From assembly GCA_913062625.1 (NCBI GenBank), contig CAJXWP010000017.1, positions 1 to 41,176 of the forward strand: a stretch of 41,176 nucleotides of DNA, read 5' to 3'. The stretch is from an uncultured Haliea sp. (lineage in GTDB: Bacteria > Pseudomonadota > Gammaproteobacteria > Pseudomonadales > Halieaceae). The notes beneath the pieces were generated by a model. That model made no database searches, was not told the DNA's origin, and saw only the letters and a program-made list of their open reading frames with translations. Position numbers and translations under genes: made by a program. Numbering within the stretch: position 1 is the stretch's first letter; every line of letters begins with the position of its first letter. This document shows positions 1 to 41,176 of this stretch, in pieces.

Positions 1-138
1 TTGCTAGGCAGGTATCGGGCTGACAGTCGGTGACTGTCTACCGTTGCGGGGGCAGCGGTGGACTCGGCAATAGCCGTTCCACACTTCCCATTTAACCCAC
101 CCAGCGAAGATGAAAATATCGCGGTGGGCACCTAGCTT
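1..138 (-). ncRNA. Cobalamin (B12) riboswitch, aptamer essentially complete
   Basis: Read on the minus strand, the sequence carries the usual landmarks of the proteobacterial cobalamin riboswitch in order. These are a GGTGCCC segment near 134-126, a GGGTTAAATGGGAA segment around 101-87, the GCTGCCCCCGCAAC block near 56-43, and the AGCCCGATACCTGCC end near 20-6. GCTAGGT at about 136-130 can pair with ACC...TAGC at the 3' end, forming the closing P1 helix. The regulated gene lies beyond the left edge. From the family, a TonB-dependent B12 receptor, a B12 synthesis or transport gene, or a B12-independent isoenzyme is expected. Motif order and pairing are seen directly; the target gene cannot be seen. 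Confidence 0.9.
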
Positions 139-145
139 CGGCGCG

Positions 146-174
146 ACTCTAGAGTGAAGAACGCTGCATGTCAA
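146..174 (-). promoter_or_regulatory. Sigma-70 promoter for the riboswitch transcript
   Basis: On the minus strand there is a perfect -35 TTGACA (174-169), a 17-base spacer and a -10 TAGAGT (151-146). The predicted transcription start, near 139, falls at the first bases of the cobalamin aptamer, which supports both calls. Confidence 0.75.
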
Positions 175-306
175 TGATGATAAGACTTGATTGTCTTCGA
201 CGACGGTGACGTCTACCCGGTGGATATGGCGCTTTAAAGGCTTGTTAGTGCCAAAGTTGCTGGCTTTGAGTAAACTATGACCCTACCCATAAAATAGTGA
301 CAGCGG

Positions 307-804
307 ATGACAATTACCCCTGCCATCGTGAATCAGGTCGCCGTTCTGCTTGGGAGAGCACCGCGTGGGCTAGAAGCTATTGCCGTGACAGGACCGGCCG
401 GAGAGCCTGTGGTTATCCGAGTTGCGTCCCTTGTGGAGGATAAGCCATTTCCGACATTATTTTGGCTGGTAGATCCTGCGTTGTGTTATCGCATCGACCA
501 ATTAGAAGCGTTCGGATTAATCAAACGATTCCAGCAGCGCGTTGATCTGGAGTCTAATCTGCAAAGCGGCATGCGTGATGATCATGAGGCGTATATCGCA
601 CTGCGTGATTCGTACATTGGTCCGGATATTCGACAGCGGCTCGAGGCGCTTGGATTTAGTGAGGCCCTGGTGACTAGGGGCGTAGGAGGAATTGGAGACT
701 TTACGCGTATACGTTGCCTGCATACTTGGTACGGGGCCCACCTCGTCGAACCTAATACGGTGGGCACCATGCTGGACGAATGGTGGCGCCTGCAAGCGCA
801 GTAG
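307..804 (+). CDS. DUF501 family protein
   Basis: A 165-residue soluble protein with no signal peptide or membrane segment. It matches the DUF501 family. The N-terminal LLGRAPRG motif is followed by a stretch on hydrophobic VIRVASLVEDKPFPTLFWLVDP, here residues about 36-57, which contains the family's conserved FPT.FWL core. A C-terminal region holds a TRGVGGIGDF turn and an RCLHTWYGAHL helix, both typical of the family. The biochemical function of DUF501 is not known to me. The start has only a weak Shine-Dalgarno (CAGCGG), but it places the family's N-terminal motif correctly. It is transcribed away from the riboswitch region and is separated from the downstream DAHP synthase by 282 bases, so an operon is unlikely. 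Confidence 0.8.
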   Translation: MTITPAIVNQVAVLLGRAPRGLEAIAVTGPAGEPVVIRVASLVEDKPFPTLFWLVDPALCYRIDQLEAFGLIKRFQQRVDLESNLQSGMRDDHEAYIALRDSYIGPDIRQRLEALGFSEALVTRGVGGIGDFTRIRCLHTWYGAHLVEPNTVGTMLDEWWRLQAQ

Positions 805-1086
805 CGGTTGGTTAAAATCCCGCTGGGTGCGATTGAGCTGCAGTAGCAACGCGCGCTGGTGCTGAACGACCTCGCTAGGGGTTGGCGCAGCGCGTTGCGT
901 CCAGATGTGTTTAGCAGCAGCCGTTTTGGGTGGACCGTGCGGTGGGTCAGTCGTCCCCATCTGAGCCTTTACAGCTTATATGTTGTACCACACCGTCCTT
1001 ATTCTGCTGCGTGCCTGTGCTATATTATCCTAGTCGTTCAGGCACCGAGGGTTTTATCAAGCAATGACAACATTACGGAATAGCGC
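805..1086. other. Intergenic region with two inverted repeats
   Basis: No convincing gene. It holds an 8-base inverted repeat CAACGCGC (847-854) / GCGCGTTG (890-897) with a long loop, and a 7-base inverted repeat GTGCCTG (1011-1017) / CAGGCAC (1039-1045) just upstream of the DAHP synthase gene. Neither is followed by a classical T-run. The second one could be an operator or leader hairpin for the aromatic biosynthesis gene. Confidence 0.35.
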
Positions 1087-2160
1087 ATGACAGCAACAAC
1101 CGACGATCTTCGCATTCAGCAGATCACCGAACTGATATCTCCTGAGCAGCTGGTGAAGGATGTAGGTGTAAGCAAACAGGGAGAGGCGACCGTCGCTCAG
1201 GCTCGGCATGCCATTCATTGTATTCTTAACGATGAAGATGATCGCCTGTTGGTCATCGTCGGTCCCTGTTCAATACATGACCCCGAAGCTGCCTTGGAAT
1301 ATGCCGCGTTGTTGCGCCGTGCTGCTGAGGAATTGACGGAGGACTTGTTTATTGTCATGCGAGTCTATTTTGAAAAACCGCGTACGACCGTAGGGTGGAA
1401 GGGGCTGATTAACGACCCGGATCTTAATAACAGTTTCCAGATTAGCAAGGGTTTGTATCTTGCTCGCAAGTTGCTGTCGGATCTTGCGGATATGGGCCTG
1501 CCGAGCGGCACTGAATATCTTGATTTAATCAGCCCGCAGTATTCTGCTGATCTAGTATCGTGGGGCGCGATCGGTGCGCGCACCACCGAAAGTCAAACGC
1601 ATCGCGAACTGACGTCCGGTCTGTCCTGCCCCGTGGGTTTTAAAAACGCCACAGATGGCGATATTCAGGTAGCCGTAGATGCCATAAGATCCGCTTCTCA
1701 GCCGCATCATTTTTTATCGGTCACGAAGCAGGGTCATTCTGCAATATTTGAAACGACGGGAAATGAGGATTGCCATATCATTCTGCGTGGAGGAAAGCAC
1801 CCCAACTATGATATGTTTTCGGTGCAAGACGCAGAGGCGATGTTAACCAAAGCGGGCCTACCTGCGCTGGTTATGATTGACGCTAGCCATGCGAACAGCC
1901 GCAAGGTCCCTGCGCGTCAAGTCGATGTCACCCGGGATATCGCCACTCAGGTGAGTCGCGGAAATCATAGTATTTTTGGCCTAATGCTCGAGAGTAATTT
2001 GGTGGAAGGCCGTCAGGATGTGGTCGAGGGTGAGCCATTGACGTTTGGACAAAGTATTACTGATCCCTGTATGGGCTGGGATGACACTTTGCCCCTGTTA
2101 CAGGAGTTGGCAGCAGCCGTCCGCCTAAGGCGCTCTGTCGATAAGATTCAGAAAAACTAA
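1087..2160 (+). CDS. 3-deoxy-7-phosphoheptulonate (DAHP) synthase, class I
   Basis: Condenses phosphoenolpyruvate with erythrose 4-phosphate, the first step of the shikimate pathway to aromatic amino acids. The 357-residue length is that of E. coli AroG/AroF/AroH. Visible motifs are GPCSIHDP (59-66) with the metal-ligand Cys61, FEKPRTTVGWKG (95-106) with the substrate lysines, GARTTESQTHRE, PVGFKNATDG, ILRGGKHPNYD and the metal-binding MIDASHANS. I cannot tell from sequence which aromatic amino acid inhibits it, so I give no specific aro letter. The start is preceded by GGAA at suitable spacing. Only 14 bases separate it from the next gene, so the two are probably co-transcribed. Confidence 0.96.
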   Translation: MTATTDDLRIQQITELISPEQLVKDVGVSKQGEATVAQARHAIHCILNDEDDRLLVIVGPCSIHDPEAALEYAALLRRAAEELTEDLFIVMRVYFEKPRTTVGWKGLINDPDLNNSFQISKGLYLARKLLSDLADMGLPSGTEYLDLISPQYSADLVSWGAIGARTTESQTHRELTSGLSCPVGFKNATDGDIQVAVDAIRSASQPHHFLSVTKQGHSAIFETTGNEDCHIILRGGKHPNYDMFSVQDAEAMLTKAGLPALVMIDASHANSRKVPARQVDVTRDIATQVSRGNHSIFGLMLESNLVEGRQDVVEGEPLTFGQSITDPCMGWDDTLPLLQELAAAVRLRRSVDKIQKN

Positions 2161-2174
2161 GCGAGGTAAAACGT

Positions 2175-3032
2175 ATGCATTTGGGATTCAGTTCAATGAA
2201 CACGGCGGATGATCCCGCTCCTCATGTCTTGGCAAAAACCTTAGAAGATGCTGGGTTTGAGTCGTTATGGTATGGCGAACACAGCCACATTCCCGTTTCC
2301 CGGTTGACCCCGTATCCACCCGGCGGTGAAATGCCTGACCCCTATAAAAACATGATGGATCCCTATGTTTCACTGATGGCGGCTGCCTCAGCAACCAGCC
2401 GTCTGAAATTGGGTACCGGCATCGCACTGCTTATGGAGAGAGAGCTGTTTTCGCAAACAAAAACGATTGCCACGCTGGACAGGTTGTCTAATGGCCGAAT
2501 GATTATCGGCTGTGGTGTGGGCTGGAATAAGGAAGAGTTTGAGAATGCAACTAGCCTGCCGTTCGGTCGTCGCTATCTTGGATTGAAAGAAACTGTGTTC
2601 GCGCAGCGTGCGTTACTGACTGATGCAGAGCCGGAGTTTCACGGTAAGCTGATCAACTTTGACGCGGTGTGGTTTGATCCCAAGGCAACACGTCCAGGTG
2701 GGCCGCCGGTTATTTTTGGCGCAATGGGTCCATTAGGAATAAAACATGCGGCCGAGTGGGCGGACGGTTGGATGCCCGTGGATGTGGCGATGCAGGATAT
2801 TGAGCGGGACATAAAGGCATTTCGTCAGAGTGTGAAGGACAATGGCCGCAACCCCGATAGCGTTGAAATCACACTGGTGGTGATGGCGCCGGTTACTGCT
2901 GACCTGCTAAAGTCTTATCGAGATATGGGCGTTGATCGCTGTAATATTGGTGTGGGTATGGAAAATTGGGGTAAGCCGGAAATTGTGATGCCCATGATTG
3001 AGCAATTCTCTAAAATTATTCCCCAGCTTTGA
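2175..3032 (+). CDS. LLM-class (luciferase-like) flavin/F420-type oxidoreductase
   Basis: A 285-residue TIM-barrel enzyme of the bacterial luciferase-like monooxygenase superfamily. The signs are an N-terminal beta strand MHLGFSSMN, FESLWYGEHSHIP at residues about 28-40, LKLGTGIALL at about 77-86, the loop NGRMIIGCGVGWNKEEF, and GGPPVIFGAMGP near residue 180. It most resembles the subgroup often annotated as 'F420-dependent TIGR03619 family', but such proteins in Proteobacteria may use FMN. Substrate unknown. A good GAGGT Shine-Dalgarno precedes the ATG, and the gene directly follows DAHP synthase. A functional link to aromatic synthesis is not evident. Confidence 0.85.
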   Translation: MHLGFSSMNTADDPAPHVLAKTLEDAGFESLWYGEHSHIPVSRLTPYPPGGEMPDPYKNMMDPYVSLMAAASATSRLKLGTGIALLMERELFSQTKTIATLDRLSNGRMIIGCGVGWNKEEFENATSLPFGRRYLGLKETVFAQRALLTDAEPEFHGKLINFDAVWFDPKATRPGGPPVIFGAMGPLGIKHAAEWADGWMPVDVAMQDIERDIKAFRQSVKDNGRNPDSVEITLVVMAPVTADLLKSYRDMGVDRCNIGVGMENWGKPEIVMPMIEQFSKIIPQL

Positions 3033-3085
3033 TTCTGCTCTATTTGCCCCTCTGTGATTCAACAGTCTTGCGCGCTATAGCGCAA

Positions 3086-3110
3086 TGCCGCTAAATCGCA
3101 GCGCATTTTT
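3086..3110 (+). terminator. Possible rho-independent terminator of the DAHP synthase/LLM transcript
   Basis: TGCCGCT (3086-3092) pairs with AGCGCA (3100-3105) with one bulged C and a 7-base loop, followed directly by TTTTT (3106-3110). The stem is short, so confidence is moderate. Confidence 0.45.
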
Positions 3111-3280
3111 GATGGCCGTCCACAGTCGATTGTCTCGGAGCGCGCAGGAGCTGGACAAAGTCACTTTTTCGGTCGATGCTGAGGGGGTGAATAGCGCGGC
3201 TTTACCGTCGCGTTGAGATGGCTTGAGTGTCGATTCATGATAAGCTTTCACCAAATCAAGGAGTGTCTGGCGGGCGTAGA

Positions 3281-3296
3281 ATGCTGCCTGCAGCAT
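3281..3296. promoter_or_regulatory. Candidate PadR autoregulatory operator
   Basis: A 16-base dyad ATGCTGCCTGCAGCAT with 7-base arms sits 35 bases upstream of the padR-type start codon. Known PadR sites have the form ATGT-N8-ACAT. This one is ATGC-N8-GCAT, with the same geometry. Assignment to PadR is inference from position and form. Confidence 0.4.
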
Positions 3297-3331
3297 CCGA
3301 CAATAAGAACAGCGGTACAGGAGTTGAACGC

Positions 3332-3877
3332 ATGGCGCTTGCACACGCAATAATGACCGCTCTGATTGATGACGATCTCTCTGGCATTGAATTGGCTAGA
3401 GATTTCGAAAGCTCGCTCGGTTTTTTTTGGCATGCATCACACCAACAAATCTATCAAGAACTACACAAACTCGCCGACAAGGCATGGCTTAATAAACGGG
3501 AAGTGCATCAAAGCGGTAAGCCCAATAAAATTGTCTATGGCATTACTAAGGCGGGGCGGGATGCATTGGCCGAGTGGGTGTATACCGTCACCAAAACCCA
3601 GTCAGCCAAGGATGAGCTGGTGATTAAGTTATACAATCTTAGCGCTGAAAATGCTGTGCATTTGGCGACCGAGATTGGTAATCGTCGACAGGAAATGATG
3701 CGTATCTTGTACGTTTACGAGAAAATTCGCGTTCGATATTACAGTGATCCGGAGTCGCTTCCAATCCGCAGTAAAGGCGTGTATCTGGCGCTTGCGCGTG
3801 GACTTGGTCACGGCCAGCAATTTATGGCCTGGTGTGACGAGGCTATCGCTTTAATAGCGGGCACGGAAGACACTTAA
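3332..3877 (+). CDS. PadR family transcriptional regulator
   Basis: A 181-residue winged-helix regulator. The N-terminal MALAHAIMTAL begins the DNA-binding domain. The HQQIYQELHKL recognition helix (about residues 43-53), the wing ending in KIVYGITKAGRDAL, and a C-terminal helical PadR_C region (about 95-181) with long dimerisation helices follow. The start at 3332 is chosen over the in-frame ATG at 3227 because it has a CAGGAG Shine-Dalgarno 8 bases upstream and matches where PadR proteins begin; the upstream extension has no family similarity. PadR proteins sense phenolics or other small molecules and often repress themselves or a neighbouring transporter. No transporter is adjacent, so the target is unknown. 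A candidate operator lies at 3281-3296. Confidence 0.88.
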   Translation: MALAHAIMTALIDDDLSGIELARDFESSLGFFWHASHQQIYQELHKLADKAWLNKREVHQSGKPNKIVYGITKAGRDALAEWVYTVTKTQSAKDELVIKLYNLSAENAVHLATEIGNRRQEMMRILYVYEKIRVRYYSDPESLPIRSKGVYLALARGLGHGQQFMAWCDEAIALIAGTEDT

Positions 3878-3960
3878 TCCGAAATGAGCCTGGGTGATAC
3901 TGGCGCGCTCGTAGCTTCGCGTCTGTATGAGGTTACTCTACCGACGCGTTTGGTTAGCCA

Positions 3961-4554
3961 TCAGCCCGTGGCCTTTGAAGCCTTGTCTGTGCCCCAGATC
4001 TGTTCGAGCCTCTGGTCTCGCCCACAGTTCCAGCGATAGTATTTATAGCGTACAGGGTTCTTCAGATAATAATCCTGGTGGTATTCCTCCACCGGCCAAA
4101 ACTCACTTCGATCATGGATTTCGGTGTAGACATCCTGTCCTTCGAAGCGCATTACAACGTTATTTTTAGAGCGTTCTGCAAGGTCTCGTTCCGACTGACT
4201 GCCGGGAAAAATTGCGCTTCGATAGCTAGGACCTTTGTCACAAAATTGACCCTGATTGTCGAACGGATCTATGTTTCGCCAGAATATCGAGAGTAGCTCT
4301 GAGTAACTAACGACAGCTGGATCATAGGTGACTTCAACGGCTTCGAAGTGGCCCTGATGGTTTCCAGAGTAGGTAGGGTTCCTTAGCGTGCCGCCCGTGA
4401 AGCCGGAGACAACTCCGGTGACGCCTGGTTGCGTTTCATAGTCGGATTCCATGCACCAGAAACAGCCGCCGGCGAAAACTGCGGTGGCTGAATCTGCCAT
4501 AGCTGGAGAGGTCAGTGCAACTAGGATCAACAGCAGCAGGGTGTTATAACGCAT
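3961..4554 (-). CDS. msrA: Peptide methionine-S-sulfoxide reductase MsrA, exported form
   Basis: Reduces methionine-S-sulfoxide in oxidised proteins. The start is set at 4554: AAGGAC lies 8 bases upstream, and the resulting protein (197 residues) starts with a clean signal peptide, MRYNTLLLLI then a stretch to PAMA, cleaved near residue 20. This implies a periplasmic enzyme. The active-site motif GGCFWCME (29-36) has the catalytic Cys31. SGNHQGHFEAVEVTYDP and the substrate-binding tail HQDYYLKNP follow. A resolving Cys is at residue 177 (WNCGRDQRL). An in-frame extension to 4656 would add 34 residues and bury the signal peptide, so I reject it. Two GCAACA-type hairpins lie 49-95 bases upstream of the start. 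Confidence 0.93.
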   Translation of the reverse strand: MRYNTLLLLILVALTSPAMADSATAVFAGGCFWCMESDYETQPGVTGVVSGFTGGTLRNPTYSGNHQGHFEAVEVTYDPAVVSYSELLSIFWRNIDPFDNQGQFCDKGPSYRSAIFPGSQSERDLAERSKNNVVMRFEGQDVYTEIHDRSEFWPVEEYHQDYYLKNPVRYKYYRWNCGRDQRLEQIWGTDKASKATG

Positions 4555-4602
4555 TTCAGTATGTCCTTGGATAAATTGACGCGGGTTGATAGACAGCAAT
4601 TC

Positions 4603-4649
4603 GCAACAAAAGTTCGTTGTTGCTGAAATCGGCAACAAAAATCTGTTGC
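4603..4649. repeat. Twin small hairpins of the same motif upstream of msrA
   Basis: GCAACAA (4603-4609) pairs with TTGTTGC (4617-4623) over a 7-base loop. GCAACA (4632-4637) pairs with TGTTGC (4644-4649) over 6 bases. The two hairpins are also direct repeats of about 20 bases (CAACAAAA...TGTTGCTG). They lie in the msrA 5' leader or promoter. Operator pair or duplicated leader hairpin are both possible. Confidence 0.5.
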
Positions 4650-4860
4650 TGTGCATGCCTGTTTACTGCAGCAAGACACAGGGTTACTGAGACTACGAGG
4701 CTATGATAACAGGTCTGTGTATCGAAAAGCGGCCGAGTAGGTGATAGAAGCATCGTCCGCTGTGGGCTTTGGCCGCTTCTGACCTCGACGTAGCATTGAC
4801 AGCCGCGCTTGGGCATAATAGCCAGCGATAAAACACTAGGGCTCACTGGTTTTTGACTAA
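4650..4860. other. Rest of the msrA-gspA intergenic region
   Basis: Between the twin hairpins and the gspA/exeA start I see no gene and no convincing promoter. It should hold the divergent promoters of msrA and gspA. Confidence 0.3.
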
Positions 4861-6558
4861 ATGTATTATCAATATTTTGGGCTAACTGAAGCGCCGTTCT
4901 CCATAGCGGTAAATCCCCGCTATTTGTTTATGAGCGCACGTCACCGGGATGCACTGGCGCACCTATTGTATGGTGTGGGTGCGGGCGGCGGCTTTATTCT
5001 GCTGACCGGTGAGGTGGGTACAGGTAAGACGACAATAAATCGCTGCGTACTGGAGCAACTGCCCCAGGACACAGACATCGCCATTATCCTCAACCCCGCT
5101 CTCAATGCCATTGAGTTGTTGGCCAGTGCCTGCGACGAGCTGCGTATTGAATACGATCATGACAAGCACACACTGAAAACCCTGACGGATAATTTGCAGC
5201 GCTTTTTGCTCGAAAATCACGCGAGAGGGCGTAAGACGGTATTGCTAATCGATGAGGCACAGCATCTTGACTTTGATGTGCTTGAGCAAATCAGGCTGCT
5301 GACGAATCTCGAAACCAATAGCGAAAAATTGTTGCAGATTATTCTCATTGGCCAGCCTGAACTCGCCCAAATGTTGGCGCGACCGGAGCTGCGGCAGTTA
5401 AATCAGCGTATCACTGCGCGGTATAACTTGGGCTCACTGAACCTTGACGAGACGGGTGCCTACATCCAGCATCGATTGCAGGTGGCCGGGATGACGCCCG
5501 GACGGTTAATCTTTCCACCCTCCGTAGTGCGAAGCATTTACAAGGCGACACACGGAATTCCTCGGGTAATTAACGTCTTGTGTGATCGCATGCTACTGGG
5601 TGCTTACGGGCGCAACGACTCTAGCGTGAATCATGCTATGTTAAAATTAGCGATACAGGAGGTGTTGGGCGATGAGACCGTTAGCACGCCGCTGTGGCGA
5701 TGGTTCGGCATTGCTGTGGTGTTGCTGATGGCAATTTGGACTGCTGGATGGCTATTGGGCAAATACACGACGGACACGGCACTATCGATTCCATCTTGGA
5801 CGGATGCGCCGCCAGAGCCCGACCCGATTGGCGTGCCAGCGCAAAACTCTGCGGCCAATGCTCCTGTCATACCGCAGACAGAACGCCTACCTGATCCGCT
5901 AATGGAGGCAGTTCCGCCGCCAGTTCGGTTAGACGCGATAAATGCGATGCAAGCCCCTAGAGTGGCTGCGGCAGAACTATGGGCACTTTACTCAGCTGAG
6001 CCTGCGCCGGCTGACATTTGCATGAACGAAGCGCAAACTCGTTTGGCCTGTCTCGACGGAGAGGCTTGGACCTGGGATGAGTTGGAGTCGTTTAATAGCC
6101 CATTGTTACTGGAGATGATTACGCCGGAGCGCTTTTCAGCCGAGGTGTTGCTGCTAGGGATCGATGAACCAATGGCTTGGGTGCTGGTGGGTAGCGCGGT
6201 TGTGTCCCTACCCCTAGCCGAACTCGCGCCTTATTGGACGGGGCGTTATCGTCTCTTATGGCAGCCACCCGTAGGTTTTGAAAACGCTCTCGTGCTGGGA
6301 GACAGCAGCTCTGTGGTCGCATCGGTCGCGCAGCTTTTCGCCCGCCTCGATGCGCAACCCAGCCCCCTTGCGGACAGACGCTTTAACAGGGCGCTGGAGC
6401 AGCGCGTACGACTTTTTCAGCGACAAAACAGGCTGGTAGATGACGGTGTCATAGGGGTGCAAACACTGCTGAAGCTGAATGAGCAACTGGCGATTGACGT
6501 GACTGCAGCGCAAGCTAGACAGCAGCTGCAGGCTGCTACAGAAGACGAGTTAAATTAA
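4861..6558 (+). CDS. gspA: GspA/ExeA-type AAA+ ATPase with periplasmic peptidoglycan-binding region
   Basis: Inner-membrane ATPase that, with GspB, helps the type II secretion secretin pass and assemble in the peptidoglycan (Aeromonas ExeAB system). The opening MYYQYFGLTEAPFSI is the typical ExeA start. Walker A GEVGTGKTT spans 50-58 and Walker B TVLLIDEA about 126-133. A sensor region with QPELAQ and QRITARY and a helical lid follow. One membrane segment runs about 281-300. The periplasmic part has a Pro-rich linker (315-360), a region resembling the inactive C39-peptidase-like domain seen in this family (about 375-470), and a C-terminal PG_binding_1 domain (about 505-545, RLFQRQNRLVDDGVIGVQT). 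The 565-residue length fits. gspB follows 43 bases downstream. No other type II secretion genes are in the window. Confidence 0.93.
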   Translation: MYYQYFGLTEAPFSIAVNPRYLFMSARHRDALAHLLYGVGAGGGFILLTGEVGTGKTTINRCVLEQLPQDTDIAIILNPALNAIELLASACDELRIEYDHDKHTLKTLTDNLQRFLLENHARGRKTVLLIDEAQHLDFDVLEQIRLLTNLETNSEKLLQIILIGQPELAQMLARPELRQLNQRITARYNLGSLNLDETGAYIQHRLQVAGMTPGRLIFPPSVVRSIYKATHGIPRVINVLCDRMLLGAYGRNDSSVNHAMLKLAIQEVLGDETVSTPLWRWFGIAVVLLMAIWTAGWLLGKYTTDTALSIPSWTDAPPEPDPIGVPAQNSAANAPVIPQTERLPDPLMEAVPPPVRLDAINAMQAPRVAAAELWALYSAEPAPADICMNEAQTRLACLDGEAWTWDELESFNSPLLLEMITPERFSAEVLLLGIDEPMAWVLVGSAVVSLPLAELAPYWTGRYRLLWQPPVGFENALVLGDSSSVVASVAQLFARLDAQPSPLADRRFNRALEQRVRLFQRQNRLVDDGVIGVQTLLKLNEQLAIDVTAAQARQQLQAATEDELN

Positions 6559-6601
6559 TGGCCGCAGATATTGCATTGATATTGGAACTAGGAGCGTACC
6601 C

Positions 6602-7459
6602 GTGTCGCTAATTCTTGATGCGCTAAACCGCTCTCGCCAAGATAAAGATTCAGTGCCCAGTCTGGCAACGCATCATGCGGTGGAGAAAGTCGCATCAGAC
6701 AAGCGGCAGTATCTTCCTTGGGTAGTGTTATTAGTGGCACTGGTGATTATTGGCTGGCTGATGATGGCGCGATTATTCAACCCTGCATCTGATATTGAGA
6801 TTGCAGCTTCTGCCAAGCCCGTGATGCAAGCTACCACCAATGCGGATGCATCAGATTTTTCTGCGGATAAAGAGGAAGCCGTAGTTGAGGAGCCGTTGGT
6901 CGAGTTCGTTGTGGATAGTCAGGCGCCAGTGACGGCAGGACTTGCCGCGAATAGCGCTGAGCCACGTATTGCGTCGGCTGTGGTTGCAACGGAGACAAAA
7001 ACGCCGATTTCTCCGCCAGTGGTAGAAGATTCCGCCGTAGCGCAGCTCTACCAGAACCAAAATTTGGCCGACGACGCCGGGGTCCGAAACCAAACGTCAT
7101 CCGCAGCTCTGGACTTATATGCAGAGTCTCGCGTGGAAGAGCCTATTGATATAGCGCAGGTCTTAAAGTCGGCTCGGGAGGAGATGAAAGACGCAAACCT
7201 TGACCAGCATTCAGTGCCCTTGTTGGCCACCATGTCACAGCAAACCAAAGACAACATTCCCACGCTGTATTATCAACGCCACGACTATTCAACGAATGTG
7301 GCGATTTCTGCAGTTGTATTAAACGGCGAAGCGCTTAAGGTAGGCGGGAGTCCAGCTCAGGGCATGAAGATCGAGGAGATTCTTCCTGATTCGGTAGTGC
7401 TGAGCTATCAGGGCACACAATTCCGCCTGCGCGCCCTTAATAGCTGGATAAACTTATAA
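6602..7459 (+). CDS. gspB: GspB/ExeB-type type II secretion assembly factor
   Basis: Partner of the preceding GspA. It starts at a GTG with an AGGAG motif close upstream. The 285-residue protein has the diagnostic N-terminus MSLILDALNRSRQDK, one membrane helix at about 38-57, and a long low-complexity Ala/Val/Glu-rich periplasmic linker (60-210). Its C-terminal GspB domain, about 215-285, contains IPTLYYQRHDYS, VVLNGEALKVGG and RLRALNSWINL. It presumably binds the secretin or its N domains and couples it to GspA. Products of gspA and gspB form the complex in known systems. Translation starts with GTG, which may keep its level low. Confidence 0.92.
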   Translation: MSLILDALNRSRQDKDSVPSLATHHAVEKVASDKRQYLPWVVLLVALVIIGWLMMARLFNPASDIEIAASAKPVMQATTNADASDFSADKEEAVVEEPLVEFVVDSQAPVTAGLAANSAEPRIASAVVATETKTPISPPVVEDSAVAQLYQNQNLADDAGVRNQTSSAALDLYAESRVEEPIDIAQVLKSAREEMKDANLDQHSVPLLATMSQQTKDNIPTLYYQRHDYSTNVAISAVVLNGEALKVGGSPAQGMKIEEILPDSVVLSYQGTQFRLRALNSWINL

Positions 7460-7477
7460 GCATTGCCGCGTCGGGCC

Positions 7478-8896
7478 TTACAGTTTCAAGTAGTCGCGGA
7501 CAATCTCAAAAATCTGTGGTTGTTGTACAAAGGGTTCCACTAGCCCTAACCCCTCACTATTGCTAAAAAGTGGCACTGCCGCCCCCGTATGTTCCTCCAT
7601 CATGAAATTACTCGTGGCATAGTTTATCGCCATCTGGCTGCCCTCAGGCGTGATAATGCGCGCTACCTTGCCCGGCGTATAGGTTGGGATAGGTATGGCA
7701 TCAAATAAACTGACATAGGGAATCAGCTGGGCGGCTTGCGAATGGTCTGCTGTTACCAGTATCAGTGTCCGTGGGTGATTCTCTGCGAAAACTAACGCGC
7801 TGGCCAGGGCTTCCTCCAGTTGCTGCACTTCACCGATTGAGCCGCAGGGCTTGCGTTCGTGAGACTGTTTGTCGATGGAAGCAGACTCAATCATTAAAAA
7901 GAACCCGGTCGTATTGTTGTGACTTAAATGATTCAGCGCAGCTTCCGTCATTTGCTGTAAATCCGGTACGTCAGCAAACGCTGGGTTGGGCTCACAGGTC
8001 ATGGGTTCGGGTTGTGTCACGCTCCCCAGATAGGGGTGTACATGATTGAGCCAACTGCGTTTGGGTTCCTCTGCCCCGCGGCCGTTTTCTCCCTGCCAAC
8101 GCACGGGCAGAGTGCCAGGCGCAAATAGTCCCAGCAAGCGTTTGTCCGGTGATGCTGACGCCAACTCGGCTGCGGTCGTGACAACCTGAAAACCGTTGTC
8201 TTGTGCTATGCGGCTTACGCTCTCGGTCTCGCCTTCGGCAGTGGGCGAAAAATGTTTAGCGCCGCCACCCAGCATCACATCCAGGGAAGAGTCGGCCAGT
8301 TGCTCAGCTATAGAACCGCTGCCCCCGTTTGCCTTGAGTTCATCCGAGCAGTCGCCCATCGCTATACCGCGATAGTTGATATCTACCATTGTTTCAGGGC
8401 TTTCGCACAGTCGCAGAGAAATGTGCGCGGCAAAGGCCGCGGGCGTCGCATCGGTAATACTTGCCGTAGTGACAATGCCCGTGCGTAAGCCTTCGGCCGA
8501 GGCCAGTTCAACAATAGTGGTAAGGTTTTCATTGCCACCGGCACTGGTACTGATGCGTCCACGGCTGGTGACGACGCCGGTTGCCATACTGGTAGCGGTG
8601 TTAGCTGAGTCTGCGACATACACAGATTTGCCATTTGACTGGTCCTCGGTGGTCAGTATCTGCATTGATGAGCGCAATGCCAGCTGGTCGAGCTGTAACT
8701 GCCCTGCCGCGCCCTTCAGGTAGTTGCGCGCTATTGTAATTTGTTGCTCGTCCATGCCGTCTCCAATGATCAGGATGACCTGACGAGATTGAGAGACAGC
8801 ATGGGACTCAGGCTGCAAAGTGCTGTCCTGTGCCATTCCTGAAGAGGCCTGCAGAGCAAACCCGCAGAGCAGATAGCGTATTGTCTGGTTATTCAT
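7478..8896 (-). CDS. Alkaline phosphatase, PhoA superfamily
   Basis: A 472-residue exported phosphomonoesterase. A signal peptide (MNNQTIRYLL...SSGMA, about 1-22) precedes the mature domain. IIGDGMDEQQ (43-52) carries the first metal-binding aspartate. The nucleophile motif YVADSANTATSMATG has Ser97 in the D-S-A context. Further metal ligands are in ESASIDKQSHE and VTADHSQ. It would release phosphate in the periplasm or outside. It resembles the larger bacterial PF00245 proteins with an extra loop region rather than E. coli PhoA closely, so I give no symbol. It converges on gspB with 18 bases between stops. I looked for a Pho box upstream of the start and saw no convincing one. Confidence 0.93.
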   Translation of the reverse strand: MNNQTIRYLLCGFALQASSGMAQDSTLQPESHAVSQSRQVILIIGDGMDEQQITIARNYLKGAAGQLQLDQLALRSSMQILTTEDQSNGKSVYVADSANTATSMATGVVTSRGRISTSAGGNENLTTIVELASAEGLRTGIVTTASITDATPAAFAAHISLRLCESPETMVDINYRGIAMGDCSDELKANGGSGSIAEQLADSSLDVMLGGGAKHFSPTAEGETESVSRIAQDNGFQVVTTAAELASASPDKRLLGLFAPGTLPVRWQGENGRGAEEPKRSWLNHVHPYLGSVTQPEPMTCEPNPAFADVPDLQQMTEAALNHLSHNNTTGFFLMIESASIDKQSHERKPCGSIGEVQQLEEALASALVFAENHPRTLILVTADHSQAAQLIPYVSLFDAIPIPTYTPGKVARIITPEGSQMAINYATSNFMMEEHTGAAVPLFSNSEGLGLVEPFVQQPQIFEIVRDYLKL

Positions 8897-9187
8897 ACAA
8901 AAGTCCGTTTCCTAAAGGCTTCGATTGAGTATTGATAACATGCCAACAGCGTCGTTGCACGTTTAAATGTCGGTTTTAGCACGCTTAGGTTTTTTGCGAG
9001 GGTGAAGTCCAAGAGCTGAGGTTATAACGCGTGATTTCCTATTTTAGTTCACTGGAGTTATTAACCTTTGCGCGACGATGTGGCACGATAGCGACCCCGC
9101 AGCGTCTGCTGACGGCGGATATCGCTCAATGGTCTGCAAAAGTATCAGTAGCATACTAATGGGGTAACTTAAGGGTGAGGAATCAAC
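8897..9187. other. Divergent promoter region between alkaline phosphatase and glnK
   Basis: No gene. It must hold the promoters of both neighbours. A TGGCAC element at 9081-9086 is the only sigma-54-like half-site seen; its -12 half is poor. No clear Pho box, NtrC site or strong -35/-10 pair was recognised. Confidence 0.35.
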
Positions 9188-9526
9188 ATGAAAATGATGA
9201 CTGCAATCATCAAGCCATTCAAACTTGATGACGTTCGTGATGCACTGCATCAGCTCGGCATTACGGGTATGACGGTGGAAGAAGTGAAGGGCTATGGTCG
9301 ACAGAAGGGCCACACTGAGCTCTATCGCGGTGCGGAATACTTGGTGGAATTTCAACCCAAGATCAAAATACAGATTGGAATCAGCGACGACCGAGTTGAT
9401 GCTGCGATTGAAATTGTGTGCAAAGCGGCAAGTACCGGAAAGATCGGTGATGGCAAAATATTCATCACGCCGTTAGAGCAAAGTGTGCGAATCCGCACCG
9501 GAGAGACTGGCGAGGAGGCGCTCTAA
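9188..9526 (+). CDS. glnK: Nitrogen regulatory protein P-II (GlnK)
   Basis: A 112-residue PII signal protein that binds ATP/ADP and 2-oxoglutarate and gates AmtB or tunes nitrogen regulators. The N-terminal MKMMTAIIKPFKLDDVR is the family signature. The T-loop GHTELYRGAEY carries Tyr51, the uridylylation site. The C-terminal signature TGKIGDGKIFITPLE is intact. It is called GlnK rather than GlnB because amtB follows 2 bases later, the standard glnK-amtB pair. The Shine-Dalgarno GAGG is 8 bases upstream. Confidence 0.95.
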   Translation: MKMMTAIIKPFKLDDVRDALHQLGITGMTVEEVKGYGRQKGHTELYRGAEYLVEFQPKIKIQIGISDDRVDAAIEIVCKAASTGKIGDGKIFITPLEQSVRIRTGETGEEAL

Positions 9527-9528
9527 TC

Positions 9529-10845
9529 ATGTTTAAGATCGCAAAAAGACTGCAGGCAGTGATTTTTGTAGTGGTGGCAATGCTTGCCGCCAGCGGTGCC
9601 AATGCTGACGAGCTCAACGGAGCCGACACCGCATGGGTACTGACGTCAACTGCCTTGGTCTTGTTTATGACCATTCCCGGCTTGTCTTTGTTCTATGCAG
9701 GTTTAGTCCGAGTCAAAAATGTATTGTCGGTGCTGATGCAATGCTTCGCTCTGACGTGCCTGATGTCTGTAGTGTGGTTTGTGGTAGGTTACACCATCGC
9801 CTTTGGCAGCGAAGGTGTAGAGCCGGGACCGTACATCGGCGATTTTGGTAATATCTTTTTTAGTGCAATAACAATTGACTCAATGACGGGCACCATCCCC
9901 ACCAGTTTGTTTGCTATTTTTCAAATGACGTTCGCGATTATTACACCTGCACTGATCGCCGGTGCCTTTGCTGAGCGCATGCGTTTTTCAGCGATGCTGA
10001 TTTTTAGTACTATTTGGTTAGTGGTTGTGTACTCGCCTGTTTGCCATTGGGTATGGGGTGGGGGCTGGTTGGGTGATATCGGTCTGCAGGACTTTGCCGG
10101 CGGTACGGTAGTGCACATTACGGCAGCCGTTGCGGCGCTGGTCGCTGCACTGATGATGGGGCCGCGCAGAGGCTTTGGTACGGTTCCCATGCCGCCGCAC
10201 AATCTCACGATGACTGTCGCTGGCGCTGGTATGTTGTGGGTCGGTTGGTTTGGCTTTAACGCTGGATCGGCGTTAGGTGCTAACAATACTGCTGCCATGG
10301 CCATGCTGGTGACGCACTTGTCCGCCGCCTGCGGTGCATTGGCGTGGATGACGATGGAGTGGGTGCGCCACGGCAAACCTTCGGTACTGGGCATTGTTAC
10401 CGGGATGGTGGCGGGCCTAGGTACGATCACGCCGGCCTCTGGTTCGGTCGGTCCTGCTGCGGCAATTGTTATCGGTCTCAGTGCAGGTGTGGTCTGTTAC
10501 TTCGCCACCAACTTTATGAGAAATGCGCTGAAAATTGACGATAGCCTCGACGTTTTTCCCGTGCACGGTGTCGGCGGGATGCTCGGAACGTTACTGATTG
10601 GAGTGTTCTGCTCAGAGCAGCTGGGGCTCTTCAGTGGTAACGGATTTTCAGAAGGCATAAGCAGTATTGGAGGCCAGCTGAAAGTGCAGGCAATCGGCGT
10701 GGCCGCGACCTTTTTCTACACCGGCGTAATGACGTTTATTATTCTTAAGCTCGTGGATGCGATGGTTGGTTTACGTGTCGATGATGAAGCAGAAAATCAA
10801 GGCTTGGATTTAGTGCTCCACGACGAGCGCGGCTACAACCTGTAA
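9529..10845 (+). CDS. amtB: Ammonium transporter AmtB
   Basis: Inner-membrane ammonium channel, 438 residues. An N-terminal signal sequence (MFKIAKRLQAVIFVVVAMLA...GANA, about 1-27) is followed by about 11 membrane helices. Conserved pore features are visible: CHWVWGGGWL, DFAGGTVVHI with the first pore histidine, and FPVHGVGGMLGT with the second. The C-terminal tail VGLRVDDEAENQGLD is the region that contacts GlnK. It is translationally close to glnK and very likely co-transcribed with it. A terminator follows at 10867-10889. Confidence 0.96.
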   Translation: MFKIAKRLQAVIFVVVAMLAASGANADELNGADTAWVLTSTALVLFMTIPGLSLFYAGLVRVKNVLSVLMQCFALTCLMSVVWFVVGYTIAFGSEGVEPGPYIGDFGNIFFSAITIDSMTGTIPTSLFAIFQMTFAIITPALIAGAFAERMRFSAMLIFSTIWLVVVYSPVCHWVWGGGWLGDIGLQDFAGGTVVHITAAVAALVAALMMGPRRGFGTVPMPPHNLTMTVAGAGMLWVGWFGFNAGSALGANNTAAMAMLVTHLSAACGALAWMTMEWVRHGKPSVLGIVTGMVAGLGTITPASGSVGPAAAIVIGLSAGVVCYFATNFMRNALKIDDSLDVFPVHGVGGMLGTLLIGVFCSEQLGLFSGNGFSEGISSIGGQLKVQAIGVAATFFYTGVMTFIILKLVDAMVGLRVDDEAENQGLDLVLHDERGYNL

Positions 10846-10866
10846 ATAGTTGTCCTTTGGATAGCA

Positions 10867-10889
10867 GGTCACCGCTGGTGGCCTTTTTT
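10867..10889 (+). terminator. Rho-independent terminator after amtB
   Basis: GGTCACC (10867-10873) pairs with GGTGGCC (10877-10883), 7 base pairs with one G-T wobble and a GCT loop, followed by TTTTTT. It lies 21 bases after the amtB stop. Confidence 0.8.
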
Positions 10890-10909
10890 ATTAGGGGGTC
10901 ATTATTATT

Positions 10910-11887
10910 ATGAAATGGCAGCATCGCTACGCCACCATCAACGGCATCCACATGCACTATGTGGAGCAAGGAGAGGGCATGCCGGTGATTTTGTGCCATG
11001 GCTTTCCTCACCTGTGGTTCAGCTGGCACCGACAAATCAGCGCACTGGCCGACGCCGGTTACCGGGTGATTGCCCCCGATATGCGCGGAATGGGTCAGAC
11101 TGAGGCCCCCCTGGAAATCTCTTCTTACGATATTGATCACATCACTGGGGATCTATTGGGATTGCTTGATCACATTGGGGTGGACCGTGCCGTATTTGCG
11201 GGTCTAGATTTTGGTGCGTTTGCCATTTACGATTTGGCGCTGCGCCATCCCGATCGTGTGCTCGCGGTGATCGGTTTAGAAAATCCCGCGGCCCCGCATA
11301 ATCCCGATGAGCCGCCTCTCACCGAGTATCGGCGCATGGGGCAGGAGCATTTCCTGCATATTGAATATTTTCGAGTGCCGCCGCGGGCTGACGAGGAGCT
11401 TGCAGCGCAGCCGCGTCGCTTTCTGCACAAGGTGTTTTATACGCTGAGCGCTGCCGGTAATTACTTTGACGTATTTAACTATCCGCCGGAAACGTCCTAT
11501 ATAGACGCGATGGCAGAACCGCCACCGCTACCTTGGTCCTGGTTGTCCGAGCTTGAGTTCGAATACTTCGTGAGTGAATACAGCCGCAGCGGTTTTACCG
11601 GTGGCCTAAACTGGTACCGCTCTTTCGATCTTAAGTGGCTCCAGCGAAAGCCTTTTGAGGACATCCAAAGCGCAGTGCCTGCGTACTTTTTAGGCAGTGA
11701 GCATGACGTTGATTTGGAGGGCTTTCACGGGGACGACCCCATTGGTCTGATGCGCGCTATCTTCCCTGATCTGCGTGATGTGCGCATGATCTCTAGTGCC
11801 GGCCATATGGTGCAATTGGAAGCTTCCGGCGAAGTTAATAAAGTTTTGCTCGACTATCTGCAGGACATTCAGCATCGGCTGGAATGA
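10910..11887 (+). CDS. Alpha/beta hydrolase of the epoxide hydrolase type
   Basis: A 325-residue cytosolic alpha/beta hydrolase. The oxyanion motif HGFPHLWFSW starts at residue 30. The nucleophile elbow GLDFG has Asp100 rather than Ser, as in epoxide hydrolases and haloalkane dehalogenases. The lid motif GLNWYR (232-237) supplies the epoxide-polarising tyrosine, which favours epoxide hydrolase. The acid is Asp266 or Asp268, and the catalytic His299 is in SSAGHMVQLE. It would open an epoxide to a diol; the substrate is unknown. It stands after a terminator and converges on the DUF3604 gene. Confidence 0.88.
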   Translation: MKWQHRYATINGIHMHYVEQGEGMPVILCHGFPHLWFSWHRQISALADAGYRVIAPDMRGMGQTEAPLEISSYDIDHITGDLLGLLDHIGVDRAVFAGLDFGAFAIYDLALRHPDRVLAVIGLENPAAPHNPDEPPLTEYRRMGQEHFLHIEYFRVPPRADEELAAQPRRFLHKVFYTLSAAGNYFDVFNYPPETSYIDAMAEPPPLPWSWLSELEFEYFVSEYSRSGFTGGLNWYRSFDLKWLQRKPFEDIQSAVPAYFLGSEHDVDLEGFHGDDPIGLMRAIFPDLRDVRMISSAGHMVQLEASGEVNKVLLDYLQDIQHRLE

Positions 11888-11931
11888 CGACGCCTCTGTG
11901 ACGCATAGGTTAAGACTATGCGTGCGCGTCG
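11888..11931. terminator. Strong hairpin between convergent genes, likely bidirectional terminator
   Basis: ACGCATAG (11901-11908) pairs perfectly with CTATGCGT (11916-11923) around a 7-base loop. An outer arm CGACGC (11888-11893) pairs with GCGTCG (11926-11931). It fills the 45 bases between the two converging stop codons. There is no T-run, so termination efficiency is uncertain. Confidence 0.55.
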
Positions 11932-11932
11932 A

Positions 11933-13990
11933 TTAGGGTCGATACCAAATCGGCGATGTCCAAGCGCGTTCTTGAATCTGCCATGGTAGTTCGGGATCAC
12001 TGCAGCTGGGAGGGCGCTGTTCCGGCGCTAGACTGAGGCAGTCGTAATGGCTCCAGCGGCAACTGGGATTTTCCAACACTCGGGCGTAATATACGGCGGC
12101 GACTTGTGGGTCAAAATTGGGATCTTGCCAGCTAGCACATAATTGGGAAAAGCCTCGACCAGAGACTGCACAGGTTTGCGGATCCACGCTTGCCTCCGTG
12201 TCTTTTGCACCTGCGACATCAAACACTGCCTGCTGGGTTCGGCCTTGGTCGTCAATCCAGCCTTTGATAATCTGAATGCGCTGCAACAGATTGCCGCCGT
12301 CGCGCGGGTCGCGATTGGCGCTGGCAATGAATACTGGGTTGAGCGTTGCTCCCGCTGGAGCAGGAGGAATGTCTGCTCCCATGGGCACACCCTCACGGTA
12401 CGCTTCAGCTAAATAGGCATCACTCTGACAGAGGTTGGTATCGATATTCCATCCGGCAAAAAAGCGCGGGGTGATACGTGGCCCACTGGTGCCGAACGTT
12501 TCTTTACGCTGCATCGCAGCGAACAGCGCATTACGGCTGTTTTCGACGGCATAGATGCCAGCGATACCGCCTGGGTTGTAACGCACTGGAGAGCCTTTTG
12601 CGATATCCCCAGGAACCTCGACCTGACCGAGGAGTCGATTCTGTATGCTCCGATCATTGCCGTGCGAGCCTTGGTAGCCCTTTTCCTTCACGCCAGCCGG
12701 TGCGCCTATATGGGTATCTGTGGCCGCGATAATGCCAAACTTGAACGGATTGACTCCCAACGTCTTTTCCTCTGAAAGCCCTGCTGTCAGTGCATAGCGC
12801 ACAAAGCTGTAGCGCGAGACACAGCCTTTAAGCATCATGCCTCCACTGCCGAACTCCTCGCCGCAGTCGGGGATGATTTCACTGGGCGGACGTAGTTTTT
12901 CGAAATCACACAGTTCGTCGGGAGCGCCGATTACACTGGCGATGCCGTTGCGACATTCTGAGTCACCCTTGACCTGCATCATTTCTGCCAGCGGCTCCAG
13001 TCGCGCTCGCAAAGCCGCCAGTCGCTGTTGTTCCTGTAAAGATAGATCTTGATTGGTGTAAGGGAACCACATCCGGCCGCTGCTCCAGTTACTATTGTGC
13101 GGGATCGCCAGAACGTCGCAGCTGTCGTTGCCTTCGATGCAGGTATCATCGAGCCAGCCCCATAGCTGTTCCGGTGTGGGCGCATCTTTGGCGCTCAGCG
13201 GTGCCTGCGGCACTGTGCTCGACTTGAAAATAACATTGCGGTGCAGGTTGCTGGCCTGATCGGCTAGCGTGTACTCATACGCATGAAAGGTTGTGAATTC
13301 ACACGCTTCGCTGTGGTCATGCCAATCTTCAGTGCTACGCTGGTTTTCACGCCAGACTTCTATCGCGGTGTCGCGACATAATGAACCATCATCACCGCAG
13401 ACTCTGGTGGAGCGGTCCTGTCCAAAGATGGCAAAGCTCGCCAAGCGCATAAGCGACTGCATTTTTTCTTCCACCGGTAGGCGCAGGTCACCCCGATAGA
13501 GACGACATACCAAGCTGCTATAGGCCGGATGGTCGGCGGTGTAGCATAACCGTGTTTCGCCAAGCGCCTCGGCATGGTCAGTGACCGCCGCGAAATCCAG
13601 TGGTGTCCCGATGTCCAACATTGGCGCTTGGTATTCTGGCGGGTCACCCAGCAGGCGTAACGCCATAGGCGTGCCGCGAGCGAAGCTATAAGCCTCATCG
13701 ACTGTGGTAGTGACGCCGAACGAAGTGGCATCGTACGATGCGGCGGTATGGGCGTGCAGGTCGCCGAAAAAGGCTCTTTTTTCAGGGTAGTAGTGCAGGC
13801 ACGGTTGCTGTATTTGAGGAGCGTCATCGAGGGTTCGCACAGACACTTGATCCCAGGTAGCGAGTGCATCGGAGTCTTGCTGTACCCGCTCGAACTCAAA
13901 ACGCAGCCACAGCAGCGAGACCCCGATGAATAAGCCCAGTATCAATAACGTAGTAAGAGCATATTTTATTGGTTTTATCACACAAGTCAC
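11933..13990 (-). CDS. DUF3604 protein (PHP-like, membrane-anchored)
   Basis: A 685-residue protein with an N-terminal membrane anchor or uncleaved signal at about 11-30 and the rest predicted periplasmic. The start of the DUF3604 domain is clear: RAFFGDLHAHTAASYDA near residue 72, with a metal-binding-like D-H-H set. AVTDHAEALGE near residue 134, AIPHNSNWSSG and FGIIAATDTHIGAPAGVKEKG are further His/Asp motifs of a PHP-like metal-dependent fold. The C-terminal region (CSDPELPWQIQERAWTSPIWY) is typical of the family. Several Cys-rich segments suggest disulfides. No substrate is established for DUF3604 to my knowledge; a metal-dependent hydrolase role is inference. It is a single gene transcribed toward the epoxide hydrolase. 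Confidence 0.88.
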   Translation of the reverse strand: MTCVIKPIKYALTTLLILGLFIGVSLLWLRFEFERVQQDSDALATWDQVSVRTLDDAPQIQQPCLHYYPEKRAFFGDLHAHTAASYDATSFGVTTTVDEAYSFARGTPMALRLLGDPPEYQAPMLDIGTPLDFAAVTDHAEALGETRLCYTADHPAYSSLVCRLYRGDLRLPVEEKMQSLMRLASFAIFGQDRSTRVCGDDGSLCRDTAIEVWRENQRSTEDWHDHSEACEFTTFHAYEYTLADQASNLHRNVIFKSSTVPQAPLSAKDAPTPEQLWGWLDDTCIEGNDSCDVLAIPHNSNWSSGRMWFPYTNQDLSLQEQQRLAALRARLEPLAEMMQVKGDSECRNGIASVIGAPDELCDFEKLRPPSEIIPDCGEEFGSGGMMLKGCVSRYSFVRYALTAGLSEEKTLGVNPFKFGIIAATDTHIGAPAGVKEKGYQGSHGNDRSIQNRLLGQVEVPGDIAKGSPVRYNPGGIAGIYAVENSRNALFAAMQRKETFGTSGPRITPRFFAGWNIDTNLCQSDAYLAEAYREGVPMGADIPPAPAGATLNPVFIASANRDPRDGGNLLQRIQIIKGWIDDQGRTQQAVFDVAGAKDTEASVDPQTCAVSGRGFSQLCASWQDPNFDPQVAAVYYARVLENPSCRWSHYDCLSLAPEQRPPSCSDPELPWQIQERAWTSPIWYRP

Positions 13991-14303
13991 TTTCGAGTAG
14001 TGGGTTTGTGTGAGATATCCTACCTTAACCTGGAACTCTGGGAAATATCATGAACGCTGGTTAGAGCGCTTGGTCTAGTTTATGTGTAACTGGCGTGCGC
14101 GGGCTCAGCGCCGATAAAAGCCGAGCATTCGGTGTTACGCGGATTAACTGCTCAATAATCGGATGCGTCAAATGACGAGACAGAGTGTCCACGGGGTCTT
14201 TATTTTAGCTAAATCTAGGTGGTAGCACTTTTTTCGTTTGTTCTGGCTGGAACTGGACAGAGTGGTCTATACTCGGATCAGGCACTTAGAAGGATGATCT
14301 GGT
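13991..14303. other. Intergenic region with divergent promoters
   Basis: No gene is supported. The only clear element is TATACT at 14268-14273, a good -10 for the downstream glycine-zipper gene, with a poor -35 at 17 bases. The rest shows no repeat or RNA signature that I recognise. Confidence 0.4.
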
Positions 14304-14861
14304 ATGAACAAGTCGGTGTTGGTTGGAGTTGTGTTTGGCGCAGGTATCGCCACGGCATTCGGTGGTTTTGCTGGATATCGCATGTTGAGCGGATCCGAAT
14401 ATGCTCAGGTGCTGTCAGCGACGCCTGTTACTGAGAGCGTGCGCACGCCGCGCCAGGAGTGTGGCGATCAGGTGGTGACGCGGCAAGAACCTGTTAAGGA
14501 TACCCACAAAATCGCCGGTTCTGTCATCGGAGCGGTAGCAGGCGGTTTGCTTGGCAATGCGATTGGAGGTGGCGGGAAAAATACTGCGGCTAAGATTGCG
14601 GGAGCGGCAGCAGGTGGTTATGCCGGCAATAAGGCGCAGGAAGAAATGCAGAAGAACGACACCTATCAGACGACTGAGCGCGTTTGCAAGACGGTGGTCG
14701 ATGTGAGTGAGCGTACGGTGGCCTATGATGTTAAATATCAAATTGGCGATACGACAGGTGAAGTTCGGATGGATCACGACCCGGGCGACACTATTAAGTT
14801 AACGGACGGGAAAGTGGTGATTGCCCGTGCCCCAGTCAGTAGCGACGCCAGCGGTAACTAG
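14304..14861 (+). CDS. Glycine-zipper 2TM domain (17 kDa surface antigen-like) protein
   Basis: A 185-residue envelope protein. The N-terminal hydrophobic segment (4-27) is a signal anchor or signal sequence without a lipobox. The central part, residues about 70-112, is a glycine zipper with repeated GxxxG (AGSVIGAVAGGLLGNAIGG, then AGAAAGGYAGNKAQ), the Rick_17kDa_Anti/glycine-zipper 2TM family. A C-terminal segment (about 120-175) is a small beta domain with YDVKYQIGDTTGEVRMDHDPG, common in this family. Two cysteines flank the zipper. Such proteins are thought to act in outer-membrane integrity; the exact role is unknown. AAGGA 9 bases upstream supports this start. Confidence 0.85.
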   Translation: MNKSVLVGVVFGAGIATAFGGFAGYRMLSGSEYAQVLSATPVTESVRTPRQECGDQVVTRQEPVKDTHKIAGSVIGAVAGGLLGNAIGGGGKNTAAKIAGAAAGGYAGNKAQEEMQKNDTYQTTERVCKTVVDVSERTVAYDVKYQIGDTTGEVRMDHDPGDTIKLTDGKVVIARAPVSSDASGN

Positions 14862-14899
14862 AGACGCAGCGCTGACGTTTTAACCACACTGTGGGGTTG

Positions 14900-16264
14900 C
14901 TAGACCAGCTTCTTTGGATCAAGCAGCGTGGCGAGTTCCTCGCGAGAAATCTCTGTCATTTCGACTGCGACCTCAAGCACAGGTCGCCCTTCCTGATACG
15001 CACGTTTAGCAATTTCGGCAGCTTTGTTATAGCCGACCAGTCCATTTAATGCCGTTACCAGTATCGGGTTTCTAGCCAGATTGGCCGTGATAGTGTCGTG
15101 ATTCACGACAAAGTCTGCAAAGCATTTGTCCGCCATTGCCGTGCAACTGTTAGCCATTAAGGTGATGCTTTGCAACAAATTGAAGGCTATCACCGGTAGC
15201 ATCACATTGAGCTGAAAGTTGCCTGATTGGCCGGCCACTGTAATCGTCGTGTCATTACCAATGACCTGTGCCGATGCCATTGCGACTGCCTCGGGTATGA
15301 CCGGATTGACCTTGCCGGGCATGATGCTGCTGCCCGGTTGCAGGGGTTTGAGGCTGATTTCACCCAGTCCGGACAAGGGTCCGCTATTCATCCATCGTAA
15401 GTCGTTGGCAATCTTCATGAGAGCGACTGCCAGTGCCTTAAGTTGGCCTGAAAGCGCTACTGCCACATCCTGGCTGGCAAGGGCCGCAAAAAAATTGTCT
15501 GCAGGCTCGAATACCTGCCCGCTGGACGCACTCAGATGAAAACAAAAACGTGCCGCGAACTGCGGGTCGGCATTGACGCCCGTACCGACTGCCGTGCCAC
15601 CCTGTGCCAACTGGCGCAGCTGCGAGCGACAATCACTAATCCGCTGGCCTGCCTGTGACAGTTGCGTGCGCCACCCTGATAGTTCCTGTGCCAGACTTAA
15701 TGGCATGGCGTCCATCAGGTGCGTGCGTCCCGTCTTTATGCTGTCTGCTAGCGACTCCTCGCGTGAGGCAATCACATCGGTAAGATGATGCAGTGCGGGC
15801 ATCAGTACATTAGCGAGTGCGAGTTCAGCGCTGACGTGAATTGCGGTGGGAATCACATCGTTGCTACTTTGACTGCAGTTGACATGATCGTTCGGATGCA
15901 CGGCTTGGCCCAGCTGTCGACTCGCAAGGCTGGCAATAACCTCGTTGGCATTCATGTTGGTACTGGTACCAGAACCTGTCTGAAATACATCGACGGGAAA
16001 CTGATCTTGATATTGGCCTTGCGCAATGGCAGCGGCAGCGTTGGCGATACTGTCAGCCAGAGTGGAATCCAGTAATCCCAATTCGGCATTGGCGCGGGCG
16101 GCGGCGGCTTTGATCAGGCCGAGCGTACAAATGAAGTGTGCTGGCATGGCGATGCCGCTAATGAGGAAATTATTGACGGCCCTTTGAGTTTGGGCGCCGT
16201 AAAGTGCAGACGCAGGTAACTGCACCTCGCCCATGCTGTCTTTTTCAGTACGCATGTCACCCAT
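14900..16264 (-). CDS. fumC: Fumarate hydratase class II (iron-independent)
   Basis: Interconverts fumarate and L-malate in the TCA cycle without an iron-sulfur cluster. The start is set at 16264 because ACAGGAG lies 7 bases upstream and MGDMRTEKDSMGEVQLP aligns with known FumC N-termini; the longer frame to 16309 would overlap the acnA end. This gives 454 residues. Motifs include GSGTSTNMNANEV, the His-containing HPNDHVNCSQSSND, TGRTHLMDAMP, and the superfamily signature GSSIMPGKVNP. It follows acnA by 13 bases on the same strand, so the two form an operon. Confidence 0.95.
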   Translation of the reverse strand: MGDMRTEKDSMGEVQLPASALYGAQTQRAVNNFLISGIAMPAHFICTLGLIKAAAARANAELGLLDSTLADSIANAAAAIAQGQYQDQFPVDVFQTGSGTSTNMNANEVIASLASRQLGQAVHPNDHVNCSQSSNDVIPTAIHVSAELALANVLMPALHHLTDVIASREESLADSIKTGRTHLMDAMPLSLAQELSGWRTQLSQAGQRISDCRSQLRQLAQGGTAVGTGVNADPQFAARFCFHLSASSGQVFEPADNFFAALASQDVAVALSGQLKALAVALMKIANDLRWMNSGPLSGLGEISLKPLQPGSSIMPGKVNPVIPEAVAMASAQVIGNDTTITVAGQSGNFQLNVMLPVIAFNLLQSITLMANSCTAMADKCFADFVVNHDTITANLARNPILVTALNGLVGYNKAAEIAKRAYQEGRPVLEVAVEMTEISREELATLLDPKKLV

Positions 16265-16277
16265 GCCGCTACTCCTG

Positions 16278-18953
16278 TCAGGACTGATTAGCAATTCGAT
16301 TGAGCACATAGGTCAGCACCCCGCCTGCGCGGTAATATTCTACCTCCACTGCCGTGTCGAGTCGGGATTGCAGCTGTATTTCGCGACGTTCCCCAGACGG
16401 GTAGTGAATCACCGCTGGCAAGCGTTGCTGTGGCGTTAGCGCGCCCTCGAGGTCGAGGATATCGAAACACTCATCTCCCTGCAGTGCTAACGTCTTGCGC
16501 GTGTCCCCAGACAGAAACTGTAGCGGGAGGACACCCATGCCGACCAAATTTGAGCGGTGTATCCGCTCGAAGCTTTCTACGATAACAGCTTTAACACCCA
16601 GCAGAAGAGTGCCTTTAGCAGCCCAGTCGCGGCTGGATCCGGTGCCGTATTCGCTTCCCGCAACAACCACTGTGCTGATGCCTCGGGACTGGTAGTCCAT
16701 TGCAGCATCGTAAATAAACATCGGTTCGGTAGCGCCATTGAGTCGGGTATAACCCCCTTCCAGCGATGGCGTCATTTCGTTGCGGATACGAATATTCCCA
16801 AAGGTCCCGCGCATCATGACCTGGTGGTTACCGCGCCGCGAACCGTAGGAATTGAAGTCAGTTTCGCTGACACCGTGCGTACGCAGGTACTGCGCTGCAG
16901 GGCTGTCTAGTGGAATCGCTCCGGCCGGGGATATGTGGTCGGTGGTGACGGAGTCACCCAGCATAGCCAGCATGGGTGCAGCCAGAATATTGTGTTGGTT
17001 ACCTTGATACTGCTCTTCAAAGAACGGTGGCAGCTGAATGTAGGTAGAATCTTGTGAAAAAGCGTAGGTGGCACCGTCGCTCGTGTTGATAGATTGCCAT
17101 GTCTGATCACCGTCGAACACGGCGCCGTATTCTTTTTTAAACATGTCCGTATGAACGGTCTGCACCAGGTCAGCAATCTCGGCATTGCTGGGCCAGATGT
17201 CTCGCAGATACACTGGGTTGCCTGCCGGATCTGTTCCCAGGGGTTCCTGGCTCAGATCGATGCGGGTAGTGCCGGCCAAGGCATAGGCCACTACAAGCGG
17301 CGGAGACGCAAGCCAGTTGGCTTTCACCAGTGGGTGAATTCGCCCTTCAAAGTTACGGTTGCCCGACAGTACTGAGCAGGCTACCAGATCATTGGCGGCG
17401 ATAGTCTCTTCTACCACGTCCGGCAGCGGCCCCGAGTTTCCGATACAGGTGGTGCAGCCATAGCCCACCAGATTAAAACCTAGTGCATCTAATGCACTCT
17501 GCAGGCCCGCTTTTTCGAGATAGTCTGTCACCACTTTTGATCCAGGTGCCAGTGAAGATTTTACCCAAGGCTTGCGTTGCAAACCGAGTGCGAGCGCCTT
17601 TTGCGCAACTAATCCAGCACCAATCATCACGGCTGGATTGGAGGTATTGGTACACGAAGTAATGGCCGCAATAACGACATCCCCATGATGCATTGACTCT
17701 GCGGTGCCGGCGAGCGGAAACGCTGTCTCTAGCTGATTGGATTTACCATCCAGTTCGATGAATTGATCGACAGCCTCAGGCAAATCTCGCACCGTGACCC
17801 TGTCCTGCGGGCGTCTGGGGCCCGCGAGATTGGGTTCGACGGTGGACATATCCAACTGCAGTGTGGCGGCGAAATTAGGTGTGATGTAGTTCTGGTCGCG
17901 CCACATGCCCTGTGCTTTGCAGTAAGCCTCCACCAAACAGACAGTGTCTTCATCACGTCCTGTGAGTCGCAGGTAAGTGAGTGTCTGGGCATCAACCGGG
18001 AAGAAGCCACAGGTGGCTCCATACTCTGGCGCCATGTTTGCAATAGTGGCGCGATCAGACAGTGGTAGGTGGTCAAGTCCGCTGCCATAGAATTCTACAA
18101 ACTTGCCCACCACACCCTGTGCCCGCAGCATTTGTACCACCTGCAACACCAAGTCGGTTGCGGTAATGCCTTCGCACATCTGGCCGGTAAGCTCAAAACC
18201 GACAACGTCCGGTATTAGCATTGAGATTGGTTGTCCCAGCATCGCCGCTTCAGCTTCGATGCCGCCAACGCCCCAGCCGAGAACACCCAGGCCATTGATC
18301 ATAGTGGTGTGGCTGTCTGTGCCTACGAGTGTGTCGGGGTAGGCGAGGGGTGTGCTATCGGTGGGTTGCTGCCGTACGACCTGTGCAAGGTATTCTAGGT
18401 TGACCTGATGGCAGATGCCGGTGCCCGGAGGTACCACCCTAAAATCGTCGAACGCACCTTGACCCCATTTAAGGAATTCATAGCGTTCATGGTTGCGTTG
18501 CATTTCCATAGCCACGTTTTGTTCAAAAGCATTGTCGCTGCCAAACTTGTCAATGCTTACTGAGTGGTCGATAACGAGGTCGACCGGCGATAATGGATTA
18601 ATTTTCTTTGGGTCGATGCCCCGTTTGACGAGGGCGTCGCGCATGGCAGCTAGATCCACCACCGCCGGCACGCCGGTAAAATCCTGCATTAGTACGCGTG
18701 CTGGGTGATAGGCGATTTCTTGATCGGAGCCACCCCCTGCGCTAGCTGCCAGAGTCTCGATATCTTCGCGCGTGCAGCTTATGTCGTCCTCGTGTCGCAA
18801 CAAATTTTCGAGAAGAATTTTGCTGCACACAGGGAGGCGGGCGACTGTATTGTGTGTCGTTAGCGTGCCACCATTGATAGCAAAATAATGGTAGATCTTG
18901 CCCTTAACATCCAGCGTCGAAAGCGTATTAAAGGAGTTTGAAGATACAGTCAC
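16278..18953 (-). CDS. acnA: Aconitate hydratase AcnA (IRP/AcnA type)
   Basis: Converts citrate to isocitrate with a [4Fe-4S] cluster. At 891 residues it has the size and order of AcnA/IRP1, not AcnB. The cluster cysteines are seen in AAITSCTNTSNP and in YGCTTCIGNSGPL. DSHTTMINGLGVLGWGVGG and the C-terminal swivel motif GSEYGTGSSRDWAAKG are intact. The start is GTG at 18953, supported by AGGTG seven bases upstream. A plausible -10, TATACT, lies at 18991-18986. fumC follows at once. In E. coli acnA and fumC are both SoxRS-regulated, so the shared operon hints at an oxidative-stress-tolerant TCA segment; no SoxS site was identified here. Confidence 0.96.
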   Translation of the reverse strand: MTVSSNSFNTLSTLDVKGKIYHYFAINGGTLTTHNTVARLPVCSKILLENLLRHEDDISCTREDIETLAASAGGGSDQEIAYHPARVLMQDFTGVPAVVDLAAMRDALVKRGIDPKKINPLSPVDLVIDHSVSIDKFGSDNAFEQNVAMEMQRNHERYEFLKWGQGAFDDFRVVPPGTGICHQVNLEYLAQVVRQQPTDSTPLAYPDTLVGTDSHTTMINGLGVLGWGVGGIEAEAAMLGQPISMLIPDVVGFELTGQMCEGITATDLVLQVVQMLRAQGVVGKFVEFYGSGLDHLPLSDRATIANMAPEYGATCGFFPVDAQTLTYLRLTGRDEDTVCLVEAYCKAQGMWRDQNYITPNFAATLQLDMSTVEPNLAGPRRPQDRVTVRDLPEAVDQFIELDGKSNQLETAFPLAGTAESMHHGDVVIAAITSCTNTSNPAVMIGAGLVAQKALALGLQRKPWVKSSLAPGSKVVTDYLEKAGLQSALDALGFNLVGYGCTTCIGNSGPLPDVVEETIAANDLVACSVLSGNRNFEGRIHPLVKANWLASPPLVVAYALAGTTRIDLSQEPLGTDPAGNPVYLRDIWPSNAEIADLVQTVHTDMFKKEYGAVFDGDQTWQSINTSDGATYAFSQDSTYIQLPPFFEEQYQGNQHNILAAPMLAMLGDSVTTDHISPAGAIPLDSPAAQYLRTHGVSETDFNSYGSRRGNHQVMMRGTFGNIRIRNEMTPSLEGGYTRLNGATEPMFIYDAAMDYQSRGISTVVVAGSEYGTGSSRDWAAKGTLLLGVKAVIVESFERIHRSNLVGMGVLPLQFLSGDTRKTLALQGDECFDILDLEGALTPQQRLPAVIHYPSGERREIQLQSRLDTAVEVEYYRAGGVLTYVLNRIANQS

Positions 18954-18985
18954 GATGAGGCACCTGTTTAGACGTTGGAGTCGTC

Positions 18986-18991
18986 AGTATA
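18986..18991 (-). promoter_or_regulatory. Possible -10 of the acnA-fumC promoter
   Basis: TATACT on the minus strand about 33 bases before the acnA start. The -35 at 17 bases is poor, so the promoter may need an activator. Confidence 0.35.
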
Positions 18992-19083
18992 AAGGATAAC
19001 GGTGCTTGATGCTGCCTCAGCTAGCGCTATACATTGTGACCTTGTTAGTCGCGGGAGATTGACCTTTTTTCTGCGTATTCATC

Positions 19084-20613
19084 TTACATTTCGAAGAGAT
19101 TGATCCCGTCCTCAACGCGCACATTGCCACTGTGCCCAATCGGGTCCTGTGCTATCAGCTGGCTGAGTGTGTCGGCGTCCGTGCCAGTGTTAGCAACAAT
19201 CCGTTCACCTGCTGGATTACGCCCGATAATAATCCCCCGTGTCGGCCCTTCCCGACCAAAGCTGACAGTATAGGTTTCTATGGTTGCGGGACCGGAAGGA
19301 TCGGGGGCCAGTGACATGCGCGGAGTTGCATCGATACGCTCCTGTATCGCGTGACGGTCTATGTCTTGCCAGTCGCTCATGGGAGGCTCTGTCGAGTATA
19401 TGCCTAGCGAGTGCTTCGTCAGATACAGGCCATTGGCAGTGACCAGCCCATGCCCGTTACCTGCATCGCGCAGGGACACAATCATTTGTGCAATTGCGTG
19501 CAAAGAGTAGTTGTTGCCGGGCCCACCGAAGAAGGGCATACCGCCTGTTACGGTAATCCCGCGATTGTCCAGCGGCGACAAGCCGATCTCGCTGCAGGCG
19601 ACCTGCACCGCACTGGGGAAACAGCTGTAGATATCGAAGCTTGAAATTTCATCCAAGGCGATGCCAGCGCGCGCTGATACAGACTCCCATGCCGCCTTGA
19701 TGGCGGGTGAAGTGTGCAGGTTAGGCCGTTCGCTGACATGCCAGATGTCGTTAACGTCAGTGCCGGCGCGCAAGTAGATCCAGGTGCTTTGGTCGAGGCC
19801 CATCTGACGTGCCTTTCCCGCGGTTGTCATGATGACCGCCGCTGCCATGTCAACCGCCAGGACCGGATTCATAGCGCGCGTGTAGGGGTAACCGATATAG
19901 CGATTATTTTGTACTACCGTACCTATTTCTTCGGCGCTCTGGAAGTGCGGTTTCCACGCACCGGGGTTGCTCGCAGCAACCCGGCTCATGCGGCTGCAGA
20001 CCTCGGCGATGTGAGCGGCGTGATGTTCTTGGCTTGTGCCGAGGTGGTGTCTTAGGCTGTTCTCGAACAGCGGATACGTGTTAATCGGTTCGTAGAGCCC
20101 ATGTGCCATCTCTAAAGCGTTGTGTCCCTCTCGTTCTTGCCCCACCGTTGTGGGTTCTGTCTCTGTCTCTCCGCTCCAGGCGGAAATGTCTTCCCCTGTG
20201 CGCAGCGCCGAAAACAATGTCGCAAGCAGTTCCGCGCCCGTAAGCAAAACAACGCTGTGTTCGCCGCGCGCTAGTGTGCCCGCAAAATGATTAACCAAAT
20301 ATTGTGGCGTGTTACCGCCGATCGTAGCCTGAAAAATCGTCGCATCGGCAAGGCCTAAGCGATGGCTTAACTGTCTACCAGGATTTCGAGGGAGCAGTGC
20401 TCCGATGCTGGGCGTCGCATCAGCAATAAATCTAACCATGGCGACCGTATCGATGGCGGACGTTAAGCCACTGTGTCCCACATCAGCAATAGCAGCTTCC
20501 GCCGCTGAGCAGAGCGCGTCCAGTGGGGTTCTGGTAACGTCGGTCGAATGCCATGTTTGTTGCCCAGCGCCGATAATAATGGGAGTGTTGTCTGGAATAT
20601 TCATAAGCTTCAT
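19084..20613 (-). CDS. Thiolase-like protein (TLP1 type), catalytic residues apparently lost
   Basis: A 509-residue thiolase-fold protein, often annotated 'acetyl-CoA acetyltransferase'. The N-terminal half begins PIIIGAGQQTWHSTD. Where true thiolases have the nucleophile cysteine (NNxCxxGxxA), this has ATIGGNTPQYL (96-106). The GHPxG histidine loop reads GGMPFFGGPGNNYSLHA (358-372), with a GGP in place of GHP. The final CxGxG reads TANGLYLTKHS, with no cysteine. The C-terminal 80 residues or so (RGIIIGRNPAGERIVANT and GNVRVEDGINLFEM) match the additional OB-like domain of mycobacterial thiolase-like protein type 1. A CoA-ester binding or non-thiolase role is inference. The start at 20613 or the in-frame ATG at 20604 are equally plausible; no strong Shine-Dalgarno decides. 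Confidence 0.8.
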   Translation of the reverse strand: MKLMNIPDNTPIIIGAGQQTWHSTDVTRTPLDALCSAAEAAIADVGHSGLTSAIDTVAMVRFIADATPSIGALLPRNPGRQLSHRLGLADATIFQATIGGNTPQYLVNHFAGTLARGEHSVVLLTGAELLATLFSALRTGEDISAWSGETETEPTTVGQEREGHNALEMAHGLYEPINTYPLFENSLRHHLGTSQEHHAAHIAEVCSRMSRVAASNPGAWKPHFQSAEEIGTVVQNNRYIGYPYTRAMNPVLAVDMAAAVIMTTAGKARQMGLDQSTWIYLRAGTDVNDIWHVSERPNLHTSPAIKAAWESVSARAGIALDEISSFDIYSCFPSAVQVACSEIGLSPLDNRGITVTGGMPFFGGPGNNYSLHAIAQMIVSLRDAGNGHGLVTANGLYLTKHSLGIYSTEPPMSDWQDIDRHAIQERIDATPRMSLAPDPSGPATIETYTVSFGREGPTRGIIIGRNPAGERIVANTGTDADTLSQLIAQDPIGHSGNVRVEDGINLFEM

Positions 20614-20690
20614 GCAGTTAAATGGGACGCGATTATGCCACTAAAATCGACACTGGCAAATCTATGCGATCTCTGCAGGTGCTGAGGGAC

Positions 20691-20840
20691 TATGCCCATA
20701 TTTGCGTATTTGGTGGCATATGCCTTTGAAGGGCTATGTTCATGCCTACCTTTGCGGCGGCATAAGCCTCTGAATGCTATGCTTAGGCTTACGGTGGCAT
20801 ACGACTCTGAAGGTTGTGCCTATGCCTGTGGTTACAGTTT
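20691..20840 (+). repeat. Degenerate tandem repeat, about 37-44 bases per unit
   Basis: Three full units begin at 20691, 20735 and 20778 and a partial one at 20815, each opening with TATG or TGTG. The best-kept core is GGTGGCATATGCCTTTGAA (20712-20730), GGCGGCATAAGCCTCTGAA (20756-20774) and GGTGGCATACGACTCTGAA (20793-20811). The units are too diverged and too irregular for CRISPR. Confidence 0.7.
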
Positions 20841-20841
20841 G

Positions 20842-20925
20842 AGCTGGCGTCCGTTGTGAATGGGGTGGGTCGATATCGCATGGCTGATGCGTTGCGCGAT
20901 GTGACGGCTTTAAGCGACGCCAGCT
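20842..20925. repeat. Separated inverted repeat
   Basis: AGCTGGCGTC (20842-20851) and its exact complement GACGCCAGCT (20916-20925), extended by GTT on the left and AAC on the right with an indel. The 64-base centre has no coding potential that I see. It directly follows the tandem repeats. Confidence 0.55.
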
Positions 20926-20962
20926 TAACACTGTGGAATGACTCAAAATGCCGACGCTTGCG

Positions 20963-20990
20963 TTGATTTTTTCTGAAAAAGCGCTATGTT
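20963..20990 (+). promoter_or_regulatory. Likely sigma-70 promoter of perM
   Basis: TTGATT (20963-20968), 16-base spacer, TATGTT (20985-20990). Both hexamers match the consensus in 4 of 6 bases. The start codon lies 37 bases downstream. Confidence 0.4.
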
Positions 20991-21026
20991 AACTCGCTCG
21001 TTGTTAGCCCTAAAGAGAGCACACAT

Positions 21027-22109
21027 ATGCAGTCTCGGTTTGAGGGTGGCGCCCATCGCGTCGTATTGCTGATTTTTCTCGCGGTTGCATTGTACGGCTG
21101 TTACTGGATGGTAAAGCCTTTCCTGCAGCCGATTATTATGGCCATATTGATCGGTTTACTGGCCTATCCGGCTCATGAACGCCTAGTTTCCCTATTGCGA
21201 GGGCGCAAAACCATCGCCTCGCTTATTAGCTGTCTGGCGCTGCTATTGATCATTCTTTTGCCCACGCTGGCGTTATTGGTCGCGGTGCTTAAGCAGGGTA
21301 TTAGTTATTCTGTGGTCGTTCGAGAATGGGCAACCTCAGAAAACATACACCAGCTCATGGCGCATCCCTGGTTGCATGAAGCTCAATTGCGGGTGACGCA
21401 GGTATTGCCAGAGGGCGCGCTCCATCCCGACAATATTCGCGCTAAAGCGCTAGCGGCTGCAGGCGAAATGGGGCGCCAGTTTGCCGGGATATCGACATCG
21501 ATACTGGGGAGTATGACCCGGTTCGTGGTGAATTTTCTGCTGTTGCTGTTCGTGTTGTTTTTTGTGCTGCGGGATCACCAAAAATTAATCGCTTTTTTGT
21601 ATCGAGCTTTGCCGCTGGCACGTAGCGAGGAAGAAACCCTATTTCATGAGGTGCAAACGGTCACTAAATCAGCTCTGATGGGCTCTTTGTTGACGGCTGT
21701 CGCACAGGGTATTGTGGGCGGATTCGGTTTGTGGCTTGCGGGATTTCCGGGCGTTTTCTGGGGCGCTGTGATGGCGTTTACGTCCTTGATACCGTTGGTG
21801 GGTACCGCCTTGATTTGGGTTCCAGCGGCGCTGTATTTAGCGTTTACAGGCGAACTGGGTTGGGCCGGTTTTTTGGTCGTGTGGGGCGTTGTGGTGACGG
21901 GCTCAATCGATAATTTCTTACGTCCCCTGCTGATGCAGGGTGCGAGTATGAGCACCGTGGTGGTCTTTTTCTCGATTATTGGAGGCCTTCAGGTGTTCGG
22001 GTTGATCGGCCTTATTTATGGCCCGCTCATGTTTTCGCTCGCGCTGGTGCTATTCAAGCTCTATGAGAACGCTTTTTCTGATTTTCTTAACTCACAAGAT
22101 AATAGTTAG
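21027..22109 (+). CDS. AI-2E/PerM family membrane permease
   Basis: A 360-residue inner-membrane protein with about 8 membrane helices: two close to the N-terminus (about 11-52), one at 62-90, then a soluble stretch (95-150), and five more to the end. The family's conserved GIVGGFGLWLAGFPGVFWG and SLIPLVGTALIWVPAALYL regions are present, as is GSIDNFLRPLL followed by GLQVFGLIGLIYGPL. Proteins of this family (PerM, TqsA, YhhT) are proposed to export small molecules or ions. The substrate here cannot be inferred. GAGAG precedes the ATG. The stop overlaps the convergent acyl-CoA ligase gene end by 4 bases. Confidence 0.9.
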   Translation: MQSRFEGGAHRVVLLIFLAVALYGCYWMVKPFLQPIIMAILIGLLAYPAHERLVSLLRGRKTIASLISCLALLLIILLPTLALLVAVLKQGISYSVVVREWATSENIHQLMAHPWLHEAQLRVTQVLPEGALHPDNIRAKALAAAGEMGRQFAGISTSILGSMTRFVVNFLLLLFVLFFVLRDHQKLIAFLYRALPLARSEEETLFHEVQTVTKSALMGSLLTAVAQGIVGGFGLWLAGFPGVFWGAVMAFTSLIPLVGTALIWVPAALYLAFTGELGWAGFLVVWGVVVTGSIDNFLRPLLMQGASMSTVVVFFSIIGGLQVFGLIGLIYGPLMFSLALVLFKLYENAFSDFLNSQDNS

Positions 22110-23632
22110 CCAGAGCTCCCATAGAGCCGCCTGAGGAGAGGCTTGTCGATTTTCCCAGACGCGTTGAGAGGCAGCTCATCGACGCGTATCCATTGTCTGG
22201 GGGTTTTATAACTGGCTAGAAATGCGCGGCAGTGAGTGTCGAGCTCGGCGTCGCTGACATCGTCCTTGAGTCGCACGACTGCGCAGGGACTTTCGCCCCA
22301 CCTGGGGTGTGGCAAGCCGATGATGGCGCAATCTCTGACTGCGGCGTGTTGTCGCAGTACCTCCTCTATTTCGCGGGATGCAATATTTTCTCCGCCACTG
22401 ATGATCATGTCTTTTTTGCGGTCGACAATGTAAAGGTAACCGTCGTTGTCAAAACGGCCTATGTCTCCGGTGAGCAACCAGCCGTTGGCCATTGCGAGAG
22501 CCGTGGCGGCATCATCATTCCAATACCCGATCATGCACTGCGCGGCCTTCACCAAAATCTCTCCGGCATCACCTGTGGCGCACTCACGCCCTTGTTCGTC
22601 GATTAATGTGAGTTGCGCTGTGAGAAGAGGGCGGCCTACCGATTGCAGCAACTCTGGCCTGTCGAGGGCGGCCCTTTGATGATCCTCGACCGTGAGGAAT
22701 GACACGCTGCCGGCTAATTCTGTCATGCCGTAACTTTGGCATAGGCCTACGTCGGTGTCGGTCAGCAGTCTTTGCAACAATGTTTGAGGCATAGCCGAAG
22801 CGCCATAGCCAATGGTGCGCACTGAGTTCAGGTGTCCCGGAGTGAAGTCAGGGTGATCCAACAGCAGGGCGATCATGGTCGGCGCGAGGGACATCGTCGT
22901 CACCTGCAGCTCTCTGCAGGCGGCAAGGGTGTCGGTGGCATCGAATGAGCGCGCCAGCACAACAGCGGCGCCGTAAAGATGTTGTAGCAGGACATTGTGA
23001 GCGGAAACATGAAATAACGGGAATGGGTAATAGTATTTGTCGGATGCATGGACCGGTCGTGACAATGCCGCCGAGCGCAGTCCGGCCATAAATGAACGAT
23101 GGCTTAACATCGCCCCCTTGGGCCGGCCGGTGGAGCCAGAGGTAAACAGTATCCATGCTGGATCCTCTGGGTTGGTCGCCGGCAGTTTTTCGCGGGAGCC
23201 AGACTCGCGCCAGTTGAGGTAATCTTGGCCCAGATAAACAGTCTCAGTAGCGGGTGGAAAGTCAGTGTGTGCTAGCACCGGTTGCAGTAATTCCCTGTCG
23301 CCGAACAGTGTCGTCACGCCGGCAGATTGCAGCTGATAGTTGACTTCTGCGGGCGCAAGTCTTGCGTTCAGTGGCACCAGAATTTTGCCGGCGGCCGTGA
23401 CGCCATAAATCAGTTCCATAAACTGGGGACAATTCCACGACAGTACGCCGATACGGTCCCCTATAGCGCCGCTGGCGGCCAAGCGTGTTCCCGTCGACAT
23501 AGCGTTGCGGTAAAGGCTGGCGTAGTTGATCGCGTCACCGCGCCACCATAATGCGACGCTGTTAGGTTGCTCGACGGCGGGCCGCTCAATTAAATGGTGT
23601 AGCAGCGTACAAGCCTGATCATCGGACGGCAT
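22106..23632 (-). CDS. AMP-dependent acyl-CoA ligase (fatty acid or aryl acid CoA ligase)
   Basis: A 508-residue adenylate-forming enzyme that activates a carboxylic acid with ATP to the acyl-CoA. Motifs in order are ILFTSGSTGRPKG (AMP-binding P-loop near residue 165), QSYGMTELAG, GEILVKAAQCMIGYWND, LTGDIGRFDNDGYLYIVDRKKDMIISGGENI and the catalytic lysine region LPLNASGKIDK near the end. The substrate is uncertain. It is the last gene of the minus-strand train, 65 bases after alanine racemase, with GAGG 5 bases before the ATG. Its link to the D-amino acid genes is not obvious; it may belong to another transcript. Confidence 0.9.
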   Translation of the reverse strand: MPSDDQACTLLHHLIERPAVEQPNSVALWWRGDAINYASLYRNAMSTGTRLAASGAIGDRIGVLSWNCPQFMELIYGVTAAGKILVPLNARLAPAEVNYQLQSAGVTTLFGDRELLQPVLAHTDFPPATETVYLGQDYLNWRESGSREKLPATNPEDPAWILFTSGSTGRPKGAMLSHRSFMAGLRSAALSRPVHASDKYYYPFPLFHVSAHNVLLQHLYGAAVVLARSFDATDTLAACRELQVTTMSLAPTMIALLLDHPDFTPGHLNSVRTIGYGASAMPQTLLQRLLTDTDVGLCQSYGMTELAGSVSFLTVEDHQRAALDRPELLQSVGRPLLTAQLTLIDEQGRECATGDAGEILVKAAQCMIGYWNDDAATALAMANGWLLTGDIGRFDNDGYLYIVDRKKDMIISGGENIASREIEEVLRQHAAVRDCAIIGLPHPRWGESPCAVVRLKDDVSDAELDTHCRAFLASYKTPRQWIRVDELPLNASGKIDKPLLRRLYGSSG

Positions 23633-23697
23633 ATTGACCTCGTTGATGCTTGCACGTCGCGCGCGCCAAACGCAGCCTGTAAGGTGTTAATCGCCGA

Positions 23698-24777
23698 CTA
23701 GGCATTGACGATAACTCTTGGTGTGCGCTGTGGCATGCGCGTGGTGAGTTCGTAACCGATGGTGTTGGCCCAGCGAGCCACCTCTCCCAGTGGCAGGCCT
23801 GCGCCCCACAGTACAACTTCGGCGCCGCGCTGAACGTGTTCGAGGTCTGTGACATCGACCGTAATCATGTCCATGGAGACACGTCCTGCGAGCGCGGCGC
23901 GTTGCCCCTTGACGAGTACCGGCGTCCCGTTGGGTGCCTCGCGTGGGTAGCCGTCGCCATAGCCAATAGTGACGGTGGCGATGACCGAGGGTCGCTGTGC
24001 AACCCAAGTACCGCCGTAGCCGACAGATTCACCCACTGCAACATTGCGCAGGGCGATCACCGCAGAGGTCAGTGCCATGACGGGCTGCAAGGTTTGTGCA
24101 TTGGGGTGGTCCTGTGCCATCGGCGAATGGCCATACAGCATGTAACCCGGGCGCACCCAGTCATAATGCGCCAGCGGCCAGGCGAGCAGGGCGGCTGAAT
24201 TTGCTGCGCTGCGTGCTGCGCTAAAAGTCAGGCCATCGAAGACGGCGATTTGTTGCGACGTTTGTTCATTGTGCACATCATCTGCCGACGCGAAATGCGT
24301 GTAGGTCACCACGTTGTCAGCAGCATTGGGCGTGGCCATCAAGCGTTGGTAATAGTGCAAGGCATTCGCTGGCGCGGCACCGAGACGATTCATGCCAGTG
24401 TCGACCTTGAGCCAGCAGGTCAACGGCGCAGGTAATACCGCCTTCTCTAACCATTGCAGCTGCTGCTCGTTGTCGATGCTCAGCCATACGTCAAGCTGCG
24501 CTGCAACAGCGAGTTCGCATGCCTCGAAAAGACCCTCCAAAAGGAGTATGGGCAGCGTAATGCCCGCATCACGCAGCACCGCGGCCTCTTCGAGACTGGC
24601 AACAGCAAAAGCATCCGCATGGGATTGCAATGCACCGGCAATGGTTGCTGCACCGTGGCCATAGGCATTGGCTTTCACCACGGCCATCAATTTAGAGTGC
24701 GGCGCCAGTTTGCGAGCCACGCTGACGTTGTGTTTCAGTGCGCCAAGATCCAGTCTTGCTTGAGTGGGTCTGGCCAT
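23698..24777 (-). CDS. alr: Alanine racemase
   Basis: PLP-dependent racemase that interconverts L- and D-alanine. At 359 residues it has the usual length. The PLP lysine is Lys35 in MAVVKANAYGHG. The second catalytic residue is Tyr254 in SVGYGGTWVA. KVDTGMNRLG, TIGYGDGYPR and GRVSMDMITVDVTDL are conserved. The ATG overlaps the stop of the upstream transaminase gene (TGATG), implying translational coupling. The D-Ala produced is a substrate of that transaminase and of cell-wall synthesis. This could be either a biosynthetic or a catabolic alr/dadX; the operon context favours a role in D-amino acid interconversion. Confidence 0.96.
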   Translation of the reverse strand: MARPTQARLDLGALKHNVSVARKLAPHSKLMAVVKANAYGHGAATIAGALQSHADAFAVASLEEAAVLRDAGITLPILLLEGLFEACELAVAAQLDVWLSIDNEQQLQWLEKAVLPAPLTCWLKVDTGMNRLGAAPANALHYYQRLMATPNAADNVVTYTHFASADDVHNEQTSQQIAVFDGLTFSAARSAANSAALLAWPLAHYDWVRPGYMLYGHSPMAQDHPNAQTLQPVMALTSAVIALRNVAVGESVGYGGTWVAQRPSVIATVTIGYGDGYPREAPNGTPVLVKGQRAALAGRVSMDMITVDVTDLEHVQRGAEVVLWGAGLPLGEVARWANTIGYELTTRMPQRTPRVIVNA

Positions 24778-25634
24778 CAGAAATCAAACTTATGAGTGGC
24801 ATAAAGTGTTTGCGCCATCAGCCATACATCACCGATGTTGCCGTCTGCGACAGGCTTTTCGTCAACCGCGATCACCGGTACGATATCCCTACTGGAACTG
24901 GATAGCCATATCTCATCAGCGTCGAGCAGTTCGGCTAATGTGACGACGCGTTCTTGGACGGCAATACTGCCATCACGACGCAAAATTTCCAGTAGTGTGT
25001 TGCGGGTTATACCCGGCAGTTTTTGTTCATCCAATAACGGGGTTGCAACGATACCCTTTTTAATAACGTAGACGTTGCACGAAGAGGCCTCCGTGATTTC
25101 ATCTCGGTCGTTGTAGAGAATGGTTTCATTATGCTGTCTACTGTGGCTTTGCTGATAATGCATAACATTACCCAACAGTGAGGTCGATTTAATATTACAA
25201 CGTTGCCAGCGCAGATCCTTTGCCGTTATAACGGTAAAGGGTGTTGTCGCCTTTTTGTCTGCTATCGGTGGCGATGGAATCTCATAAGCGAACGCAAAAA
25301 TAGTGGGTGCGACGTCATTGGGGTAGGCGTGATTGCGCTTTGTATCGGCGCCGCGGCTGACATGGAAATAAAGTCCAAGGTTGCCATTGCCGTTGCGCGC
25401 AATCAGTTGTGATGCAATTTCACGCCAATGGTCGTAGTCCACTCGCAACTCTATTTCTATCGCGTCTAGTCCGTCCTGCATGCGCTTGAGGTGCGAAGCA
25501 AGGCCGACGAGTTTGCCGTCGTAGGAGGGCACAACTTCATAGATGCCGTCGCCAAATAGAAAGCCGCGATCCATCGGCGAGATGCGGGCCTCGTTCATCG
25601 GAATATAATTGCCGTTTAGATAAACAATACTCAT
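24777..25634 (-). CDS. dat: D-amino acid (D-alanine) transaminase
   Basis: Fold-type IV PLP transaminase that exchanges the amino group between D-alanine and 2-oxoglutarate, giving pyruvate and D-glutamate. The 285-residue protein has the D-alanine transaminase opening (YLNGNYIPMNEARISPMDRG). The diagnostic RxH carboxylate-binding motif is Arg100-Asn-His102 in SRGADTKRNHAYP. The PLP lysine is Lys149 in RCNIKSTSLLGN. Glu182 lies in DEITEASSCNVYV. The RxH pair separates it from branched-chain transaminases. It lies 30 bases after the DUF4392 gene and overlaps alr. AGGT precedes the ATG at 6 bases. Confidence 0.93.
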   Translation of the reverse strand: MSIVYLNGNYIPMNEARISPMDRGFLFGDGIYEVVPSYDGKLVGLASHLKRMQDGLDAIEIELRVDYDHWREIASQLIARNGNGNLGLYFHVSRGADTKRNHAYPNDVAPTIFAFAYEIPSPPIADKKATTPFTVITAKDLRWQRCNIKSTSLLGNVMHYQQSHSRQHNETILYNDRDEITEASSCNVYVIKKGIVATPLLDEQKLPGITRNTLLEILRRDGSIAVQERVVTLAELLDADEIWLSSSSRDIVPVIAVDEKPVADGNIGDVWLMAQTLYATHKFDF

Positions 25635-25664
25635 TCATATACCTGTTGTTTCACTGCAGCCTCG

Positions 25665-26513
25665 CTATATTGCGAGTGGCAAAAAATGTGTGAGCATGCG
25701 CAGCTGCTCAATGATGTTTGCTCCCTCAAATAACGGTAGCCCGTCTTCGGTGAGCGTGTTTTCTCTGGTCACCCCATCAACGCTGCCCCGATCAGAGAGA
25801 TACTGAAGCAGCTCCTCCGGCGAGATTTTCGCCAGCAGGTCCTGCTGCGACCATAAACCCAAAAAAGCGATTAGGCCATAGGCACCCCAGTTGGAGACAT
25901 CGGCTACCAGCAGCTCATTGCAGCAGGTAATCGAGGCGGTGATGTCCAGGTCGGTCAGCGTTCTGGCTATATTGCCCATGCCGATTTCATTGCCACCATC
26001 CCCAATTGCAATGGTAGGGCAATTCGCCTGACTGATGAAGGGGTCGAAATAAAAACAGTGAGCGGTAATGTCTTCCCCTCGCATATTATAGTAATGGCCA
26101 TCTGCGGCAATGCCAGGACGCTCGATTGCGACGATAGCCTGCGGTTGCAAGGCCAATAGTTGCGTCGTCGCTTCCCTATATGCCGCCTCTTGGTTGCGTG
26201 CGGTTAACGGTAAAATGCGATAGTCAGTAGCGAGTGCGTGTGACAGCGGTGCTCCACATGCTATATAGGGGCGTGCCCCCAGCGTTTCCAAAGCCTGATA
26301 CAGCGCTATGGCGCCGACTGGCCCATCGGTTTCAAAGGTGCCGAGCACGGGAAATCCCGTACCAATGATAACTGCGCCGGTGATGTCTCGCAGGTGTCTG
26401 GCGGCGCGCAGATAGTAGCCGGGCTGGAGGGCTGCTTGGGCGACGGTCATGTGGCGCAGATTTCTCGACACTAACAGCTGTTCAATGGACTCGCTCAGTT
26501 GCTGCTCGTACAT
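25665..26513 (-). CDS. DUF4392 protein, homologue of the C-terminal half of D-glutamate cyclase
   Basis: A 282-residue cytosolic protein of the DUF4392 family (D-glutamate cyclase-like C-terminal domain). Visible family motifs are VIIGTGFPVLGTFETDGPVG near residue 47, IERPGIAADGHYYNMRG, and the glycine-rich IAIGDGGNEIGMGNI around residue 160. The start is set at 26513, because the ATG there overlaps the pxpC stop as TAATG; the frame runs 27 bases further upstream to another ATG but loses this coupling. In vertebrates DGLUCY carries this domain fused behind a DUF1445 domain and turns D-glutamate into 5-oxo-D-proline. Here the partner domain is encoded separately at 28873-29661. The cyclase activity is inferred from homology. 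Confidence 0.85.
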   Translation of the reverse strand: MYEQQLSESIEQLLVSRNLRHMTVAQAALQPGYYLRAARHLRDITGAVIIGTGFPVLGTFETDGPVGAIALYQALETLGARPYIACGAPLSHALATDYRILPLTARNQEAAYREATTQLLALQPQAIVAIERPGIAADGHYYNMRGEDITAHCFYFDPFISQANCPTIAIGDGGNEIGMGNIARTLTDLDITASITCCNELLVADVSNWGAYGLIAFLGLWSQQDLLAKISPEELLQYLSDRGSVDGVTRENTLTEDGLPLFEGANIIEQLRMLTHFLPLAI

Positions 26514-27448
26514 TATCGACGCTCTTGCAAAGGCTTGCACAGGGTAAAACGCCGCGCCAACTCAAGGGCCTTGCGTGCGGTGTGATGCGTTATGGGTGCA
26601 AAGTGCACGCTGCTCCCGGGCACCAATTGGGTCATCCGTGCCGCATCCAGCGACAACGCTGCGCCAATTTTAGGGTAGCCCCCGATGGTCTGACGGTCAT
26701 TGAGCAGCACGATCGGTTGTCCATCTGGCGGTAATTGGATTGCGCCAAAGCAGATGCCTTCGGATAACACACCCTCGATATCGCAGGTTATGGCAGGCCC
26801 TTCCAGTCGATAGCCCATGCGATCGCAGCGCTCGGATATTGTATAGGTGCTTCCGAAAAATCGACGTTGCTCTACCCGGTTGAAATGGCCCTGCTGATAC
26901 CCCGGAATGACGCGCACCGTTAGCGTCTTCTGATAGCGAGGTCTGTCTCTGGCAGCCAAATAATACTGTTTGCGTGCGTTTGTAGTGGGGCAGGGCAGTT
27001 GATCGCCAGCCTGCAAGCTGCGCCCTTGTAAGCCGCCGATATTTTCCCTCACCACTGTTGCGGTACTGCCAAAACGCGCTTCTATGGTAAAGCCATCCGC
27101 TACGCCGAAATAACTGCGGCAGCCTGTTCGGGCAAAGCCGACCTGTATGCTGTCTCCGGCGCAGACGCGTTGCACCTCCCATAAAGGCTTGTCCTGGCCG
27201 TTAATGCTGAGCGGCATGGGCGCACCGGTGAGGCAAATGTAGGTATCGACGAGGGTTTCGAGCTGCAGGCCACCAACACTGATTTCGATGGCGGTGCTAG
27301 CGGGCGAGTTTTGCAGTAGACGGTTACAGTAGTGAAATGCTTCCCGATCCATTGGCCCGCCATTGCTTAGCCCGAGGCGGTGCTGACCTTGTCGTCCGCT
27401 ATCTTGCAGCAGGCTGAGCATGCCTGGTTGCACTACGCGCATACTCAT
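26513..27448 (-). CDS. pxpC: 5-oxoprolinase subunit C (PxpC; biotin-dependent carboxylase-like, KipA family)
   Basis: Subunit of the ATP-dependent PxpABC enzyme that hydrolyses 5-oxoproline (pyroglutamate) to glutamate. The 311-residue protein starts with MSMRVVQPGMLSLLQDSGRQ and keeps the family's LGLSNGGPMDREAF near residue 25-38, the GICFGAIQLPPDGQPIVLLND region and TIGGYPKIGAALSLD. The start overlaps the pxpB stop by 4 bases (ATGA). Old annotations call it allophanate hydrolase subunit 2 or KipA. Confidence 0.93.
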   Translation of the reverse strand: MSMRVVQPGMLSLLQDSGRQGQHRLGLSNGGPMDREAFHYCNRLLQNSPASTAIEISVGGLQLETLVDTYICLTGAPMPLSINGQDKPLWEVQRVCAGDSIQVGFARTGCRSYFGVADGFTIEARFGSTATVVRENIGGLQGRSLQAGDQLPCPTTNARKQYYLAARDRPRYQKTLTVRVIPGYQQGHFNRVEQRRFFGSTYTISERCDRMGYRLEGPAITCDIEGVLSEGICFGAIQLPPDGQPIVLLNDRQTIGGYPKIGAALSLDAARMTQLVPGSSVHFAPITHHTARKALELARRFTLCKPLQERR

Positions 27449-28125
27449 GCCAGATCGCCTCCCAGTGTCACAAAGCGCTCGCGACTGATGGGTTCAAAGC
27501 GCACTGTGTCGCCGACAGATACCGGCATGGAGGGTTGGACGTCGGGGTCGAACATTGGCACTGGACAGCGGCCGATCAGGTTCCAACCACCGGGCGAAAC
27601 AGAAGGGTAAACGGCGGTTTGTCGATCGGCTATAGCAACGGAGCCTCGCGGAACAAGGGCTCTGGGTGTCGCCAAGCGCGGCGCCGCAATGCGTTCATCC
27701 ACTTCTCCTAGGTAGGCAAAGCCGGGCGCGAAACCAATTGCGTAGACTCTGTATTCGGCGCTTGTGTGCAGCTCAACCACTCCACTGATAGGCAGGTCGG
27801 CGCGCTCAGCGAGCAACTCTAGATCGGCACCTACCTCAGGGGCATAGTAAACCGGCAGCACGACAGTGCGATGCCCGAGGGCGGCAGGTGCGGACACATT
27901 GCTCACGACATCTCGTATGCGCCTTGCGACACTTAAGTGGTCGGTACGTAAAGGGTTGTAGAGAATCAAGACAGACGCATAGGAGGGCACTAAGTCGACA
28001 AGGTCCTCGCCCATCACATGTTCGATGGCGCGGGTAGCGGCCTGGACGCGAGCGGACGTCTGAGTATCCATGACGTCCCCAAAATAGACCATTAGGGCAT
28101 CCTCGCCCACTATGCGCAGCTTCAC
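27445..28125 (-). CDS. pxpB: 5-oxoprolinase subunit B (PxpB; KipI family)
   Basis: Second subunit of PxpABC. It has 226 residues and a GTG start 6 bases after the pxpA stop. The N-terminal MKLRIVGEDALMVYFGD and the YAIGFAPGFAYLGEVDERIAAPR motif (about 130-152) are typical, followed by VPRGSVAIADRQTAVYPSVSPGGWNLIGR, which is the conserved cyclophilin-like core. The KipI name refers to a sporulation kinase inhibitor in Bacillus; the surrounding pxpA and pxpC support 5-oxoprolinase here. Confidence 0.93.
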   Translation of the reverse strand: MKLRIVGEDALMVYFGDVMDTQTSARVQAATRAIEHVMGEDLVDLVPSYASVLILYNPLRTDHLSVARRIRDVVSNVSAPAALGHRTVVLPVYYAPEVGADLELLAERADLPISGVVELHTSAEYRVYAIGFAPGFAYLGEVDERIAAPRLATPRALVPRGSVAIADRQTAVYPSVSPGGWNLIGRCPVPMFDPDVQPSMPVSVGDTVRFEPISRERFVTLGGDLA

Positions 28126-28131
28126 TGTGAT

Positions 28132-28863
28132 TCAGCCACCGTCTACCAACGCACGAATCGCTTCGATGGATTGCACGCTTTCAGGATTGTCACCGTGGAC
28201 GCAAAGGGTATCGACTTGTAGTGCAATGATGTGGCCGCTCACGCTGGTTACGGTGCTGTCGCGCCGCAATTGCTGCACCTGCGCCAGCATGCGCTCGCGG
28301 TCGTGCACGGCGTCTGGCTGGCTTCTGCGCACGAGACTGCCGTCGTCGCCATAGCAGCGATCGGCGAATGCCTCGAACAACAGCTGTATGCCGGCAGCCT
28401 TCGCTTCCTCTCGGTGCCCATCGGCCTGCAGTGTGGATTGCATCATCAGTGTCATTGGTCGGTGGTAGCTGCCCATCGCATGGAAAATGGCGGCGCGCAC
28501 GCCGTCCTGTGCCATCATATCGTGATACAGGGCACCGTGCGGTTTGACGTAGGAGAGTGCCAACCCTTGACTCTGCGCCATGCCCTCCAATGCTGACACC
28601 TGATAGTGCAGGCAGGCAATGATTTCATCGCGGCTGAGTGTCATGCTGCGACGGCCAAAACCGACAATATCGGGGTAGGCAGGATGAGCACCGATGGCGA
28701 CGCCGTGCTGCGCCGCCAGCGCTAGCGTGTTACGCATGGTCAGGGGGTCACCTGCATGGAAGCCGCAAGCGATACTCGCTTGGTCGATATAGGGCATGAC
28801 GGCAGCATCATGCCCCATGTGCCAGTTGCCATAACTTTCGCCCAGATCGCAGTTGAGTTGCAT
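28132..28863 (-). CDS. pxpA: 5-oxoprolinase subunit A (PxpA; LamB/YcsF family)
   Basis: First subunit of PxpABC, a 243-residue TIM-like (YcsF) protein. It opens with the invariant MQLNCDLGESYGNW, then AAVMPYIDQASIACGFHAGDP, which bears the metal-binding-like Asp/His set. HPAYPDIVGFGRR, VKPHGALYHDM and the LCVHGDNPESV ending are conserved. GGGAG precedes the ATG. It is 9 bases after the DUF1445 gene and 6 bases before pxpB. The order DUF1445-pxpA-pxpB-pxpC-DUF4392 is very compact. Confidence 0.95.
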   Translation of the reverse strand: MQLNCDLGESYGNWHMGHDAAVMPYIDQASIACGFHAGDPLTMRNTLALAAQHGVAIGAHPAYPDIVGFGRRSMTLSRDEIIACLHYQVSALEGMAQSQGLALSYVKPHGALYHDMMAQDGVRAAIFHAMGSYHRPMTLMMQSTLQADGHREEAKAAGIQLLFEAFADRCYGDDGSLVRRSQPDAVHDRERMLAQVQQLRRDSTVTSVSGHIIALQVDTLCVHGDNPESVQSIEAIRALVDGG

Positions 28864-28872
28864 TGATTCTCC

Positions 28873-29661
28873 CTATTCTTGCAGCACGGCCAATTGGCTG
28901 TTGCGCACATCAGTGATTAGCATACACCCTGGGCTGTGGGTGATGGCAAGCGGCAGTCTGGCCGCAGCTAAAGCCACTTGTGGAGTGACACCGCAGGCCC
29001 AGAACAGCGGAATTTCAGTCTCCTGTATCTGCACTGCATCGCCATAATCCGGTCGTTCCAGATCCTCAATGCCGATTAATCTGGGGTCGCCCAAGTGAAT
29101 GGGCGCGCCATGCACGGCGGGAAACCGTGTACAGATTTGAATGGCGCGAATGGCATCGCTGGCGTTGAACGGGCGCATACTGACCACCATCTTACTCGAG
29201 AAAGGTCCCGCGTCAGCACAGTCAATATCGGTTTGATACATGGGCACGTTCAGGTTCTGGCTCACATTGCGCACCTCCAAGCCATCGTCTAACAACGCCT
29301 CCTCAAAAGAAAACGAACAACCCAGTGCAAAACACACCAGGTCATCGCGCCACAGTGCGGTGATATCCTTGGTCTCTTCCGTCATTTTTCCCTGACGGAA
29401 CACTCGGTAGCGGGGCACATCAGTGCGGATGTCAATATCTCCTAAGCCGGGCAACGCTGTCGCGCCTGCGTCTCCCACGGCAATCAGTGGGCAAGGCTTA
29501 GGATTTAGCTGGCAAAAACGGAGGAAATCGCTGGCATTGGCTGCAGGGAGAATCACGACATTGCATTGCACAAAGCCCGCTGCCATGCCCGAGGTGTTGC
29601 CAGTATGCTTTCCTGACCGTATCGCGCGGCGCAGCTCAAGCGGCGTTACTGTGCTGTTCAT
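28873..29661 (-). CDS. DUF1445 protein, homologue of the N-terminal half of D-glutamate cyclase
   Basis: A 262-residue protein of the DUF1445 / 'putative hydro-lyase' family. Motifs are the start [18 protein letters not shown] with the conserved HTGNTSG (about 19-25), [40 protein letters not shown], and the C-terminal [14 protein letters not shown] and CGVTPQVAL signatures. The same domain is the N-terminal half of vertebrate D-glutamate cyclase DGLUCY. It is the first gene of the train, with a strong AAGGAAGG Shine-Dalgarno. It probably works with the DUF4392 protein at 25665-26513, or as a stand-alone lyase or epimerase on 5-oxoproline; both remain inference. Confidence 0.88.
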
Positions 29662-29819
29662 GGCCCTTCCTTTTCTCGGTCAATATTGCTTGTAAGGTTC
29701 AGAATATCAAATATATCGACCGCAAGGCATACTCCTGTGCGTAGATCTCGCCAAACGGTGTTTGGCATTGGTCCACAAATCTGGATAATAGCGCCTCATT
29801 TGGCAATCTGGTAACACCC

Positions 29820-30659
29820 GTGATCAACACACTCCTCGACGTACTAACGCCCCAGTCTCTGGGTGAGAATAAATTTAGTGCCGGCAATATGCATCCCGCC
29901 GCTTTTAGAGTGTATGGCGGTCAGGTATTGGCTCAGTGCGTCAGTGCTGCCGTGGCAACTGTTGCCTCCGACCGTATTCTGCATTCGCAGCACGCGTACT
30001 TTCTGCGCCCGGGCGATCCGACTAAACCCATTATATTCGAGGTGGAACCTGCCCGAGACGGTCTGAGCTTTAGTTCCCGGCGCGTGGTCGCACTGCAGGG
30101 AGGCAAGCCTATTCTGGTCAGTTCGCTGTCATTTCAGATGCCTTCGACGGGGGATGACTATCAGCCTGATATGCCGAAGGTGCCGCCTCCAGAGACGCTA
30201 CCCAGTGAGCGCCAGTTGAGTTTGGAACACAATAATCTGGACGAAAGCTTCATGATTACTACCGGAGAAGACTTGGATATTCGTCTTGTAGAACCCGTAG
30301 ACTGGGACAATCCGGTGGCACGAGAACCGCTCTTGCAGGCGTGGATGAAGACAACCGGCCCGATGCCTGACGAACCCGGACTGCATCAGGCGGTGCTTGC
30401 GTATTTGTCTGATGCATTTCTTATTGATGTTTGCTTGATAGCACATGGACGGCATTTTGCGCATGTCGATTTTCAGGTGGCAAGTCTTGACCACGTGCTC
30501 TGGTTTCACGAAGATTTTCGTGCCGATGAATGGTTGTTACATACTGTCAAAGCAGAGCGCATCGGCGGCGGCCGGGGGCTGGCCAGCGGTAATTTCTACA
30601 CTCGCGAGGGGCGTCTTGTCGCAACGACCATGCAGCAGGGCGTGATGCGGTTTCGCTAG
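29820..30659 (+). CDS. tesB: Acyl-CoA thioesterase II (TesB family)
   Basis: Hydrolyses acyl-CoA to free acid and CoA. The 279-residue double hot-dog protein starts with GTG at 29820. The N-terminal VYGGQVLAQ (33-41) is the family's entry motif. HSQHAYFLRPGDPTKPI, FSSRRVVALQGGKPI, then the second domain's FLIDVCLIAH and SLDHVLWFHEDFRADEWLLH follow. The final GRLVATTMQQGVMR is the conserved C-terminal motif. Shine-Dalgarno support is weak, but the N-terminus aligns with TesB proteins. It is divergent from the DUF1445 gene, and an acyl-CoA synthetase follows 70 bases downstream. Confidence 0.93.
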   Translation: MINTLLDVLTPQSLGENKFSAGNMHPAAFRVYGGQVLAQCVSAAVATVASDRILHSQHAYFLRPGDPTKPIIFEVEPARDGLSFSSRRVVALQGGKPILVSSLSFQMPSTGDDYQPDMPKVPPPETLPSERQLSLEHNNLDESFMITTGEDLDIRLVEPVDWDNPVAREPLLQAWMKTTGPMPDEPGLHQAVLAYLSDAFLIDVCLIAHGRHFAHVDFQVASLDHVLWFHEDFRADEWLLHTVKAERIGGGRGLASGNFYTREGRLVATTMQQGVMRFR

Positions 30660-30729
30660 GCCGCTGTCACTTTCCTGTGGAAACTTTTATAGTAGTGCAG
30701 AAGTAAGCTAAATGAGAGAGGAATAGTCC

Positions 30730-32310
30730 ATGCCGCATCCCAGCATTACCGCAAAGACCTACCCCCACAAACCTGCCATTATTATGGGTTCGACAGGCGA
30801 GATTGTGACTTATCGGGAGCTCGATGAACGTTCCAATCAGGCGGCGCAATTGTTTCGTTCACTGGGCCTGAAGTCGGGTGATCATATTGGCATGATGCTG
30901 GAAAACAACCGGCAGTTTCTTGAAATTGTCTGGGCGGCCCAGCGCAGTGGATTGGTATTTACACCGATCAGTACGCATTTAAAGAAAGCAGAAACAGCCT
31001 ACATTCTGCAAAATTGCGATGCTAAATTGTTTATCGGTTCACTTGCGCTGTCTGACGTGGCAGAGCAGCTGGTTGCAGAGTCCACCGGCGTCGAGCACTA
31101 TTACATGGTCGGCGGTATCAAGCCCGGCTTCGAGTCTTGGGAAGAGGCTACCGATGGGCAGCCCGACACGCCTATCGAAGATGAGAGTAACGGTGTTCCC
31201 ATGCTTTACTCCTCGGGAACGACAGGACAGCCCAAGGGGGTTTTTGTCAGTGATTACGCGAAAGACGTCAATACGCCGCCCTGGGCAGCACCCACCCTAG
31301 GTGTACTGTTCGGCTTTGGTGAGGAGACCGTCTATCTTTCGCCTGCTCCCCTCTATCATGCGGCGCCACTGCACTACAACATGATGGTGATTTATAACGG
31401 CGGCACATCAGTGGTCATGGAAAAGTTTGAGCCCGAGTTGTCGCTGAAGCTGATCGAAGAGCATCGCGTCACCCACAGTCAGTGGGTGCCTATTATGTTT
31501 AACCGGTTGCTTAAACTCCCCGAAGAAGTCCGGCAGGCCTACGACGTGAGTTCGATGCAAATTGCCATTCATGCCGCTGCTCCTTGTCCTATTGAAGTGA
31601 AAGAGAAGATGATCGAGTGGTGGGGTGAGATCATTATGGAGTACTACGCTGCCAGCGAAGGGATCGGTTTTACCTTGATTGATTCTGCTAACTGGCTAAC
31701 CCACAGAGGCTCTGTGGGCGTGACGCTAGTGGGCGAGCTGCATATTGTCGATGATGAGGGTGTCGAGCAGCCGCAAGGAGAAATAGGGACAGTCTATTTC
31801 GGCGGACAACAAAGAAGTTTCCGTTATCACAATGAGCCGAAAAAAACCGAGGAGGCTTACAACGACAAAGGCTGGGCAACCACCGGTGATGTGGGCTACG
31901 TCGATGCCGAAGGGTATCTTTATCTCACCGACCGTAAGAATTTCACCATCATCAGCGGGGGGGTGAATATCTATCCGCAGGAGGTCGAAAACATTCTGGC
32001 GGTCCATGAAAAAGTGGCTGACGTGGCGGTGTTTGGCATTCCGAATGAGGAGTTTGGGGAAGAGGTCAAAGCCGTGATTGAGCCGATGAACTGGGCAGAT
32101 GCCACAGATGAGACGGCTATAGAGATCATGGAGTGGCTGCGCGAACGCATCTCTAGCATCAAGATGCCACGCTCTGTGGACTTTCATCCTAAGCTGCCGC
32201 GCATGGACAACGGCAAACTGTATAAACGCCATCTGGTAGAAGATTATCGCGCTAAAGTGCTTGGCGATAAGAACACAAAATCCGCTGAATCGGACTCTCC
32301 CTCAGTCTAG
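30730..32310 (+). CDS. AMP-dependent acyl-CoA synthetase
   Basis: A second adenylate-forming acyl-CoA ligase, 526 residues. The P-loop MLYSSGTTGQPKGVF lies near residue 158. LSPAPLYHAAPLHYNM, EYYAASEGIGFTLID, and then the acyl-activating LTDRKNFTIISGGVNIYPQEVE follow. The catalytic lysine is in LPRMDNGKLYKRHL near the end. The YxAxEG region and overall style resemble ligases of cholesterol or long-chain acid degradation (FadD-like). The substrate is not decidable from sequence. GAGAGGAA precedes the ATG. A thioesterase and a ligase next to each other suggests acyl-CoA turnover. Confidence 0.9.
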   Translation: MPHPSITAKTYPHKPAIIMGSTGEIVTYRELDERSNQAAQLFRSLGLKSGDHIGMMLENNRQFLEIVWAAQRSGLVFTPISTHLKKAETAYILQNCDAKLFIGSLALSDVAEQLVAESTGVEHYYMVGGIKPGFESWEEATDGQPDTPIEDESNGVPMLYSSGTTGQPKGVFVSDYAKDVNTPPWAAPTLGVLFGFGEETVYLSPAPLYHAAPLHYNMMVIYNGGTSVVMEKFEPELSLKLIEEHRVTHSQWVPIMFNRLLKLPEEVRQAYDVSSMQIAIHAAAPCPIEVKEKMIEWWGEIIMEYYAASEGIGFTLIDSANWLTHRGSVGVTLVGELHIVDDEGVEQPQGEIGTVYFGGQQRSFRYHNEPKKTEEAYNDKGWATTGDVGYVDAEGYLYLTDRKNFTIISGGVNIYPQEVENILAVHEKVADVAVFGIPNEEFGEEVKAVIEPMNWADATDETAIEIMEWLRERISSIKMPRSVDFHPKLPRMDNGKLYKRHLVEDYRAKVLGDKNTKSAESDSPSV

Positions 32311-32417
32311 CGAGCTCATTCAATAGAGCTGTGGTTGGCTCGAAAGGCACATCCCGATATCGAAAAATATTAGGAACACCTTGAGAGCCTAGAGCCGTGA
32401 CAAGTAATACAACCTGC

Positions 32418-33620
32418 TTAGGAGCTGATGGCCATTAGCACGTCGCGACACTCATTTTTTGTAATGAATCGCGGCGAAGGATAATTACCGCCTTCGGTCA
32501 AAGCCGCTGTAATCAGCCCTTCAATATCTTCTGTGCGAATGACATCGGTGGTTCGTGGAATACCTATCTCATCATTGAGAGCCCAAACCTGATCGATTAA
32601 TTTACGTGTTAGTGCGGTAGGTGTTTCTGTGCGTTCACCGATACCACAGTAGACCGCAATATCGGCAAGCTTCTCCGTTGCGTCCTCTTTAAGGAGCTCC
32701 AGTATATGCGGCAAGAGCAACGCATTGCCCAGCCCGTGCGGCACTCCATATTTCGCGCCTAGGTTGTGGGAAATCGCATGCACGTATCCAACCAGTGCAT
32801 TGGTGATGGCCAGTCCGCCATAGTGTGACGCGAGTGCCATCGACTCGCGAGCTTGTAAATTGTCGCCATTGCGACAGGCTTCTGCGAGATTATCGAACAC
32901 GAGGCGACAGGCCGCGAGCCCGTAGTAGTTGGTATCGTCTGTCTCCCATCGTCCGATATAAGACTCTATTGCATGGGTGAGTGCATCCATGCCGGTTGCG
33001 GCCGTAATGTGTTTTGGCAGTCCTCGCATTAGTTCGGGATCCAGCGCTGCGGCCTTCGGTATGAGACACGGATCTACGACAGCGTCCTTCGAATGCGTTT
33101 CGTTATTGGAAATTACGGCGATAAAAGTCGCTTCAGAGCCTGTGCCTGCTGTCGTGGGCACAGCAAAAAAAGGCACGGCTGGAAGTTTGCACGCGCCGAT
33201 ACCCAGACAACCCGCTGCGTCGGAATTATTGGCGGTTCCCAGCGCAATCACTTTAGCCGCATCAATAGAAGAACCTCCGCCAAATGCTAGCACTGAGTCA
33301 CAGCTCTCTTGGTGATAACAGGCAATGCCGTTATCCACTATCTGCGCTGTGGGGTCTGGCAGTACGCCATCGAAAATAGCTGTTTGCACGCCAGCTTGTT
33401 GCAGCGCTTCCAGTGTTGTATCGAGAACCCCCAAATCGTGGAGAGGCTTATCTGTTACCACCAGTATCTTGCGCAAACCAAAGCGACCAATAGCCTTGCT
33501 CAATTGAACGGTAGACCCTTCCCCGATGAACACCATGGGTTTTGGCTGCGGTTTGAGGAAGAGTGTGCTGGCCAGAGATTGACGGAGTCGAAAATACAGT
33601 TTTTTGTGGACTGCGGTCAT
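32418..33620 (-). CDS. Iron-containing alcohol dehydrogenase
   Basis: A group III NAD(P)-dependent dehydrogenase of 400 residues. The start is at 33620 with CAGGAC 8 bases upstream; the longer frame to 33926 runs into the RND pump gene and has no homology. FIGEGSTVQLSKAIGRFGLRKILVVTDKPL forms the nucleotide-fold N-terminus. GGGSSIDAAKVIAL is the NAD-binding loop and FFAVPTTAGTGSEAT the conserved mid-region. Metal-ligand regions are MDALTHAIESYIG, and HAISHNLGAKYGVPHG with its histidines. The alcohol substrate is unknown. Between it and the next gene there are 217 bases with no gene. Confidence 0.92.
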   Translation of the reverse strand: MTAVHKKLYFRLRQSLASTLFLKPQPKPMVFIGEGSTVQLSKAIGRFGLRKILVVTDKPLHDLGVLDTTLEALQQAGVQTAIFDGVLPDPTAQIVDNGIACYHQESCDSVLAFGGGSSIDAAKVIALGTANNSDAAGCLGIGACKLPAVPFFAVPTTAGTGSEATFIAVISNNETHSKDAVVDPCLIPKAAALDPELMRGLPKHITAATGMDALTHAIESYIGRWETDDTNYYGLAACRLVFDNLAEACRNGDNLQARESMALASHYGGLAITNALVGYVHAISHNLGAKYGVPHGLGNALLLPHILELLKEDATEKLADIAVYCGIGERTETPTALTRKLIDQVWALNDEIGIPRTTDVIRTEDIEGLITAALTEGGNYPSPRFITKNECRDVLMAISS

Positions 33621-33837
33621 AACAATTGTCCTGTCGCAAATGGTAGTCGGTAAATATACCTTAGTGTGCGGCTGATGCCTAAATATGTCTGCTGCTGGGA
33701 GCAACCGCACCCTGACAGGATTGATGTGTCGCATTGTACGAAGATTACACCTAATACAATCTGCTCGGCACAGTGGGTTTTGACTGAAATGTAGGCATTT
33801 TGTCCGCTTTACCGCGACTAATGCCTGTTTCGAGAGA

Positions 33838-36800
33838 CTACGTAGGAGAAAGCTCTGTGGATTCCTTTTTGCGCTCTGATGCGGCTCCGTGCTTTGTAAA
33901 CGGCAGATAAAACACGGGAATAACAAACAGTGTGAACAGAGTGCCTACTAGCATGCCCGCGGTGATCATTAGCCCGATACTGAAGCGGCTATTGGCGCCT
34001 GGCCCTGTAGCAATAACCAGCGGCCACACACCCATGACAGTAGCAAATGTGGTCATAAGTATTGGACGCAGTCGAAGGGAAGCGGCTTCCAGAACTGCGT
34101 CGCGGCGACTCATGCCTTGCAAAGAGAGTTTGTTGGAGAACTCTACGATGAGAATGCCGTGTTTGCTGATCAGGCCTATTAATGTCAGAAGGCCAATCTG
34201 GGTGTAGATATTCAATGTGGCAAAGCCCAATGCGATCGGCACGGCTGCACCAAAAATTGACAGTGGCACGCTGAGCAATACGATGAACGGATCCCGGAAG
34301 CTGTTGAACTGTGCCGCGAGTACTAGAAAGATCAGAACCAGCGACAGGAAAAACAGGATGGGGAAGGACCCCGTCTCTTGCATGAATCGTTGCGAGGCAC
34401 CAGTGTATCCGGCCTTGAAATTTTTTGGCGCGATCTCTTTCATCTTCTCACGTAGAAATTCTAATCCCGTGCCCAAGCTGTTAGGCGGCATCATTATCCC
34501 TTGTATCGTGGTGCTATTGAGCTGCTGATACTGGGTTAATTCATTCGGTTCTACACCTGACTCCAACGTTATAATCGCAGACAGTGGCACAAGCTCATCA
34601 CTGGCTGTGCGCACGTAGTATTTCCCCAGCTCCTGCCTAGTCAGCCGGAAATCCGCTGCGGCCTGAGGGATCACCTTATAGGAGCGCCCCTCTAGGTTAA
34701 AGCGATTCACCTCTGCCTCGCCCAGCATCGTAGACAGCGTCTGCCCGATGTCTCGCATAGAAATACCCAAATCCGCTGCCAGCTCCCTGTCGATGTTGAC
34801 CCGGACCTCTGGACGATCAAAGTCCAGCGACTGAGTAATGAAAATAAACAGCCCTGATTCATTGGCGGCTTGAACCAATTCATCGCCCACGCGCATTATC
34901 TCTTCGTAGTCTGCGGTAGAGGCCACCACAAAGCTGACAGGCAGCCCTGCGTCGAACCCCGGCAGTGGCGGTGTGCCAAAGGAAAATAACTGCATGCCTG
35001 CGACTCCGCCGAGTTTTTTCTGGAATTCAGCATGCACCTCTTGCTGGGTGCGCTGCCGTTCAGACCACGGCTGCAAGGTGATACCGCCAAAGTTTCCGTT
35101 GGGGGATATCACCTGCCAGGAGTGGCTAAACTCGGGTATCTCTTTCCAGATCTTTACTACCTCATTGAGAAAGTAGTCGGTATATTCGATGTTGGCATAG
35201 CGCGGCGAAACGCCGGTGACGTAGATGCCTCCCGTATCCTCTTCTGGCGCGAGTTCCTCCTGCGCTAACATGAACAGTACGGGTAAGCTAGCCAGGATAC
35301 TGGCAGCGAATAGCACCGCGGCTCCGCGTTCTTTCAGGCAGACCGACAATAATCTCCGGTAGTGTGTGTTCAGACGATCAAAACTGCGGTCGAGCCAGTT
35401 GGCAAGACGCCCCTGATGCGCATTATCTTTCAATACACGGGAGCACATCATTGGACTGAGAGTGAGCGCGACGATGCCCGATACGATAACTGCTCCGGCC
35501 AGCGTCAGCGCAAACTCACTGAACAGGGCGCCGGTGAGGCCACCTATGAAGCTGATGGGTGCGTAGACCGCCGCCAAGGTTAGGGTCATGGCGACCACAG
35601 GTAAAGCGACCTCACGGGCACCCACTAAGGCGGCTTCTCGTGGTGATGCGCCCATCTCGATATGCCGATGCACATTTTCCACTACGACAATTGCGTCATC
35701 CACGACTAAACCGATGGCAATGATCATGGCCAGCAGTGTGAGAAGATTAAGAGAGAAACCCATCGCCAGGACCAAAAATACGACTCCGATGAGTGACAGT
35801 GGTATGGCAACTAGGGGGATCAATACAACCCTCAAGGAACCGAGGAACAGGTAAATGACTAAAATGACAATTAAGCTGGTCTCTACCAGTGTCGTAGTAA
35901 CCTCCTTGAGTGCTTCGTCGATCACAACGCTACCGTCCCAATCTAGGAACAGTTCCATATCGGCTGGCAGATTCTCCCTGATGCCCGGGAGAGCCGCATG
36001 CACCTCGCGCGAGACGTCCAGCGGATTAGCGTCGGGCGCCTGTGCAATGGACATGAACACCGCATCGCGTCCACTGGATAGCGTCTTGAGCTGAGAGGTT
36101 TCTGCGGCCAGTTCGACGTCTGCCACATCGCCCAATCTAACCTTTTCCGCGCCCACCTGCCGGACCACCAATTTTTTGAAATCAGCGACACTTTTCATGT
36201 CGGTGCGGGCGTCAATGGTTGCCCGCACTAGGCCACCCTCTGTAGCGCCAGAAGTAGAGATATAATTATCTCGCTCTATAGCATCGCTTACATCGGTTGC
36301 CGTCACTCCAAGCGCGGCCATGCGCACTGGGTCTAGCCACACACGCATGGCCAGAAAACGGCCAAAGATATTGGCTTTGCCAACACCCTCAATCGTGGCC
36401 AGCTGGGGTTGCACATTACGGAGGAGGTAGTCGGTAATTTGGTACGGTGTCATTTGTTCGCTGAAAAACGCCAGATACATCATGGCGTCACCACCGCTGA
36501 CAGTAGTGACCACCGGATCATCAATTTCACGCGGCAGATCGCCCCGCGCCTCATTGACCTTGGCGATTACCTCCGAGAGCACATTACTGCTGTTCTCTCC
36601 CAGACGCACATGGACTTCGATTTCCGAGGTGCTCGGATGACTCGTAGAATTCATATACTCAATGCCGCGCGCGCCGGCGATGCTGACCTGCAGAGGCGTG
36701 GTGACAAAACTCTGAACGGTGCGTGCACTGGCGCCGCGGAACGTCGTTGCGATATAGATGACGCTGCGCTCAATTTCAGGAAATTCGCGCAAATTTACCC

Positions 36801-36891
36801 TAGACAAAGCGGTGCCGCCGAGCAACAGCAACAGGCTGCTGACCACGATGGCCAGTACGGGACGTTTTATAAAGTGGTCGGTAAAGGCCAT
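33838..36891 (-). CDS. RND family efflux permease (HAE1/AcrB type)
   Basis: Inner-membrane proton-driven efflux pump, 1017 residues with 12 membrane helices and two large periplasmic loops. The N-terminal MAFTDHFIKRPVLAIVV is typical of the family. The transmembrane proton-relay residues are present: GLVVDDAIVVVENVHRHIE supplies the Asp-Asp pair, and the LISKHGILIVEF segment supplies the lysine. GGLTGALFSEFALTLAGAVIVSG and the NIYTQIGLLTLIGL helix also match. It follows the adaptor gene with 6 bases between. No outer-membrane TolC-like gene is in the window, so it probably borrows one. Substrates cannot be told. Confidence 0.94.
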   Translation of the reverse strand: MAFTDHFIKRPVLAIVVSSLLLLLGGTALSRVNLREFPEIERSVIYIATTFRGASARTVQSFVTTPLQVSIAGARGIEYMNSTSHPSTSEIEVHVRLGENSSNVLSEVIAKVNEARGDLPREIDDPVVTTVSGGDAMMYLAFFSEQMTPYQITDYLLRNVQPQLATIEGVGKANIFGRFLAMRVWLDPVRMAALGVTATDVSDAIERDNYISTSGATEGGLVRATIDARTDMKSVADFKKLVVRQVGAEKVRLGDVADVELAAETSQLKTLSSGRDAVFMSIAQAPDANPLDVSREVHAALPGIRENLPADMELFLDWDGSVVIDEALKEVTTTLVETSLIVILVIYLFLGSLRVVLIPLVAIPLSLIGVVFLVLAMGFSLNLLTLLAMIIAIGLVVDDAIVVVENVHRHIEMGASPREAALVGAREVALPVVAMTLTLAAVYAPISFIGGLTGALFSEFALTLAGAVIVSGIVALTLSPMMCSRVLKDNAHQGRLANWLDRSFDRLNTHYRRLLSVCLKERGAAVLFAASILASLPVLFMLAQEELAPEEDTGGIYVTGVSPRYANIEYTDYFLNEVVKIWKEIPEFSHSWQVISPNGNFGGITLQPWSERQRTQQEVHAEFQKKLGGVAGMQLFSFGTPPLPGFDAGLPVSFVVASTADYEEIMRVGDELVQAANESGLFIFITQSLDFDRPEVRVNIDRELAADLGISMRDIGQTLSTMLGEAEVNRFNLEGRSYKVIPQAAADFRLTRQELGKYYVRTASDELVPLSAIITLESGVEPNELTQYQQLNSTTIQGIMMPPNSLGTGLEFLREKMKEIAPKNFKAGYTGASQRFMQETGSFPILFFLSLVLIFLVLAAQFNSFRDPFIVLLSVPLSIFGAAVPIALGFATLNIYTQIGLLTLIGLISKHGILIVEFSNKLSLQGMSRRDAVLEAASLRLRPILMTTFATVMGVWPLVIATGPGANSRFSIGLMITAGMLVGTLFTLFVIPVFYLPFTKHGAASERKKESTELSPT

Positions 36892-36897
36892 TTGGAT

Positions 36898-37965
36898 TTA
36901 CAGCTTCACTGTGTCATCAATCGTGACGCGGGCACCGCGGTATAATTTATTTTGCCCGGCCGTAGCCACCCATTCGCTGCCCAGAAGCCCTTCAAGAATA
37001 GCGGTCTGTCCGTCCCGCGTCTCCCCTGTTTTTACTACGCGTGGTTGTACCGTAGTTTGTCCCTTGCCCTGTGACAGGACGTATATGATGTCGCCATGCA
37101 ATGAATAGCTGACCGCAGTCTCAGGAACAGTGACCACTCGTGTCGGCTGGTCAAGGTCGACAATTAACCGTGCAAACATTCCCGGGAGGATGCCATCACT
37201 GTCCTGCAGGGTTGCGCGCAACATAAGGTTGCGTGTTCCGCTATCCGCGGTGGAGTCAAGCGCACTGAGTGTTGCTTCAAATGTCCTGCCCGGAAAAGCC
37301 GCAATACGCACAGCTATTTTCAACCCCGGTCGCAGACTGGGGTAGTATCGGTCAGGCACGGAAAAATCGATTTCTAATTCACTGAGGTCCTGCAGGTTGG
37401 TAATCGGGGTGCCAGGCTCAATGTAATCTCCCACTTTAACCTTGAAGATTCCAATAGTGCCGTCAAACGGTGCGACAATGCGCTTATCATCGAGCTGGGC
37501 GTCGGTCTGAGCAGATTGAGCGATAGCGCTCTCTAGGTCGGCTAAGGATCGGTCATATTGACTTTGTGGAATCGATTTTTGCTTCACCAGTCGAGCATCC
37601 CGCTCGTATAACTGACGTGCCAATTTAAGTTTTGCCTGCTCCCGAAGGCGGCCCGCTCTTTCTTTGCCGTTGTTGAGAGTGAGTATAGGTTGCCCGGCAC
37701 TGACTCTTTGGCCGGACTCTACATTAATGACAATGACTTCGCCGCTGGTTTCCGCGCTCAATTGCACGCCCCGAGCTGCCCGAATAGTGCCAACCGCTTC
37801 GAGTTCGACGGGCCAGAGCGTCGATTGTGCGGTGGCAGCAGCAATGGTGATGGGCGGCGGCGTGAAGTCCATTGCGGCCAGTGTAGAGAACTTGTCATAC
37901 ACGAAGGCTGCAATGCTGCCGAAGATAAGGATCAGTAAAAGGACAATGAATAAGTAAGCGCGCAA
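36898..37965 (-). CDS. RND efflux periplasmic adaptor subunit (MFP/HlyD-like)
   Basis: A 355-residue membrane-fusion protein with an N-terminal anchor (about 1-22). The lipoyl halves EAVGTIRAARGVQLSAETSGEV (45-67) and VAPFDGTIGIFKVKVGDYI flank a helical hairpin with coiled-coil residues (about 100-140). The beta-barrel domain (LEIDFSVPDRYYPSLRPG, then ALDSTADSGTRNLMLRAT) and the membrane-proximal domain (VPETAVSY onward) follow. The start is TTG, with AAGGAA seven bases upstream. It is co-transcribed with the RND permease. A candidate operator palindrome lies over the -35 position of the promoter (38025-38057). Confidence 0.92.
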   Translation of the reverse strand: MRAYLFIVLLLILIFGSIAAFVYDKFSTLAAMDFTPPPITIAAATAQSTLWPVELEAVGTIRAARGVQLSAETSGEVIVINVESGQRVSAGQPILTLNNGKERAGRLREQAKLKLARQLYERDARLVKQKSIPQSQYDRSLADLESAIAQSAQTDAQLDDKRIVAPFDGTIGIFKVKVGDYIEPGTPITNLQDLSELEIDFSVPDRYYPSLRPGLKIAVRIAAFPGRTFEATLSALDSTADSGTRNLMLRATLQDSDGILPGMFARLIVDLDQPTRVVTVPETAVSYSLHGDIIYVLSQGKGQTTVQPRVVKTGETRDGQTAILEGLLGSEWVATAGQNKLYRGARVTIDDTVKL

Positions 37966-38246
37966 GGCTCGGTTCCTTTATGTAATGGGGTTCGTGGGCG
38001 TTCCGCACTATTTTTTCTAAGGTGACTATATTAGGTGCTTTGATCACAGTGCGCACTAGTTAGACGCGAAAATTGCGCCAAAAGCTTCTTGCCTTTGCAA
38101 TGAATAGCAGAAAATCTCCTCAGTCTATGATGAGGCTTACGAGCGTTGTTGAACCGGGCCAATTGGGTGCTATGAGTTAGCGCGCATTTCGCTTATGCTG
38201 GCCAAAGAGTAAGCAACTAGCCACTCTAAACCTTATAGGTATCTCA
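37966..38246. other. Divergent promoter region of the RND operon and the patatin gene
   Basis: About 280 bases with no gene. For the minus strand, TATAGT (38030-38025) is a possible -10. The perfect palindrome AGTGCGCACT (38048-38057) covers where its -35 would lie. For the plus strand no clear promoter is seen. Confidence 0.4.
38048..38057. promoter_or_regulatory. Candidate operator of the RND pump operon
   Basis: AGTGCGCACT is a perfect 10-base palindrome placed 17 bases upstream of TATAGT, exactly over the -35 hexamer position. A repressor bound here would block the promoter. The regulator is not encoded in this window next to the pump. Confidence 0.35.
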
Positions 38247-39914
38247 TTGTTAAATGCACGCAAGTTAAAAAATCTTCAGAAGCAGATGGACCAAGCGGTT
38301 ACCTATGAGGCGTGGAGCGAGGCTGCTCGGCAGCATGATGAAATGTCTGGGCAGAAGCGCTGGCGTGGGGTGGACAAGACCAGCCAATACGACTACTCCC
38401 AGATCCGATTGCGCTTGGACAAGTTGCGTTATTTGCGTACGCGTCATGATTACCAAGGACTTTTGTTCACACTGAATGAGGGTATTCACGGAAACTTGGG
38501 CGGTATGGGCCGGCATAGCCTCTATAGCCGTGCAAAATTTGGCACCAAAACCTTGATAGAGCAGTATGTCGATGAGGTGGATGATTCACTGCGCTTTCTG
38601 GCAGAGTTGCAGAGTGACGAGATTACGACCCAGCAAAAGCTCGACTTTTTTTATCGTGCCAATATCTGTTTTGGTCGGTCTGCGCTTATGCTAAGTGGCG
38701 GCGGTGTGTTGGGTTTCTACCATATGGGTGTGGTCAAGACGTTGTTAAGTGAGGGTTTGCTGCCACGTGTCATTTCCGGTTCTAGTGCTGGTGCGCTGGT
38801 GGCGGCAGTTATCGGTACGCACACCGATAAAGAGCTTGAGTATTTTTACGACCCCGCCAATGTGGTCTCTGAAGCGGAGCAGGAAGCGAGCGTATTTTCT
38901 AAAATGTTCTTTGGCGCTAACCCGCGCATAGATGTGAGTGATCTTGAGAAGATGGTCGCTCGCATGATCCCTGATTTAACCTTCCATGAGGCCTACGAAA
39001 AGACCGGGAGGCAGATCAGCATCTCGATCGCACCGGCAGAATTGCATCAGCAGTCGCGCTTGCTCAACGCCATCACGTCACCGAATGTGTATGTGCGCGC
39101 TGCGGTGATGGCCTCCTGCGCAGTGCCGGGAGTGTTTCCCCCGGTTATGCTAATGGCGAAGAATCAGCATGGAGAGGCTCAACCCTATTTGCCGAACCTA
39201 AAATGGGTAGATGGCTCAATCGCCGACGATCTGCCCGCAAAGCGTTTACAGCGGCTCTATAGCACCAATCACTTTATTGTGAGTATGGTAAATCCTATTG
39301 CAATACCCTTTTTGAACAAGAACGGAGAGCGCAGTGCACTGGGTGCAGCGCTGGGCACCATGGGTATTGGTGTGGGTCGAGAAGTTCTCAACTTTTATCG
39401 GGGTATCGCACAGAAGCGCGGCGATAGCTGGCCACGGGTCAATATGTTGGTTAGCAGTCTGCACGGATTGATAGACCAGCAGTACAGTGGCGATATCAAT
39501 ATCATTCCTAATTTTAGTTGGTATAACCCTGCCAAGCTGCTGTCGCATCTGTCTGAGGAGGACCTGGTAGAGCTGATGGAGGGCGGTGAAAATTCGGCGT
39601 TTCCCGCCGTAGAAGCAATTCGTATCTGCACCAGAATCAGTCGCACCATGGAGGAGATCTTGAACCGTTTTGAGCAGGGTGATCTGAGGCCTGACGCGTC
39701 CGAGTATCATCGTCCGCGTAGTTCGCGACGTCGTCCATCACCCACAGGGTCCAACCGTAATGCCTCACGCGAGCAGCGACTGCCTGCTGATTCAGTGAAG
39801 GTGACCACGAAGAAAAAGTCTGCCGCCCGAAAGAAGATTGTGTCGAAACCCAAAGCCGCAGCTGCGGCTAAAACGACCTCTAAGCCGAGTGCTGGCGCTA
39901 GACGGACAGCATAA
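38247..39914 (+). CDS. Patatin-like phospholipase with N-terminal DUF3336 and a basic tail
   Basis: A 555-residue lipase. Residues 1-135 are the DUF3336 domain found before bacterial patatins. The patatin domain follows: the oxyanion-hole motif LMLSGGGVLGFYHMG (148-161), the nucleophile Ser180 in GSSAG (178-182), and the aspartate of the dyad Asp321 in WVDGSIADDLP. The region after about residue 485 is unusual: a low-complexity tail rich in Arg, Lys, Ala, Ser and Pro that resembles histone H1-like or PHA-granule protein tails. The start is TTG at 38247 with AGGT six bases upstream; an ATG 39 bases later would cut into DUF3336. The substrate is unknown, probably phospholipid or neutral lipid. 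Confidence 0.91.
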   Translation: MLNARKLKNLQKQMDQAVTYEAWSEAARQHDEMSGQKRWRGVDKTSQYDYSQIRLRLDKLRYLRTRHDYQGLLFTLNEGIHGNLGGMGRHSLYSRAKFGTKTLIEQYVDEVDDSLRFLAELQSDEITTQQKLDFFYRANICFGRSALMLSGGGVLGFYHMGVVKTLLSEGLLPRVISGSSAGALVAAVIGTHTDKELEYFYDPANVVSEAEQEASVFSKMFFGANPRIDVSDLEKMVARMIPDLTFHEAYEKTGRQISISIAPAELHQQSRLLNAITSPNVYVRAAVMASCAVPGVFPPVMLMAKNQHGEAQPYLPNLKWVDGSIADDLPAKRLQRLYSTNHFIVSMVNPIAIPFLNKNGERSALGAALGTMGIGVGREVLNFYRGIAQKRGDSWPRVNMLVSSLHGLIDQQYSGDINIIPNFSWYNPAKLLSHLSEEDLVELMEGGENSAFPAVEAIRICTRISRTMEEILNRFEQGDLRPDASEYHRPRSSRRRPSPTGSNRNASREQRLPADSVKVTTKKKSAARKKIVSKPKAAAAAKTTSKPSAGARRTA

Positions 39915-39944
39915 CGGGACCCCGTGAGTGCCCGAGCCTTAGTC

Positions 39945-40745
39945 CTAATCTGGGGGCGCAGTCCATAATTGCCTGGCCGAGGCAACGGATTTTGCATGCA
40001 CTGTATCGCGGAGTAACTTGTACCATTCGCCGAAGGCAATCTTCAGCGGATTGTAGGTGTGGATGTTATTGGTTAGGCCATAGCGTACCGGCGCCACCTC
40101 GGGTTCGAAGGTGCCAAATAAACGATCCCAGACGATCAGTAAGTTGCCGTAATTTCTGTCGATGTACTCTGGGTTGGAGCCGTGGTGCGCTCGGTGGTGA
40201 GACGGTGTGACAAATAGCCATTCCAGCGGCCACCATAGTTTTTTGATAGTTTCGGTGTGCGTCCAAAAGCCATAGATGGTGGCAATCGCACCGGCACTGG
40301 CAATCACCAGCGGGTGAAAACCCAGCAGTGGTAGTGGCCAGTAAAAAAGAACGATGGTCAGTGGTCCAGTGGGGGACTGGCGCAACGCCGTACCAAAGTT
40401 CATGCGCTCACTGGAGTGGTGTACCACATGAGCGCACCATAGGAAACGGACGCGGTGTGAGGCGCGGTGGTACCAGTAGAACATCAAATCTAGTACGACC
40501 AACGTGAACAACCATTGGAGTGGTCCGTTGGGCATGTCGATTAGTCGGTACTGATAAAGAAAAAAATAAAGTGCGACGACTACGATGTCGAAGCCGAGCT
40601 TTACGACGACGTTCATGCCCAGCTGGGACATGGACCCACCGAAGTCTTGCCACGCGTAGGCATGTCTGCCACGAAAAGCAGTAATCACTGCTTCAGTCAG
40701 AATGAGCAGGGCAAAAAGAGGTAGGGCAAGTACTTTTAAATCCAC
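39945..40745 (-). CDS. Sterol desaturase / fatty acid hydroxylase superfamily protein
   Basis: An integral membrane di-iron enzyme of 266 residues with about 4-5 membrane helices. The eight-histidine pattern is clear: YWYHRASHRVRFLW (HX3H), HVVHHSSERMN (HX2HH) and PSHHRAHHGSNPEY (HX3HH type), with a further His in FWTHTE. This family inserts oxygen into or desaturates lipids or sterols. Substrate unknown. The start is GTG with no evident Shine-Dalgarno, so the exact start is less sure. It converges on the patatin gene with 30 bases between. The C-terminal RDTVHAKSVASARQLWTAPPD is soluble. Confidence 0.9.
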   Translation of the reverse strand: MDLKVLALPLFALLILTEAVITAFRGRHAYAWQDFGGSMSQLGMNVVVKLGFDIVVVALYFFLYQYRLIDMPNGPLQWLFTLVVLDLMFYWYHRASHRVRFLWCAHVVHHSSERMNFGTALRQSPTGPLTIVLFYWPLPLLGFHPLVIASAGAIATIYGFWTHTETIKKLWWPLEWLFVTPSHHRAHHGSNPEYIDRNYGNLLIVWDRLFGTFEPEVAPVRYGLTNNIHTYNPLKIAFGEWYKLLRDTVHAKSVASARQLWTAPPD

Positions 40746-40837
40746 GCAAAGAGTCTAATGGACTCGTGCCGGCAATGCGAGTGCTTTGCCGCCGCGGGAT
40801 ATCATTTTCGCCGCAGTGTATTCCTTATGCGTGTTGC

Positions 40838-41176
40838 TCATGCATCTTCGGAATAGCGCGTAATCACCATCTTGCCTAACGCCATTTGATGCACCTGGTC
40901 GGGGCCGTCTGCCTGGCGGCACCAGCGAGCATAGTTAAAGGCCTCTGCCATGCAGTAATCTGCCGTTAGACCCGCGGCGCCGTGCATTTGCATGCATCGA
41001 TCGATTATATTTTGAACCATCACAGGCACTGTGGTCTTACTGGCCGCGATCATGTCCAGTGCGCCCATGGTGCCCACGTCATCCATTTTCTTGCAGGTCT
41101 TTAGCACCAGCAAACGCGCCATTTCGATTTCTGAAAAACAGCGGGCGATATCCTCACGGACGGACTGGTGCTGGCT
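40838..41176 (-). CDS. Acyl-CoA dehydrogenase, C-terminal part (cut by window edge)
   Basis: The last 112 or so residues of an acyl-CoA dehydrogenase; the reading frame is open through the right end of the window. The C-terminal four-helix domain is visible: ALDMIAASKTTVPVMVQNIIDRCMQMHGAAGLTAD contains the conserved MHGAAGL segment near the FAD-binding end, followed by FNYARWCRQADGPDQVHQM and the final GKMVITRYSEDA. The RQADGPDQVH motif resembles the ACAD10/11-like long-chain subgroup, but I cannot fix the substrate. The N-terminus and catalytic Glu are outside the window. Confidence 0.9.
   Translation of the reverse strand, partial: SQHQSVREDIARCFSEIEMARLLVLKTCKKMDDVGTMGALDMIAASKTTVPVMVQNIIDRCMQMHGAAGLTADYCMAEAFNYARWCRQADGPDQVHQMALGKMVITRYSEDA

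Follow-up and report, generated by a model that had tools for sequence, protein, structure and literature searches.

Known routes into and out of D-glutamate

The ycs/kip operon of Bacillus subtilis carries a DUF1445 gene, ycsI, beside pxp genes. PxpABC has been described for 5-oxo-L-proline, and in C. glutamicum it is encoded in a pxpTABC operon (PMC13274462, in the available excerpt). The mammalian D-glutamate cyclase DGLUCY (9030617O03Rik), in which DUF1445 and DUF4392 are fused, yields 5-oxo-D-proline (PMC5339696). Gut bacteria have GLUCM_HUMAN homologues, for which one table row gives 0 and 6, taken here as the numbers of full-length and split forms (excerpt of PMC11580864), and an excerpt of PMC6131576 sets D-glutamate cyclase and transaminase aside as more likely anabolic. 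As to the supply of D-Glu, MurI is described as its source in most Gram-negative bacteria (PMC5885031, in part). The available part of PMC8788868 states the replacement of MurI by a D-amino-acid aminotransferase as a general possibility and gives, in the Xanthomonas MurD2/MurL pathway, another MurI-free way of life.

The window analysed here, a 41,176-nt stretch of DNA from an uncultured Haliea sp., holds a train of seven genes in the order DUF1445-pxpABC-DUF4392-dat-alr. The train shares homologues of pxpA, pxpB and pxpC, in the same order, with pxpTABC as given in the excerpt of PMC13274462; however, no PxpT-like transporter or regulator was recognised in it. Compared with PxpABC operons it adds DUF4392, dat and alr, and its PxpC diverges from the equivalog model. 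Both domains of the mammalian enzyme are present but, unlike in DGLUCY (PMC5339696), they are encoded by two separate genes flanking pxpABC, and their cyclase activity here is putative. Near-adjacent bacterial genes for the two domains are already in print as split GLUCM_HUMAN homologues, with counts, whereas no link to pxpABC, dat, alr or murI appears in the excerpt of PMC11580864. The component enzymes are already known. We did not find the seven-gene set tied to murI loss in the open-access literature; an earlier, sequence-only reading of this DNA knew of no description of the full set as one bacterial pathway. A phrase search for murI-lacking bacteria was uninformative ('muri' matches 'murine'), and a literature search for 5-oxo-D-proline in bacteria returned, among the titles listed, mostly metabolomics and nothing usable.

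Layout and gene assignments

All seven genes lie on the minus strand, between 23698 and 29661, and match their Pfam models far above cut-off; gene complement and assignments are as the sequence-only reading had given them. The train is headed by a gene for a 262-aa DUF1445 (D-Glu_cyclase) protein (28873..29661; PF07286, 217 bits). This is followed by the genes for the three 5-oxoprolinase subunits: pxpA (LamB/YcsF; 28132..28863; PF03746, 297 bits; NF003816, 325 bits against a cut-off of 213), pxpB (CT_C_D; 27445..28125, with a GTG start; PF02682, 230 bits; TIGR00370, 165 bits against 145.55) and pxpC (CT_A_B; 26513..27448; PF02626, 273 bits; TIGR00724, 243 bits against 230.2). The DUF4392 (GLUCM-like_C) gene (PF14336, 218 bits) most likely starts at an ATG and spans 25665..26513, its frame being open also from a GTG at 26540. 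The last two genes are dat, for a D-amino-acid transaminase of fold type IV (24777..25634; PF01063), and alr, for an alanine racemase (23698..24777; PF01168 and PF00842; TIGR00492, 373 bits against 168). Gaps of 9 and 6 bp separate DUF1445 from pxpA and pxpA from pxpB; pxpB and pxpC overlap by 4 bp (ATGA); pxpC and DUF4392 meet at TAATG with the ATG at 26513, or overlap by 28 bp with the GTG at 26540; dat begins 30 bp after DUF4392 and joins alr at TGATG. Five of the six junctions are therefore overlapping or shorter than 10 bases, which bears out the earlier description of most junctions as such. The seven genes are presumably co-transcribed. A scan gave three promoter-like and eight terminator-like sites, which is the chance level (shuffle means, 5.4 and 6.8).

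PxpA and PxpB score above NCBIfam cut-offs and PxpC above its domain model TIGR00724, so that three subunits are recognised and the train would encode a putative ATP-dependent 5-oxoprolinase. PxpC fails the PxpC equivalog NF045499 (212 bits against a cut-off of 500). There is no second pxpA in this genome, where PF03746 has a single match. The two best models for Dat, NF005209 (235 bits, cut-off 320) and TIGR01121 (216 bits, cut-off 277.45), are both missed. The protein nevertheless keeps, as Y32, R100 and H102, invariant in 20 sequences, the carboxylate-trap triad of canonical DAAT (Y31, R98 and H100 of bsDAAT; PMC10003956, in part). It also has five of the six elements of the motif in Table 2 of that article (F27, Y32, V34, P36 and R100xH102), deviating at the sixth with xYxH instead of xYxQ. 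These features uphold its assignment as a D-amino-acid transaminase. The possibility that it is really IlvE or PabC was rejected, given that both top-scoring models describe D-amino-acid transaminases and that the protein retains the carboxylate trap.

The DUF1445 protein scores 408 bits with NF003969 ('putative hydro-lyase'; cut-off 324) and is homologous to the solved structures 3db9 and 2pif. Its AlphaFold model (pLDDT 86.9) superposes on 2pif with a TM of about 0.9. Outside its own family, the fold search gave a weak match to an NrpR-like protein alone and did not reveal a mechanism; the comparison speaks neither for nor against the racemase idea taken up below. Two of its cysteines, C115 and C223, are invariant across 17 sequences. 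The DUF4392 protein is homologous to the C-terminal domain of the mammalian D-glutamate cyclase and matches the TON_0340 structures 4dwz/4fc5 at 2e-29. Its residues E70, D72, E140, D181, E185 and D266 (GTG numbering) align with E59, D61, E115, D157, E161 and D246 of TON_0340, and these six metal-site acids are invariant in 21 sequences. With both domains of D-glutamate cyclase (EC 4.2.1.48) in the train, homology suggests that the pair may have D-Glu cyclase activity.

Conservation and separability of the cluster

Of 20 neighbourhoods from the host's order, 14 show the full seven-gene arrangement, as do 35 of 80 DUF4392 loci (titled genome records), many of them from Halieaceae. This recurrence rules out a chance cluster and shows that the neighbourhood is not confined to this genome, a point on which the sequence-only reading had made its proposal depend. 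DUF1445-pxpABC-DUF4392 is complete in 70 of the 80 loci. Twenty of 21 DUF4392-bearing genomes of the order also have DUF1445, which in three (G134, G003 and G103) lies elsewhere in the genome. The dat-alr adjacency is kept in four genomes that show no DUF4392 (G010, G041, G052 and G135). A 1.3-Mb relative retains dat-alr and has no match to DUF1445, pxpA or DUF4392.

Such separability could mean that the train joins two unrelated housekeeping modules under a shared promoter, with no flux between them: PxpABC and DUF1445/DUF4392 would repair 5-oxoproline damage, and dat-alr would make D-amino acids for the wall. Indeed, G041 and G135 keep dat-alr and have no pxpA, DUF1445 or DUF4392 match; six of the 80 loci have the five-gene unit in a stretch that contains neither dat nor alr (L121, among these, ends at a contig edge); and DUF1445-DUF4392 stands alone within the stretch fetched in G472 and G444. 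However, a Dat-like gene is present in 72 of the 80 loci, mostly directly adjoining the unit, G138 has DUF1445-DUF4392-dat together with the pxp genes absent, and every named activity converges on D-Glu. We thus regard unrelated modules as improbable.

The unit could also serve a catabolic or detoxifying operon, close to what the sequence-only reading had in mind, in which D-Glu released by wall turnover or present in the medium would be cyclised and hydrolysed to L-Glu, or turned by Dat into 2-oxoglutarate and D-Ala, from which Alr would make L-Ala. The Dat reaction is reversible, the unit is conserved, and loci with unit and dat but without alr occur among the 80 (13 of the cABCDT and nine of the cABCDlT type). 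Moreover, of five relatives with scanned flanks, three have transporter-type genes, which suit uptake and catabolism, next to the unit: Marinomonas (L157) has DctM upstream, Alkalimonas (L142) has SBP_bac_3 and EamA upstream, and Marinobacterium (L109) has a solute-binding protein downstream. In contrast, among the 23 other window proteins that were scanned, the transporter-type matches were a member of the AI-2E family, an ammonium transporter and an RND pair, and no amino-acid transporter, unlike C. glutamicum pxpTABC (excerpt of PMC13274462). Furthermore, the train holds the one alr found in a genome in which murI was not found, and these enzymes would hardly be there for catabolism alone. 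A catabolic role is therefore unlikely for this train, but may apply in some relatives with transporter-type genes flanking the unit.

Supply of D-glutamate without murI

The alr of the train is the sole alanine racemase gene found in this genome (a single PF00842 match; a search for a second gave none). The glutamate racemase model TIGR00067 had no match in the genome, which is 96.67% complete, and murI had none in four sampled relatives of the host family (99-100% complete). Because no glutamate racemase was found, this cell probably depends on Alr and Dat alone for the D-Ala and D-Glu of its peptidoglycan. A single MurD scores above cut-off, lying among other Mur-ligase-like matches on contig C8, and one does so in each of the four relatives; of the MurD2/MurL route known from Xanthomonas (PMC8788868, in part), the MurD part is thus not seen.

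A survey of 145 genomes, all from a single gammaproteobacterial order, scoring murI above cut-off and close Dat, showed the two genes to be complementary: 39 genomes had Dat and no murI, 82 murI and no Dat, 18 both and six neither (p = 2.4e-15). That is, Dat was present in 39 of 45 genomes without murI, and murI in 82 of 88 without Dat. The pattern persists when each family is represented by one genome (median p = 2.3e-6) and is weaker within families (permutation p = 0.03; p = 0.08 on pooling only the 10 families mixed for murI). Compared with the general idea of Dat standing in for MurI (PMC8788868, in part), which is the same route to wall D-Glu from D-Ala and 2-oxoglutarate, murI-negative Dat genomes here span 20 of 47 families of the order, and dat stands together with the sole alr and a 5-oxoproline unit.

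We consider it fairly likely that the seven genes form a single D-amino-acid operon with a supply arm and a drain/return arm. Alr would convert L-Ala to D-Ala, and Dat would make D-Glu by transferring the amino group from D-Ala onto 2-oxoglutarate; we hold with good confidence that Dat is the D-Glu source. The sole alr in the train, the failure to find murI and the Dat/murI complementarity together indicate biosynthetic wall supply, so that this arm is well supported and Alr-Dat most likely makes D-Ala and D-Glu for the wall. More tentatively, at somewhat under even chances, the five-gene unit would act as drain: DUF4392, perhaps with DUF1445, would cyclise surplus D-Glu to 5-oxoproline, which PxpABC would open to glutamate at the expense of ATP. 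This arm would replace the reverse MurI reaction, bringing D-Glu back into the L-Glu pool; the direction of flux is presumed, and an inversion would be required between 5-oxo-D-proline and L-Glu. The sequence-only reading had proposed a single route, perhaps for recycling or detoxifying D-Glu. Its assignments and clustering stand; recycling or detoxification as the primary role finds no support in that form, since the sole alr and the missing murI point to supply.

As 23 of the 39 murI-negative Dat genomes carry no DUF4392, and DUF4392 is unlinked to murI absence within Dat genomes (p = 0.39), there is no requirement for the return arm, whose association with murI loss is not independent of dat. 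On these grounds DUF4392 was rejected as a general MurI replacement. Among 50 DUF4392-bearing genomes, hand-picked from the 80 loci, 36 had no murI above cut-off, and each of these had a Dat-like hit scoring 130 bits or more; murI occurred in three of 20 with alr in the train and 11 of 30 without, a difference that is not significant (p = 0.12). The 18 genomes with both genes and the six with neither (G039, G059, G076, G092, G105 and G113, of which G092 and G113 have partial murI matches below cut-off) point to another D-Glu source or missed genes. Such a source could be DapF, which has glutamate racemase activity in Chlamydia (PMC5885031, in part), or an unrecognised racemase, for example DUF4392, with Dat running toward D-Ala. 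This would leave the strong Dat/murI complementarity unexplained, and the 23 genomes without DUF4392 argue that the latter is no general source; we consider this alternative as a whole very improbable.

Within the two-arm reading, the inversion could take place at the lactam stage. Cofactor-free racemases of the two-cysteine type exist, and DUF1445, with its invariant C115 and C223, could conceivably be a 5-oxoproline racemase of this kind, making the two arms a one-way MurI substitute, though we think it doubtful. The formation of 5-oxo-D-proline by the fused mammalian enzyme (PMC5339696) counts against a separate racemase job for DUF1445. Were the idea true, the two domains of mammalian D-glutamate cyclase would have separate jobs.

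In the order surveyed, 45 of 145 genomes lack murI above cut-off and 39 of these have Dat. The window unites this replacement of MurI with the sole alanine racemase found and a conserved 5-oxoproline unit. The train is also a concrete place to study bacterial DUF1445 and DUF4392, and hence each half of the mammalian cyclase. If our reading is correct, a block of Alr should stop the supply of D-Ala and D-Glu alike, and the cluster may explain how Haliea-like bacteria live without the usual glutamate racemase.

Organization and distribution of the gene train

Seven genes occupy positions 29661 down to 23698 on the minus strand of the window, in the order DUF1445, pxpA, pxpB, pxpC, DUF4392, dat, alr. 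This arrangement, proposed in the sequence-only reading, was confirmed by the coordinates and by a clear Pfam match for each gene. The junctions, most of which had been described as overlapping or shorter than 10 bases, have this character in five of six cases, the exception being the 30 bp between DUF4392 and dat. The probable start codon of DUF4392 is the ATG at 26513 (forming TAATG with the pxpC stop) rather than the GTG at 26540. Past alr, in the same orientation and at a distance of 65 bp, comes an acyl-CoA ligase gene; at the other end of the train, an acyl-CoA thioesterase gene begins at 29820 on the plus strand. The assembly, 96.67% complete, comprises 3.07 Mb in 117 contigs, and the window is its contig C17. 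Elsewhere in the window, two minus-strand ORFs, a fumarase-type lyase (14900-16309) and an aconitase (16278-18953), share 32 bases (16278-16309); the lyase ORF may have been given a start too far upstream.

Of the 145 genomes of the order, 21 have a DUF4392 (PF14336) match over cut-off, as do 10 of 398 genomes of the phylum. Counted across genomes, the complete seven-gene order was found in 14 of 20 order neighbourhoods (one per PF14336-positive genome, the window's own left out) and in 35 of 80 listed loci out of 505 confirmed DUF4392 loci from titled genome records; these samples partly overlap (e.g., locus L087 of genome G523 and genome G106 yield an identical Dat match). Incomplete order neighbourhoods include a contig edge (L025), DUF1445-DUF4392-dat only (L028), DUF1445 sitting elsewhere (L033) and DUF4392 alone (L042). 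Two others, from the same genus, have pxpA without pxpB or pxpC between it and DUF4392 (L038:7058-11410 in G047; L040:6436-10006 in G003, with DUF1445 elsewhere).

Judged by record title, the closest loci among the matches listed come from Halieaceae, including Halioglobus and an uncultured Haliea (88% in DUF4392). Within the 80 listed loci (of 505), DUF1445-pxpABC-DUF4392 is complete in 70, a Dat-like gene is present in 72 (non-adjacent in a few) and alr in 42; seven of the loci lacking upstream genes start at a contig end. Among the 35 ordered loci, a LysR-type gene separates DUF4392 from dat in five (identity confirmed with Pfam on two examples), and a gap of ~500-660 bp follows DUF1445 in two. 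In the nine other DUF4392-positive genomes of the phylum sample, judged on the fetched stretch only, the set ranges from DUF1445-pxpABC-DUF4392-dat (G360), or the same minus pxpA (G258), to DUF1445-DUF4392 only (G472, G444) and DUF4392 without other train genes (G185, G196, G241, G270). The ninth, G452, has DUF1445 (L162:16576-17898) followed directly by a giant minus-strand open frame (L162:5683-16440) of 3586 aa, in which DUF4392 is matched twice and DUF4781 weakly.

Dat, Alr and the unmatched glutamate racemase

The glutamate racemase model (murI, TIGR00067) found no match in the Haliea genome or in four genomes of the same family (G040, G077, G106, G134). A single MurD scored over cut-off in the Haliea genome, on contig C8, and since it sits amid other Mur-ligase-like matches (named from their order), a second MurD, as present in Xanthomonas according to an excerpt of PMC8788868, was not seen there. 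Dat is thus the candidate in hand for the source of D-Glu; set against an excerpt of PMC10003956, it keeps the carboxylate-trap triad and all but one of the six canonical motif elements. The only alanine racemase domain (PF00842) match in the genome is the train's alr. In 19 of 21 DUF4392-positive order genomes the single PF00842 match adjoins dat; it lies away from dat in G103 and G138, both with incomplete neighbourhoods.

A genome was scored as having Dat if it held a match of at least 125 bits to the window Dat, a line fixed after the list was inspected (the best match in any further genome scored below 80 bits); murI was called at the curated cut-off. Among the 145 order genomes, 39 have dat without murI, 18 both, 82 murI without dat and 6 neither (Fisher p 2.4e-15, a kind of figure that relatedness inflates). 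Taking one genome per family gave a median p of 2.3e-6 (maximum 3.4e-4 over 200 draws); shuffling murI inside families gave 0.03, and the 10 families that contain genomes both with and without murI, taken together, gave 0.08. Genomes with dat and no murI occur in 20 of 47 families. Four genomes of the order sample (G039, G059, G076 and G105) yielded no murI over cut-off and no close Dat; all of them except G059 belong to one family (f40).

Fifty genomes were hand-picked from the 80 loci, favouring longer contigs and isolates, completeness not being stated. murI exceeded the cut-off in 14. Each of the other 36 has a Dat-like match scoring 130 bits or more, only distant in three (131-142 bits). 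One of the 36, Colwellia sp. DT_18 (G552, locus L134), carries DUF1445-pxpABC-DUF4392-dat. It also has a weak murI-like stretch (C67:130523-130759, minus strand; 47 bits, model positions 15-94) with two in-frame stops, one TGA and one TAG, perhaps a remnant. In the phylum sample, among the matches listed, murI matched in 5 of 10 DUF4392-positive genomes (G258, G360, G444, G452, G185); the Haliea genome, G472 and G196 are listed with none, and G241 and G270 do not appear in the list.

The 5-oxoproline unit and its relation to dat-alr

DUF1445 is present in 20 of the 21 DUF4392-positive order genomes, the exception (G082) being at a contig edge in a genome 87% complete. A mammalian protein fusing both domains converts D-Glu to 5-oxo-D-proline (excerpt of PMC5339696). 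The window DUF4392 retains the six metal-site acids of its solved homologue TON_0340, reported as a weak Mn-dependent phosphatase (excerpt of PMC5132392), and PxpABC of C. glutamicum hydrolyses 5-oxo-L-proline (excerpt of PMC13274462). Combined, these activities would lead from D-Glu through 5-oxoproline to glutamate. As we analyse it, such a route is missing an inversion of configuration: were PxpABC to take the D-lactam, D-Glu would be regenerated and the cycle would be futile. Opening 5-oxoproline by hydrolysis is unfavourable unless ATP drives it, and for this reason D-Glu to lactam is the favoured direction of the putative cyclase.

An AlphaFold2 model of DUF1445 built from 14 aligned sequences (pLDDT 86.9) retrieved the family structures 2pif and 3db9 with Foldseek; beyond these, only NrpR-like 3nek fell below E 0.001 (best E 1e-4, poor fit). 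Five cysteines (57, 115, 148, 177 and 223) do not vary among 17 sequences, and all of them except 177 are also present in 3db9. It is from this conservation that we draw the idea that DUF1445 might be a two-cysteine racemase.

Several counts speak against a return arm, in which the unit would pass D-Glu back to glutamate. Twenty-three order genomes with dat and no murI lack DUF4392; among dat-positive genomes, murI is absent from 16 of 21 with DUF4392 versus 23 of 36 without (p 0.39); and alr in the train shows no significant association with murI in the 50 hand-picked genomes (p 0.12). Genomes with DUF1445 and no DUF4392 lack murI in 0 of 15 cases versus 16 of 21 with DUF4392 (p 3e-6), a comparison that does not control for dat. 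In a scan of ten flanking frames from five non-Halieaceae loci, transporter-type genes adjoin the unit in three, as would suit a catabolic role; all are on the plus strand, namely SBP_bac_3 and EamA in Alkalimonas (L142:1044-2799), TRAP DctM in Marinomonas (L157:3718-5025) and a solute-binding protein in Marinobacterium (L109:12291-13367).

dat adjoins alr in four genomes without a DUF4392 match (G010, G041, G052, G135). Two of these, G010 and G052, belong to the same genus and carry a divergent pxpABC upstream of dat-alr, with neither DUF1445 nor DUF4392; in G010 (L073:8118-13079, minus strand) a phosphoribosyltransferase-like gene stands between pxpABC and dat-alr. G041, of 1.3 Mb and rated 100% complete, keeps dat-alr and has no murI, DUF1445 or pxpA match. 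Hence the core consists of dat-alr, and the other five genes can be absent. We found no description of the gene set or of its tie to murI loss in titles and abstract openings of the open-access literature (subscription journals lying mostly outside, and the 5-oxoprolinase and 5-oxo-D-proline topics being covered in part). The individual enzymes are known; what is new is their coupling.
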